Of a stretch of DNA of 33,670 bases, positions 1 through 33,670 are shown in pieces. The stretch's first letter is position 1, and each line of letters begins with the position of its first letter. The DNA comes from a virus: IMG/VR virus record IMGVR_UViG_3300044948_000258, positions 1-33,670 of that record, one strand, 5' to 3'. The notes under the pieces are model-generated. The model ran no database searches. It saw only the letters and a program-made list of their open reading frames with translations, and had not been told where the DNA came from. A program made the translations under genes and the position numbers.

Positions 1-12
1 CCACAAAAAGCC

Positions 13-51
13 AAGGGCCGTTGGGTAAAACCCGGCGGCCCTTGCTTTTTT
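13..51. terminator. Bidirectional rho-independent terminator downstream of tRNA-Leu remnant
   Basis: A 13-bp stem (13-25 pairing with 31-43, two G-T pairs) encloses the loop TAAAA. A T-run follows on the plus side (46-51), and the minus side reads into a T-rich stretch too. It lies just beyond the CCA end of the tRNA-Leu fragment on the minus strand, where the chromosomal tRNA gene would need a terminator. I therefore infer that it belongs to the host flank rather than the phage. Confidence 0.85.
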
Positions 52-70
52 CGTCATCGCATCACATGCT

Positions 71-126
71 TGGTGCCCAGGAAGGGACTCGAACCCCCAC
101 GACTCTCATCGCTAGTACCTGAAACT
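71..126 (-). other. Attachment site: 3' half of tRNA-Leu(CAG)
   Basis: Read on the minus strand this stretch gives the anticodon loop TTCAGGT (anticodon CAG), the 3' anticodon stem ACTAG, a type II variable arm, a T arm with loop TTCGAGT, the acceptor strand CCTGGGC, and A plus CCA at 71-74. The 5' side of the anticodon stem pairs only in its last three positions, and no D arm or 5' acceptor strand exists to the right, so this is not a whole tRNA. A tRNA 3' half directly beside a tyrosine integrase gene is the usual prophage att core. The intact tRNA should sit at the other prophage end, outside this window. Confidence 0.8.
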
Positions 127-195
127 TTCGTGAAATCCAGTAACTGAGCGGGTTGCAGGCATATTCTGTTCTACAAAAAACAAATATCGGACGCC

Positions 196-1251
196 CTATT
201 TACGGGCGCTCTGGCGCGATTGTAGAACGGTCGTCACCTTTTTCCCGCGTGCTGCGGTGTAGTGCTCTGTCATCGCTTGTGACTTATGCCCAAGTAAATC
301 CTGTGCTGCGTCGAGGCCGGCCTGGTCGCGCAGATCGGTTCCAGACTTGCGGCGTAGATCGCGGAACTGGAAATCCTTGCCATCGATCCCGGCTGCTGTG
401 CGCGCTGCCTCAAAACGGCTGCGCAGCATGGCTTTCGTCATCTTCTTTCCGCGCTCATTGACCAGCAGGAACAGACTGGCGACTTTGTGTTCCGCCTTTC
501 GTGCTTGGATGCGCTCGATTACTTCTGCCAGTGCGCCAGCCAAAGCAATGCGCTGGGCCGTCCCGGTCTTGTTTTGCCGGTATTCCAACATGCCGTCGCG
601 GATTCGCACCAACGTCATGTCGAGCAGGTCGCCTGGGCGCTGTCCGATGTAGTAGGCGAGGTCAATGGCATCCTTCAAGTCCTGCGGGGCTTCGTCATAT
701 ACCGCGTCGAGCATATCGTCGTGAATGTAGATGTTCTTGCGGCCCGGTAGTCGCTTTGTCCTGACTGCCCCGGCTGGGTTGATGGTGCAGAAGTCGCGTT
801 CAATGGCCCAGGCATAGAGCATGGACAGGACAGCTTTCTCGCGTAATGCGCGGTGCTTGCTTGGCCTCACGCCGTTTCCGCCTTTACTGCGCTGGTCAAT
901 ATATATCTTGACGTGCGAGGCTTTCACCTGGTCAAGCGGGGCGTCTCCGAACTTCTCCAGCAATTTGTCGAAGGCATAGCCGTAATCGGCTTGGGTGCCG
1001 CTGCCGACAGATGCATATTCATCGCTGGCCAAATACATTCCGATCAACCAGCCGACAGTCATGCGCTCTGTCGGTGACGCCTGATGAAGCTTTGCCCAAT
1101 CCTGTATCGCTAGGATGTAGTCACTACCGAGCGGTATCCACTTGCGCGGCTTTCCTCCGGCATCGTAGTAGTAGAACGTGTTTCCACTTGGCAAGCGCTT
1201 GATGCGCATGCGTGGCGGAAGATTACGATTTACTGATGGATGGCGGCCCAT
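196..1251 (-). CDS. int: Tyrosine recombinase (phage integrase)
   Basis: Site-specific recombinase that would integrate and excise the element at the adjacent tRNA-Leu site. From an upstream TTG at 1263 the frame gives 355 residues; I prefer the ATG at 1251 (product starts MGRHPSVNRNLPPRM). In the longer numbering the catalytic residues are R209 (GQRPGDLL), K232, R304 in RDLR, H326 (LLGHKS) and Y335 (TEHYTA). The His usual in the HxxR box is Arg here, a variant I know from other proteobacterial phage integrases. The N-terminal part looks like a SAM-like/AP2-type arm-binding region. It is the last gene of the leftward operon, overlaps the DUF4224 gene by 22 bp and lies 70 bp from the att core. 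The family call is firm; the attachment partner is inferred from position. Confidence 0.95.
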   Translation of the reverse strand: MGRHPSVNRNLPPRMRIKRLPSGNTFYYYDAGGKPRKWIPLGSDYILAIQDWAKLHQASPTERMTVGWLIGMYLASDEYASVGSGTQADYGYAFDKLLEKFGDAPLDQVKASHVKIYIDQRSKGGNGVRPSKHRALREKAVLSMLYAWAIERDFCTINPAGAVRTKRLPGRKNIYIHDDMLDAVYDEAPQDLKDAIDLAYYIGQRPGDLLDMTLVRIRDGMLEYRQNKTGTAQRIALAGALAEVIERIQARKAEHKVASLFLLVNERGKKMTKAMLRSRFEAARTAAGIDGKDFQFRDLRRKSGTDLRDQAGLDAAQDLLGHKSQAMTEHYTAARGKKVTTVLQSRQSARK

Positions 1252-1439
1252 GATGGTGTCCAAGTTTTCTGGGTTGGCTCAGGCTTCGCGGTCTTTCCTT
1301 CGATAATGGCGCGAGCAATCTTCGGGTGTCCTGCCGCGTTGACGTGAAATGGTATCCCTTGCCTGCGCAGCATTTCAACCTGCTTCGATGGCTGTTTGTA
1401 TCCAGTCAGGTCGGAAACTTCTTTTTCGGTAAGGAACAT
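1230..1439 (-). CDS. DUF4224 domain protein, candidate excisionase
   Basis: A 69-residue protein whose start MFLTEKEVSDLTGYKQPSKQ and following LRRQGIPFHVNAAGHPKI match the DUF4224 pattern, a small MerR/winged-helix-like fold found immediately upstream of tyrosine integrases in many proteobacterial prophages. Start is ATG 1439-1437, sharing one base with the stop of the HNH gene (TGATG). The 3' end overlaps int. Its size, basic charge and place directly before int are those of a recombination directionality factor. That role is an inference; the sequence shows only the family and the location. Confidence 0.85.
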   Translation of the reverse strand: MFLTEKEVSDLTGYKQPSKQVEMLRRQGIPFHVNAAGHPKIARAIIEGKTAKPEPTQKTWTPSWAAIHQ

Positions 1440-1822
1440 CAGAATAGCTCCGAAATTGCCGCGCCGGCACGGCGAGTCTTGGCAGCATTGATCGCTCGCA
1501 TGGGTGCATCGTGCTTGTTATGGCATTTTTGGCAGAGATGCGCCAAGTTGCTGTCGTCGCAATTTGCCGGATCGTGGTCGTGAATATGTGCAACGGTCAG
1601 GACAATGCGGATCAGCTTGTATCCGGTCGCATGCCCCTGCCAATCAGCAACCGTTCCGCGATAAGCGATGACGACAAAACTGCCATCGTCCTCGCGATAC
1701 CCAATGGCGTAGTTTTTCACTCCGCACCATTCGCACTTGTTGCGCGATCTGGCTCGAATGCGCTCGCGTATCTCTGGCCAGTTGGCCGGGTACTTGGCGC
1801 GGTTTTCTGGTTTGATGGGCAT
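1439..1822 (-). CDS. HNH endonuclease
   Basis: A 127-residue protein, counting from the ATG at 1822 (MPIKPENRAKYP). An upstream in-frame start at 1879 is possible, but its extra 19 residues look like read-in from the neighbouring gene. Zinc-binding pairs are CEWC (residues 30-33) and CQKC (97-100). The HNH core runs from VAHIHDHDP (about 78-85) to LAHLCQKCHNKHD. A similar HNH protein is encoded at 13653. In phages such enzymes aid packaging, recombination or homing; nothing here decides which. It is coupled to DUF4224 by a one-base overlap and follows the small membrane gene by 1 bp. Confidence 0.85.
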   Translation of the reverse strand: MPIKPENRAKYPANWPEIRERIRARSRNKCEWCGVKNYAIGYREDDGSFVVIAYRGTVADWQGHATGYKLIRIVLTVAHIHDHDPANCDDSNLAHLCQKCHNKHDAPMRAINAAKTRRAGAAISELF

Positions 1823-1823
1823 A

Positions 1824-2048
1824 TCAGCCTCGCATCCAATGGTGCCTGATGCCCCTTGCCCAGCCAGCGGCATAGACAAAGCTCAGGGCGAAGATTCCCC
1901 ACTGGCCGGCCTTGAAGGTGGCGAACATCCAGAATGGTTGCGCGATCAGGCCGATGATGCAGGCCCATCGCCGCCAGTTTTCGCGCGGGTCGTTGGCGAG
2001 CCAGATGGAGGACATGCCGCACATGGCGATGATGATTTGCTCCGTCAT
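1824..2048 (-). CDS. Small phage membrane protein
   Basis: A 74-residue protein starting MTEQIIIAMCGMSSIWLAND. The ATG at 2048 forms an ATGA overlap with the stop of the methyltransferase, which decides this start over an in-frame upstream one at 2099. Two hydrophobic segments are visible, about residues 25-42 (WACIIGLIAQPFWMFATF) and 46-62 (WGIFALSFVYAAGWARG), separated by a short polar turn, so a hairpin in the inner membrane is likely. I recall small phage proteins with the same W-rich layout beside methyltransferase or HNH genes, without an assigned function. Confidence 0.75.
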   Translation of the reverse strand: MTEQIIIAMCGMSSIWLANDPRENWRRWACIIGLIAQPFWMFATFKAGQWGIFALSFVYAAGWARGIRHHWMRG

Positions 2049-2776
2049 GTCGCGCTCATCAAAGTGCGCACTGCTCTTGCTGCCACTGCCGGAACCCATC
2101 CATTGCCAGTGGCTTTGAGTCCGTCCATCCCTCGGGCCACATCATCAGGATTTCTTGGCATCGAGGCGTAGTCATCCGCTGGTAGAGTCGCATCAATTGC
2201 TCTTGCAAATTGCCGTCTGCGTGATTCTTCCGTATCAATTTGAATGGGTTTCTGAATGTCCAAGCCTTCCAGCTTTGCGCCGTTGGGGTAAGCAACCATG
2301 AAAATCCGGGCTCGATGATGGGCCGCTCCAATGCTGGAAGCTCTGAACACTCCCCATTTCGCATCCATCCCCATTTTGGCCAGGTCTCCGAGAACTCTGC
2401 CAAGCCCCCGAGAAGTGAGCATTGGCGAGTTTTCCAGGAGAACGAAACGCGGTCGAACCTCGCGAATGATGCGGGCCATGTCCAACCAAAGGCCGGATCG
2501 TTCGCCGTCGATTCCCGCTCCTGATCCACATTGGCTAATGTCTTGGCAGGGAAAGCCTCCGGTAACGACATCAACGCTGCCGCGCCATGGGGTTCCATGG
2601 AAGGTGCGCACGTCATCCCAGATCGGGAATCGCTCAAGCGCTCCGTCACGCTGCCTGTCAAGCAGGATGCTTCTGGCTCCGGCATCAAGTTCAACAGCAC
2701 AGACGGTGCGCCATCCAAGCAGTTGTGCGGCCAGGATGCTTCCCCCCCCCCCAGCAAAAAGTGCCAACTCATTCAT
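2045..2776 (-). CDS. dcm: DNA cytosine-C5 methyltransferase
   Basis: A 243-residue enzyme that would transfer methyl groups from S-adenosylmethionine to cytosine C5 in phage or host DNA, probably to protect against restriction. Motif I is FAGGGGS (7-13), motif IV is GGFPCQDIS with catalytic C77, motif VI is ENS (115-117), motif VIII is RARIF (155-159), and a GNGWVP motif lies near the C-terminus. It is short for the family, with little room for a target-recognition domain, as in other phage copies. Start is ATG 2776 behind GGGGAAG. Motif I is encoded by an 11-G run (2742-2752 on the plus strand). A second frame (2059-2772) covers nearly the whole gene. Its 3' end overlaps the small membrane gene (ATGA). 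Confidence 0.93.
   Translation of the reverse strand: MNELALFAGGGGSILAAQLLGWRTVCAVELDAGARSILLDRQRDGALERFPIWDDVRTFHGTPWRGSVDVVTGGFPCQDISQCGSGAGIDGERSGLWLDMARIIREVRPRFVLLENSPMLTSRGLGRVLGDLAKMGMDAKWGVFRASSIGAAHHRARIFMVAYPNGAKLEGLDIQKPIQIDTEESRRRQFARAIDATLPADDYASMPRNPDDVARGMDGLKATGNGWVPAVAARAVRTLMSAT
2059..2772 (-). CDS. Protein from a second frame nested in dcm
   Basis: A 237-codon frame on the same strand as dcm, shifted by one base. It begins at an ATG four bases after the dcm start (ATGAATG) and ends 14 bases before the dcm stop. Its product starts MSWHFLLGGGEAS and contains FSWKTRQCSLLGGLAEFSET (about 111-130), WPKWGWMRNGECSELP, LLTPTAQSWKAW, and near the C-terminus WPEGWTDSKPL. I recognise this succession (W-K-T-x-Q-C-S-L, E-F-S-E-T-W-P, M-R-N-G, W-P-x-G-W-T-D) from database proteins of phages, usually called hypothetical or methylase-related, which I believe derive from the same overlapping frame of phage dcm genes. 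No enzyme fold is evident. It could still be a non-expressed shadow kept by constraint on dcm. Confidence 0.5.
   Translation of the reverse strand: MSWHFLLGGGEASWPHNCLDGAPSVLLNLMPEPEASCLTGSVTERLSDSRSGMTCAPSMEPHGAAALMSLPEAFPAKTLANVDQERESTANDPAFGWTWPASFARFDRVSFSWKTRQCSLLGGLAEFSETWPKWGWMRNGECSELPALERPIIEPGFSWLLTPTAQSWKAWTFRNPFKLIRKNHADGNLQEQLMRLYQRMTTPRCQEILMMWPEGWTDSKPLAMDGFRQWQQEQCAL
2742..2752 (-). repeat. Homopolymer G11 in dcm motif I
   Basis: Eleven consecutive C on the plus strand are eleven G in the coding sense. They encode the Gly run of motif I (codons GGG GGG GGG GGA). Loss of one G would join the dcm start to the nested frame (FAGGGEAS). Gain of one G would join the nested start to the methyltransferase frame. 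Runs of this length inside an early codon region are typical contingency loci. A sequencing miscount is possible, but eleven is the length that keeps the catalytic frame intact. Confidence 0.9.
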
Positions 2777-2960
2777 CTTCCCCACCAAATACCCGTTTCT
2801 CGATTTCGGACAGAACTTTCTCCTGCTTTTCAGTCAGTACGAATCGATTGGAAATGCTTGGTAGAAATTGGTGCTTCTCCCAAGAATTAAGATCGCTGCC
2901 GACTGCTTCTGACAGGATGCGATCAACGCGAGTGCGGGGCTCGGTTCTGGTATCAGTCAT
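2769..2960 (-). CDS. Small phage protein of unknown function
   Basis: A 63-residue charged protein beginning MTDTRTEPRTRVDRILSEAV, with a C-terminal half LTEKQEKVLSEIEKRVFGG that I have seen in other small phage proteins encoded near methyltransferases and zinc-ribbon proteins. No Cys, no membrane segment; predicted mostly helical by eye. ATG 2960 forms an ATGA overlap with the upstream gene, and its end overlaps the dcm start by 8 bp. It is therefore firmly part of the operon, but I cannot assign a function. Confidence 0.7.
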   Translation of the reverse strand: MTDTRTEPRTRVDRILSEAVGSDLNSWEKHQFLPSISNRFVLTEKQEKVLSEIEKRVFGGEDE

Positions 2961-3148
2961 GATGCTTTAAGTTTTTTCATGTAAGGATGGCATGGTGCGC
3001 TGGCGTGAAACAGGCCGCACTTTCGGCACTGAACTTCAGCAAACAGGTCGCCGTTACGCTTGGCATCTTCCCGTTGCATCTGAGCAGTTAGCTGGGCGTA
3101 ATGAAGCCATGTGCTTCTGACCGCGGCCATGGTGGCGATATCGCTCAT
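2957..3148 (-). CDS. Small Cys-containing protein
   Basis: A 63-residue protein starting MSDIATMAAVRSTWLHYAQL. The N-terminal half is helical, and the C-terminal half carries CRKCGLFHASAPCHPYMKK, a C-x2-C ... C-H arrangement that could hold zinc. It is ATGA-coupled on both sides (3148-3145 and 2960-2957). I recognise the general type, short zinc-binding proteins clustered in the early region of proteobacterial phages, but no defined function. Confidence 0.7.
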   Translation of the reverse strand: MSDIATMAAVRSTWLHYAQLTAQMQREDAKRNGDLFAEVQCRKCGLFHASAPCHPYMKKLKAS

Positions 3149-3366
3149 GGCTCTTGGCGCTCAAGTGCTGAGCAATCAGGGTGATCGCAAGGACCGGGCG
3201 AAAAGTCGCCACATGCACTGCGGTCGCAGTTTGGCTCTGTTAGCGGGCGCGGCTCGTAAGCATTCAGGTCGCGCATGAACATTGACTGCTTGGCCTGATT
3301 GCAAATCGGGCAGCGTGGTTCAAGTCCGAGGCCGTTGCAGCTTGGGCAGCGCTCTTTAGTATTCAC
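3145..3366 (-). CDS. Small zinc-finger-like protein (GTG start)
   Basis: A 73-residue protein with CPSCNGLGLEPRCPICNQAK near its N-terminus, two C-x2-C pairs resembling half of a DnaJ-type zinc finger, and further Cys/His in the C-terminal part (CDRSACGDFSPGPCDHPDC). The open frame extends to 3495, but the extra N-terminal part lies over the upstream zinc-ribbon gene and looks random. The GTG at 3366, 11 bp inside the upstream gene, is the sensible start. It is ATGA-coupled to the next gene. Its role is unknown; nucleic-acid binding or protein interaction are the usual roles of such folds. Confidence 0.65.
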   Translation of the reverse strand: MNTKERCPSCNGLGLEPRCPICNQAKQSMFMRDLNAYEPRPLTEPNCDRSACGDFSPGPCDHPDCSALERQEP

Positions 3367-3574
3367 AGCACACCTCGAATTCATGGCCGCACTCCGGGCA
3401 AACCACTTCCAAGTTGTTCGCCTGCTCTGTACCGTTTTCGATGGGCTGCAACCGTTCGTGGTTGTCCCAGAAGTTGTCCTCCCGCAGCAGGTCAACGAAC
3501 TCCCCGCACTTCGGGCAATCGCAGTTCAGGGATATGTCCCACGTCGCGATCACTTCTGCTTTCTTAATTGTCAT
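3356..3574 (-). CDS. Zinc-ribbon phage protein
   Basis: A 72-residue protein starting MTIKKAEVIATWDISLNCDC with two well-spaced C-x2-C pairs: CDCPKCGEF (about 18-24) and CPECGHEF (about 61-66), followed by CC near the C-terminus. This is a classic zinc ribbon. Proteins of this layout are frequent in early operons of phages of Proteobacteria and have no proven function that I know of. It starts 3 bp after the preceding stop and overlaps the next gene by 11 bp. Confidence 0.8.
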   Translation of the reverse strand: MTIKKAEVIATWDISLNCDCPKCGEFVDLLREDNFWDNHERLQPIENGTEQANNLEVVCPECGHEFEVCCEY

Positions 3575-3577
3575 GGC

Positions 3578-3880
3578 TTATGGATTCCGAACCATGTCCA
3601 TTACCTTCGCAATTCCTTCATCGTCACGGCGAAGCGATGCGCCAAGAAGGTTGTTGCGGTGCATGTACTCTGCTGCTTTCACGGCAACATCATTGCCGGG
3701 AGAAACCTGGTTTAGTTGCCGGCACAGTCGATTGATAAGCGAAGTCAGGTTCTCAATGACTACGGCGGCTTCCCGAGTGAGCGCCACTACCGATGGCTCT
3801 CCGCCCTCTGCTGCGTCAAGGTCGGCGCATTCGTTGAGGCGATCAACGATGTTCTCTGATGTGTCGTCAAATCCACTCAT
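3578..3880 (-). CDS. Hypothetical phage protein
   Basis: A 100-residue, mainly helical protein (MSGFDDTSENIVDRLNECAD at the start, then ALTREAAVVIENLTSLINRL). The pattern of short charged helix followed by REAA..IE..LI..L is common in small phage early proteins that carry no known domain. ATG 3880 has a good ribosome-binding site (GAGGAAAAGAGA before it), so I choose it. The frame stays open upstream through 3970, where it encodes a Cys/His-rich stretch, and a longer product from there is possible (see the separate entry). Confidence 0.65.
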   Translation of the reverse strand: MSGFDDTSENIVDRLNECADLDAAEGGEPSVVALTREAAVVIENLTSLINRLCRQLNQVSPGNDVAVKAAEYMHRNNLLGASLRRDDEGIAKVMDMVRNP

Positions 3881-3970
3881 TCTCTTTTCCTCAATTCGTT
3901 TGTGTATCCAGCAGGGTCCGCCGATGCCTGGCTTGACTCGGTTGTGGCATCCCGTCCAAGAGCACTGCAT
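3881..3970 (-). other. In-frame Cys/His-rich upstream extension
   Basis: From the ATG at 3970, five bases after the ssb stop, the frame encodes MQCSWTGCHNRVKPGIGGPC, then WIHKRIEEKR, and runs without a stop into the gene at 3578-3880. C-x4-C ... C-x2-H looks like a small zinc site and is unlike random sequence. Either it is the N-terminal domain of a 130-residue protein, or it is a remnant small gene fused in frame. There is no clear ribosome-binding site before 3970, so expression could depend on coupling to ssb. Confidence 0.4.
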
Positions 3971-3974
3971 GGCG

Positions 3975-4436
3975 CTAGAACGGTATGTCATCTTCAAAAT
4001 CATCAAACGATCCGCCGTTGCCTTGCGGTGCTGCCGCTGGGCGCTGCGGTCTTGATTGTTGCGGGGCGCTTTCGCTGCGAGGTGCGGATTGCTCTCCGTC
4101 GCGCTTGCCACCAAGCATCTGCATGGTGTCCGCTGTAATCTCCGTGGTGTAGCGGTCCTGCCCGTCCTTGTCCTGCCATTTGCGGGTCTTGAGCGCACCC
4201 TCGATATAGACCTGCGAGCCCTTGTGCAGATACTGGCCGGCGATCTCGGCCAGCTTGCGGAAGAACACGATGCGATGCCATTCGGTCTGTTCTTTCTTCT
4301 CTCCCGTCTGCTTGTCTTTCCAACTGTCCGTGGTGGCCACGGTGATATTGCAGACTGCATCGCCGTTGGGCATATAGCGCGTCTCCGGGTCTTTACCCAG
4401 ATTGCCGACGATGATGACTTTATTGACTGATGCCAT
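3975..4436 (-). CDS. ssb: Single-stranded DNA-binding protein
   Basis: A 153-residue SSB. The OB fold spans about residues 1-108, beginning [20 protein letters not shown] with the conserved WHRIVFF strand and GSQVYIEG loop. A Pro/Gln/Ser-rich linker follows, and the acidic tip DDFEDDIPF recruits partner proteins. Length and tip are close to host SSB. It would coat single-stranded DNA made by the YqaJ-type exonuclease and during replication, working with the Bet annealing protein of the same operon. Its ATG overlaps the upstream stop by one base (TAATG). Confidence 0.96.
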
Positions 4437-4612
4437 TACGCTTCACCTTTCTGCTCTTCAATGCTGCCGATGTGAGCGCATCCGATACAGGCGCGTTCTG
4501 TTTGCCTGGTATCGAATGCGCACTCGCGCTGGTCGCCTTCACGGTATTTGTCAAATTCGCTGTGGCACCCGTACATGCAGGACTTCACTGGCAGGCGCTC
4601 ATCCATGCTCAT
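4436..4612 (-). CDS. Small Cys-rich protein
   Basis: A 58-residue protein starting [20 protein letters not shown], with C-x3-C near residue 12 and a second group [17 protein letters not shown], suggesting a zinc site built from two pairs. The frame runs open to 4705, but that part overlaps the MazG-like gene. ATG 4612 sits one base after the MazG-like stop and is the likely start (an in-frame ATG at 4606 is the alternative). It joins the group of short Cys-rich proteins around ssb and dcm; no function is known to me. Confidence 0.65.
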
Positions 4613-4613
4613 G

Positions 4614-5039
4614 TCAGTACGCCTTTCCGCCTTCTGACCTGCGGTGCTCTGGCTTGTGGTCTGCCCGCTGCGCGTTGTATTCCAGCTTCTCAGCGATTGC
4701 TCCACCTAGATCGAGTCCGAATCCGCCAGCAAGATCGAAGATGCGGATAACAGCGTCTGCCAGTTCGACTTCAATGCCTGGCCTGTGGGTGAGCTTTTCG
4801 TCCATCAATCCTTTGCGGTGCGCTTCCATGGCTTCGCTGACTTCAGAGTGGATCAGGCACAGCAGTTCGCCCACATTCCGCTTCCCGCGCATGTCGTCGC
4901 CGGTCTTGAGATCATTCCACCAGCCGGACTGGAGGGCCAGTCTGTGACATGCCGCCGTCAGTGCTGCTCCGCATGCGATTACCTCGAAGTCTGTGACTCC
5001 GGTATTCCCGATTAACTTGCTTCCTTCGTTAATATTCAC
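4614..5039 (-). CDS. MazG-like nucleotide pyrophosphohydrolase
   Basis: A 141-residue all-helical protein. The segment GELLCLIHSEVSEAMEAHRKG (about 57-77) carries the E-x2-E-A pattern that binds magnesium in MazG-type enzymes, and ELADAVIRIFDLAG supplies the second metal-binding E-x2-D. Family members hydrolyse (d)NTPs to monophosphates, which in phages may clean up unusual nucleotides or lower alarmone levels; the substrate cannot be told. Start is GTG 5039 behind AGAGGA. A 118-bp gap with two small hairpins separates it from the DUF2303 gene. Confidence 0.8.
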   Translation of the reverse strand: MNINEGSKLIGNTGVTDFEVIACGAALTAACHRLALQSGWWNDLKTGDDMRGKRNVGELLCLIHSEVSEAMEAHRKGLMDEKLTHRPGIEVELADAVIRIFDLAGGFGLDLGGAIAEKLEYNAQRADHKPEHRRSEGGKAY

Positions 5040-5157
5040 AGTGATTCCTCTACGTAAATTTAGGCGGAGCGGCCTGACGTTCCCCCGGGAACCCCCAGAG
5101 ACAGGCTGTATGGCTGCACGCGGATAATCCGCAGTACCAACTAGCGCCCCTTGATCG
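5040..5157. other. Intergenic gap with two small hairpins
   Basis: The longest gap inside the leftward operon. It holds a GTTCCC/GGGAAC palindrome with a 2-base centre (5079-5092) and a GCGGA/TCCGC hairpin (5120-5132). Neither is followed by a T-run on the minus strand, so I do not call a terminator. A processing site or attenuator is possible. I see no convincing promoter. Confidence 0.5.
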
Positions 5158-6042
5158 TTAAGCCTGGCCGTGCAGGATCATGAAGCCGGTCGCCTCCTTG
5201 ATCTGGTCAAGTGCGGATTGAACAGCGGTCTTGAAGGCGCGGTCCGGGCGGATGAGTTCGTACCAGAATTGCACCTTGCCTCCGGTGTCTCGGTACTTCA
5301 GTCTCGCCTCGATCGGGTAAGCATCGCCGCTGCCCTCAAATACAGGCAGGCCCAGCGTGAAGCGCTGGAACACCTCCATGCTGGTGCGCGTGTCCTTGTC
5401 TTCATCCTCGATATACTCAAAGCGCACGCCCCCTGATTGCAGGTTGATACGGCTTTTCAGTTTCTTCTCGGCGGTCGCTTCAAAAGCCAGCGCCATCGTG
5501 AGAATTTGCGCGCCGGTTGGCATGCCGGCCACGTTGGCGATGTCGCCAAGATTGTCTTCGAGCCATGTCGCAAAGTCGGCCTGGTTCATGTTTGTCTTGT
5601 TCTTGCCTATCCAGCGCTTCCACTCGACGGACAATGCCGGCGCAAAGGTGCAGCGATGATCTCGCCACTTCGCCGAATCGGCGGCGTTGTCGTTGATGAC
5701 GGCCTCAAGGACGCAATGCGACTTCTCGCCATCGATGTCTGCGTAGATCACGCATTCATCCAGACTTCCGTGTTTCTTTGAATAGTCGATGAAGCTGCCT
5801 GTAGTGGTGACGCTGACAGTTGCATGCTTGCGCGCCGGAACTGGAAGAAGGTGCTCCAGCGAATGCACGGTATAGCCATCGGGCGCGACCAGATAGGGAA
5901 TGCCGTTCTCCGGCTCGATGAAGGCTTCCAGGTCGGATGTGATCGGCGAGCGTGGTACGCCAACGGCGGAACCGTAACGCAGTAGCATCTCGGCATCGCC
6001 GCGCGGGGTTTTTGTATTGGGTGTTTGGGTGGGCTGATTCAT
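5158..6042 (-). CDS. DUF2303 family protein
   Basis: A 294-residue protein of the DUF2303 family (Escherichia prophage YfdQ is the member I know). Visible family-type features are AFIEPENGIPYLVAPDGYTV near residue 45, the central CTFAPALSVEWKRWIG, and LEDNLGDIAN...PTGAQILTMA around 165-190. Members are found in early operons of temperate phages next to recombination genes, and the biochemical role is unknown. The start at 6042 has AAGGAGTCGAC before it, a strong ribosome-binding site. It lies 9 bp downstream of the next gene and is well expressed by its looks. Confidence 0.88.
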   Translation of the reverse strand: MNQPTQTPNTKTPRGDAEMLLRYGSAVGVPRSPITSDLEAFIEPENGIPYLVAPDGYTVHSLEHLLPVPARKHATVSVTTTGSFIDYSKKHGSLDECVIYADIDGEKSHCVLEAVINDNAADSAKWRDHRCTFAPALSVEWKRWIGKNKTNMNQADFATWLEDNLGDIANVAGMPTGAQILTMALAFEATAEKKLKSRINLQSGGVRFEYIEDEDKDTRTSMEVFQRFTLGLPVFEGSGDAYPIEARLKYRDTGGKVQFWYELIRPDRAFKTAVQSALDQIKEATGFMILHGQA

Positions 6043-6051
6043 GTCGACTCC

Positions 6052-6408
6052 TTATGCGGCCACGGTTTTGAGTTCGCGCACCGGCTCGGTGGCGACGGGT
6101 TTCAGTTCCAACTTGGTCTGGCGAGGATCGTCCGCCATCAGATTGCCCTCCGGTGTTGGCCACAACAGCGACTCGGGCGGCAAACCTTTCGGCTTGGTGA
6201 TCTTCACTTCGGCCATGACCGCCAGTGCGCCGGCCGTGCTGGGCTTGATCTTGATGCTCATCGTCAAGCTGCCGGCCTTGTTGTTGGCAACAACAGCGGC
6301 AATTACTTCAGACAGCTTTGCGCCAGCCACGTCGAGGACCGGGCGAAGGTCGCCGTTTTCGTCTTCGATGCGAACATCGCGGATGTTTTCGTTGATGGGT
6401 TTGGTCAC
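6052..6408 (-). CDS. Conserved phage hypothetical protein
   Basis: A 118-residue protein counting from GTG 6408 (VTKPINENIRDVRIEDENGD), which has AAAGGAGAAG in front; an upstream open part to 6480 lacks such support and overlaps gp49. The middle reads LTMSIKIKPSTAGALAVMAEVKITKPKG, alternating strand-like segments, followed by LLWPTPEGNLMADDPRQ. I have seen this WpTPeGnL..dDPRQ pattern in phage early proteins lying beside DUF2303. Function unknown; a partner of the DUF2303 protein is an inference from constant neighbourhood. Confidence 0.72.
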   Translation of the reverse strand: MTKPINENIRDVRIEDENGDLRPVLDVAGAKLSEVIAAVVANNKAGSLTMSIKIKPSTAGALAVMAEVKITKPKGLPPESLLWPTPEGNLMADDPRQTKLELKPVATEPVRELKTVAA

Positions 6409-6428
6409 TTCACTTCTCCTTTGGTGGG

Positions 6429-6725
6429 TTACTGCACGTAACTGAGTTGGTTGCGCAGGGCGTAGCCTTCGAGCGCCCATATCTTTCGCTTGGCATCGTC
6501 TCGGGCGATGCGCTTGCCGAGGTCAATGTCAAAGTTCTCCGGGCTGGCGCAGGCGCTCTCGCCAACAACCGTGAAGCCGTTGAGCAAGGTGATGCAGCAG
6601 ACGGTGACGGTCGTGCCGGGGAACTGGTGGAAGGCTTCATGCACAATGATTTCTTCAATGCGTTCGGGCGTGATGCGCGGCGCAGTGAGGTCTTTGGCCT
6701 GAATTTCCTGTTCAATGGTGGTCAT
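6429..6725 (-). CDS. Phage Gp49-like protein
   Basis: A 98-residue protein of the Gp49/Gp66 family. Typical stretches are TVTVCCITLLNGFTVVGESA (about 39-58), then CASPENFDIDLGKRIARDDA and KIWALEGYALRNQL at the C-terminus. The family is widespread in temperate phages of Proteobacteria, always in the early region; no activity has been shown to my knowledge. It starts 3 bp after the preceding stop (TAATCCATG) and ends 20 bp before the next gene. Confidence 0.85.
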   Translation of the reverse strand: MTTIEQEIQAKDLTAPRITPERIEEIIVHEAFHQFPGTTVTVCCITLLNGFTVVGESACASPENFDIDLGKRIARDDAKRKIWALEGYALRNQLSYVQ

Positions 6726-6728
6726 GGA

Positions 6729-6941
6729 TTATTCCTCCGCCGTGGTTTCGGTTTCGGCGGTGGCGTCTTCGACCTTCATGCCGGCCTGCATGTTCTCGGC
6801 CACGGAAAGCGCCGAGGCAATAGAGATGGTGTAGGTGTTGCGTGCAACATGGCGCAGCGCTTGCGCTTGATTGACGGCCTTGACCATCGAAAAGCCTCCG
6901 GCCTTGTTTTGTACGATGTAGATTCTTGCGATGGCGCTCAC
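6729..6941 (-). CDS. Small phage hypothetical protein (GTG start)
   Basis: A 70-residue protein starting with GTG (SAIARIYIVQNKAGG after it), which overlaps the KTSC gene stop as GTGA. The segment VKAVNQAQALRHVARNTYTI is a pattern I have met in small phage and plasmid proteins (RIY.V..K......V.A....QALRHVA). The tail is Glu/Thr-rich and probably disordered. No function known; coupling to KTSC and gp49 places it firmly in the operon. Confidence 0.68.
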   Translation of the reverse strand: MSAIARIYIVQNKAGGFSMVKAVNQAQALRHVARNTYTISIASALSVAENMQAGMKVEDATAETETTAEE

Positions 6942-7177
6942 TTGGTTTCTCCGATCTTGGTGAATTTGAAGGCTGGTTTGATGTGCTTGTGAAGATGCGA
7001 GCCCAACGATTCCGCCTTCTGGAACTTGGCGAAGTCATCGGCGCTGACGCCGTGGTAGTGGTACAGGGTGCCGCCATGCTTGAAGCGCACGGCCAGGGTG
7101 TCTCCGTCATGGCCGATCTCGGCGATCTGGCCGCTTTTCACGGCGGACATGGCGATGGTTTTGGGTTTGGTGGTCAT
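6938..7177 (-). CDS. KTSC domain protein
   Basis: A 79-residue protein with the compact KTSC-type fold: IAEIGHDGDTLAVRFKHGGT then LYHYHGVSADDFAKFQKAES and a final GSHLHKHIKPAFKFTKI. The conserved elements (Y.Y..V....F..F..A.S.G..... I) are all present, although the KTSC box itself is degenerate. KTSC domains are found alone in phages or fused to lysyl-tRNA synthetase and are thought to bind nucleic acid; this is not proven. ATGA-coupled to the exonuclease gene. Confidence 0.85.
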   Translation of the reverse strand: MTTKPKTIAMSAVKSGQIAEIGHDGDTLAVRFKHGGTLYHYHGVSADDFAKFQKAESLGSHLHKHIKPAFKFTKIGETK

Positions 7178-8769
7178 GCGGCTCTCCGTGTGCGAAGGTT
7201 GCGGACGTAATCGAGCACGTTTTGCAGTTGGCTGACATGAAGCGCATTCAACTCGTCGTTGATTAGCTCGCGCATGGTTGATGCGGTTGCCATTGCCGGA
7301 ACAAACACTTCCTTTGCCGTAGCCACAGCTACATCGCCAAGACTCACTGAAGGCTGTTGGATCGGCGTCTTAGAAAGCGGATTCGCGTTCATTGAGTCAT
7401 CACGTAGCTTCTCGGCTGCTTCTGTCTTGGCGTTTTCTGTGTCAATGCGCGCCTGTTCCTCGGCCTGGATGCGCGCTTGCGCCTTTCGGTCTTCGGCCTC
7501 CTTGTGCTGCGTTACGCGCATGGCAACCAGATTGGCGAAGTCGTCGGTTGCCTTAGTGCAGACACTAGCGAAGTCCGGGAAGATGATGGCCGGATCGCAC
7601 AGCGTCTCCATGACGCGCTTGTTGATCTCGATGCGGTCAGCCACTTCGGATACGGCGATCTTGGCGCGCGCGAGTTCGGTATCCACCGCATCACGCAGGC
7701 TTGCGACAGACTTCTTGCCTTTGATGGCGGTGGCGAAGTCAGCGGCGGCAATGCTGATGTAGTTGCTGCCTAGTCGGCGATTGATCTGTGTGACGTGATC
7801 GGCTAGCTTGGCCTGGCCTTCCTGCATGATCTCCATGCGGATGCTTTCCTTGCGCGCCTTCACCAGCTTGTCCAGATTCAGGCGCTTGGCTTTCATCTCG
7901 GCGGACAGGGCGTCAATGGTGCGGAAAAGCTCATCGATGCTGGCGGTTTGTGACAGCGCCTGCGACTTGACCATCTCCAGCTTCTTTTCGCCATCGCCCA
8001 AGAACTTCACGGTCTTTTCGGCAATAGCGAAGTCTTCGTCGGTCTTCAGATCGGTGTTGATCGCCTGAATGCGGGCGGCAACCAATCCTTTCCAGTCGGC
8101 CATGTTGGACGCCGTGACGGACCCGACAAGCTCTACGGTCAGCGCCGGTAGTTCGTCAATGGCGGCAACGACAGGGACGGAAACAGTCTCGACGTGCTGG
8201 TAGCTGGCCAGATCGATAGCGAACTGCTTCCAGCCAGCGATCAGTTGCACGCGGCGCTTGGGATCGGACTCGTACCACAAGCTGACGGTATTGGCTTCGC
8301 CGTCCGATACCGTGAAGAGCACCTTGCTTGCGCCAGATACAAGAAGCTGCTGTTCCATTTGCGGCCAGTGTGTATCCGGCACCACCCCATTGCGCACCTG
8401 GGCGGCGAACATTTCATTGTGGAGCTTGTTCTCCCAAGCTATCGACTCGTCCATGGTCAGGCCGTCGAAGCTGGCCAGCAGCGGCAAGCCTTCCACTTCG
8501 CGGGCTCCGGTAGCTGGATAGAGTTCTTCGCCGATGAAGTCTTCGGCCCATGCGCGCGTCTTCGCTTCGGCCTCGTGGCCAGCATCAAAGCGGCGCTGGG
8601 TGGCATCGTCAATGTCCTTGGCGATGCCGGTCGACTTCTGGCGCAACAGTTCGGATCGCGTCATGTACTTCGAGAGCCCGAGCATGGCCGGCGCTTCGCT
8701 GGCGGTGAAGTGCTTGGCGCGAACGTCCAGCCATTCCTGAGAGCCTTGGGTGAGGTTGAGTGTTTTCAT
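7174..8769 (-). CDS. YqaJ-type viral exonuclease (recombinase)
   Basis: A 531-residue protein whose first ~220 residues form a PD-(D/E)XK nuclease of the lambda-exonuclease/YqaJ type: GSQEWLDVRAKHFTASEAPA at the start, then GHEAEAKTRA (E66), SFDGLT (D102) and WENK (E113, K115) as metal and catalytic residues. The remaining ~300 residues are charged and helical, probably coiled coil (KLVKARKESIRMEIMQEGQA, KAEDRKAQARIQAEEQARID-like stretches). It would resect double-stranded ends to give 3' single strands for the Bet protein encoded directly upstream. The long C-terminal extension is common in phages that carry the YqaJ/Bet pair. ATG 8769. Confidence 0.92.
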   Translation of the reverse strand: MKTLNLTQGSQEWLDVRAKHFTASEAPAMLGLSKYMTRSELLRQKSTGIAKDIDDATQRRFDAGHEAEAKTRAWAEDFIGEELYPATGAREVEGLPLLASFDGLTMDESIAWENKLHNEMFAAQVRNGVVPDTHWPQMEQQLLVSGASKVLFTVSDGEANTVSLWYESDPKRRVQLIAGWKQFAIDLASYQHVETVSVPVVAAIDELPALTVELVGSVTASNMADWKGLVAARIQAINTDLKTDEDFAIAEKTVKFLGDGEKKLEMVKSQALSQTASIDELFRTIDALSAEMKAKRLNLDKLVKARKESIRMEIMQEGQAKLADHVTQINRRLGSNYISIAAADFATAIKGKKSVASLRDAVDTELARAKIAVSEVADRIEINKRVMETLCDPAIIFPDFASVCTKATDDFANLVAMRVTQHKEAEDRKAQARIQAEEQARIDTENAKTEAAEKLRDDSMNANPLSKTPIQQPSVSLGDVAVATAKEVFVPAMATASTMRELINDELNALHVSQLQNVLDYVRNLRTRRAA

Positions 8770-8772
8770 GGC

Positions 8773-9621
8773 TTACCCCCTGTCCGCTTCTGCCTGAACA
8801 TCGCGGATCGCGGTCTTCTGGTCTTCGGTCAATGTCGCCCGCGAACACACCATGCCGATGATGGCGTCGGCAGTCTTGGTGCCTTCACGGATCATCTCCG
8901 CCCACTTGGGGAAGTTCTCGGCGAACTTCTCGTTGGTGTAGGCCGGTAGTGGTTTGTCTTCGCGCTTGGTAACAATCTCGCCGGTTGCGCCGTCAATGGT
9001 CTCGCCTTCGTAGGCCAGTGGCTTGCCTTCCATTTCCTCGGCGGTCGGCGCTGCGCCAATCTCGGGGAATGCTTTGCGCAACGCCTGTGCCTCGCAGCAC
9101 TTGGCAATCTGCGCGTAAGGGCGCTTGCGCCACATGGCGTTCGGGGCTACTGAGTCCTTGCCTGCTGTCGCGTAGTTCTCTTTCCAGAATTCCTTGGAAG
9201 TGAATTCAACGATGGCCCCATTGCTCATCTGGCGCTTGATGGTGGTCTTGCACCAGCGCGGATAGGTGATCTCGGTGCCGCCAAGGGTCTCGGTAATGTC
9301 TTCACCGAATTCCGGCTCAGTCATCCCGGCATAAGCGCCCGAGCGTGCCGCCTGAGTGCGGTACAGGCCGATGCCAGGCATGACGACATCGCGCCACTCA
9401 TATTCCTTGGTGCCGCCCTTCTTGACGCTCATTGGCACCAGATGGACTGGCTTTTGCATCGGATCAAGGCCGGATGCCTTGCAGTAGTTGATGACCAGTT
9501 TGATGCTGGATTCCTGCGCCCCAGGGTAGAGCGAGTTCTGGAGAACGGACATCAACTCCGTCTCGTTCATTTGTAGGGCGGGAAGCCCTGGGGATTTCGC
9601 GGTTGCGACGGCAGTGCTCAT
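8773..9621 (-). CDS. bet: Bet/RecT-family single-strand annealing protein
   Basis: A 282-residue annealing protein. The RecT/Bet core includes KLVINYCKASGLDPMQKPVH, GIGLYRTQAARSGAYAGMTE, the WRKRPYAQIAKCCEAQALRK stretch and AFPEIGAAPTAEEM, all hallmarks of the phage Bet group. It pairs complementary single strands exposed by the YqaJ-type nuclease encoded 3 bp downstream, and SSB from the same operon supplies the substrate coat. Start ATG 9621 has AAGGAGCAACAC before it. The C-terminal ~70 residues are variable and likely bind SSB. Confidence 0.93.
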   Translation of the reverse strand: MSTAVATAKSPGLPALQMNETELMSVLQNSLYPGAQESSIKLVINYCKASGLDPMQKPVHLVPMSVKKGGTKEYEWRDVVMPGIGLYRTQAARSGAYAGMTEPEFGEDITETLGGTEITYPRWCKTTIKRQMSNGAIVEFTSKEFWKENYATAGKDSVAPNAMWRKRPYAQIAKCCEAQALRKAFPEIGAAPTAEEMEGKPLAYEGETIDGATGEIVTKREDKPLPAYTNEKFAENFPKWAEMIREGTKTADAIIGMVCSRATLTEDQKTAIRDVQAEADRG

Positions 9622-9653
9622 GTGTTGCTCCTTGTGTGCTGTGGGTCTTGTTG

Positions 9654-9743
9654 TTAGATCGTTGCTTTCGCCAGGCTCCAGGCGGTGCGAACCCCGTAGC
9701 CTTGACGCAGGTAGTACAGAAAATCGAGGGTCAGTTTTTTCAT
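9654..9743 (-). CDS. 29-residue microprotein
   Basis: A 29-codon gene on the minus strand. The product begins MKKLTLDFLYYLRQGYGVRT and ends AWSLAKATI. Its ATG shares an ATGA with the stop of the upstream 110-codon gene, the same junction used throughout this operon, and it fills an otherwise empty 118-bp gap before bet. The F-L-Y-Y-L-R-x-G-Y...A-W-x-L-A layout, amphipathic with aromatic residues, is one I have met in short phage proteins. Function unknown. Confidence 0.6.
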   Translation of the reverse strand: MKKLTLDFLYYLRQGYGVRTAWSLAKATI

Positions 9744-10072
9744 GCGGCTCTCCGCATGGCTTCTGTTTTGAGAGGCCGGACGGAGACCTTGAACGGCTTG
9801 TCGTTAATGCCGGACAGCTTCATCTCGACCGCTTGCACATTGGCCGAGCAGGAGTCGGTGGCCAGAATGTGCAGTTGCTCAATACCGCTTTCGGTGGTGA
9901 CGGTGACGCAAAATGGAATCAGTCGCGGCCCGTATAAGTCGCGCTCTGCCTCCGCCAGCAGGCGATTGCTCTCAGCCAGTTCGTCATCGGTGAAGTTGCG
10001 CGCTACCGCGATGCCGAGGCGAACGGCTTGCGCTTCCTGCGTCTTGCGCATCAGGGTGAATAGGCTGCTCAT
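9740..10072 (-). CDS. Hypothetical phage protein
   Basis: A 110-residue protein starting MSSLFTLMRKTQEAQAVRLG. ATG 10072 overlaps the preceding stop as ATGA, which selects it over an in-frame start at 10084. The N-terminal half is helical and charged (DDELAESNRLLAEAERDLYG); the C-terminal half alternates strand-like segments (FCVTVTTESGIEQLHILATD, PFKVSVRPL). Not recognised. It lies between the first gene of the leftward operon and the 29-codon microgene before bet. Confidence 0.65.
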   Translation of the reverse strand: MSSLFTLMRKTQEAQAVRLGIAVARNFTDDELAESNRLLAEAERDLYGPRLIPFCVTVTTESGIEQLHILATDSCSANVQAVEMKLSGINDKPFKVSVRPLKTEAMRRAA

Positions 10073-10365
10073 GATCCGGCCCATTCGTTGTAGGCTTGCT
10101 GATCGACCGCCTTAATAAGAGCATCCGACAGTTCAGCGCAGGCCGCGCGGCGCAGGATGTCGTTCTCGCAGCCAATGTTCATCAGGATCATGCCCAGCCG
10201 GAAGCCATTGGTCAGGCTGTACGCGGCCAGAGCAATCCAAAGCTCTTTGGGGTCTTTGAATATCTCCGCCGTGCGAAGCTGGATGAACTTCTCTTCCGCC
10301 ACACACAATGGACATGCTGGGTTCGGGTTGCGGGTGGAACCGCTGATGCTTGGTTGGGTGAGCAT
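10069..10365 (-). CDS. First gene of the leftward operon, hypothetical
   Basis: A 98-residue protein with CPLC near residue 19 and a helical remainder (FRLGMILMNIGCENDILRRA, AACAELSDALIKAVDQQAYN). It is the first gene behind the leftward promoter, with a leader of about 130 bases. I do not recognise a family. In lambda the matching position holds N or early kil-type genes, but nothing in this protein (no Arg-rich N-terminus) suggests an antiterminator. ATG 10365; the end is ATGA-coupled to the next gene. Confidence 0.65.
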   Translation of the reverse strand: MLTQPSISGSTRNPNPACPLCVAEEKFIQLRTAEIFKDPKELWIALAAYSLTNGFRLGMILMNIGCENDILRRAACAELSDALIKAVDQQAYNEWAGS

Positions 10366-10500
10366 GACTACCTCCGCTGTTCGTTTCGATTACCTACCGG
10401 CCTCAGTGGTGTCCTTGTCCGTATGCGGCGTGTCGGCGATGCCATTGACGCTTTACCGGGGGAGCTTCACGACTCGCGTGTTTTGCTTTGGCTTGGGTGG

Positions 10501-10530
10501 AATATAGGCGTATATGCCTAACCGTGTCAA
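10501..10530 (-). promoter_or_regulatory. Leftward early promoter PL
   Basis: On the minus strand TTGACA (10530-10525), an 18-base spacer, then TATATT (10506-10501): near-perfect sigma-70 elements. Transcription would start near 10494 and read the whole leftward operon to int. Operator OL1 covers the spacer and the -10 edge, and OL2 touches the -35 element, so a bound repressor would block RNA polymerase. The arrangement mirrors PR base for base in spacing. Confidence 0.85.
10505..10520. promoter_or_regulatory. Operator OL1
   Basis: Palindrome TAGGCGTATATGCCTA, centred at 10512.5, lying between the -10 and -35 of PL. It is almost identical to the operator at 12183-12198. Confidence 0.85.
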
Positions 10531-10544
10531 GGCATAAATGCCTT
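10529..10544. promoter_or_regulatory. Operator OL2
   Basis: Palindrome AAGGCATAAATGCCTT, centred at 10536.5, exactly 24 bp from OL1 and overlapping the upstream edge of the PL -35 box. Same half-site (AGGC...GCCT) as the other three. Confidence 0.83.
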
Positions 10545-10559
10545 ATCGCGTAAATAAAT

Positions 10560-10581
10560 ATGCCCGCTCAATGGCGGGCAT
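10560..10581 (-). terminator. Terminator of the lysogeny operon
   Basis: Perfect 8-bp stem ATGCCCGC (10560-10567) with GCGGGCAT (10574-10581) and a 6-base loop, followed on the minus strand by ATTTATTTA. It lies after the last gene of the minus-strand repressor/lipoprotein/membrane group and before PL, so it would stop lysogenic transcripts from entering the leftward early operon. The T-tail is imperfect. Confidence 0.65.
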
Positions 10582-10629
10582 GAAAAGTCGGCGCTGGTAG
10601 GACGGCGCTGTTACATCACAATGAGAATG

Positions 10630-10908
10630 CTATGGATTGGGAAAATTAACGCCTGAGTTAAGTGCCCATGAAATCCCTGCAACAACCAAAATGGCAAGCC
10701 ACTCGGCCAACAGCAGCGAGATGTCCACATAGCCAACCAAACCATAGCCATCAGACTTCGGCCATGACAGGATGAATCCATAGCCGATGCCACTGATACC
10801 GCCGCTCGGAAAACCAACGACAAAGGGTGGAAACATCAGTGTTACGGAGATTGCAGCTATCACTGCGTAGGCGATTCGTCGCTGTACTCTTCCCATGTCG
10901 CCAATCAA
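10630..10908 (-). CDS. Small membrane protein (conversion operon)
   Basis: A 92-residue hydrophobic protein. The TTG at 10908 overlaps the upstream stop (TTGA) and has AAGGAAACC in front; an ATG at 10896 (MGRVQRRIAYAVIAAISVTL) is the alternative start. Segments near residues 12-35 (IAYAVIAAISVTLMFPPFVV) and 62-82 (ISLLLAEWLAILVVAGISWA) look membrane-spanning, with a Gly-rich loop between them. Not recognised. It is the last gene of a minus-strand group behind the repressor, followed by a terminator; local base use looks more AT-rich than the phage core. Confidence 0.6.
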   Translation of the reverse strand: MIGDMGRVQRRIAYAVIAAISVTLMFPPFVVGFPSGGISGIGYGFILSWPKSDGYGLVGYVDISLLLAEWLAILVVAGISWALNSGVNFPNP

Positions 10909-11228
10909 CTTCGGTTTCCTTTGGAGTCGCTAGTTGTGCCTATGATGCTTGATGTGACGGCAAAGCTAATAAACATCACGACAGCAATACCGATGGTTGC
11001 TGGTATGTAATCAGATGCGGGCCTATCGTGGGTGATGTATGCGTACATCACCCACAAAGGTACTGCCGCGTGAATGGCTATATTGATATTGATACGCCAG
11101 TTTTCAGAGATGTTAAGGTAGTCGAACGCCTTGGATAGCGCGACAACACCAAGGAACCATGTAACCAGCACTACAAGACCCCAAGCGTCACCGCTTCCCT
11201 CATGAAATTCAGATGGCAGTGGATTCAT
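10905..11228 (-). CDS. Membrane protein (conversion operon)
   Basis: A 107-residue protein from ATG 11228 (MNPLPSEFHEGSGDAWGLVV), chosen because it forms an ATGA with the lipoprotein stop. Three hydrophobic stretches are visible: around 17-32 (GLVVLVTWFLGVVALS), 48-65 (NIAIHAAVPLWVMYAYIT) and 77-96 (PATIGIAVVMFISFAVTSSI). Likely inner-membrane. No family is recognised. Tight coupling to the lipoprotein gene suggests that the two work together at the envelope, possibly in excluding other phages; that is inference from position. Confidence 0.65.
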   Translation of the reverse strand: MNPLPSEFHEGSGDAWGLVVLVTWFLGVVALSKAFDYLNISENWRININIAIHAAVPLWVMYAYITHDRPASDYIPATIGIAVVMFISFAVTSSIIGTTSDSKGNRS

Positions 11229-11653
11229 TTGTTGCTCTTCTCGGATGTTGGTTTCCATCGCGAGCTTGGCTGTGCCCGCTCATCAGTAAAGCAACTTCCT
11301 GTTGGCGCGTACTCAATGACGCGACCATCCTTGATGTAGAAAATGTTGTTGCACACATTCTCATTCGTCCCGCAGAAGGTGTTCCCGGCGTAATTCGCCT
11401 TATTTCCAGAAGCCTTTGCTGTGCCTGAATTAAAACAGCTTGTAATTGAGCTTCCGTTTGCGTAATTCCTTATCTCAAGACCGCTGTCAGCAATTCGCCT
11501 GGTCATGCTCATTGAGTTAAATATCGAGTGAGTATCTAAAGCCTCTACCGGTACGCCAATCCAAGCATTCAGGTCTTGCTGGCGCACCGTGGCGCAACCA
11601 TTTAGGGCTGAAACGGCTGCAACTGTCAGCATGCAAAGAAACGGTAAATTCAT
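11225..11653 (-). CDS. Phage-encoded lipoprotein
   Basis: A 142-residue protein with a lipoprotein signal peptide: basic-poor start MNLPFLCMLTVAAVSALNGC, lipobox LNGC with the lipidated Cys at 20. The mature part begins ATVRQQDLNAWIGVPVEALD, followed by THSIFNSMSMTRRIADSGLE and several Cys that could pair. I recall chromosomal lipoproteins of Proteobacteria sharing the D-L-x-A-W-x-G-x-P-V-x-A-L-D-T-H-S pattern, all hypothetical. Being next to the repressor on the same strand, it would be made in the lysogen. Envelope modification or superinfection exclusion is plausible but unproven. Confidence 0.75.
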   Translation of the reverse strand: MNLPFLCMLTVAAVSALNGCATVRQQDLNAWIGVPVEALDTHSIFNSMSMTRRIADSGLEIRNYANGSSITSCFNSGTAKASGNKANYAGNTFCGTNENVCNNIFYIKDGRVIEYAPTGSCFTDERAQPSSRWKPTSEKSNK

Positions 11654-11727
11654 ATCTATGTCTTTCGCTCAATTGCCATCGAACAATGATGATTGTTTAA
11701 TCCGTCGGGGCCAGTCCGCCATCCAGA

Positions 11728-12135
11728 TCACGCTACTTTTTTCTGACGATCCAGTGTTTCCAGTGTTGCGCGGGCGCTAGAAAGCCATATTTCCCTAACG
11801 CCGGACTCAAGATGTGGAAAGGCATCAATTAGCATCTGTTCATCCTTGCTCATCGACGCAGCACCGCTCCCGCCTTCTGGAGATATAAGCTGCCATGGTG
11901 ACAGAGAAAATACTGATGCAACAGCTTCAATGATCTCAAGCGTTGGATTCCCCTCGTTACTCTCAAGGCGTCCAATCGTTCGTTGATTTATTGGCGCGTG
12001 TGTTTTCCCTGCGCTTTTCGGCCTGCGAAACGATGATGCTCTTTTGGCTACCTCCGTCTGCGACAAGCCGTGGGCGTCTCTCAGTGCCTTGCATCTTTCT
12101 GCCAAAACGGCTTGTGCGGGTAGGTATTTTTCCAT
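11728..12135 (-). CDS. HTH (XRE-type) lysogeny repressor
   Basis: A 135-residue DNA-binding protein. The HTH reads ERCKALRDAHGLSQTEVAKR then, after an unusually long turn (SSFRRPKSAGKTHAPIN, about 34-51), QRTIGRLESNEGNPTLEIIE; most XRE proteins have only a few residues at that turn. A segment SVFSLSPWQLISPEGG follows, and a short C-terminal part ends LETLDRQKKVA. There is no S24 peptidase domain, so induction would not use RecA-stimulated self-cleavage. It faces away from the Cro-like gene with four matching operators around the promoters, the classic repressor position. AGGA lies about 8 bases before ATG 12135; no strong promoter is visible. Confidence 0.85.
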   Translation of the reverse strand: MEKYLPAQAVLAERCKALRDAHGLSQTEVAKRASSFRRPKSAGKTHAPINQRTIGRLESNEGNPTLEIIEAVASVFSLSPWQLISPEGGSGAASMSKDEQMLIDAFPHLESGVREIWLSSARATLETLDRQKKVA

Positions 12136-12158
12136 CGTTCGATCCTAACCACAGGCGT

Positions 12159-12174
12159 TAGGCAAGTATGCCTT
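12159..12174. promoter_or_regulatory. Operator OR2
   Basis: Imperfect palindrome TAGGCAAGTATGCCTT, centred at 12166.5 and overlapping the PR -35 box at its edge. Same AGGC...GCCT half-sites as the OL pair. Confidence 0.8.
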
Positions 12175-12202
12175 GACGAAATAAGGCGTATATGCCTAAA
12201 AT
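12173..12202 (+). promoter_or_regulatory. Rightward early promoter PR
   Basis: TTGACG (12173-12178), an 18-base spacer and TAAAAT (12197-12202). The expected start is near 12209, only about three bases before the Cro-like ATG at 12212. Operators OR2 and OR1 lie on the -35 edge and on the spacer/-10, the same geometry as PL. Confidence 0.83.
12183..12198. promoter_or_regulatory. Operator OR1
   Basis: Palindrome AAGGCGTATATGCCTA, centred at 12190.5, exactly 24 bp from OR2. It shares 15 of 16 bases with OL1. Confidence 0.85.
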
Positions 12203-12211
12203 GACGCCACT

Positions 12212-12436
12212 ATGGATATAGACCTGCTCAAGGCTGTTCGAAAAAGGCTCGCCGACGATGTTGGAAATCTTCGAAGGGTTTCTGCTGATTCTGGAATTCC
12301 TTACGACACCATTCTCCGAATAAAGAATGGCGAGGGCGATCCTGGATACAGCAAGGTTCACGCGCTTTCCAGGTTGTATGGAATAACGGCGCAAGTTGGC
12401 GCTGGCGACTCGGCACCAATCCAGGAGGCCGCTTAA
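12212..12436 (+). CDS. Cro-like HTH regulator
   Basis: A 74-residue protein, first gene of the rightward operon. Residues 10-55 form a helix-turn-helix: KRLADDVGNLRRVSADSGIP, turn, YDTILRIKNGEGDPGYSKVH. Size and place, divergent from the repressor, are those of Cro. It should bind the same operators and shut off repressor synthesis. No Shine-Dalgarno sequence precedes ATG 12212, and the predicted PR start point lies about three bases upstream, so the mRNA may be leaderless at this gene. The end carries the AGGAGG of the next small gene. Confidence 0.82.
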   Translation: MDIDLLKAVRKRLADDVGNLRRVSADSGIPYDTILRIKNGEGDPGYSKVHALSRLYGITAQVGAGDSAPIQEAA

Positions 12437-12541
12437 ATGCCCCGCCCTACCTTCCGCTACAAGCTGATGTACGTCCTTGTCACTCGCGCCTGCCAAGCCA
12501 TCGGTGCGCAGTGGCGCGCAGACCAAAACAAACCCCACTGA
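12437..12541 (+). CDS. 34-residue basic peptide
   Basis: A short gene: ATG 12437, one base after the cro-like stop, with a full AGGAGG (12423-12428) at 8 bases. The product starts MPRPTFRYKLMYVLVTRACQ and ends AIGAQWRADQNKPH. It is basic and partly amphipathic. The strong ribosome-binding site placed inside the end of the cro-like gene argues that it is translated. No family recognised; early regulators such as CII or Kil lie in this place in lambdoid phages, but the sequence does not resemble them. Confidence 0.6.
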   Translation: MPRPTFRYKLMYVLVTRACQAIGAQWRADQNKPH

Positions 12542-12545
12542 CACC

Positions 12546-12803
12546 ATGCCAACCAGTCTGTCACGGACGGGCAGCACGCATCCGCTCGGAAAGCTCACGG
12601 CAAAAATATCCGAGTTCCGGGTATCCGAAGAAACCCATGACGAGCTTGAGCGCCAGGCGCGCGAGGCCGGGCTGGGTTTGTCTGAGTATGTCCGTGAAGT
12701 TCTCATGATTCGGGCGCATGGTGTGGATATGGTTCGCAGCCTATATGAGCGTCGGCTTGCGTTGGTTTCAGGAATGTCCGATGAATGTCGCGGGAAATCC
12801 TGA
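12546..12803 (+). CDS. Ribbon-helix-helix-type small regulator
   Basis: An 85-residue protein from ATG 12546 (MPTSLSRTGSTHPLGKLTAK). The core ISEFRVSEETHDELERQARE AGLGLSEYVREVLMIRAH (about residues 21-58) has the strand, helix, turn, helix layout of Arc/MetJ-type DNA-binding proteins. The frame is open to 12477, but that part overlaps the 34-residue gene. There is no clear ribosome-binding site, and the start lies four bases after the upstream stop, suggesting translational coupling. It probably regulates early transcription; the target is unknown. Confidence 0.68.
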   Translation: MPTSLSRTGSTHPLGKLTAKISEFRVSEETHDELERQAREAGLGLSEYVREVLMIRAHGVDMVRSLYERRLALVSGMSDECRGKS

Positions 12804-13147
12804 CGGTGCGCAAGTGGTCGCCATCTCCGCAACCCTCTCTCGCCGATCAACTGAAGGCGCATCAGCCGCCACCGGCAGACGTTGTTGCCGCCTGGCCAGC
12901 AAATCCATTCCCCAAGGGTGTTCGTCCGGGCTCGGCAACCGAGAAGATCATGCTGGCGCTGAATGCAGCGCATCCCCGCTGGATGGAGCATTGGGAGTTG
13001 ATGCGCATTACCGGCAGATCGCGCGGCGCGGTGTGCTGGGGCGTCCGGTATCTCGCCGAGAACGGTTTGGTTCGGTCGATCAAGTCGGCCAGGCATCCGC
13101 AATACCTTCGTTATCAGGCGGTGATAACTGTGGCCAAGGCTGAGTGA
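12785..13147 (+). CDS. Winged-helix-like early protein
   Basis: A 120-residue protein starting MSREILTVRKWSPSPQPSLA. A Pro-rich N-terminal half is followed by TEKIMLALNAAHPRWMEHWE, LMRITGRSRGAVCWGVRYLA and ENGLVRSIKSARHPQYLRYQ, which reads as a winged helix (helix, HTH, then wing). In this phage type such proteins replace the antitermination or anti-repressor genes of lambda, though no assay is known to me. It overlaps the preceding gene by 19 bp and shares TGATG with the next. Confidence 0.65.
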   Translation: MSREILTVRKWSPSPQPSLADQLKAHQPPPADVVAAWPANPFPKGVRPGSATEKIMLALNAAHPRWMEHWELMRITGRSRGAVCWGVRYLAENGLVRSIKSARHPQYLRYQAVITVAKAE

Positions 13148-13482
13148 TGGGCGAGACATTCGATCTATTCTCAAGCGATCCGGTCTCTGCGGCTATGCGC
13201 CACTCGGGCCAGTTCAGGCCGGACTTCATTTCATGGTTGCGAGATAACGGGCATGTCTTCGCCGAGATTGAGCGCAGGGCATTGCAGGTCGCCTCACGGC
13301 GCAGTCACTACTCGATGCGGACAATCATTGAGGTGATTCGCCACGATACGGCTATCGGCGAGCTTCGCGGAGAGTTCAAGGTCAACAACAACGCCGCACC
13401 TGACTGCGCCCGATTGTTCGCGCTGCTGCACCCGCAGCATGCCGGCCTGTTCGAGTTCCGCGAGCACAAGGCGGCGGCATGA
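13147..13482 (+). CDS. Conserved phage hypothetical protein
   Basis: A 111-residue protein (MGETFDLFSSDPVSAAMRHS at the start). The stretch SRRSHYSMRTIIEVIRHDTA followed by FKVNNNAAPDCARLFALLHP QHAGLFEFRE is a pattern I know from phages of Proteobacteria (Y-S-x-R-T-I-I-E-V-x-R then F-K-x-N-N-N-x-A-P-x-x-A-R), always in the early region and without a function. A GTG at 13144 precedes ATG 13147; I choose the ATG, which forms TGATG with the upstream stop. Confidence 0.75.
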   Translation: MGETFDLFSSDPVSAAMRHSGQFRPDFISWLRDNGHVFAEIERRALQVASRRSHYSMRTIIEVIRHDTAIGELRGEFKVNNNAAPDCARLFALLHPQHAGLFEFREHKAAA

Positions 13483-13649
13483 AGAAATACGAAGCATGCC
13501 CACAAGGTCTCGACTGGCGCGAATGGCGCAAGTTACTCGACCTTGTTGAGCATCACAAGTCAATGGGGGCAGGCGCTGCGCAGCGCCGTCCTGGCAAATC
13601 CCCTGTTCTGGGACATGCCCCCACCCATCACTCGCAGGGGAAGGGGTAA
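13479..13649 (+). CDS. 56-residue early protein
   Basis: A short gene starting at ATG 13479, overlapping the upstream stop as ATGA. The product begins MKKYEACPQGLDWREWRKLL and continues DLVEHHKSMGAGAAQRRPGK to a His/Gly-rich end. The first half (W-R-E-W-R-K-L-L-D-L-V-E) looks folded and helical; the second half is low-complexity. It ends three bases before the HNH gene and supplies its AGGGGAAGGGG ribosome-binding region. Function unknown. Confidence 0.55.
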   Translation: MKKYEACPQGLDWREWRKLLDLVEHHKSMGAGAAQRRPGKSPVLGHAPTHHSQGKG

Positions 13650-13652
13650 ATC

Positions 13653-14159
13653 ATGGAATGGAAAGCGCAGTACAAACATCCAAACTGGCAGAGAAAGCGG
13701 CTTGAGGCGCTGGAGGCGGCGAACTTTACCTGCCAGCTTTGCGGTGACAAGGAGTCACAGCTTCATGTTCATCACAAGCGATACGTCAAAGGCAGGATGA
13801 TTTGGGAATATGCAAACACAGAGCTTAGTGTGCTTTGCGAGCCATGCCACCTTGATTCTCACGACCAGAAAAACCTTTTTTCAAGGCTGATTGCTGAAAG
13901 TCCAATTGCTTCGCATGGCGAGTTCGCGCCACTGCTTTACGGGTACTTGTCATCAAACAAAGCATTCTCAAGCAGCGTTGAGTCACTTGGCCTGCATGAA
14001 TTCCATGATGCAGACCCATTTGCTTACTCCATTGGCTATGTCGCTGGCGAGCTTGCATGCCTGAACATACACAACATCCATCACCTTTGCGGGCTCACCA
14101 AGGATCAGTGGGAAGCTGTCGTCAAGTTTGTAGAAGGCGGATTCCATGGCAAGGATTAG
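13653..14159 (+). CDS. HNH endonuclease with C-terminal extension
   Basis: A 168-residue protein. HNH core in the first 75 residues: WQRKRLEALEAANFTCQLCG, ESQLHVHHKRYVKGRMIWEY, LSVLCEPCHLDSHD, with zinc pairs CQLC and CEPC and catalytic HH. The remaining ~95 residues form an added domain without a recognised family. It differs from the HNH protein at 1439. Local base use looks more AT-rich than the flanking genes, which may mark a later arrival. Its end overlaps the replication gene by 14 bp. Confidence 0.83.
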   Translation: MEWKAQYKHPNWQRKRLEALEAANFTCQLCGDKESQLHVHHKRYVKGRMIWEYANTELSVLCEPCHLDSHDQKNLFSRLIAESPIASHGEFAPLLYGYLSSNKAFSSSVESLGLHEFHDADPFAYSIGYVAGELACLNIHNIHHLCGLTKDQWEAVVKFVEGGFHGKD

Positions 14160-15003
14160 AACGGTAAAGCCGGAATTCTTCCGCCATGAGGGATTGCAGG
14201 ATTTGGAAATCGCCAACCCTGGAAAGTACCCAATGATGGTGTTTGCTGGCCTTTGGGGTCACTGCGACAAGGACGGCCGGTTTGAGTGGCGACCGAGGCA
14301 ATTAAAGCTCGACATCCTGCCGTTCCTTCCGTTCGATATGGCTGAAGTTCTTGGCATTCTTGAGCAAGCTGGGTTTATTGAAAGCTATCTGGCAGAGGGG
14401 AAGCGTTACGGCGTGATTCGCTCATTCAAGGAACATCAGAGACTTTCCGGAAAGGAATCGCAAGACGGCGGGAAGCACCCGGCACCAAGCGAAGATGAAC
14501 CAGAAATAGAACAAGAAGCATTAGTGAAGCATCGGGGAAGCATCGGGGAAATACCAGAATCCCAGGAAGGGAAAGGAAAGGAAAGGAAAGGAGAAGAGGA
14601 AGGGAAGGGGTGTGGGGAAGGGGGCGACACGCCTTCGGCTTCGCCTCCGGCCACCTCCCGGGGCTCTCGCATTCCTGAAGACTGGAAACTTCCAAAGCCT
14701 TGGGGCGAGTGGGCGATGAAGGAGCGCGGATGGTCAGAGACTGCCGTGCGCCTGGTTGCCGAAAAATTCAAGGATCACTGGTCTGCGCAACCCGGACGGG
14801 CGGGATCAAAGCTCGACTGGCAGGCGACTTGGCGGAATTGGGTGCGCAACGAAGCGGCGCAGAAGGTTGAAGAGCCAGTGCGATCCAGCAAACCGCCAGA
14901 CATTTGCGTCTGCTGCGGCGCTGAAGCGTCGTATTCGATGATGGGGAAATCGTACTGCACCAGGCACGACAAGTATTCGATTCCGCAGGCGGTGGCCGCA
15001 TGA
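14146..15003 (+). CDS. Replication initiation protein (O-like)
   Basis: A 285-residue protein. The N-terminal ~105 residues (MARIRTVKPEFFRHEGLQDL; MVFAGLWGHCDKDGRFEWRP; LDILPFLPFD; GFIESY) form the winged-helix domain typical of phage replisome organisers. A low-complexity Glu/Lys/Gly linker follows (about 140-155). The C-terminal part (IPEDWKLPKPWGEWAMKERG ... FKDHWSAQPG ... KLDWQATWRNWVRNEA) matches the helicase-loader partner domain. A C-x2-C ... C-x2-H zinc site ends the protein (CVCCGAE, CTRH). It would bind the origin and recruit host DnaB. Tandem repeats and a purine run inside the gene may be the origin itself. Confidence 0.83.
   Translation: MARIRTVKPEFFRHEGLQDLEIANPGKYPMMVFAGLWGHCDKDGRFEWRPRQLKLDILPFLPFDMAEVLGILEQAGFIESYLAEGKRYGVIRSFKEHQRLSGKESQDGGKHPAPSEDEPEIEQEALVKHRGSIGEIPESQEGKGKERKGEEEGKGCGEGGDTPSASPPATSRGSRIPEDWKLPKPWGEWAMKERGWSETAVRLVAEKFKDHWSAQPGRAGSKLDWQATWRNWVRNEAAQKVEEPVRSSKPPDICVCCGAEASYSMMGKSYCTRHDKYSIPQAVAA
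14526..14547 (+). repeat. Tandem 11-bp repeat GAAGCATCGGG, two copies
   Basis: Copies at 14526-14536 and 14537-14547. The period is not a multiple of three, so the repeat was not selected by protein sequence. It lies in the linker of the replication protein just before a purine tract, like the iterons inside lambda O, though lambda has four copies. Confidence 0.6.
14564..14610 (+). repeat. 47-base uninterrupted purine tract
   Basis: Forty-seven A/G bases in a row with a GGAAA period in the middle, inside the replication gene. Mirror symmetry makes a triplex (H-DNA) or easily melted region possible. Candidate part of the phage replication origin. Confidence 0.7.
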
Positions 15004-15206
15004 AAACCTGTGACTGCGGCGGCGATCTGCTACGGCATGGGGTGACGCGCTACAAATCCGAACAGTCCGTGGTGGGCGTGCGCTACAAATGCCGCGAGTG
15101 CGGCAGGTCTTTCACGCAGCGCATGGCTGATGACAAGCAGGGTGGCGCGCTATTTTTCAACGCAACCGGGCGACCGCATCGCAAGGACTGGAGAATGTCG
15201 GCATGA
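15000..15206 (+). CDS. Zinc-ribbon protein
   Basis: A 68-residue protein starting MKTCDCGGDLLRHGVTRYKS with C-x-C at 4-6 and CRECGRSFTQRM about 31-42, a compact zinc ribbon of the type found in transposase InsA and small phage DNA-binding proteins. ATGA-coupled to the replication gene and to the next gene. It may assist replication; there is no direct evidence. Confidence 0.7.
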   Translation: MKTCDCGGDLLRHGVTRYKSEQSVVGVRYKCRECGRSFTQRMADDKQGGALFFNATGRPHRKDWRMSA

Positions 15207-15409
15207 GTGTCGCTTGCGTGTCCTGCAAGGAATTCAGCATGAAGCGCGTGCAGCCGGAGTGGGCGCATCGCGGCTTCGGTCACTGCGCGCACCGGGCCCC
15301 GTTCATTCGCCATCACGCGACCAAGGACCGGGATTGCGACAAGCACGTGCCTGACGCAGCAGAGGTCGTGGCGGCGCGGGCGGAGTGGATCAGGAGGCGC
15401 GGTCTGTGA
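15203..15409 (+). CDS. Small Cys/His-rich protein
   Basis: A 68-residue protein starting MSVACVSCKEFSMKRVQPEW, with CVSC at 5-8, GHCAH around 26-30 and a later DRDCDKH: a likely zinc site using C-x2-C, C-x-H and C-x2-H. The pattern C-x2-C...G-x-G-x-C-A-H is recurrent in phage early proteins. It is ATGA-coupled upstream and ends by overlapping the ninB GTG start. Function not known. Confidence 0.68.
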   Translation: MSVACVSCKEFSMKRVQPEWAHRGFGHCAHRAPFIRHHATKDRDCDKHVPDAAEVVAARAEWIRRRGL

Positions 15410-15816
15410 GCGAGAAGCGGATATTCCGGTTCGTTCATGCCCAGGCGCGGCGGTCGGCGGCTGATCTGTGCCTGAGCGCACCTGACGGATACATCTGCAC
15501 GATTCAGGAGCCAAACCGTTCGCTGGACCAGAATGCGGCGCAGTGGCCCATCCTTCAGGCGTTCGCAGATCAGCTTGAATGGCCGGTAAATGGGCAGATG
15601 GTGAAGCTCACCGACGAGGAATGGAAGGACGTTCTGACCGCTGCATTCCGCATGGATCAGCCACGGATCGCCCAGGGGCTGGATGGCGGCATGGTGCTGC
15701 TCGGGCAGCGCACCAGCAAGTTCGGCAAGCGGGAGTTCTCGGACTGGCTGGAATTCCTGCATGCCACGGCGGCGGCGCGGGGAGTGAGGATTTATCCACA
15801 GGAGCGCGCGGCATGA
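15406..15816 (+). CDS. ninB: NinB-like recombination protein
   Basis: A 136-residue protein from GTG 15406, which overlaps the upstream stop (GTGA) and has CAGGAGG nine bases ahead. Family marks: EPNRSLDQNAAQWPILQAFA (about 36-55), the KLTDEEWKDVLTAAF stretch, and TSKFGKREFSDWLEFLHATA near the end. NinB (Orf of lambda) binds single-stranded DNA and SSB and can replace RecFOR in phage recombination, so it fits the Bet/YqaJ/SSB set encoded on the other arm. Confidence 0.9.
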   Translation: MSEKRIFRFVHAQARRSAADLCLSAPDGYICTIQEPNRSLDQNAAQWPILQAFADQLEWPVNGQMVKLTDEEWKDVLTAAFRMDQPRIAQGLDGGMVLLGQRTSKFGKREFSDWLEFLHATAAARGVRIYPQERAA

Positions 15817-16103
15817 CGTTCCGCTCCCGTAAGCTGCTCGATCTGGCCAACGGTGCGCCGTGCATGGCCTGCGGTGCCGAGGATGGGACGATTGTCGCGG
15901 CACACGCCAACTGGTCGGACTTCGGCAAAGGCATGAGCCACAAGGCCAGCGATGCGGCGATTGCCTTCCTGTGCTACCGCTGCCACTCGGAACTGGATCA
16001 AGGCGCGCTGATGTCAAAGGCGGAGCGCCGGTCGGTGTGGATGGAGGCGGCAGTCAAGACGTGGGTATGGCTGGTGGAAACCGGAAAGGTGGTGCTGGCA
16101 TGA
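15813..16103 (+). CDS. YbcO-like nuclease (DUF1364)
   Basis: A 96-residue protein of the DUF1364/YbcO family (DLP12 prophage YbcO is the known relative). Marks are PCMACG (about 17-22), VAAHANWSDFGKGMSHKASD and FLCYRCHSELDQG, an HNH-like metal site with paired Cys. Members are thought to be small nucleases of the nin region. ATG 15813 overlaps the ninB stop (ATGA); the open frame upstream to 15579 is a shadow of ninB. Confidence 0.87.
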   Translation: MTFRSRKLLDLANGAPCMACGAEDGTIVAAHANWSDFGKGMSHKASDAAIAFLCYRCHSELDQGALMSKAERRSVWMEAAVKTWVWLVETGKVVLA

Positions 16104-16477
16104 GCCTATCCCTCGCCGAATACCGGGATAACCCGAAGGTGCGCAAGCACCAGAAGTATAAAAACAAGGTGACGGAGACCGATGACGGGCGCTTTGACTC
16201 TGAGGCGGAATATCGCCACTGGTGCCACTTGAAGATTCGCCTGCGCCTGGGTGAGATCGCCAACCTGCGCCGGCAAGTGGTGTTCGAGTTGGCTCCGGCT
16301 GTCGTGATCCAGGGGCGCAAGCGCCCGCCACTGCGCTACATCTCGGACATGGTGTATGAGGAAGGCGGAAAGACGGTGGTCGCGGACGTGAAAGGGGCGG
16401 TGACGCCTGAATACCGGATCAAGCGGCACCTGATGGCATCAGTGCACGGCGTTGAGATAAGGGAAATACGGGCATGA
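16100..16477 (+). CDS. DUF1064 family nuclease-like protein
   Basis: A 125-residue protein from ATG 16100 (MSLSLAEYRDNPKVRKHQKY). The core FDSEAEYRHWCHLKIRLRLG EIANLRRQVVFELAP, then RYISDMVYEEGGKTVVADVK GAVTP, shows the E ... D ... x-D-x-K layout of a PD-(D/E)XK nuclease. DUF1064 members are believed to be junction-resolving or packaging-related nucleases in phages, and this one lies right before the terminase genes. ATGA-coupled on both sides. Confidence 0.87.
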   Translation: MSLSLAEYRDNPKVRKHQKYKNKVTETDDGRFDSEAEYRHWCHLKIRLRLGEIANLRRQVVFELAPAVVIQGRKRPPLRYISDMVYEEGGKTVVADVKGAVTPEYRIKRHLMASVHGVEIREIRA

Positions 16478-17028
16478 CCAGGACAAAAGTGACCAAAAAG
16501 GTTAAGGCTGGCACGTCAAAAGTGTCCGCAGAAGAGAGAAAACGCCTGTTTGTTGAGGCGTATATGTCCAATGGCCGAAATGCCACTGCTGCCGCTCTGG
16601 CAGCGGGTTACAGCAAAGGTGGTGCATCAAAGCAGGGGTATCGAATGTCCAAAGACCCCGAAATTTTGTCCATGATAGACATTCGGCGCGATGAAATACT
16701 TGCTCCGCTCAAGATCACGACCGAGAGAGTGCTGCAAGAAACGGCGCGGATTGCCTTCTCGGACATCGGCAGAATCATCGGGCCGGACGGCAAGGTTCTG
16801 CTGCCGCATGAGCTTGATGAAGATACGCGGGCGGCTGTTTCCTCGTTCAAGATTGATGAGTACGGGCGCATCGAGTACAAGTTCTGGGACAAGAATTCAA
16901 GCAGCGAGCGTTTGTTCAAGCATCTGACGCTCTACAAGGAAGACAACGAGCAGAAGAAGCCGGCGATCAACATCGGTCGCATTGAGCTTGTGCCGCTGCG
17001 TGGTGTGAATGACGACAGCGCAGATTGA
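16474..17028 (+). CDS. terS: Terminase small subunit
   Basis: A 184-residue protein. After a Lys-rich start it has SAEERKRLFVEAYMSNGRNA and TAAALAAGYSKGGASKQGYR, the helix-turn-helix of the Terminase_2 family that recognises the packaging site. A helical region with ITTERVLQETARIAFSDIGR follows, and then a strand-rich C-terminus that should contact the large subunit. It overlaps the large-subunit gene by 20 bp. Confidence 0.92.
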   Translation: MTRTKVTKKVKAGTSKVSAEERKRLFVEAYMSNGRNATAAALAAGYSKGGASKQGYRMSKDPEILSMIDIRRDEILAPLKITTERVLQETARIAFSDIGRIIGPDGKVLLPHELDEDTRAAVSSFKIDEYGRIEYKFWDKNSSSERLFKHLTLYKEDNEQKKPAINIGRIELVPLRGVNDDSAD

Positions 17029-18310
17029 GCTACCGCCCAAGCTGATCGATGTATTCGACGGCGAGGCGGACGTTCGCGGGGCGTTCGGCGGTCGTGGCTC
17101 AGGAAAGACGCGCTCATTCGCCAAGATGGCGGCGGTCTATGGCTACATGCGCAGTGCGGTCGGGCGCGAAGGTATCATTCTGTGCGGCAGGCAGTACATG
17201 AATTCACTGGCCGACTCGTCCATGGAGGAAATCAAGGCGGCGATTCGCAGCGATCCGTGGCTGGCCGATCACTACGAGATCGGCGAGAAGTTCGTGCGCA
17301 CACGAGACAAGCGGGTGCAGTTCGCCTTCGCTGGCCTAGATCGCAGTATCGACAGCATCAAGTCAAAGGCGCGGCTACTGCTGTGCTGGGTGGATGAGGC
17401 CGAGCCGGTGACTGAGGATGCCTGGCGCACGCTGATTCCTACCCTGCGAGAGGAAGACTCCGAGTTATGGGTGACGTGGAACCCAAAGCGCCGACACTCA
17501 GCGACGGATGCGCGCTTTCGTGATTCACCTGATCCGCGCATCAAGGTGATCTCGCTCAACTGGCGGGATAACCCGCGCTTCCCAGCCAAGTTGGAGCGCG
17601 ATCGTATGCGCGACTTTGAGGAAAGGCCGGATTCCTACGCCCATATCTGGGAGGGCGAGTTTGTCTCGGCAGTGGAGGGCGCGTACTACGCGAAGGCGCT
17701 GGCCAAGGCAAAAGAGGACGGCCGCATTGGTCGCGTTGCTGCTGATCCGCTACTGACGCTGCGGGCCTTTATCGACATCGGCGGGACCGGTGCGCGGGCG
17801 GATGCCTTTGCGATGTGGATCGCTCAGTTTGTCGGGCGCGAGATTCGGGTTGTGGATTACTACGAGGCTGTTGGCCAACCGCTTGAGGCGCATCTGGTGT
17901 GGCTGCGCGAGAAAAAGCTGACGCCAGAGCATCTGCAAATCTGGTTGCCCCATGACGGCGCTACCCATGACAAGGTGTTTTCGGTGAGCTACGAGTCGGC
18001 GCTGACGCAGGCCGGCTATTCGGTAACGGTGGTGCCGAATCAGGGCGTGGGGGCGGCCAAGGCGCGCATTGAGGCGGGCAGGCGGATATTTCCGATGGTC
18101 TGGTTCAATGCGGACACGACAGAGCCTGGCCGCGAGGCGCTGGGCTGGTATCACGAGAAGCGCGACGAGAACCGGTACATCGGGCTCGGGCCTGAGCATG
18201 ACTGGTCAAGCCATGCGGCAGATGCCTATGGCTTGATGGCAGTGGCCTATGAGTTGCCGAAGAATGCGCCGACTCAGATCAAGCGGCGCGGATCGGCACT
18301 GGCACGATGA
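17009..18310 (+). CDS. terL: Terminase large subunit (PBSX type)
   Basis: A 433-residue packaging ATPase-nuclease. Walker A is GGRGSGKT (27-34), Walker B is LLLCWVDE (D129, E130), and a WVTWNP coupling motif follows near 155. The nuclease half begins FIDIGGTGARADAFAMW (around 250-268), with further acidic residues at LPHDGATHDK and the final HDWSSHAADAYGLMA. It cuts concatemeric DNA and drives it through the portal. The PBSX-type sequence is often tied to headful packaging, so terminal redundancy is likely. Confidence 0.95.
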   Translation: MTTAQIELPPKLIDVFDGEADVRGAFGGRGSGKTRSFAKMAAVYGYMRSAVGREGIILCGRQYMNSLADSSMEEIKAAIRSDPWLADHYEIGEKFVRTRDKRVQFAFAGLDRSIDSIKSKARLLLCWVDEAEPVTEDAWRTLIPTLREEDSELWVTWNPKRRHSATDARFRDSPDPRIKVISLNWRDNPRFPAKLERDRMRDFEERPDSYAHIWEGEFVSAVEGAYYAKALAKAKEDGRIGRVAADPLLTLRAFIDIGGTGARADAFAMWIAQFVGREIRVVDYYEAVGQPLEAHLVWLREKKLTPEHLQIWLPHDGATHDKVFSVSYESALTQAGYSVTVVPNQGVGAAKARIEAGRRIFPMVWFNADTTEPGREALGWYHEKRDENRYIGLGPEHDWSSHAADAYGLMAVAYELPKNAPTQIKRRGSALAR

Positions 18311-18747
18311 CGACGATTGCCTGGGATGGCCGCACACTTGCGGCAGACAAGGGCTCGTGGTCTGGCGGGCTGCATCAGGCTGTCAGGAAGGTTCATCGCA
18401 TCACCGCACCCGATGGCCGGCGCTTTCTGGTGGCGATGGCTGGTGATTCGGTGTTCGCTACGCTCTGTCTGTCCTGGATGCAGGGGAAGATTGATAGCCC
18501 CGGGCATTGCCTCGATGATGACAAGAGCCGGGACGTGATGGTGGTGATCGACGAAAAGCATCGCATCTGGCGGCTGAGTTCGCGTCTGGTCTATGTGCCC
18601 TATGAGGGCAAGGTTCATGCGCACGGCGCTGGGCAGGAGATAGCGCTTGGTGCTCTGATGGCTGGGGCGGATGCGGTCAAGGCGATCAGGATCACTGCGA
18701 AGATTTCAGACTTTGCAGCGCGGGGCGTTGATTTTGTGAGGTTCTAA
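18307..18747 (+). CDS. Proteasome/HslV-like phage protein
   Basis: A 146-residue protein. MTTIAWDGRTLAADKGSWSG at the start, with Thr2 available as an N-terminal nucleophile once Met is removed, and later HAHGAGQEIALGALMAGADA, is the Ntn-hydrolase pattern of HslV and proteasome beta subunits (T-T-I-x-x-D-G-x-x-x-x-A-D; G-x-G-x-x-x-A-x-G-A). Similar genes occur in many tailed phages, with no proven substrate. Lying between terminase and portal, it might act as a maturation protease, but this is inference. ATGA-coupled to terL. Confidence 0.78.
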   Translation: MTTIAWDGRTLAADKGSWSGGLHQAVRKVHRITAPDGRRFLVAMAGDSVFATLCLSWMQGKIDSPGHCLDDDKSRDVMVVIDEKHRIWRLSSRLVYVPYEGKVHAHGAGQEIALGALMAGADAVKAIRITAKISDFAARGVDFVRF

Positions 18748-18760
18748 CGGGCAAAGCCTC

Positions 18761-18804
18761 GTGCCATGCGTGGCACTCTGCGGCTCATTCCACTTGGAGC
18801 CGCA
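18761..18804 (+). promoter_or_regulatory. Two tandem hairpins, the second covering a ribosome-binding site
   Basis: Hairpin 1: GTGCCA (18761-18766) with TGGCAC (18771-18776), loop TGCG. Hairpin 2: TGCGGCTC (18779-18786) with GAGCCGCA (18797-18804), 10-base loop. The Shine-Dalgarno GGAG (18796-18799) lies mostly in the 3' arm, directly before ATG 18806. There is no T-run, so translational control is more likely than termination. Confidence 0.6.
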
Positions 18805-18805
18805 C

Positions 18806-19228
18806 ATGGGCAGACTATCTCTTGACCTGAACAAGGCGTACCTGCATCGCAATATCGGCGATCTGGTCATCATCTATACGTGGGTCAATGACGAGCGCGC
18901 CATGGTGCTCATTCCCGCCTACCGCAAGAATGCGGCCTGGTACATCGTCCTTGAGTCTGCCTCATACAAGTACGACAACAAAGACTACCTCAAGAAACAA
19001 TGCCTGATCGCGGCGGATGTTCTGGGCATGGAGCCTTCGCCGAATAACTGGCTGAAGCTGGCGACGGTGATTCATGACGGCCTGCCCGACTTGATCGAAA
19101 TGCCGTCAGCACCGGAAGACAAGATTCTGACGCCCAGCCTGGGCGAGATGCGCATGTACGCCGATGGCTCGCTGATTGCCGGCGAAGAAATACGGGTTGA
19201 GCGCGAAGAGGGTGCGACTTATGGCTGA
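18806..19228 (+). CDS. Hypothetical protein before portal
   Basis: A 140-residue protein from ATG 18806 (MGRLSLDLNKAYLHRNIGDL), chosen because TTGGAGCC lies just before it. It has alternating strands (VIIYTWVNDERAMVLIPAYR, WYIVLESASYKYD) and a helical middle (KKQCLIAADVLGMEP), with a Glu-rich end. I have seen similar proteins directly before P22-type portal genes but know of no function. The hairpin over its ribosome-binding site suggests controlled translation. The end overlaps the portal start by 8 bp. Confidence 0.7.
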   Translation: MGRLSLDLNKAYLHRNIGDLVIIYTWVNDERAMVLIPAYRKNAAWYIVLESASYKYDNKDYLKKQCLIAADVLGMEPSPNNWLKLATVIHDGLPDLIEMPSAPEDKILTPSLGEMRMYADGSLIAGEEIRVEREEGATYG

Positions 19229-21896
19229 TCCGTTCGAGATTGGCGTTCGCCGTCGCGCGACAGGCGATTACGCATCCGATCTGATTGACGAGGTTTCTGC
19301 CTCGAAGGCGATGGCCACACGCGACAATCATCCGCTGGATGGCGATGAGGCGCGCAATACCCATCGCAAGCTGCTCGATTGGTTCTATTTCGAGCGGACC
19401 AAGCAGGCGGAAAACCGCATGCAGATGGCGCTTGATGCTGACTTCTACGATGGCGAGCAGTGGGATGCGGATGACGCGCAGATTCTTGCTGAGCGCGGCC
19501 AGGCTCCATTGGTGTTCAATGAAGTCGCCCCCATGGTGGATTGGTTGATCGGCACGGAGCGCCGGACTCGCGTTGATTGGAAGGTGCTGCCGCGCGCTGA
19601 GGATGATGTCCAGTCCGCCGATGTGAAGACCAAGGTGCTCAAGTTCGTCTCTGACTTGAACCGCGTGCCGTTCGCCCGGTCTCGTGCTTTTGCTGATGCG
19701 GCCAAGGTTGGGATCGGCTGGGTAGATGATGGCGCGCGGGACGACCCAACTCAGGACATTCTCTATTCGCGCTACGAAGACTGGCGCAATGTGCTGTGGG
19801 ATTCGTCCGGCTATGAGCTTGATCTGTCCGACTGCCGCTACGTTTTCCGCTGGCGCTGGGTGGATTCGGATATTGCTGAACTGATGTTCCCCAAGCGGCG
19901 TGAGCAGATTCGCCGGTCGGTGATCGATTCGGGCTCGGCGACTGAGGGCGATGTCGATCAGGATTGGTATCTCGGTGAAGCGGTGGCGACCAGTGGCACG
20001 CTCTACGCATCGGGCGATGGCGTCTATGGCGAGGCATCGCGCAAGCGAATTCGCCTGATCGAGTGCCAGTTCAAGATGCCGGCGCAGGTCAAGATCGTCG
20101 CCGATGGCCCGATGAAGGGTGCCTATTTCAATGAAATGGATCGGGCGATGGCCGAGCACCTGGGCAACAACCCGGCAACGATCATCGACAAGATGGTGAT
20201 GCGCACGCACATTGCCGTGTTCACTGAGGCGGATATGCTGGCGCTGTCGCCTTCGGTGTATCGCCACAATCGATTCAGCCTGACGCCGATCTGGTGTTAC
20301 CGCCGTGGCCGTGATCGCCTGCCCTATGGCGCGATTCGTCGGGTACGTGACATTCAGCAGGACTTGAACAAGCGGGCATCGAAAGCCCTGTTCATGCTCA
20401 ATACCAATCAGATCATTGCCAACAAGGGCGCGGTGGATGATCCGAACGTGGCGCGGGATGAAGCTGACCGGCCCGATGGTTACGTGGAGACCAATCCCGG
20501 CAAGGAATTCGTTATCCGCCGTGATACGGATGCGGCGACCGGCCAGATTCAAATGATGACGCTGGATGCGCAGAGCATTCAGAAGTCAGTTGGCGTCAAT
20601 AACGAGAACCTGGGCCGGCAAACCAATGCGGTATCGGGCGAGGCCATCAAGGCGCGCCAGATGCAGGGATCAGTCTCGACCACGGAACCGTTCGATAACC
20701 TGCGCTATGCCGTGCAAACGCAAGGTGAGAAGCAACTATCTCTGGTGGAGCAGTTCTACTCTGAGGCGAAGGTTGTGCGCCTGACCGGATCGCGCGGCGC
20801 TATTGAGTGGATCAAGATCAACCAGCCGGAGCAAATGGACGATGGCTCGGTGCGCTACATCAACGACATCACGGCCAGCATGGCGGATTTCGTGGTGGCG
20901 GAGCAGGACTACGCTGGCACGCTTCGCCAGGTGATGTTCGATGGCATTACCGCCATGGCGCAACGCCTACCGCCTGAAGTGGCGCTGCGGCTGTTCGTGA
21001 TTGCCATGGAGTTCTCCGATCTACCGAACAAGGATGAAATCTCCGATGCGTTCCGGCGCATTACTGGCGACCGCGACCCGAACAAGGAAATGACGCCAGA
21101 AGAGGCACAGCAGGCCGAGCAGCAGATGCAGGCGCAGGCTGAAGCCTTGCAAATGCAGCGCGAGTCGGCAACGTTGGCACTCGAAGAGCAGCGCGCCAAG
21201 GTGGAGAAGCTCAACGCAGAAGCAGCCAAGATCATGTCAGAGGCGCAAGGCGGAAACGGCATGGAGCCCGAGTACGAGCAGGCGCTACGCCAGATTCAGG
21301 AGCAAGCCGCTGCCAAGCTGGAAGCCATGGCCGATCAGTTGCGCAAAGTGCAGATGGATGCGGCCAATAAGACCATGGCCATCAATCGTGATGCGGACGT
21401 GAAGATTGAGGCGGCGCGCATCGATGCCTCCAGCCGTGAGCGCGTGGCCGAGATTCAGAACGCGGCGGCGAAGCAGATGGATTCGCTCATGGCGCGTCTC
21501 GATGAGATGAACAAGGCCATGGGCGAGGTAGGCAAGCAGGCCCAAGAGGCGGCGCGCGCTGCTGAGGCTGCGGCCAAGACTGCGGAGAAGGTCGGCAAGG
21601 GCGCAGAAGATGCCGCCAAGAAGGCCGACGAGGCGGGAAAGATGGCCGATCAGGCGGTGAAGGCGGCTGAAAAGGTCAGTGGCGAAGTGGAAAAGGCAGC
21701 GAAGCATGCAACTGAAAAGCCGGCCAAGGCCGAGGCTGCTGCGCCAGCACCACAGCCTGCGCCAGTCACCATCAACTTTGAGGCCGGTGCAATCCAGGTG
21801 GATGCCAAGCAACCGGCTGGCAGCAAGACCCTGACGATGCAGGTTGGAGACAAGACGATGACCGGAACGATTGATACCAAAGGAGATAAGACATGA
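19221..21896 (+). CDS. P22-type portal protein with long coiled-coil C-terminus
   Basis: An 891-residue protein from ATG 19221 (MADPFEIGVRRRATGDYASD). Residues ~30-620 match the P22-like portal: FYDGEQWDADDAQILAERGQ, PLVFNEVAPMVDWLIGTERR, PYGAIRRVRDIQQDLNKRAS, NAVSGEAIKARQMQGSVSTT, with RYAVQTQGEKQLSLVEQFYS. From ~630 on it is Gln/Glu/Ala/Lys-rich: QQAEQQMQAQAEALQMQRES, a long coiled coil, then Ala/Lys heptads (KTAEKVGKGAEDAAKKADEA), a Pro/Ala hinge and a short strand-rich end (TLTMQVGDKTMTGTIDTKGD). The portal forms the dodecameric gate for DNA; the tail should build the barrel. The extension is longer than in P22 (about 725 residues in total). Confidence 0.9.
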   Translation: MADPFEIGVRRRATGDYASDLIDEVSASKAMATRDNHPLDGDEARNTHRKLLDWFYFERTKQAENRMQMALDADFYDGEQWDADDAQILAERGQAPLVFNEVAPMVDWLIGTERRTRVDWKVLPRAEDDVQSADVKTKVLKFVSDLNRVPFARSRAFADAAKVGIGWVDDGARDDPTQDILYSRYEDWRNVLWDSSGYELDLSDCRYVFRWRWVDSDIAELMFPKRREQIRRSVIDSGSATEGDVDQDWYLGEAVATSGTLYASGDGVYGEASRKRIRLIECQFKMPAQVKIVADGPMKGAYFNEMDRAMAEHLGNNPATIIDKMVMRTHIAVFTEADMLALSPSVYRHNRFSLTPIWCYRRGRDRLPYGAIRRVRDIQQDLNKRASKALFMLNTNQIIANKGAVDDPNVARDEADRPDGYVETNPGKEFVIRRDTDAATGQIQMMTLDAQSIQKSVGVNNENLGRQTNAVSGEAIKARQMQGSVSTTEPFDNLRYAVQTQGEKQLSLVEQFYSEAKVVRLTGSRGAIEWIKINQPEQMDDGSVRYINDITASMADFVVAEQDYAGTLRQVMFDGITAMAQRLPPEVALRLFVIAMEFSDLPNKDEISDAFRRITGDRDPNKEMTPEEAQQAEQQMQAQAEALQMQRESATLALEEQRAKVEKLNAEAAKIMSEAQGGNGMEPEYEQALRQIQEQAAAKLEAMADQLRKVQMDAANKTMAINRDADVKIEAARIDASSRERVAEIQNAAAKQMDSLMARLDEMNKAMGEVGKQAQEAARAAEAAAKTAEKVGKGAEDAAKKADEAGKMADQAVKAAEKVSGEVEKAAKHATEKPAKAEAAAPAPQPAPVTINFEAGAIQVDAKQPAGSKTLTMQVGDKTMTGTIDTKGDKT

Positions 21897-22360
21897 TTTC
21901 AGCGCTGTTTTCATTCCTCGGGGGCTCTGCCTTCCGCCTGATCTGGGGCGAGGTTTCGTCCTACTTTCAAGCCAAGCAGGACCATACCTACGAGATTGAG
22001 CGCATGAAGATTCAAGGCGATCTTGAGGCGGCACAGCACGCGAGAAACCTTGAGTCAATGCGCTTGCAGGCCGATCTGGGCGTCAAGGTGATTGAAGCGC
22101 AGCGCGATGCGGCGGTGGCTCAGCTTGAAACTGACGCTTGGCTTACGGCTGTTCGCGATGTTGGCCGGAAAACGGGGATCAAGTTCCTTGACATCTGGAA
22201 TGGCAGTGTTCGTCCGTTGCTGGCGACCTTGGCCATTCTCGTAGTGGTCGCTGAGGTAGTGGCGACCGGATTCATTCTGTCGGCCTGGCACAAGGAACTG
22301 GTTGCTGCCATCCTTGGCTTGTACGTGGCTGACCGATCGCTCACGAAGCGTGGCAAATGA
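21893..22360 (+). CDS. Holin-like membrane protein (GTA_holin_3TM type)
   Basis: A 155-residue protein. An N-terminal amphipathic helix (MISALFSFLGGSAFRLIWGE) and a charged coiled coil (KQDHTYEIERMKIQGDLEAA) lead to two close hydrophobic helices, SVRPLLATLAILVVVAEVVA and KELVAAILGLYVADRSLT. The pattern V-R-P-L-L ... L-x-x-Y-V-x-D-R-S is that of the 3-TM holin family of phages and gene-transfer agents. It lies directly before the lysozyme (ATGA-coupled), so forming the lysis lesion is its likely role. Confidence 0.78.
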   Translation: MISALFSFLGGSAFRLIWGEVSSYFQAKQDHTYEIERMKIQGDLEAAQHARNLESMRLQADLGVKVIEAQRDAAVAQLETDAWLTAVRDVGRKTGIKFLDIWNGSVRPLLATLAILVVVAEVVATGFILSAWHKELVAAILGLYVADRSLTKRGK

Positions 22361-22803
22361 TCGACCTTGCCATTCCTGTTGCGCTGGCGCTGGCACGGAG
22401 ATTCGAGGGCTGCTACTTGCGGCCCTACTTTTGCCCTGCTGGTGTTCCGACGATTGGTTTTGGGGCAACGCGCTATGAAGACGGCACGGCGGTAACGCTC
22501 TTTGATGCGCCTATTTCTCGCGAGCGCGCTGAGCAACTGCTGACGCACGAGGTTCGCTCGGTCTGTCTTCCTGCGGTAATCCGGCTTTGCCCGGGTATTG
22601 ATGATCCAGACAGACTCGCGGCCATCATCGACTTCACGTTCAACCTTGGAACGGGCCGGCTGGCATCCAGCACCTTGCGCCGGCGAATCGCTGCCGGTCG
22701 TTGGGGTGATGTGCCTGTCGAATTACGGAAATGGGTGCGAGGCGGCGGGCGAGTTCTCGCCGGCCTTGTCGCGCGCCGCAACGCGGAGGCTGCACTGATA
22801 TGA
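22357..22803 (+). CDS. Endolysin (GH24 lysozyme)
   Basis: A 148-residue muramidase cutting the glycan strands of peptidoglycan. The active site E17 lies in RRFEGCYLRPYFCPAGVPTI and T32 in PTIGFGAT. The residue that is Asp20 in T4 lysozyme is Cys26 here, a variant I know from other phage lysozymes. The first helix AIPVALALARRFEG is weakly hydrophobic, not a clear signal-anchor, so release probably needs the holin encoded upstream. Ends LVARRNAEAALI, the family's usual end. Stop overlaps the next small start (ATGA). Confidence 0.93.
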   Translation: MIDLAIPVALALARRFEGCYLRPYFCPAGVPTIGFGATRYEDGTAVTLFDAPISRERAEQLLTHEVRSVCLPAVIRLCPGIDDPDRLAAIIDFTFNLGTGRLASSTLRRRIAAGRWGDVPVELRKWVRGGGRVLAGLVARRNAEAALI

Positions 22804-22919
22804 GATCGGGAATTCTTAGGAACTACTGCAACACCCTTCGACTGCGCCTCGATGCGCCATTCCCGAGCCAGTTGCGCGGGCGTTCAACCCGATTTTTACG
22901 ACTTGTGAGACTGAAATGA
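22800..22919 (+). CDS. 39-residue basic peptide in the lysis region
   Basis: A short gene starting ATG 22800 inside the lysozyme stop (ATGA) and ending in an ATGA with the next gene. The product is strongly basic: MRSGILRNYCNTLRLRLDAP, then FPSQLRGRSTRFLRLVRLK. Coupling at both ends is the only evidence for translation. It does not look like Rz1 (no lipobox or Pro-rich stretch). It may be a genuine small gene or a spacer that happens to stay open. Confidence 0.4.
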   Translation: MRSGILRNYCNTLRLRLDAPFPSQLRGRSTRFLRLVRLK

Positions 22920-23305
22920 ACGACGAGCCAGTAATGATGAGAAAAGCGAGTGAGTGCGACTGCAAGCATGAGGCAGATATAACTACCCTCAAATCGTCCC
23001 GCGACGACATGAAACGCACGCTGGATGGTGTGAGTACCAAGCTGGATTTGATCCTTGCGCAGATCACCAAGGTTGCTGTGCTGGAAGAAAAGCACAGCAA
23101 CGCCACGTCCGACATTAACCGCGCGCATCTCTACATCAACAACATCGAGAAGGACGTTGAAGTGCTGAGCATGGAGGTTCGCGAGTTCATGAACTACAGC
23201 AGGGGCGCTGCGAAAACAGCGCAAGCGCTGTGGGCCATTCTCTCGGGCGGCGTGGGGGCGATGCTTATCAAGGTTCTGTTTTTCATGGGAGGGCATGCGC
23301 CGTGA
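22916..23305 (+). CDS. Coiled-coil protein with C-terminal membrane helix
   Basis: A 129-residue protein. Charged N-terminus with CDCKH, then a long coiled coil (TLKSSRDDMKRTLDGVSTKL, LILAQITKVAVLEEKHSNAT) and one C-terminal hydrophobic helix (ALWAILSGGVGAMLIKVLFF). The layout is like XhlA/hemolysin-type lysis accessory proteins and some phage spanin-like or virion-anchor proteins. Being next to holin and lysozyme supports a lysis role; the precise one is unclear. Confidence 0.7.
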   Translation: MNDEPVMMRKASECDCKHEADITTLKSSRDDMKRTLDGVSTKLDLILAQITKVAVLEEKHSNATSDINRAHLYINNIEKDVEVLSMEVREFMNYSRGAAKTAQALWAILSGGVGAMLIKVLFFMGGHAP

Positions 23306-23508
23306 TCGAAAGTACGCAAGGAAGTTTGGTCATCGTTGGTGCGAATACCGAAGCGCCACAGGTGTTCTGGAATGGCGCAAATGTGCTTGGCGTTACGGGA
23401 GTCATTGTGGAAAACGATCTTATCCACAAGAGGGTGGTTCTCAAGGTCAGGGAAGACCCGATCCTCGCTGAGATGCAGGCGGCGGGCATCATTATTCGGA
23501 GGGGTTAA
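23302..23508 (+). CDS. Small phage protein (GTG start)
   Basis: A 68-residue protein from GTG 23302, overlapping the preceding stop (GTGA), with GGGAGGG about 7 bases ahead. The product is strand-rich: IESTQGSLVIVGANTEAPQV, FWNGANVLGVTGVIVENDLI, and a charged C-terminal part (HKRVVLKVREDPILAEMQAA). I have met such short beta-proteins in podophage structural regions; perhaps a small virion component. Function unknown. Confidence 0.65.
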   Translation: MIESTQGSLVIVGANTEAPQVFWNGANVLGVTGVIVENDLIHKRVVLKVREDPILAEMQAAGIIIRRG

Positions 23509-23510
23509 GC

Positions 23511-23714
23511 ATGGGCGAGTTTCTTTTCATCGTGCCGGAAGGCTGGACGCGCATTTCTCAGGAAATGATTGACCAAATCGGTGCCAATCAGATTCTCGGC
23601 TGGGTGCAGACGAGCGATTACGGCACACTTGGCATTGCCCTTCGCGAGGCTGGTGGGCCTGAGTCGATCAGCGAAGCGGTATTCTTCAATAGCGAGATTC
23701 TGGCCGTCCGCTAA
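23511..23714 (+). CDS. Small phage protein
   Basis: A 67-residue protein starting MGEFLFIVPEGWTRISQEMI and ending EAVFFNSEILAVR, compact and mixed alpha/beta. ATG 23511 comes 2 bp after the preceding stop with GGAGGGGTT before it. Not recognised. Directly precedes the large beta-rich virion protein gene (3-bp gap). Confidence 0.65.
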   Translation: MGEFLFIVPEGWTRISQEMIDQIGANQILGWVQTSDYGTLGIALREAGGPESISEAVFFNSEILAVR

Positions 23715-23717
23715 GAC

Positions 23718-26315
23718 ATGGCTGCTTTCACGCCGAATACGGGCGGAATCGTCTATTTCGATACGCTGGTAGGGGCTAGCGCGGTCGCTGCCGTTGATAC
23801 CTATGAGATCAGCAACGATACAACCCTGACGGTTCGGACAGATACCTACGCCTGCGCCAACCATTCGGCGGCGGCAGGCTCGCTCGATACGGTGACCTTC
23901 ACCGGGCAGGGCGGAACCGTCAATTTCGACCCAACGTATGTGCGCGTGATCGCCTATACGGGCGGCTCGGGCAACTCGCCGGCCTATGGCGCGGCTATCT
24001 CGCAGGGCGGCGTGTCCGGGGTGTTCCTCGGCTGCTGGTCATCGTGGCTGGTGGAGCCAACGGCGGCAGGCGCGGCCATCCCGGCAAGCGGGTTCATGAA
24101 GATAGGGGGCAAGACCGGCGGCAACTTCGCGGCGGGTGCGCTGACCGGCATCGCGGCAACCTGCTCGGGCGCGGACGTGCAGGGCTGGATCGAGGTTCGC
24201 GGCGCGGATACCGCCACCATGACGGTGCCACGGATCGGCGCGGTGACGTCGACCGAAGCGTGGTTCGAGATCGGCACCACCAACGGCACGCGCGGCCAGG
24301 TGATTGCATGCCCGACCTGCGCCACCAATGCCGGCGTATTCCCCGGTGTCTGGATTGAAACATCGGCGGGCTCGGGCGTCTATGAACCCTATGCCGGCGC
24401 TGGCTCTCAGGTCGCGCTGGCCACGACCCGCACCGATGCCAGCATGAAGATTGTCTGGCAGACAACCTCGGGCATCAGGATCGGCAACGATGGCACCAAC
24501 GGGGTTGGCTATCTGCCGGCAACGGGCTGCAAGGTACGCATTCCGGCGACCATCCTGACCAACTGCACGCGCTCTGCCGGATCGGGCTCCGGCCCTCGGG
24601 TGCTGCCCAATGCCACGATTGCCACGCGGCAGGAGATGGTGACAACGGGCGCGGGCTACTTCGATTTGCGCGGCTGCGTGATCCAGTGGTATATGAACCT
24701 GACTCAGGCGTTTTACGCCAAGTACAAGGGCTGCGCCATCAATGACGCGATGATCCTGTCAGAGATCGCCTCGCCGCTGGATGTGGATGATTGCATTGTC
24801 GCCCCAACGCAGGCGCAGCTTAACGTCGCCCTGCAAGTGGTGTCGTGCTTTGCGGGCGGGACGATTCAGAACAGCCGGTTCTGGCGCTTCTCTCTGGCTT
24901 CGTCCGGCTCCTACACGACCACGCTGAACTATGTGACAAACGTCGCGTTCAGCAACAATGTGTATGGATCGCTCACCCTGCGCGCCAACGCGACGACAGG
25001 GATACACAACAGCACGCAGGCGGTGGGCTGCACGTTCTCGGGCGATACGCTGATCGGCGGCCGCGGCCTGTTCGTTGGAGCGCAGAGCTGTACTTTTACC
25101 AATACTAAATACTACGATCACACGATCACCACGACGACAGCTAGCACCAATGCTATGTCGGCGTATGAATTCACGACTGGTGGCAACGGTAACACGGTGA
25201 GCGGGATACTGCTGCCGCTACCGAATAACGGCCCCTATACCGCACTAGTGACGCTGACAGCCTGCTACAACTCGCTCGTCAAGCTGATCGGGACGGACTC
25301 GGTAACACCGCTGGCCATGACCAACACGGTGACGGGCCTGGGCGTCAACGCGACGGGCAACAATGACGGCATCACCATCAAGCGCATGTTTCTGTCAGGC
25401 ACGCGCACCGGCCCGTATGGTTTTGTGAATTCGGACACGAACGTACTGGTCGAGAACTGCATGGGCGACTATGCGGATACGACCGTGATGGCGGCGCTCA
25501 ACGCCATTGAAAAGAATGTCGGCATCACCTCGGCGACGACTGGCCAGGTGTCTGTGTATGGGTCGCACTGGAAAACCAGATTCACCAGCACGACGGCAGG
25601 CTTTGCCGAGATTACCTGCAACGAGCCTACTGCCGCCAGTGCGGCGCAGTGCGCCATTACCGGAGGCGTGCCACAGTTCAACTCGTCCGGATCGGTGCTG
25701 CTGACCAAGATTGGCGACCAAGTTATATGGGAAATGCCGTTCTTTGCCGTGGGTTATACCGCCTTCACCAATAGCGCGCCGACGATCACTGGAACCAATG
25801 TCACCTATTCCAGCGGCGCACGATGGGGTAATCACGATCTGGAATTCCAGGTTGATACCGGTTCTGGATACGGCGGTACATGGTTGGCGCTGACGGCGGC
25901 AAATCTCATCGCTAATGCCTTCACCGCAGCAGCGGGATTCAAGCTCAAGGTGCGCGCTACTTGCGCGGTAGCAGCGGCGACCAACGTCATCACCAACATG
26001 CGCGTGGCGATGACCACCACCAGTGCCGCACAGCAGACGAATCTCTACCCGCTGGACACAGCAACCGTGTCGGTTACCGAATTAGTGGCGGGCTCACAGG
26101 TGAAAGCCACCAAGGTAAGTGACGGCACGGTGTTGTTCAACGGCGCAGAGGTTGCTGGCGCGATTTCGTTCGTTACTGACCAGATTGTGCCGATCAAGAT
26201 CACGGCCCGCAAAGGTACGGGAAGTCCTACCTACAAAGAGTGGGTCACACAACTTACGCCCGTTACCGGGGCGACCACCAGTGCCACAGCACTTCAAGAA
26301 CGCGACGACATTTAA
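23718..26315 (+). CDS. Large beta-rich virion protein (tail fibre/spike-like)
   Basis: An 865-residue protein rich in Gly, Thr, Ser, Ala and Asn with very few charged residues, as in phage fibre and spike proteins. The middle (about 320-620) has repeated short strands with Asn/Cys/Gly turns (NSRFWRFSLASSGSYTTTLN, NNVYGSLTLRANATTGIHNS, FSNN...GCTFSG), which suggests a right-handed beta-helix as in receptor-binding spikes. The end has GTGSPTYKEWVTQLTPVT, like a distal domain. The N-terminal ~180 residues look shared with virion proteins I have seen in related podophages. Host recognition is an inference. Confidence 0.7.
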   Translation: MAAFTPNTGGIVYFDTLVGASAVAAVDTYEISNDTTLTVRTDTYACANHSAAAGSLDTVTFTGQGGTVNFDPTYVRVIAYTGGSGNSPAYGAAISQGGVSGVFLGCWSSWLVEPTAAGAAIPASGFMKIGGKTGGNFAAGALTGIAATCSGADVQGWIEVRGADTATMTVPRIGAVTSTEAWFEIGTTNGTRGQVIACPTCATNAGVFPGVWIETSAGSGVYEPYAGAGSQVALATTRTDASMKIVWQTTSGIRIGNDGTNGVGYLPATGCKVRIPATILTNCTRSAGSGSGPRVLPNATIATRQEMVTTGAGYFDLRGCVIQWYMNLTQAFYAKYKGCAINDAMILSEIASPLDVDDCIVAPTQAQLNVALQVVSCFAGGTIQNSRFWRFSLASSGSYTTTLNYVTNVAFSNNVYGSLTLRANATTGIHNSTQAVGCTFSGDTLIGGRGLFVGAQSCTFTNTKYYDHTITTTTASTNAMSAYEFTTGGNGNTVSGILLPLPNNGPYTALVTLTACYNSLVKLIGTDSVTPLAMTNTVTGLGVNATGNNDGITIKRMFLSGTRTGPYGFVNSDTNVLVENCMGDYADTTVMAALNAIEKNVGITSATTGQVSVYGSHWKTRFTSTTAGFAEITCNEPTAASAAQCAITGGVPQFNSSGSVLLTKIGDQVIWEMPFFAVGYTAFTNSAPTITGTNVTYSSGARWGNHDLEFQVDTGSGYGGTWLALTAANLIANAFTAAAGFKLKVRATCAVAAATNVITNMRVAMTTTSAAQQTNLYPLDTATVSVTELVAGSQVKATKVSDGTVLFNGAEVAGAISFVTDQIVPIKITARKGTGSPTYKEWVTQLTPVTGATTSATALQERDDI

Positions 26316-26325
26316 GGAGTAAGAC

Positions 26326-27771
26326 ATGGCCGCTATTAACGCAACCGAATTCAGCATCAATGCCGGTGGAGACATTCGCACGGCAGCGTCTCCACAAATC
26401 CACACTGTTCTGGAGTTGCACGAGTGGCTTCAGTCCATGGCGGACGATGCCAACAGCACAGGCGACGATACGGTATCGATCCTGACGGCCAATCCGTCAA
26501 AACTCGACGGCCCTCGATCAGCCATCAAGCCGATGCTGCTCAACCTGCTATCAACCTTCAACATTGATGCGACCGCCGCGCAATACTTCAAGTTCGGTTC
26601 GATCTCGCAAAACTCCGGCGCTGATCTTTATACCGGCGTCAAGTCCATCGGCTCGCCTCTGGTGGCGGGTAGCCCGATCTACATCGTCCAGAATGCTGCC
26701 AAGCTTACTACCTACTGGCCGGCTGGACATATTCAGATTCTGGTCAAGGCCATCACCGCTGGCACGCCGATTGATTCCGGTGACATCCGGGTGTATTCGC
26801 GCAAGTATGGCCAAACCTACGGAGACTTCGCGGCCAACCTGATTGCCGGTGGCGAACAGCCTGCCGCTATCTCGACCGCCACAACCGACTGGACGCCGCT
26901 GAACCTTGCTGCCGCGCTGGCGCTGTCGGCCAAGGTGACGATCACGACCGGATCGCACAACAAAGACACGGGCGATGGAAACGGTAGTAAAGAATACAAG
27001 GGCACGATCACGCTGTCTGGCGGCTGCACCATTGCCGAGGCCGCGCAGTATTGCCAGGCGATCTGTGATGAATCCTCGACAACGACAGTGGATGGTGTGC
27101 TGGGATGGAAGTTCCGCAGCCTGGGCGATGGCGCGTATGGCTACACCCCGAACGGTGCTGCGCCTTTCGGCACGGTAGCTGGCGGCAAGTGGTTCGTAGC
27201 GCAGGGTTGGTACATTGCCGGTGCACTGGCGGGTGACTTGCAAAAGTACCAGATGATTTCGCACGACGGCACTACGGTCGGCAACCCGGTCGTGGCTGGC
27301 ATCAGCATTGGCGGTCTGACGGTCGGCGCTCGCCTGCTGGTAGGTAGGGATAGCGGTACAGGGTTCGTCACCAACGAATACACGCTCAACGGCGCAACCA
27401 CCTCGGGCGGAAACGCCTGCGTCATGAACGAGGTCATCAAGGTCGATACGCCGGATACGGGCTATCTGCGTGTCAATGGCGTGCCGTATCTCTACACGGC
27501 AATCAACCGTGGCACCAAGACCTTCACCATCAGCGGTACATGGGGCCAGATTCACGCCAGCGCGTCACCGGCATGGTGCCCGTTCATTGATAAGACGGTG
27601 GCTTCCACCACGGAGGCCAGCACCAACTACACCTATGCCAGCGACTTCACGGCGCGGCTGAAGGTGCGCAAGGGGGCGACGGGTGGATCGTTGCAGGCGT
27701 TTGAAACTACCTTCGCCTGTACCACCAGCGCCACCAACGGAACCAACGCGATTGCTACGGCGGACGAGTAA
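26326..27771 (+). CDS. Virion structural protein
   Basis: A 481-residue beta-rich protein starting MAAINATEFSINAGGDIRTA, with AAGGAG ten bases before ATG 26326. Segments such as QYFKFGSISQNSGADLYTGV, KSIGSPLVAGSPIYIVQNAA and GDIRVYSRKYGQTYGDFAAN recur in virion proteins of podophages with N4-type capsids as I recall them. No catalytic motifs. It may form part of the tail or an exposed head structure; which one cannot be said from sequence alone. Confidence 0.7.
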   Translation: MAAINATEFSINAGGDIRTAASPQIHTVLELHEWLQSMADDANSTGDDTVSILTANPSKLDGPRSAIKPMLLNLLSTFNIDATAAQYFKFGSISQNSGADLYTGVKSIGSPLVAGSPIYIVQNAAKLTTYWPAGHIQILVKAITAGTPIDSGDIRVYSRKYGQTYGDFAANLIAGGEQPAAISTATTDWTPLNLAAALALSAKVTITTGSHNKDTGDGNGSKEYKGTITLSGGCTIAEAAQYCQAICDESSTTTVDGVLGWKFRSLGDGAYGYTPNGAAPFGTVAGGKWFVAQGWYIAGALAGDLQKYQMISHDGTTVGNPVVAGISIGGLTVGARLLVGRDSGTGFVTNEYTLNGATTSGGNACVMNEVIKVDTPDTGYLRVNGVPYLYTAINRGTKTFTISGTWGQIHASASPAWCPFIDKTVASTTEASTNYTYASDFTARLKVRKGATGGSLQAFETTFACTTSATNGTNAIATADE

Positions 27772-27777
27772 CGCTCA

Positions 27778-28284
27778 ATGGCACTCACGCCTGACTTCGG
27801 CAATCTGCTGATCCTGTCGGATAGCTCGATCACGGATATTGTGACCTTTCACGAGGCGCTGCGTGACATCGAGCAGTCCGATACGGGGATGCTGTACCCG
27901 ACTGTCCATGCCTATAAAAAGGTGGACTTGGGCGGCGGTGCGTATTTTCACGATGTGCCTTTCATCAACGGCTGGCAACTCAAGTTCCCGACTCCGGGCA
28001 ATTACACGGTGATCGGCAACATCGGTGCAACGATTGTTCCGGTGGCCGGAGTTTTTGTGGATCGCACCAAGGCGGCGGCATTTGCAACGACATCCAGTGG
28101 CGGCAGCGGACCGAGCGCCGCAGAGATTGCCGCTGCCATCCTTGCGCTGGCCCAGATCACCCCTATTCATTCCGATGTACGCAAGGCCAATGGCACGGCC
28201 ATCACTGGCTCAGGCATTCCGCCTACCTATGACGTGACACTGCCTCCGGTACTCAATCCGGGCGACCCATGGCGACCGGCCTAG
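27778..28284 (+). CDS. Virion-associated hypothetical protein
   Basis: A 168-residue protein starting MALTPDFGNLLILSDSSITD. The N-terminal ~100 residues read as a beta sandwich (VHAYKKVDLGGGAYFHDVPF, LKFPTPGNYTVIGNIGATIV). A Ser/Gly linker follows, then an Ala-rich helix (SAAEIAAAILALAQITPIHS) and a Pro-rich end. This layout, beta domain then linker then AAEIA helix, is like phage neck or fibre-attachment proteins. It overlaps the next gene by 16 bp. Confidence 0.65.
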   Translation: MALTPDFGNLLILSDSSITDIVTFHEALRDIEQSDTGMLYPTVHAYKKVDLGGGAYFHDVPFINGWQLKFPTPGNYTVIGNIGATIVPVAGVFVDRTKAAAFATTSSGGSGPSAAEIAAAILALAQITPIHSDVRKANGTAITGSGIPPTYDVTLPPVLNPGDPWRPA

Positions 28285-28676
28285 TCTATGAATCGCCGTA
28301 CTGGATTGGCTGGCTGGCCGGATCGTGGGGGCTATCATGGGGATATTCCGCTGATGGCACTCCGATTGAGGTCGATGAGCCTGTCTATTACGGCGGCGGC
28401 AAGGCATCGCGCGAGAGCGATGAAGAGCGCACGCGCCTGTTCCGTGAGCACCATGAATACCTCGATGCGATCAAAGTGCGCGTGGCCGATGATGCCGGCA
28501 AAGTCACTACTGTTGCAATCCCAAAGACTATGACGCTGCCTGCCTCCGTCAAGGCTCGCGCCATGCGTGGCAATGTGGCGACCATTGACCCGCCAGAAAC
28601 TGTGGCGGACATCCTCAACGATCCTGTGGCGCTTGGCTTTGTGGCGCTGCTGATGATTGAGGCCATCGAACCATAG
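28269..28676 (+). CDS. Hypothetical structural-region protein
   Basis: A 135-residue protein starting MATGLVYESPYWIGWLAGSW, with an aromatic, Gly-rich first 40 residues, a charged helical middle (EERTRLFREHHEYLDAIKVR) and a hydrophobic end (DPVALGFVALLMIEAIEP). Not recognised. Its position in the head gene cluster suggests a minor virion or assembly role. Confidence 0.6.
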   Translation: MATGLVYESPYWIGWLAGSWGLSWGYSADGTPIEVDEPVYYGGGKASRESDEERTRLFREHHEYLDAIKVRVADDAGKVTTVAIPKTMTLPASVKARAMRGNVATIDPPETVADILNDPVALGFVALLMIEAIEP

Positions 28677-28685
28677 GAGATGAGC

Positions 28686-28880
28686 ATGGCAAAGAAATCG
28701 AAAAGCCTGGGCACTGTCAGTCCCGACGAAGAGTGGCAGGTGGAAGACGACATGCGCACCCTGATGCGCGCCAAGGAAATCCAGGCCGATCCAAAGCGCA
28801 TGGCCAAGGTCAAGACGTTGGCCCGCAAGAAACTTGAAACCGTCGCGTCCGTTCTGGGCGATGTTTCCGAGTCTGAGTAA
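28686..28880 (+). CDS. Small basic protein before scaffold
   Basis: A 64-residue protein from ATG 28686 (MAKKSKSLGTVSPDEEWQVE). An ATG at 28680 exists, but AGGAG lies only three bases before it and nine before 28686, so the latter fits better. Helical and charged: DMRTLMRAKEIQADPKRMAK then VKTLARKKLETVASVLGDVS. I have seen this type (short, D-x-R-T-L-x-R-A-x-E-I) next to scaffold genes in podophages; function unknown. Confidence 0.68.
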   Translation: MAKKSKSLGTVSPDEEWQVEDDMRTLMRAKEIQADPKRMAKVKTLARKKLETVASVLGDVSESE

Positions 28881-28910
28881 TCCCATCCACCAAGAGCAGG
28901 AGTTCTGCAC

Positions 28911-29873
28911 ATGAGCAAACAAGACCAAGAGTATGACCGCGATGCCGCACTGGCCAATCTGACCGACGAAGAGCGTGCTGCGATTGAGGACGATGAATTG
29001 AGCCCGGAAGAAAAAGCCGCGCTTGAGGATATTGCCGGCGATGACGAAGACGGCGAGGATGACGAGTCTGATGAAGATGAGGATTCGGATGATGACGAAG
29101 ACGGCGAGGATGAAGGCGAAGCGAAGAAGGCTGAGCCGGTCCAGAAGGCCGATGACAAGGTAGAGGACAAAGGCAAGGCGGAAGCGTCTGCCGGCGAAGA
29201 CGAAGACTCTGCGGAGTTTCGCTCGCGCTACCAAGTCCAGCTTCCTGAAGACTTCAATGACCAGGTAAAGGCACTGGATCAGCAAGAAGCGGAGATCGCC
29301 AAGAAGTTCAAGGCCGGCGAGATGGAAGTCGAAGAGTTCGTCGCCGAGAACAAGCGTATCTCGAATGACCGTTCCAAGCTGGACCGGATCGCGACCAAGG
29401 CCGAGATTGCCTCCGAGATGGGTGCGCAGACTGCTGAGCAAGAGTGGCAATGGACGGTAGACAAGTTCATGCGCCAGATCAAGAAGGACGAAGGCGTTGA
29501 TTACCGCAAGGACGAAGCCAAGGCGGCTGATCTGGATAGCTTCGTCAAGGTGCTCGCGGCCAACCCGGCGAACGAAGGCAAGGATATGGAGTGGTTCCTG
29601 TCTGAGGCCCACAAGCGCACCAAGGCTTTGCATGGTGTTGCTGCTGACAAGCTGGCACCAAAAGCGGACGGCGACAAAAAGCCGGAAGCCAAGACGCGCA
29701 AGCCGAATCTTGACAAGTTGCCGGCTAACCTTTCGCAGGTTCCTGGCGGTGATGGCCCGGGCGATGTAGGCAGTGAGTTTGCCGACATCGACAAGCTGGA
29801 TGGATTGGCCTACGAAACAGCGCTGGCCAAGATGACGCCTTCCCAGCGTGAGCGGTATCTGGCGACGGCATGA
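28911..29873 (+). CDS. Capsid scaffolding-like protein
   Basis: A 320-residue protein with a very acidic first third (Asp/Glu runs at about 35-65, e.g. DDEDGEDDESDEDEDSDDDE), then a long helical, charged middle (VKALDQQEAEIAKKFKAGEM) and a C-terminal SQVPGGDGPGDVGSEFADID with YETALAKMTPSQRERYLATA. Acidic, helical and one CsrA-like gene before the major capsid gene: the standard scaffold position. It would guide capsid assembly and leave the shell before DNA fills it. Sequence families of scaffolds are weakly conserved, so the call rests on composition and place. Confidence 0.75.
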   Translation: MSKQDQEYDRDAALANLTDEERAAIEDDELSPEEKAALEDIAGDDEDGEDDESDEDEDSDDDEDGEDEGEAKKAEPVQKADDKVEDKGKAEASAGEDEDSAEFRSRYQVQLPEDFNDQVKALDQQEAEIAKKFKAGEMEVEEFVAENKRISNDRSKLDRIATKAEIASEMGAQTAEQEWQWTVDKFMRQIKKDEGVDYRKDEAKAADLDSFVKVLAANPANEGKDMEWFLSEAHKRTKALHGVAADKLAPKADGDKKPEAKTRKPNLDKLPANLSQVPGGDGPGDVGSEFADIDKLDGLAYETALAKMTPSQRERYLATA

Positions 29874-30073
29874 TGTCTGACGGTCTCTCCCAAATGACTA
29901 TTGATGTGCGGCCCGGAGAGCATTTGTTGCTCGATGGCCGGCGCATCGTGGTCGAACTGCTGGAGAAGAGCGGAAAGCTCGCGCGGCTGCGGGTGACTGC
30001 GCCGCGCGATGTGAAAATTGAGCGGGAGGAATGCGATCAGCCTCCTGCCATGCGTGATTCAATGGTCGCGTAA
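29870..30073 (+). CDS. CsrA-like RNA-binding protein
   Basis: A 67-residue protein (59 if the internal ATG 29894, MTIDVRPGE, is used). Residues 9-55 align by eye with CsrA: MTIDVRPGEHLLLDGRRIVV against its R-x-G-E-x-L-x-I-G, then VTAPRDVKIEREECDQ against V-x-A-P-K-E-V-x-V-H-R-E-E-I-x-Q. The RNA-binding Arg before EE (R44 in CsrA) is kept; of the N-terminal pair only one Arg remains (VRPGE). CsrA binds GGA in loops near ribosome-binding sites. The gene lies between scaffold and capsid and overlaps the scaffold stop (ATGA). No clear Shine-Dalgarno before either start. Confidence 0.78.
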   Translation: MMSDGLSQMTIDVRPGEHLLLDGRRIVVELLEKSGKLARLRVTAPRDVKIEREECDQPPAMRDSMVA

Positions 30074-30104
30074 CAAGAAATAAAGCAGGGCGCGCAGGAG
30101 TGTG

Positions 30105-30130
30105 CCTTGGTTGATTCAACTTAACCAAGG
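30105..30130 (+). promoter_or_regulatory. Hairpin covering the major capsid ribosome-binding site
   Basis: CCTTGGTTGA (30105-30114) pairs with TTAACCAAGG (30121-30130), one G-U pair, loop TTCAAC. The Shine-Dalgarno AAGGAG (30127-30132) has its first four bases in the stem, seven bases before ATG 30140. A second GGAG at 30097-30100 lies just upstream. No T-run follows, so this is not a terminator. Confidence 0.65.
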
Positions 30131-30139
30131 AGCCTACTC

Positions 30140-31255
30140 ATGGCACGCACGATCATCGGGGTGAATGATCCCCGCGCAGTAAAGAAGTGGTCGGGTAATC
30201 TGGCCCTGGACACTTCGGCCAAGTCGTACTTCAACTCCCGTTTCATGCAGCGTGGTGCAGAAGCGGAAGTTCCCGTCCAAATCCTCACCGAGCTTGAGTC
30301 GGATGCTGGCGAAGAGATCAAATACGATCTGCTCGCCGAACTGACCATGGCCCCGGTCGAAGGCGATGACACCCTCGAAGGCAAGGAAGAGAAGCAGCGC
30401 TTCTATACCGACTCGGTGTATATCGACCAAGCCCGTTGCGGTGTGAATACCGGTGGCCGCATGACCCGCAAGCGCACGCTGCACAACCTGCGCGAGAAGG
30501 CCAAGCGTCAGCAGTCCTCGTGGTGGGCCCGCTTCTTTGATGAGCTTCTGTTCATCTACGGTTCCGGCGCTCGCGGTATCAATCCGAACTTCCTGGTCTC
30601 GACCAGCTACGCCGGTCGCGCCAATAACGCGCTGGTAGCCCCTGACGCCAATCACACCCTGTACGGTGGCGATGCAACGCTCTTTAGCAACATCGATGCC
30701 AACGACAAGATGTCGCTGACGGCAATCACCAATGCGCTGAACCGCGCCACGGTGCAAGGTGGCGGAATCTCCGGCGTTCCGGTCATGCAGCCGTGCAAGA
30801 TCGACGGCGAAGAGGTTTTCGTCTGCGTGATGCACACCTGGCAGGAAGACGACTTGCGCAAGAGCACCGCCACTGGCGATTGGCTCGACCTGCAAAAGGC
30901 TGCTGCCGGCGCAGAGGGCAAGAGTTCCCCGCTGTTCAAGAAGAACCTTGGCATGCACCGCAATGTGATTCTGCACAGCCACAAGAACGTGATCCGCTTC
31001 AACAACGCAGGTGCTGGCGGCATTGAAGCGGCCCGCGCCCTGTTCATGGGATCGCAGGCCATGACGGTCGCCTTTGGTTCGCCTGGCACCAACATGCGGT
31101 TTGATTGGAACGAGGAAGCTCGTGACAACAACAACCAGGTGGTCATCACCTCGGCGGCGATCTTCGGTTGCAAGAAGGTTACTTTCACCACAGACGAGGC
31201 TGGCGCGCAGGATTTCGGCGTGATGGCTATCGACACTGCCTGCGCTACTCGCTAA
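30140..31255 (+). CDS. Major capsid protein, N4-gp56 family
   Basis: A 371-residue protein. Family marks: DPRAVKKWSGNLALDTSAKS at the start, GGRMTRKRTLHNLREKAKRQ (about 104-123), WWARFFDELLFIYGSGARGI, then VCVMHTWQEDDLRKSTATGD WLDLQKAA and the end part QAMTVAFGSPGTNMRFDW. These match the N4 gp56-like coat proteins (HK97-type fold). It would form the icosahedral shell around the scaffold. The mRNA hairpin before the gene partly hides its AAGGAG. Confidence 0.92.
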   Translation: MARTIIGVNDPRAVKKWSGNLALDTSAKSYFNSRFMQRGAEAEVPVQILTELESDAGEEIKYDLLAELTMAPVEGDDTLEGKEEKQRFYTDSVYIDQARCGVNTGGRMTRKRTLHNLREKAKRQQSSWWARFFDELLFIYGSGARGINPNFLVSTSYAGRANNALVAPDANHTLYGGDATLFSNIDANDKMSLTAITNALNRATVQGGGISGVPVMQPCKIDGEEVFVCVMHTWQEDDLRKSTATGDWLDLQKAAAGAEGKSSPLFKKNLGMHRNVILHSHKNVIRFNNAGAGGIEAARALFMGSQAMTVAFGSPGTNMRFDWNEEARDNNNQVVITSAAIFGCKKVTFTTDEAGAQDFGVMAIDTACATR

Positions 31256-31266
31256 GGAGATAAATC

Positions 31267-31773
31267 ATGGGTCAATTGACTGGAACTAACGACTACCTGA
31301 CGCGGCGCAAGCCGATGCCGACCAGTTCTGAAGCTGCCGAGACGCTTTCGGTTCGCTTCACGCTGGCCATGGCCACTGGCGATCTTGATGTGGGTGACAT
31401 TGGCGCGATTGGCATTCTGCCTGCCGGCCATGTGCCTGTTGATATGTTCGTTGATGGCACCGACATGGACACTGGCGCGGCTGCGCTGGTCGTTCAGTTT
31501 GGTCTTGGCAACCTCGCGTTGCAGGATGCGGCTGGCGCTGTCTCGGCTGACGCCAAGAACACGCTGATCTCGACGGTAGCGAAGGATGGCGGCGCGGCGT
31601 GGGGCTCCACCACTGCGGCCAATACCTCGTTCATGCAACAAGTCATCGGCTACCCGATGACCCAGGTGCAGGCCGTGGATTATGACCGCTACATCGTGGC
31701 CAAGATCACCACGGCTCCGACTGCTGCGGCTGCTGGAACACTCGGCTTGACGCTGAATTACCGTGCTGTGTAA
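31267..31773 (+). CDS. Probable head decoration/stabilisation protein
   Basis: A 168-residue beta-rich protein starting MGQLTGTNDYLTRRKPMPTS. The interior GDIGAIGILPAGHVPVDMFV and VVQFGLGNLALQDAAGAVSA, with YRAV at the end, are like small capsid-associated proteins that follow N4-gp56 type coat genes. AAGGAG lies just before ATG 31267. It is the last gene before a strong terminator, so coat and decoration protein would share the most abundant transcript. Confidence 0.72.
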   Translation: MGQLTGTNDYLTRRKPMPTSSEAAETLSVRFTLAMATGDLDVGDIGAIGILPAGHVPVDMFVDGTDMDTGAAALVVQFGLGNLALQDAAGAVSADAKNTLISTVAKDGGAAWGSTTAANTSFMQQVIGYPMTQVQAVDYDRYIVAKITTAPTAAAAGTLGLTLNYRAV

Positions 31774-31819
31774 GGAATCCAAGCCCTCCCTTGGGTGCTG
31801 CTCTCTCGCTTGAGAGTTT

Positions 31820-31846
31820 GAAGGGGGCGCAAGCCCCCTTCCTTTT
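31820..31846 (+). terminator. Rho-independent terminator after capsid genes
   Basis: Perfect 9-bp stem GAAGGGGGC (31820-31828) with GCCCCCTTC (31833-31841), GCAA tetraloop, followed by CTTTTG. A small hairpin CTCTC/GAGAG lies just before it (31803-31816). No clear promoter follows, so read-through must feed the genes downstream. Confidence 0.85.
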
Positions 31847-31860
31847 GATAAGGACGAATC

Positions 31861-32181
31861 ATGAAACTGACTACCGACATGAAGCCGCGCAAGGATGGCA
31901 CCGTGACGGCGACCGTTCCGGCAACGGATGCGGTCCCGTCTTCGCGCTATGTGTTCAAGCAAGATGCCGATGGCCGGCTGCTGTGCGATGTTGAGCACGA
32001 GGCCCATATTGGCTGGCTGCTAGATAGCGGGTTTTTCTACCCTGCCGACGAATCCGACATCGAGGCTGGCATTGATGCCGTCAATCAGCAGCACGACGAT
32101 GGCGAAGGCTCCGGCGAGGACGAATCCGACATTGAGGCTGGCGCAGAAGAGCAGCCAAAGAGCAAGAAGAAGAGCAAGTAA
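31861..32181 (+). CDS. Hypothetical protein with duplicated acidic motif
   Basis: A 106-residue protein. The first ~65 residues look folded (VPSSRYVFKQDADGRLLCDV, EHEAHIGWLLDSGFFYPADE). The rest is acidic and low-complexity, with DESDIEAG twice, and ends in a Lys run (KSKKKSK). The folded part resembles small proteins that accompany head-tail adaptors in podophages. It is the first gene after the terminator, with AAGGACG before its ATG. Confidence 0.65.
   Translation: MKLTTDMKPRKDGTVTATVPATDAVPSSRYVFKQDADGRLLCDVEHEAHIGWLLDSGFFYPADESDIEAGIDAVNQQHDDGEGSGEDESDIEAGAEEQPKSKKKSK
32047..32142 (+). repeat. 24-bp direct repeat, two copies (32047-32070, 32119-32142)
   Basis: The two copies differ at one base (a silent C/T change) and encode DESDIEAG in the same frame. 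A recent in-frame duplication, or slippage within the acidic tail, is likely. Confidence 0.75.
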
Positions 32182-32187
32182 TTCGCC

Positions 32188-32820
32188 ATGAAGGCGTGGA
32201 GCGCGTTCTATCCTGATGTGCTGCCGGATCTTCCAGGGGCTCCGCTGCCCATGGTCGATCACTGGCTGCGCAATGCGGCCATTGAGCTTTGCGAGCGCAG
32301 CAAGGCGCTGGTGGCTGATCTTGACTTGATTGATGCGGTAGCCAATCAACCAGGGTATGAATTGCTCATGCCTACCGGGTCTGATCTGGTCGAGATTACT
32401 AGCGCGTGGTTTTCTGGCAAGAAGATCACGCCGAAGTCGCCCCTGTATCTCGATAGCCACTACGAGGACTGGACCGCGCAAGTTGGCACGCCTGAGCACT
32501 ACACGCAGCAGGGCATGGATTCTGTTTTGCTGGTGCCCATGCCGTCCGCAGACAGTACCGGTGCCATCAAGATCAAGGCGGCGATCAAGCCATCGGCTAC
32601 CGCAACTGGTGTTGATGACTGGCTCTATGCGCAGTTCAGAAAGGCGCTGGCCGCTGGCTGCAAAGCCGGAATGATGGCCATGCCGGGTGTGGCGTGGGCG
32701 AATCCTGATCGGGTGACGCTCAATGCCGGCTTGTTCGAGGCGGCGGTGTCTGACGCAATGGCGTCGGCCACCAACGGCTTCACGCGCGCCAAACCGCGAT
32801 TCTCCGGGGGGTTCTGTTGA
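32188..32820 (+). CDS. Head-tail adaptor-like protein
   Basis: A 210-residue protein starting MKAWSAFYPDVLPDLPGAPL with MVDHWLRNAAIELCERSKAL, YELLMPTGSDLVEITSAWFS, YLDSHYEDWTAQVGTPEHYT and WLYAQFRKALAAGCKAGMMA. The sequence of helices with W..A.IE.C.RS and a later P..Y pattern matches proteins I know from the connector region of podophages with P22-like portals. It would bind the portal ring and help fasten the tail. The stop shares TGATG with the next gene. Confidence 0.72.
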   Translation: MKAWSAFYPDVLPDLPGAPLPMVDHWLRNAAIELCERSKALVADLDLIDAVANQPGYELLMPTGSDLVEITSAWFSGKKITPKSPLYLDSHYEDWTAQVGTPEHYTQQGMDSVLLVPMPSADSTGAIKIKAAIKPSATATGVDDWLYAQFRKALAAGCKAGMMAMPGVAWANPDRVTLNAGLFEAAVSDAMASATNGFTRAKPRFSGGFC

Positions 32821-33461
32821 TGGCCAAGGTCTCCTCGATTACCAACCGCGCCGGGAAAATCCTCAAGGATGCTAACCACGTCCGCTGGACTGCTGCGGAA
32901 CTATTGCTTTGGTACAACGATGCGGTTCGCGATACCGTCCAGTTCGATACGGCGGCAAACGCGAAGCATGCAACGCCGATCCTCATTGCTGGCGCACGTC
33001 AGTCGCTCCCGCCTGATGCTGTAGCCCTGATCGATGTTATCGGGAACATCAATACCGATGGCTCGCAGGGTGCGCAAATCTTCATGTGCGAGCGCAAGGC
33101 GCTGGACGCTTTCATGCCCAAGTGGCAATCGACCAGCCAAAAGACGGTCATTCAGAACGCAATGTACGACCCGAAGGACCGCAAGACCTTCTATGTCTAT
33201 CCGCCTGTTGCGGCCGGCACGAAGATTGAGTTGGTGCATTCCTATCTGCCCGCCGATGCGACGGATGCGAACGCCGACAACATCTCGCTCGACCCGCAGT
33301 ATTTCACCCCGCTGCTTGATTACGTGCTGTGGCGGGCCTTTTCCAAGGACTCCGAGAACCCGGCCAGCAAGGCGCGATCGGAGTCGCACTCATCTGCTTA
33401 CCAGTCTGCCATCTCGGCAATCATCAACATTCGCAACGGCACATCGCCAACTCAGGAGTAA
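32820..33461 (+). CDS. Connector/tail-region protein (DUF6682-like)
   Basis: A 213-residue protein from ATG 32820 (MAKVSSITNRAGKILKDANH). The motif RWTAAELLLWYNDAVRDTVQ, then LPPDAVALIDVIGNINTDGS, FYVYPPVAAGTKIELVHSYL and DPQYFTPLLDYVLWRAFSKD SENP is the signature I associate with DUF6682, present after adaptor genes in podophages. It probably forms part of the tail neck. The family name is from memory; the motif itself is clear. Confidence 0.78.
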   Translation: MAKVSSITNRAGKILKDANHVRWTAAELLLWYNDAVRDTVQFDTAANAKHATPILIAGARQSLPPDAVALIDVIGNINTDGSQGAQIFMCERKALDAFMPKWQSTSQKTVIQNAMYDPKDRKTFYVYPPVAAGTKIELVHSYLPADATDANADNISLDPQYFTPLLDYVLWRAFSKDSENPASKARSESHSSAYQSAISAIINIRNGTSPTQE

Positions 33462-33467
33462 ATCACC

Positions 33468-33670
33468 ATGGCCAACGGTTTCTCGACCTACCTTTCACAG
33501 AAGTTGATCGATGTGACGCTGCGCGGACAAGCCTACACCCCGCCGACCAATCTTTACCTGGCGCTATTCACGGCTGACCCAACAGACGGCAATGTGACCG
33601 CTAACGAAGTGTCCGCACTGGCCTGGACTACTTATGCCCGTCAGGCAACCGGGGCATGGGCGGCGGCTGG
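33468..33670 (+). CDS. Structural protein, cut by the window end
   Basis: The first 67 codons of a gene that runs off the window. The product starts MANGFSTYLSQKLIDVTLRG, followed by QAYTPPTNLYLALFTADPTD and later TTYARQATGAW. The P-x-N-L-Y-L-A-L-F-T-A-x-P-T-D stretch is common in phage tail-fibre and virion-associated proteins, and the gene follows two connector genes. CAGGAG lies ahead of ATG 33468. A tail or fibre component is the likely role. Confidence 0.72.
   Translation, partial: MANGFSTYLSQKLIDVTLRGQAYTPPTNLYLALFTADPTDGNVTANEVSALAWTTYARQATGAWAAA

Follow-up and report, generated by a model that had tools for sequence, protein, structure and literature searches.

A second reading frame inside a phage dcm gene probably encodes the missing half of a split C5-cytosine methyltransferase

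Two long reading frames on the same strand of a phage DNA, offset by one base, share nearly the same nucleotides: a dcm gene and a second frame lying wholly within it. Is the second frame a gene at all, and if so, what does its product do beside a DNA methyltransferase? The stretch analysed, here called the window, is a virus record of 33,670 bases, a phage or prophage contig on which an integrase, SSB and a terminase are encoded. An initial annotation had placed the two frames as follows, with their starts within ATGAATG and their stop codons 14 bases apart, and the sequence confirms all of this. The third frame across the dcm stretch contains 14 stops.

2776-2045, minus strand: dcm frame, ATG at 2776, 243 amino acids, putative alpha subunit of a C5-cytosine methyltransferase
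2772-2059, minus strand: nested frame, +1 relative to dcm, ATG at 2772, 237 amino acids, putative beta subunit

The dcm product has the features of the catalytic part of a C5 enzyme. It matches PF00145 (E 1.1e-30), over positions 4-169 of 324 only, and phrog_363 (E 1e-59), and its fold matches those of M.HaeIII and M.HhaI (E ~5e-11). C5-methyltransferase motifs I-VIII and X are present, including those that make up the catalytic core (I, IV with PCQ, VI with ENS, and VIII).

2543..2551, minus strand: dcm motif IV PCQ with catalytic cysteine C77, invariant in the dcm alignment
2090..2107, minus strand: dcm motif X (GNGWVP), residues 224-229, conserved in the dcm alignment

Neither a recognition domain nor motif IX was found in the dcm chain, where the PF00145 match ends at 169. 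Only about 45 poorly conserved residues separate motifs VIII and X, and the chain has no room for either of these parts. In IPP64, a monomeric phage enzyme used as control, PF00145 was matched over 2-322.

Taken by itself, the window gene gives weak evidence for a second gene. When dcm codons were shuffled synonymously within the gene, the +1 frame was still open in 712 of 20,000 shuffles (3.6%); when the codon usage was that of other window genes, this fell to 64 of 20,000 (0.3%). The open frame is mildly unusual, and chance could nearly explain it. The earlier statement that a chance frame is unlikely is weakly supported by this gene alone; comparison with relatives bears it out far more strongly. 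Among approximately 75 homologues of the window's type (viral contigs retrieved by dcm protein search, 50-87% identical) no internal +1 stops were found, so that the search for scattered stops in close homologues left the nested frame standing; their third frame carries 7-21 stops. In 25 diverse clusters (<62% amino acid identity), which include phages of Stenotrophomonas, Streptomyces, Bacteroides, Porphyromonas, Klebsiella, Salmonella, Microcystis and Sulfitobacter, there are 20 +1 stops versus 128 expected from shuffles (sum of log10 P about -57, with each P floored at 0.001). The length of dcm varies among relatives from 234 to 337 codons, and that of the nested frame shifts in step. In more distant clusters the nested frame becomes open only at a later point in dcm; nesting over the full length, with a shared start, is a property of the MNELALFA clade.

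A search with the nested profile returned 160 loci, half of them in bacterial genomes and half in viral contigs. At all 160 dcm overlaps in the -1 frame, at 150 dcm contains over 90% of the nested footprint, and no free-standing nested protein was found among them. The plasmid search gave four relatives only. In the record of Pseudomonas phage VB_PaD_phPA-G (L114, 1497-2229) the nested frame is annotated as a "hypothetical protein" and the dcm frame is omitted, while the other records examined mostly list the dcm frame. A prophage of E. coli PT62 (L291, 1-3238) carries two genes for DNA cytosine methyltransferases with about 2 kb between them; the second has DNA similarity to the overlapping type and is annotated in one frame alone.

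Synonymous sites of dcm, proposed at the outset as a place to look for excess constraint, do evolve slowly. Four-fold synonymous divergence is lower in dcm than in flanking genes both at 70-80% amino acid identity (0.31 versus 0.51) and at 80-92% (0.24 versus 0.35), and the same is seen within locus pairs, for example L015/L052 (0.14 versus 0.43). Over dcm codons 201-220, identity at positions 1, 2 and 3 is 0.485, 0.669 and 0.670, respectively; the third position is conserved like the second and above the first, as expected where the nested frame is the main coding frame. Three dcm codons that are invariant and four-fold degenerate, G136, A214 and A235, have a fixed third base (30 of 30 for G136). 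The nested-frame profile scores above synonymous shuffles, beyond the shadow cast by dcm conservation, at z 4-12, values to be read knowing that shared ancestry lifts the third frame too and that the monomeric control reaches z 4. This shadow amounts to roughly half of the nested-frame score in most shuffles. In column-identity shuffles the third frame likewise stood above the shuffles, and this comparison was therefore kept out of the proof. Because of the shadow and of the third frame, identity tests alone are not decisive. It is the absence of stops, the slow synonymous sites of dcm, the codon-position pattern and the co-occurrence at 160 of 160 loci that argue for selection on the nested frame as a protein. 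That it is a selected coding frame is, on these sequence comparisons, close to certain, and the original proposal of a full-length overprinted frame, with the second frame under purifying selection, gains support from stops, codon positions and synonymous divergence alike.

The region around the two starts suggests how both frames might be read.

2769..2960, minus strand: upstream ORF of 63 amino acids, its TGA stop overlapping the nested ATG as ATGA
2780..2786, minus strand: Shine-Dalgarno-like GGTGGGG in the sequence, which could serve both starts
2769..2776, minus strand: start octamer ATGAATGA, with the dcm ATG at 2776-2774 and the nested ATG at 2772-2770

In the nested frame a TGA stands immediately 5' of the nested ATG. 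Nearly all homologues have NTGAATGA at the start, and many have a purine-rich stretch at the position matching GGTGGGG. As the pattern of the nested-profile search partly selects the nested ATG, start conservation was scored on loci derived from the dcm query. Codon 2 of dcm, which creates the nested ATG when it is AAT, is AAT in 63 of these 63 loci; AAC is also allowed at this codon, and among the other Asn codons of the dcm genes it is used in 54%. About ten loci of L131-L290 start with TTAAATGA or CTAAATGA, where the nested ATG is retained and dcm is without a start codon at the usual place. The upstream ORF has no match in Pfam. Its TGA overlapping the nested ATG, together with GGTGGGG before both starts, makes co-initiation or termination-reinitiation plausible, and the upstream ORF and the nested frame are possibly coupled in translation.

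Relatives of the nested product indicate what it may be. It matches phrog_1008, "DNA methyltransferase" (E 4e-15), and searches bore out the initial statement that its motif run (W-K-T-x-Q / S-E-T-W-P-x-W-G / W-P-x-G-W-T) occurs in many phage proteins. The following parts are distinguished in it.

2353..2436, minus strand: conserved block, residues 113-140 (WKTRQCSLLGGLAEFSETWPKWGWMRNG), from the nested-family alignment, overlapping dcm motifs VI-VIII
2194..2304, minus strand: variable region (LLTPTAQSWKAWTF...), putative target recognition domain, from alignments of both frames
2119..2172, minus strand: motif IX (TTPRCQEILMMWPEGWTD), residues 201-218, from a profile match to the IX-X block (E 9.7e-8) and from codon-position reversal

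The dcm frame stops after motif VIII in four actinophages, Streptomyces phages Vash and Samy and mycobacteriophages Shaka and Catdawg, and the nested-frame ORF, there a separate "DNA methylase", extends through motifs IX and X. In these extended ORFs, PTP-type repeats or a spacer are followed by motif IX, as a block resembling KLSPEFAEWMMGLEPGWV, and by motif X (IGNGVVPHQA). A single methyltransferase model, phrog_116, is matched in consecutive parts, at 212-390 by the window dcm and at 409-499 by the nested-frame ORFs of Vash and Samy. Rhodococcus phage ReT1v-2 has its IX-X block in one frame with the catalytic domain, and this block shares 53% identity with the nested-frame C terminus of Shaka (E 1e-26). 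The window's nested family aligns to this block at the NPxxxEWLMGWPxGWT motif. By these alignments the nested frame carries motif IX and lies where the recognition domain belongs; its variable region, opposite which the dcm frame is poorly conserved, would have the recognition role. AlphaFold modelled the nested protein poorly (pLDDT 46), so that the putative recognition domain gains no backing from a fold. Profile searches of the PDB with the nested family reached no methyltransferase, and neither that family nor two actinophage members nor the IX-X block found anything relevant there.

The locus of ReT1v-2 (L130, 1447-2646) has IX-X in the dcm frame and a PTP-repeat region in the nested frame, which means that the IX-X block switches frame between relatives. 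Repeated PTP-type motifs are also present in nested-frame ORFs of L108, L111 and L126. By analogy with multispecific Bacillus phage methylases, the PTP-type repeats of actinophages are perhaps tandem recognition domains.

Could the two frames be parts of one chain? Programmed frameshifting or slippage, of ribosome or polymerase, would join dcm into the nested frame, and mostly back again for motif X. Frame-swapped relatives speak for such joining: in loci L009, L010, L012 and L100 the G tract at codons 84-86 is 9 long, one fewer than the 10 of close relatives, and the 9-G tract swaps the frames and fuses alpha 1-85 to beta 83-237 (L010 and L084 are 97-99% identical). In mycobacteriophage Llama (L122, 2001-2757) there is a swap between the two frames mid-gene; several related phages among the matches likewise have two short ORFs annotated as DNA methylase. 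The window, too, has a G run near the dcm start.

2742..2752, minus strand: run of 11 G in the sequence, dcm codons 9-12 (motif I glycines), the sole G or C run of at least 8 within the window

Poly-G tracts of 8-11 occur here and in L083, L084, L094, L079, L009, L010, L012 and L100. In the window's clade 10 of 16 members have a G run of at least 8, versus a shuffle mean of 1.75; these runs sit at codons 8-12 or 83-86, and the flanks, 72 kb in all, hold two such runs. The differences in length possibly represent real variation, a programmed slippage or phase-variation site, or assembly error. A frameshift was also among the options left open by the authors of PMC4351075. Yet the window and most members would require two shifts in opposite directions, no shift site common to the family was found (G runs of at least 8 are present in 12 of 80 members), and under frameshifting there would be no need for the nested ATG at +4 or for an open frame over dcm codons 1-160, both of which are conserved. 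We judge this explanation improbable. We give slightly less credence still to an independent overprinted accessory protein (anti-restriction protein, regulator or toxin) that merely shares its DNA with dcm. It would suit the long N-terminal half of the nested product, as this first half of the protein has no known counterpart in monomeric methyltransferases, and a possible parallel is M.BatI, an orphan C5 enzyme encoded by a prophage: its recognition domain is unusually short, and its toxicity does not stem from methylation (PMC8936443). An independent protein is, however, hard to reconcile with a dcm frame at each of the 160 loci, with motif IX (and X in actinophages) in the nested frame, exactly the parts that dcm is missing, and with the matches to phrog_1008 and phrog_116. 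The initial idea of an anti-restriction or regulatory partner is thereby kept in part: a partner, as a subunit of the same enzyme, agrees with the evidence, and a protein independent of it fits less well, given phrog_1008, motif IX and the missing C-terminal half of dcm. Very unlikely, finally, is an untranslated frame held open by the amino-acid and codon composition of dcm. The shuffles of the window gene alone leave room for it, and dcm conservation by itself casts a strong shadow in the nested frame; against it stand the joint absence of stops over the 25 clusters, the codon-position reversal with the fixed four-fold third bases, the low synonymous divergence of dcm, the start at +4 and the separate nested-frame ORFs of actinophages.

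We thus consider it probable that the locus is a split C5-cytosine methyltransferase whose two subunits are encoded on one stretch of DNA in different frames. On sequence grounds the nested product would not be an unrelated gene but most likely the enzyme's own missing DNA-recognition half. In the proposed scheme, the dcm frame would give alpha, with AdoMet binding, the catalytic cysteine and motifs I-VIII and X, and the +1 frame would give beta, with the recognition region and motif IX. Ribosomes from one Shine-Dalgarno sequence, or freed by termination on the upstream gene, would start at either ATG, and the two ATGs four bases apart would thereby let a single message supply alpha as well as beta. 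The active enzyme would form by assembly of the two, and it would methylate the phage DNA and so protect it against host restriction. Translation of beta, formation of the heterodimer and the anti-restriction purpose are what we infer from the locus. C5 methyltransferases split between motif VIII and the recognition domain, naturally or artificially, are known to complement (PMC3404938, PMC5944983). With less assurance, we also lean towards a fuller picture, in which catalytic core and recognition half are obligate interacting subunits encoded on nearly the same nucleotides and co-initiated at ATGAATG, in an old family found in phages of several bacterial phyla; in some lineages poly-G tracts of varying length might toggle or fuse the frames and thereby switch the methylase. 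If this is true, both halves of a heterodimeric enzyme are placed on one DNA stretch, an extreme overprinting whose function is obvious. As a rule, annotation today retains one of the two frames, and the entries of many phage methylases would consequently lack the recognition half.

Neither split C5 methyltransferases nor overlapping arrangements are new in themselves. M.EcoHK31I (YGGCCR) also has its beta gene in another frame within alpha. Its large subunit contains motifs I-VIII and X, and IX is in the smaller polypeptide (PMC3404938), a division found here as well (I-VIII and X in dcm, IX in the nested frame, E 9.7e-8); the likeness is one of motif layout. The recognition domain of M.EcoHK31I is assigned to the large subunit, unlike in our reading of the window, which gives it to beta. 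M.AquI is, as we propose for the window, a C5 enzyme naturally in two chains (PMC3404938); its split falls within the recognition region and leaves IX-X to the small subunit, and the part of PMC3404938 on which this comparison draws does not report nesting. The ShiLan element resembles the window in having a second frame hidden in a phage DNA methylase (PMC11855218). It is, however, a mobile insertion with an HNH homing endonuclease in the other shifted frame, whereas the second frame of the window would be part of the methylase itself.

Full nesting with co-initiation, codon-level double selection and the breadth of the family were not found in the open-access literature searched, and the present case is absent from that on overlapping phage genes apart from PMC4351075. 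The system described there, Corndog gp7/gp6 (gp6/gp5 in Catdawg, a member of the Corndog cluster), is like the window in combining a catalytic half with a C-terminal methylase half in an overlapping frame (PMC4351075), and our nested profile matches frame 0 of Catdawg (E 1.2e-21) and our dcm profile its frame 2. The last 53 residues of Corndog gp6 match C-terminal helices of M.HaeIII, the pair was not detected by mass spectrometry, and the coding potential of a second frame within the first Corndog gene was noted in 2015 (PMC4351075). The overlap annotated in Catdawg spans about 200 bases, and the second ORF there passes beyond the first with IX and X; in the window, by contrast, dcm encloses the whole of the second frame, which begins 4 bases after the dcm start, and motif X remains with dcm. 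For phage methylases of the Corndog gp7/gp6 kind, the 2015 account did not decide between two products, with the start of the second to be placed, and a frameshift that joins them (PMC4351075); the clade of the window, a compact locus in which an ATG is conserved 4 bases downstream of the first, points to the place where the second begins.
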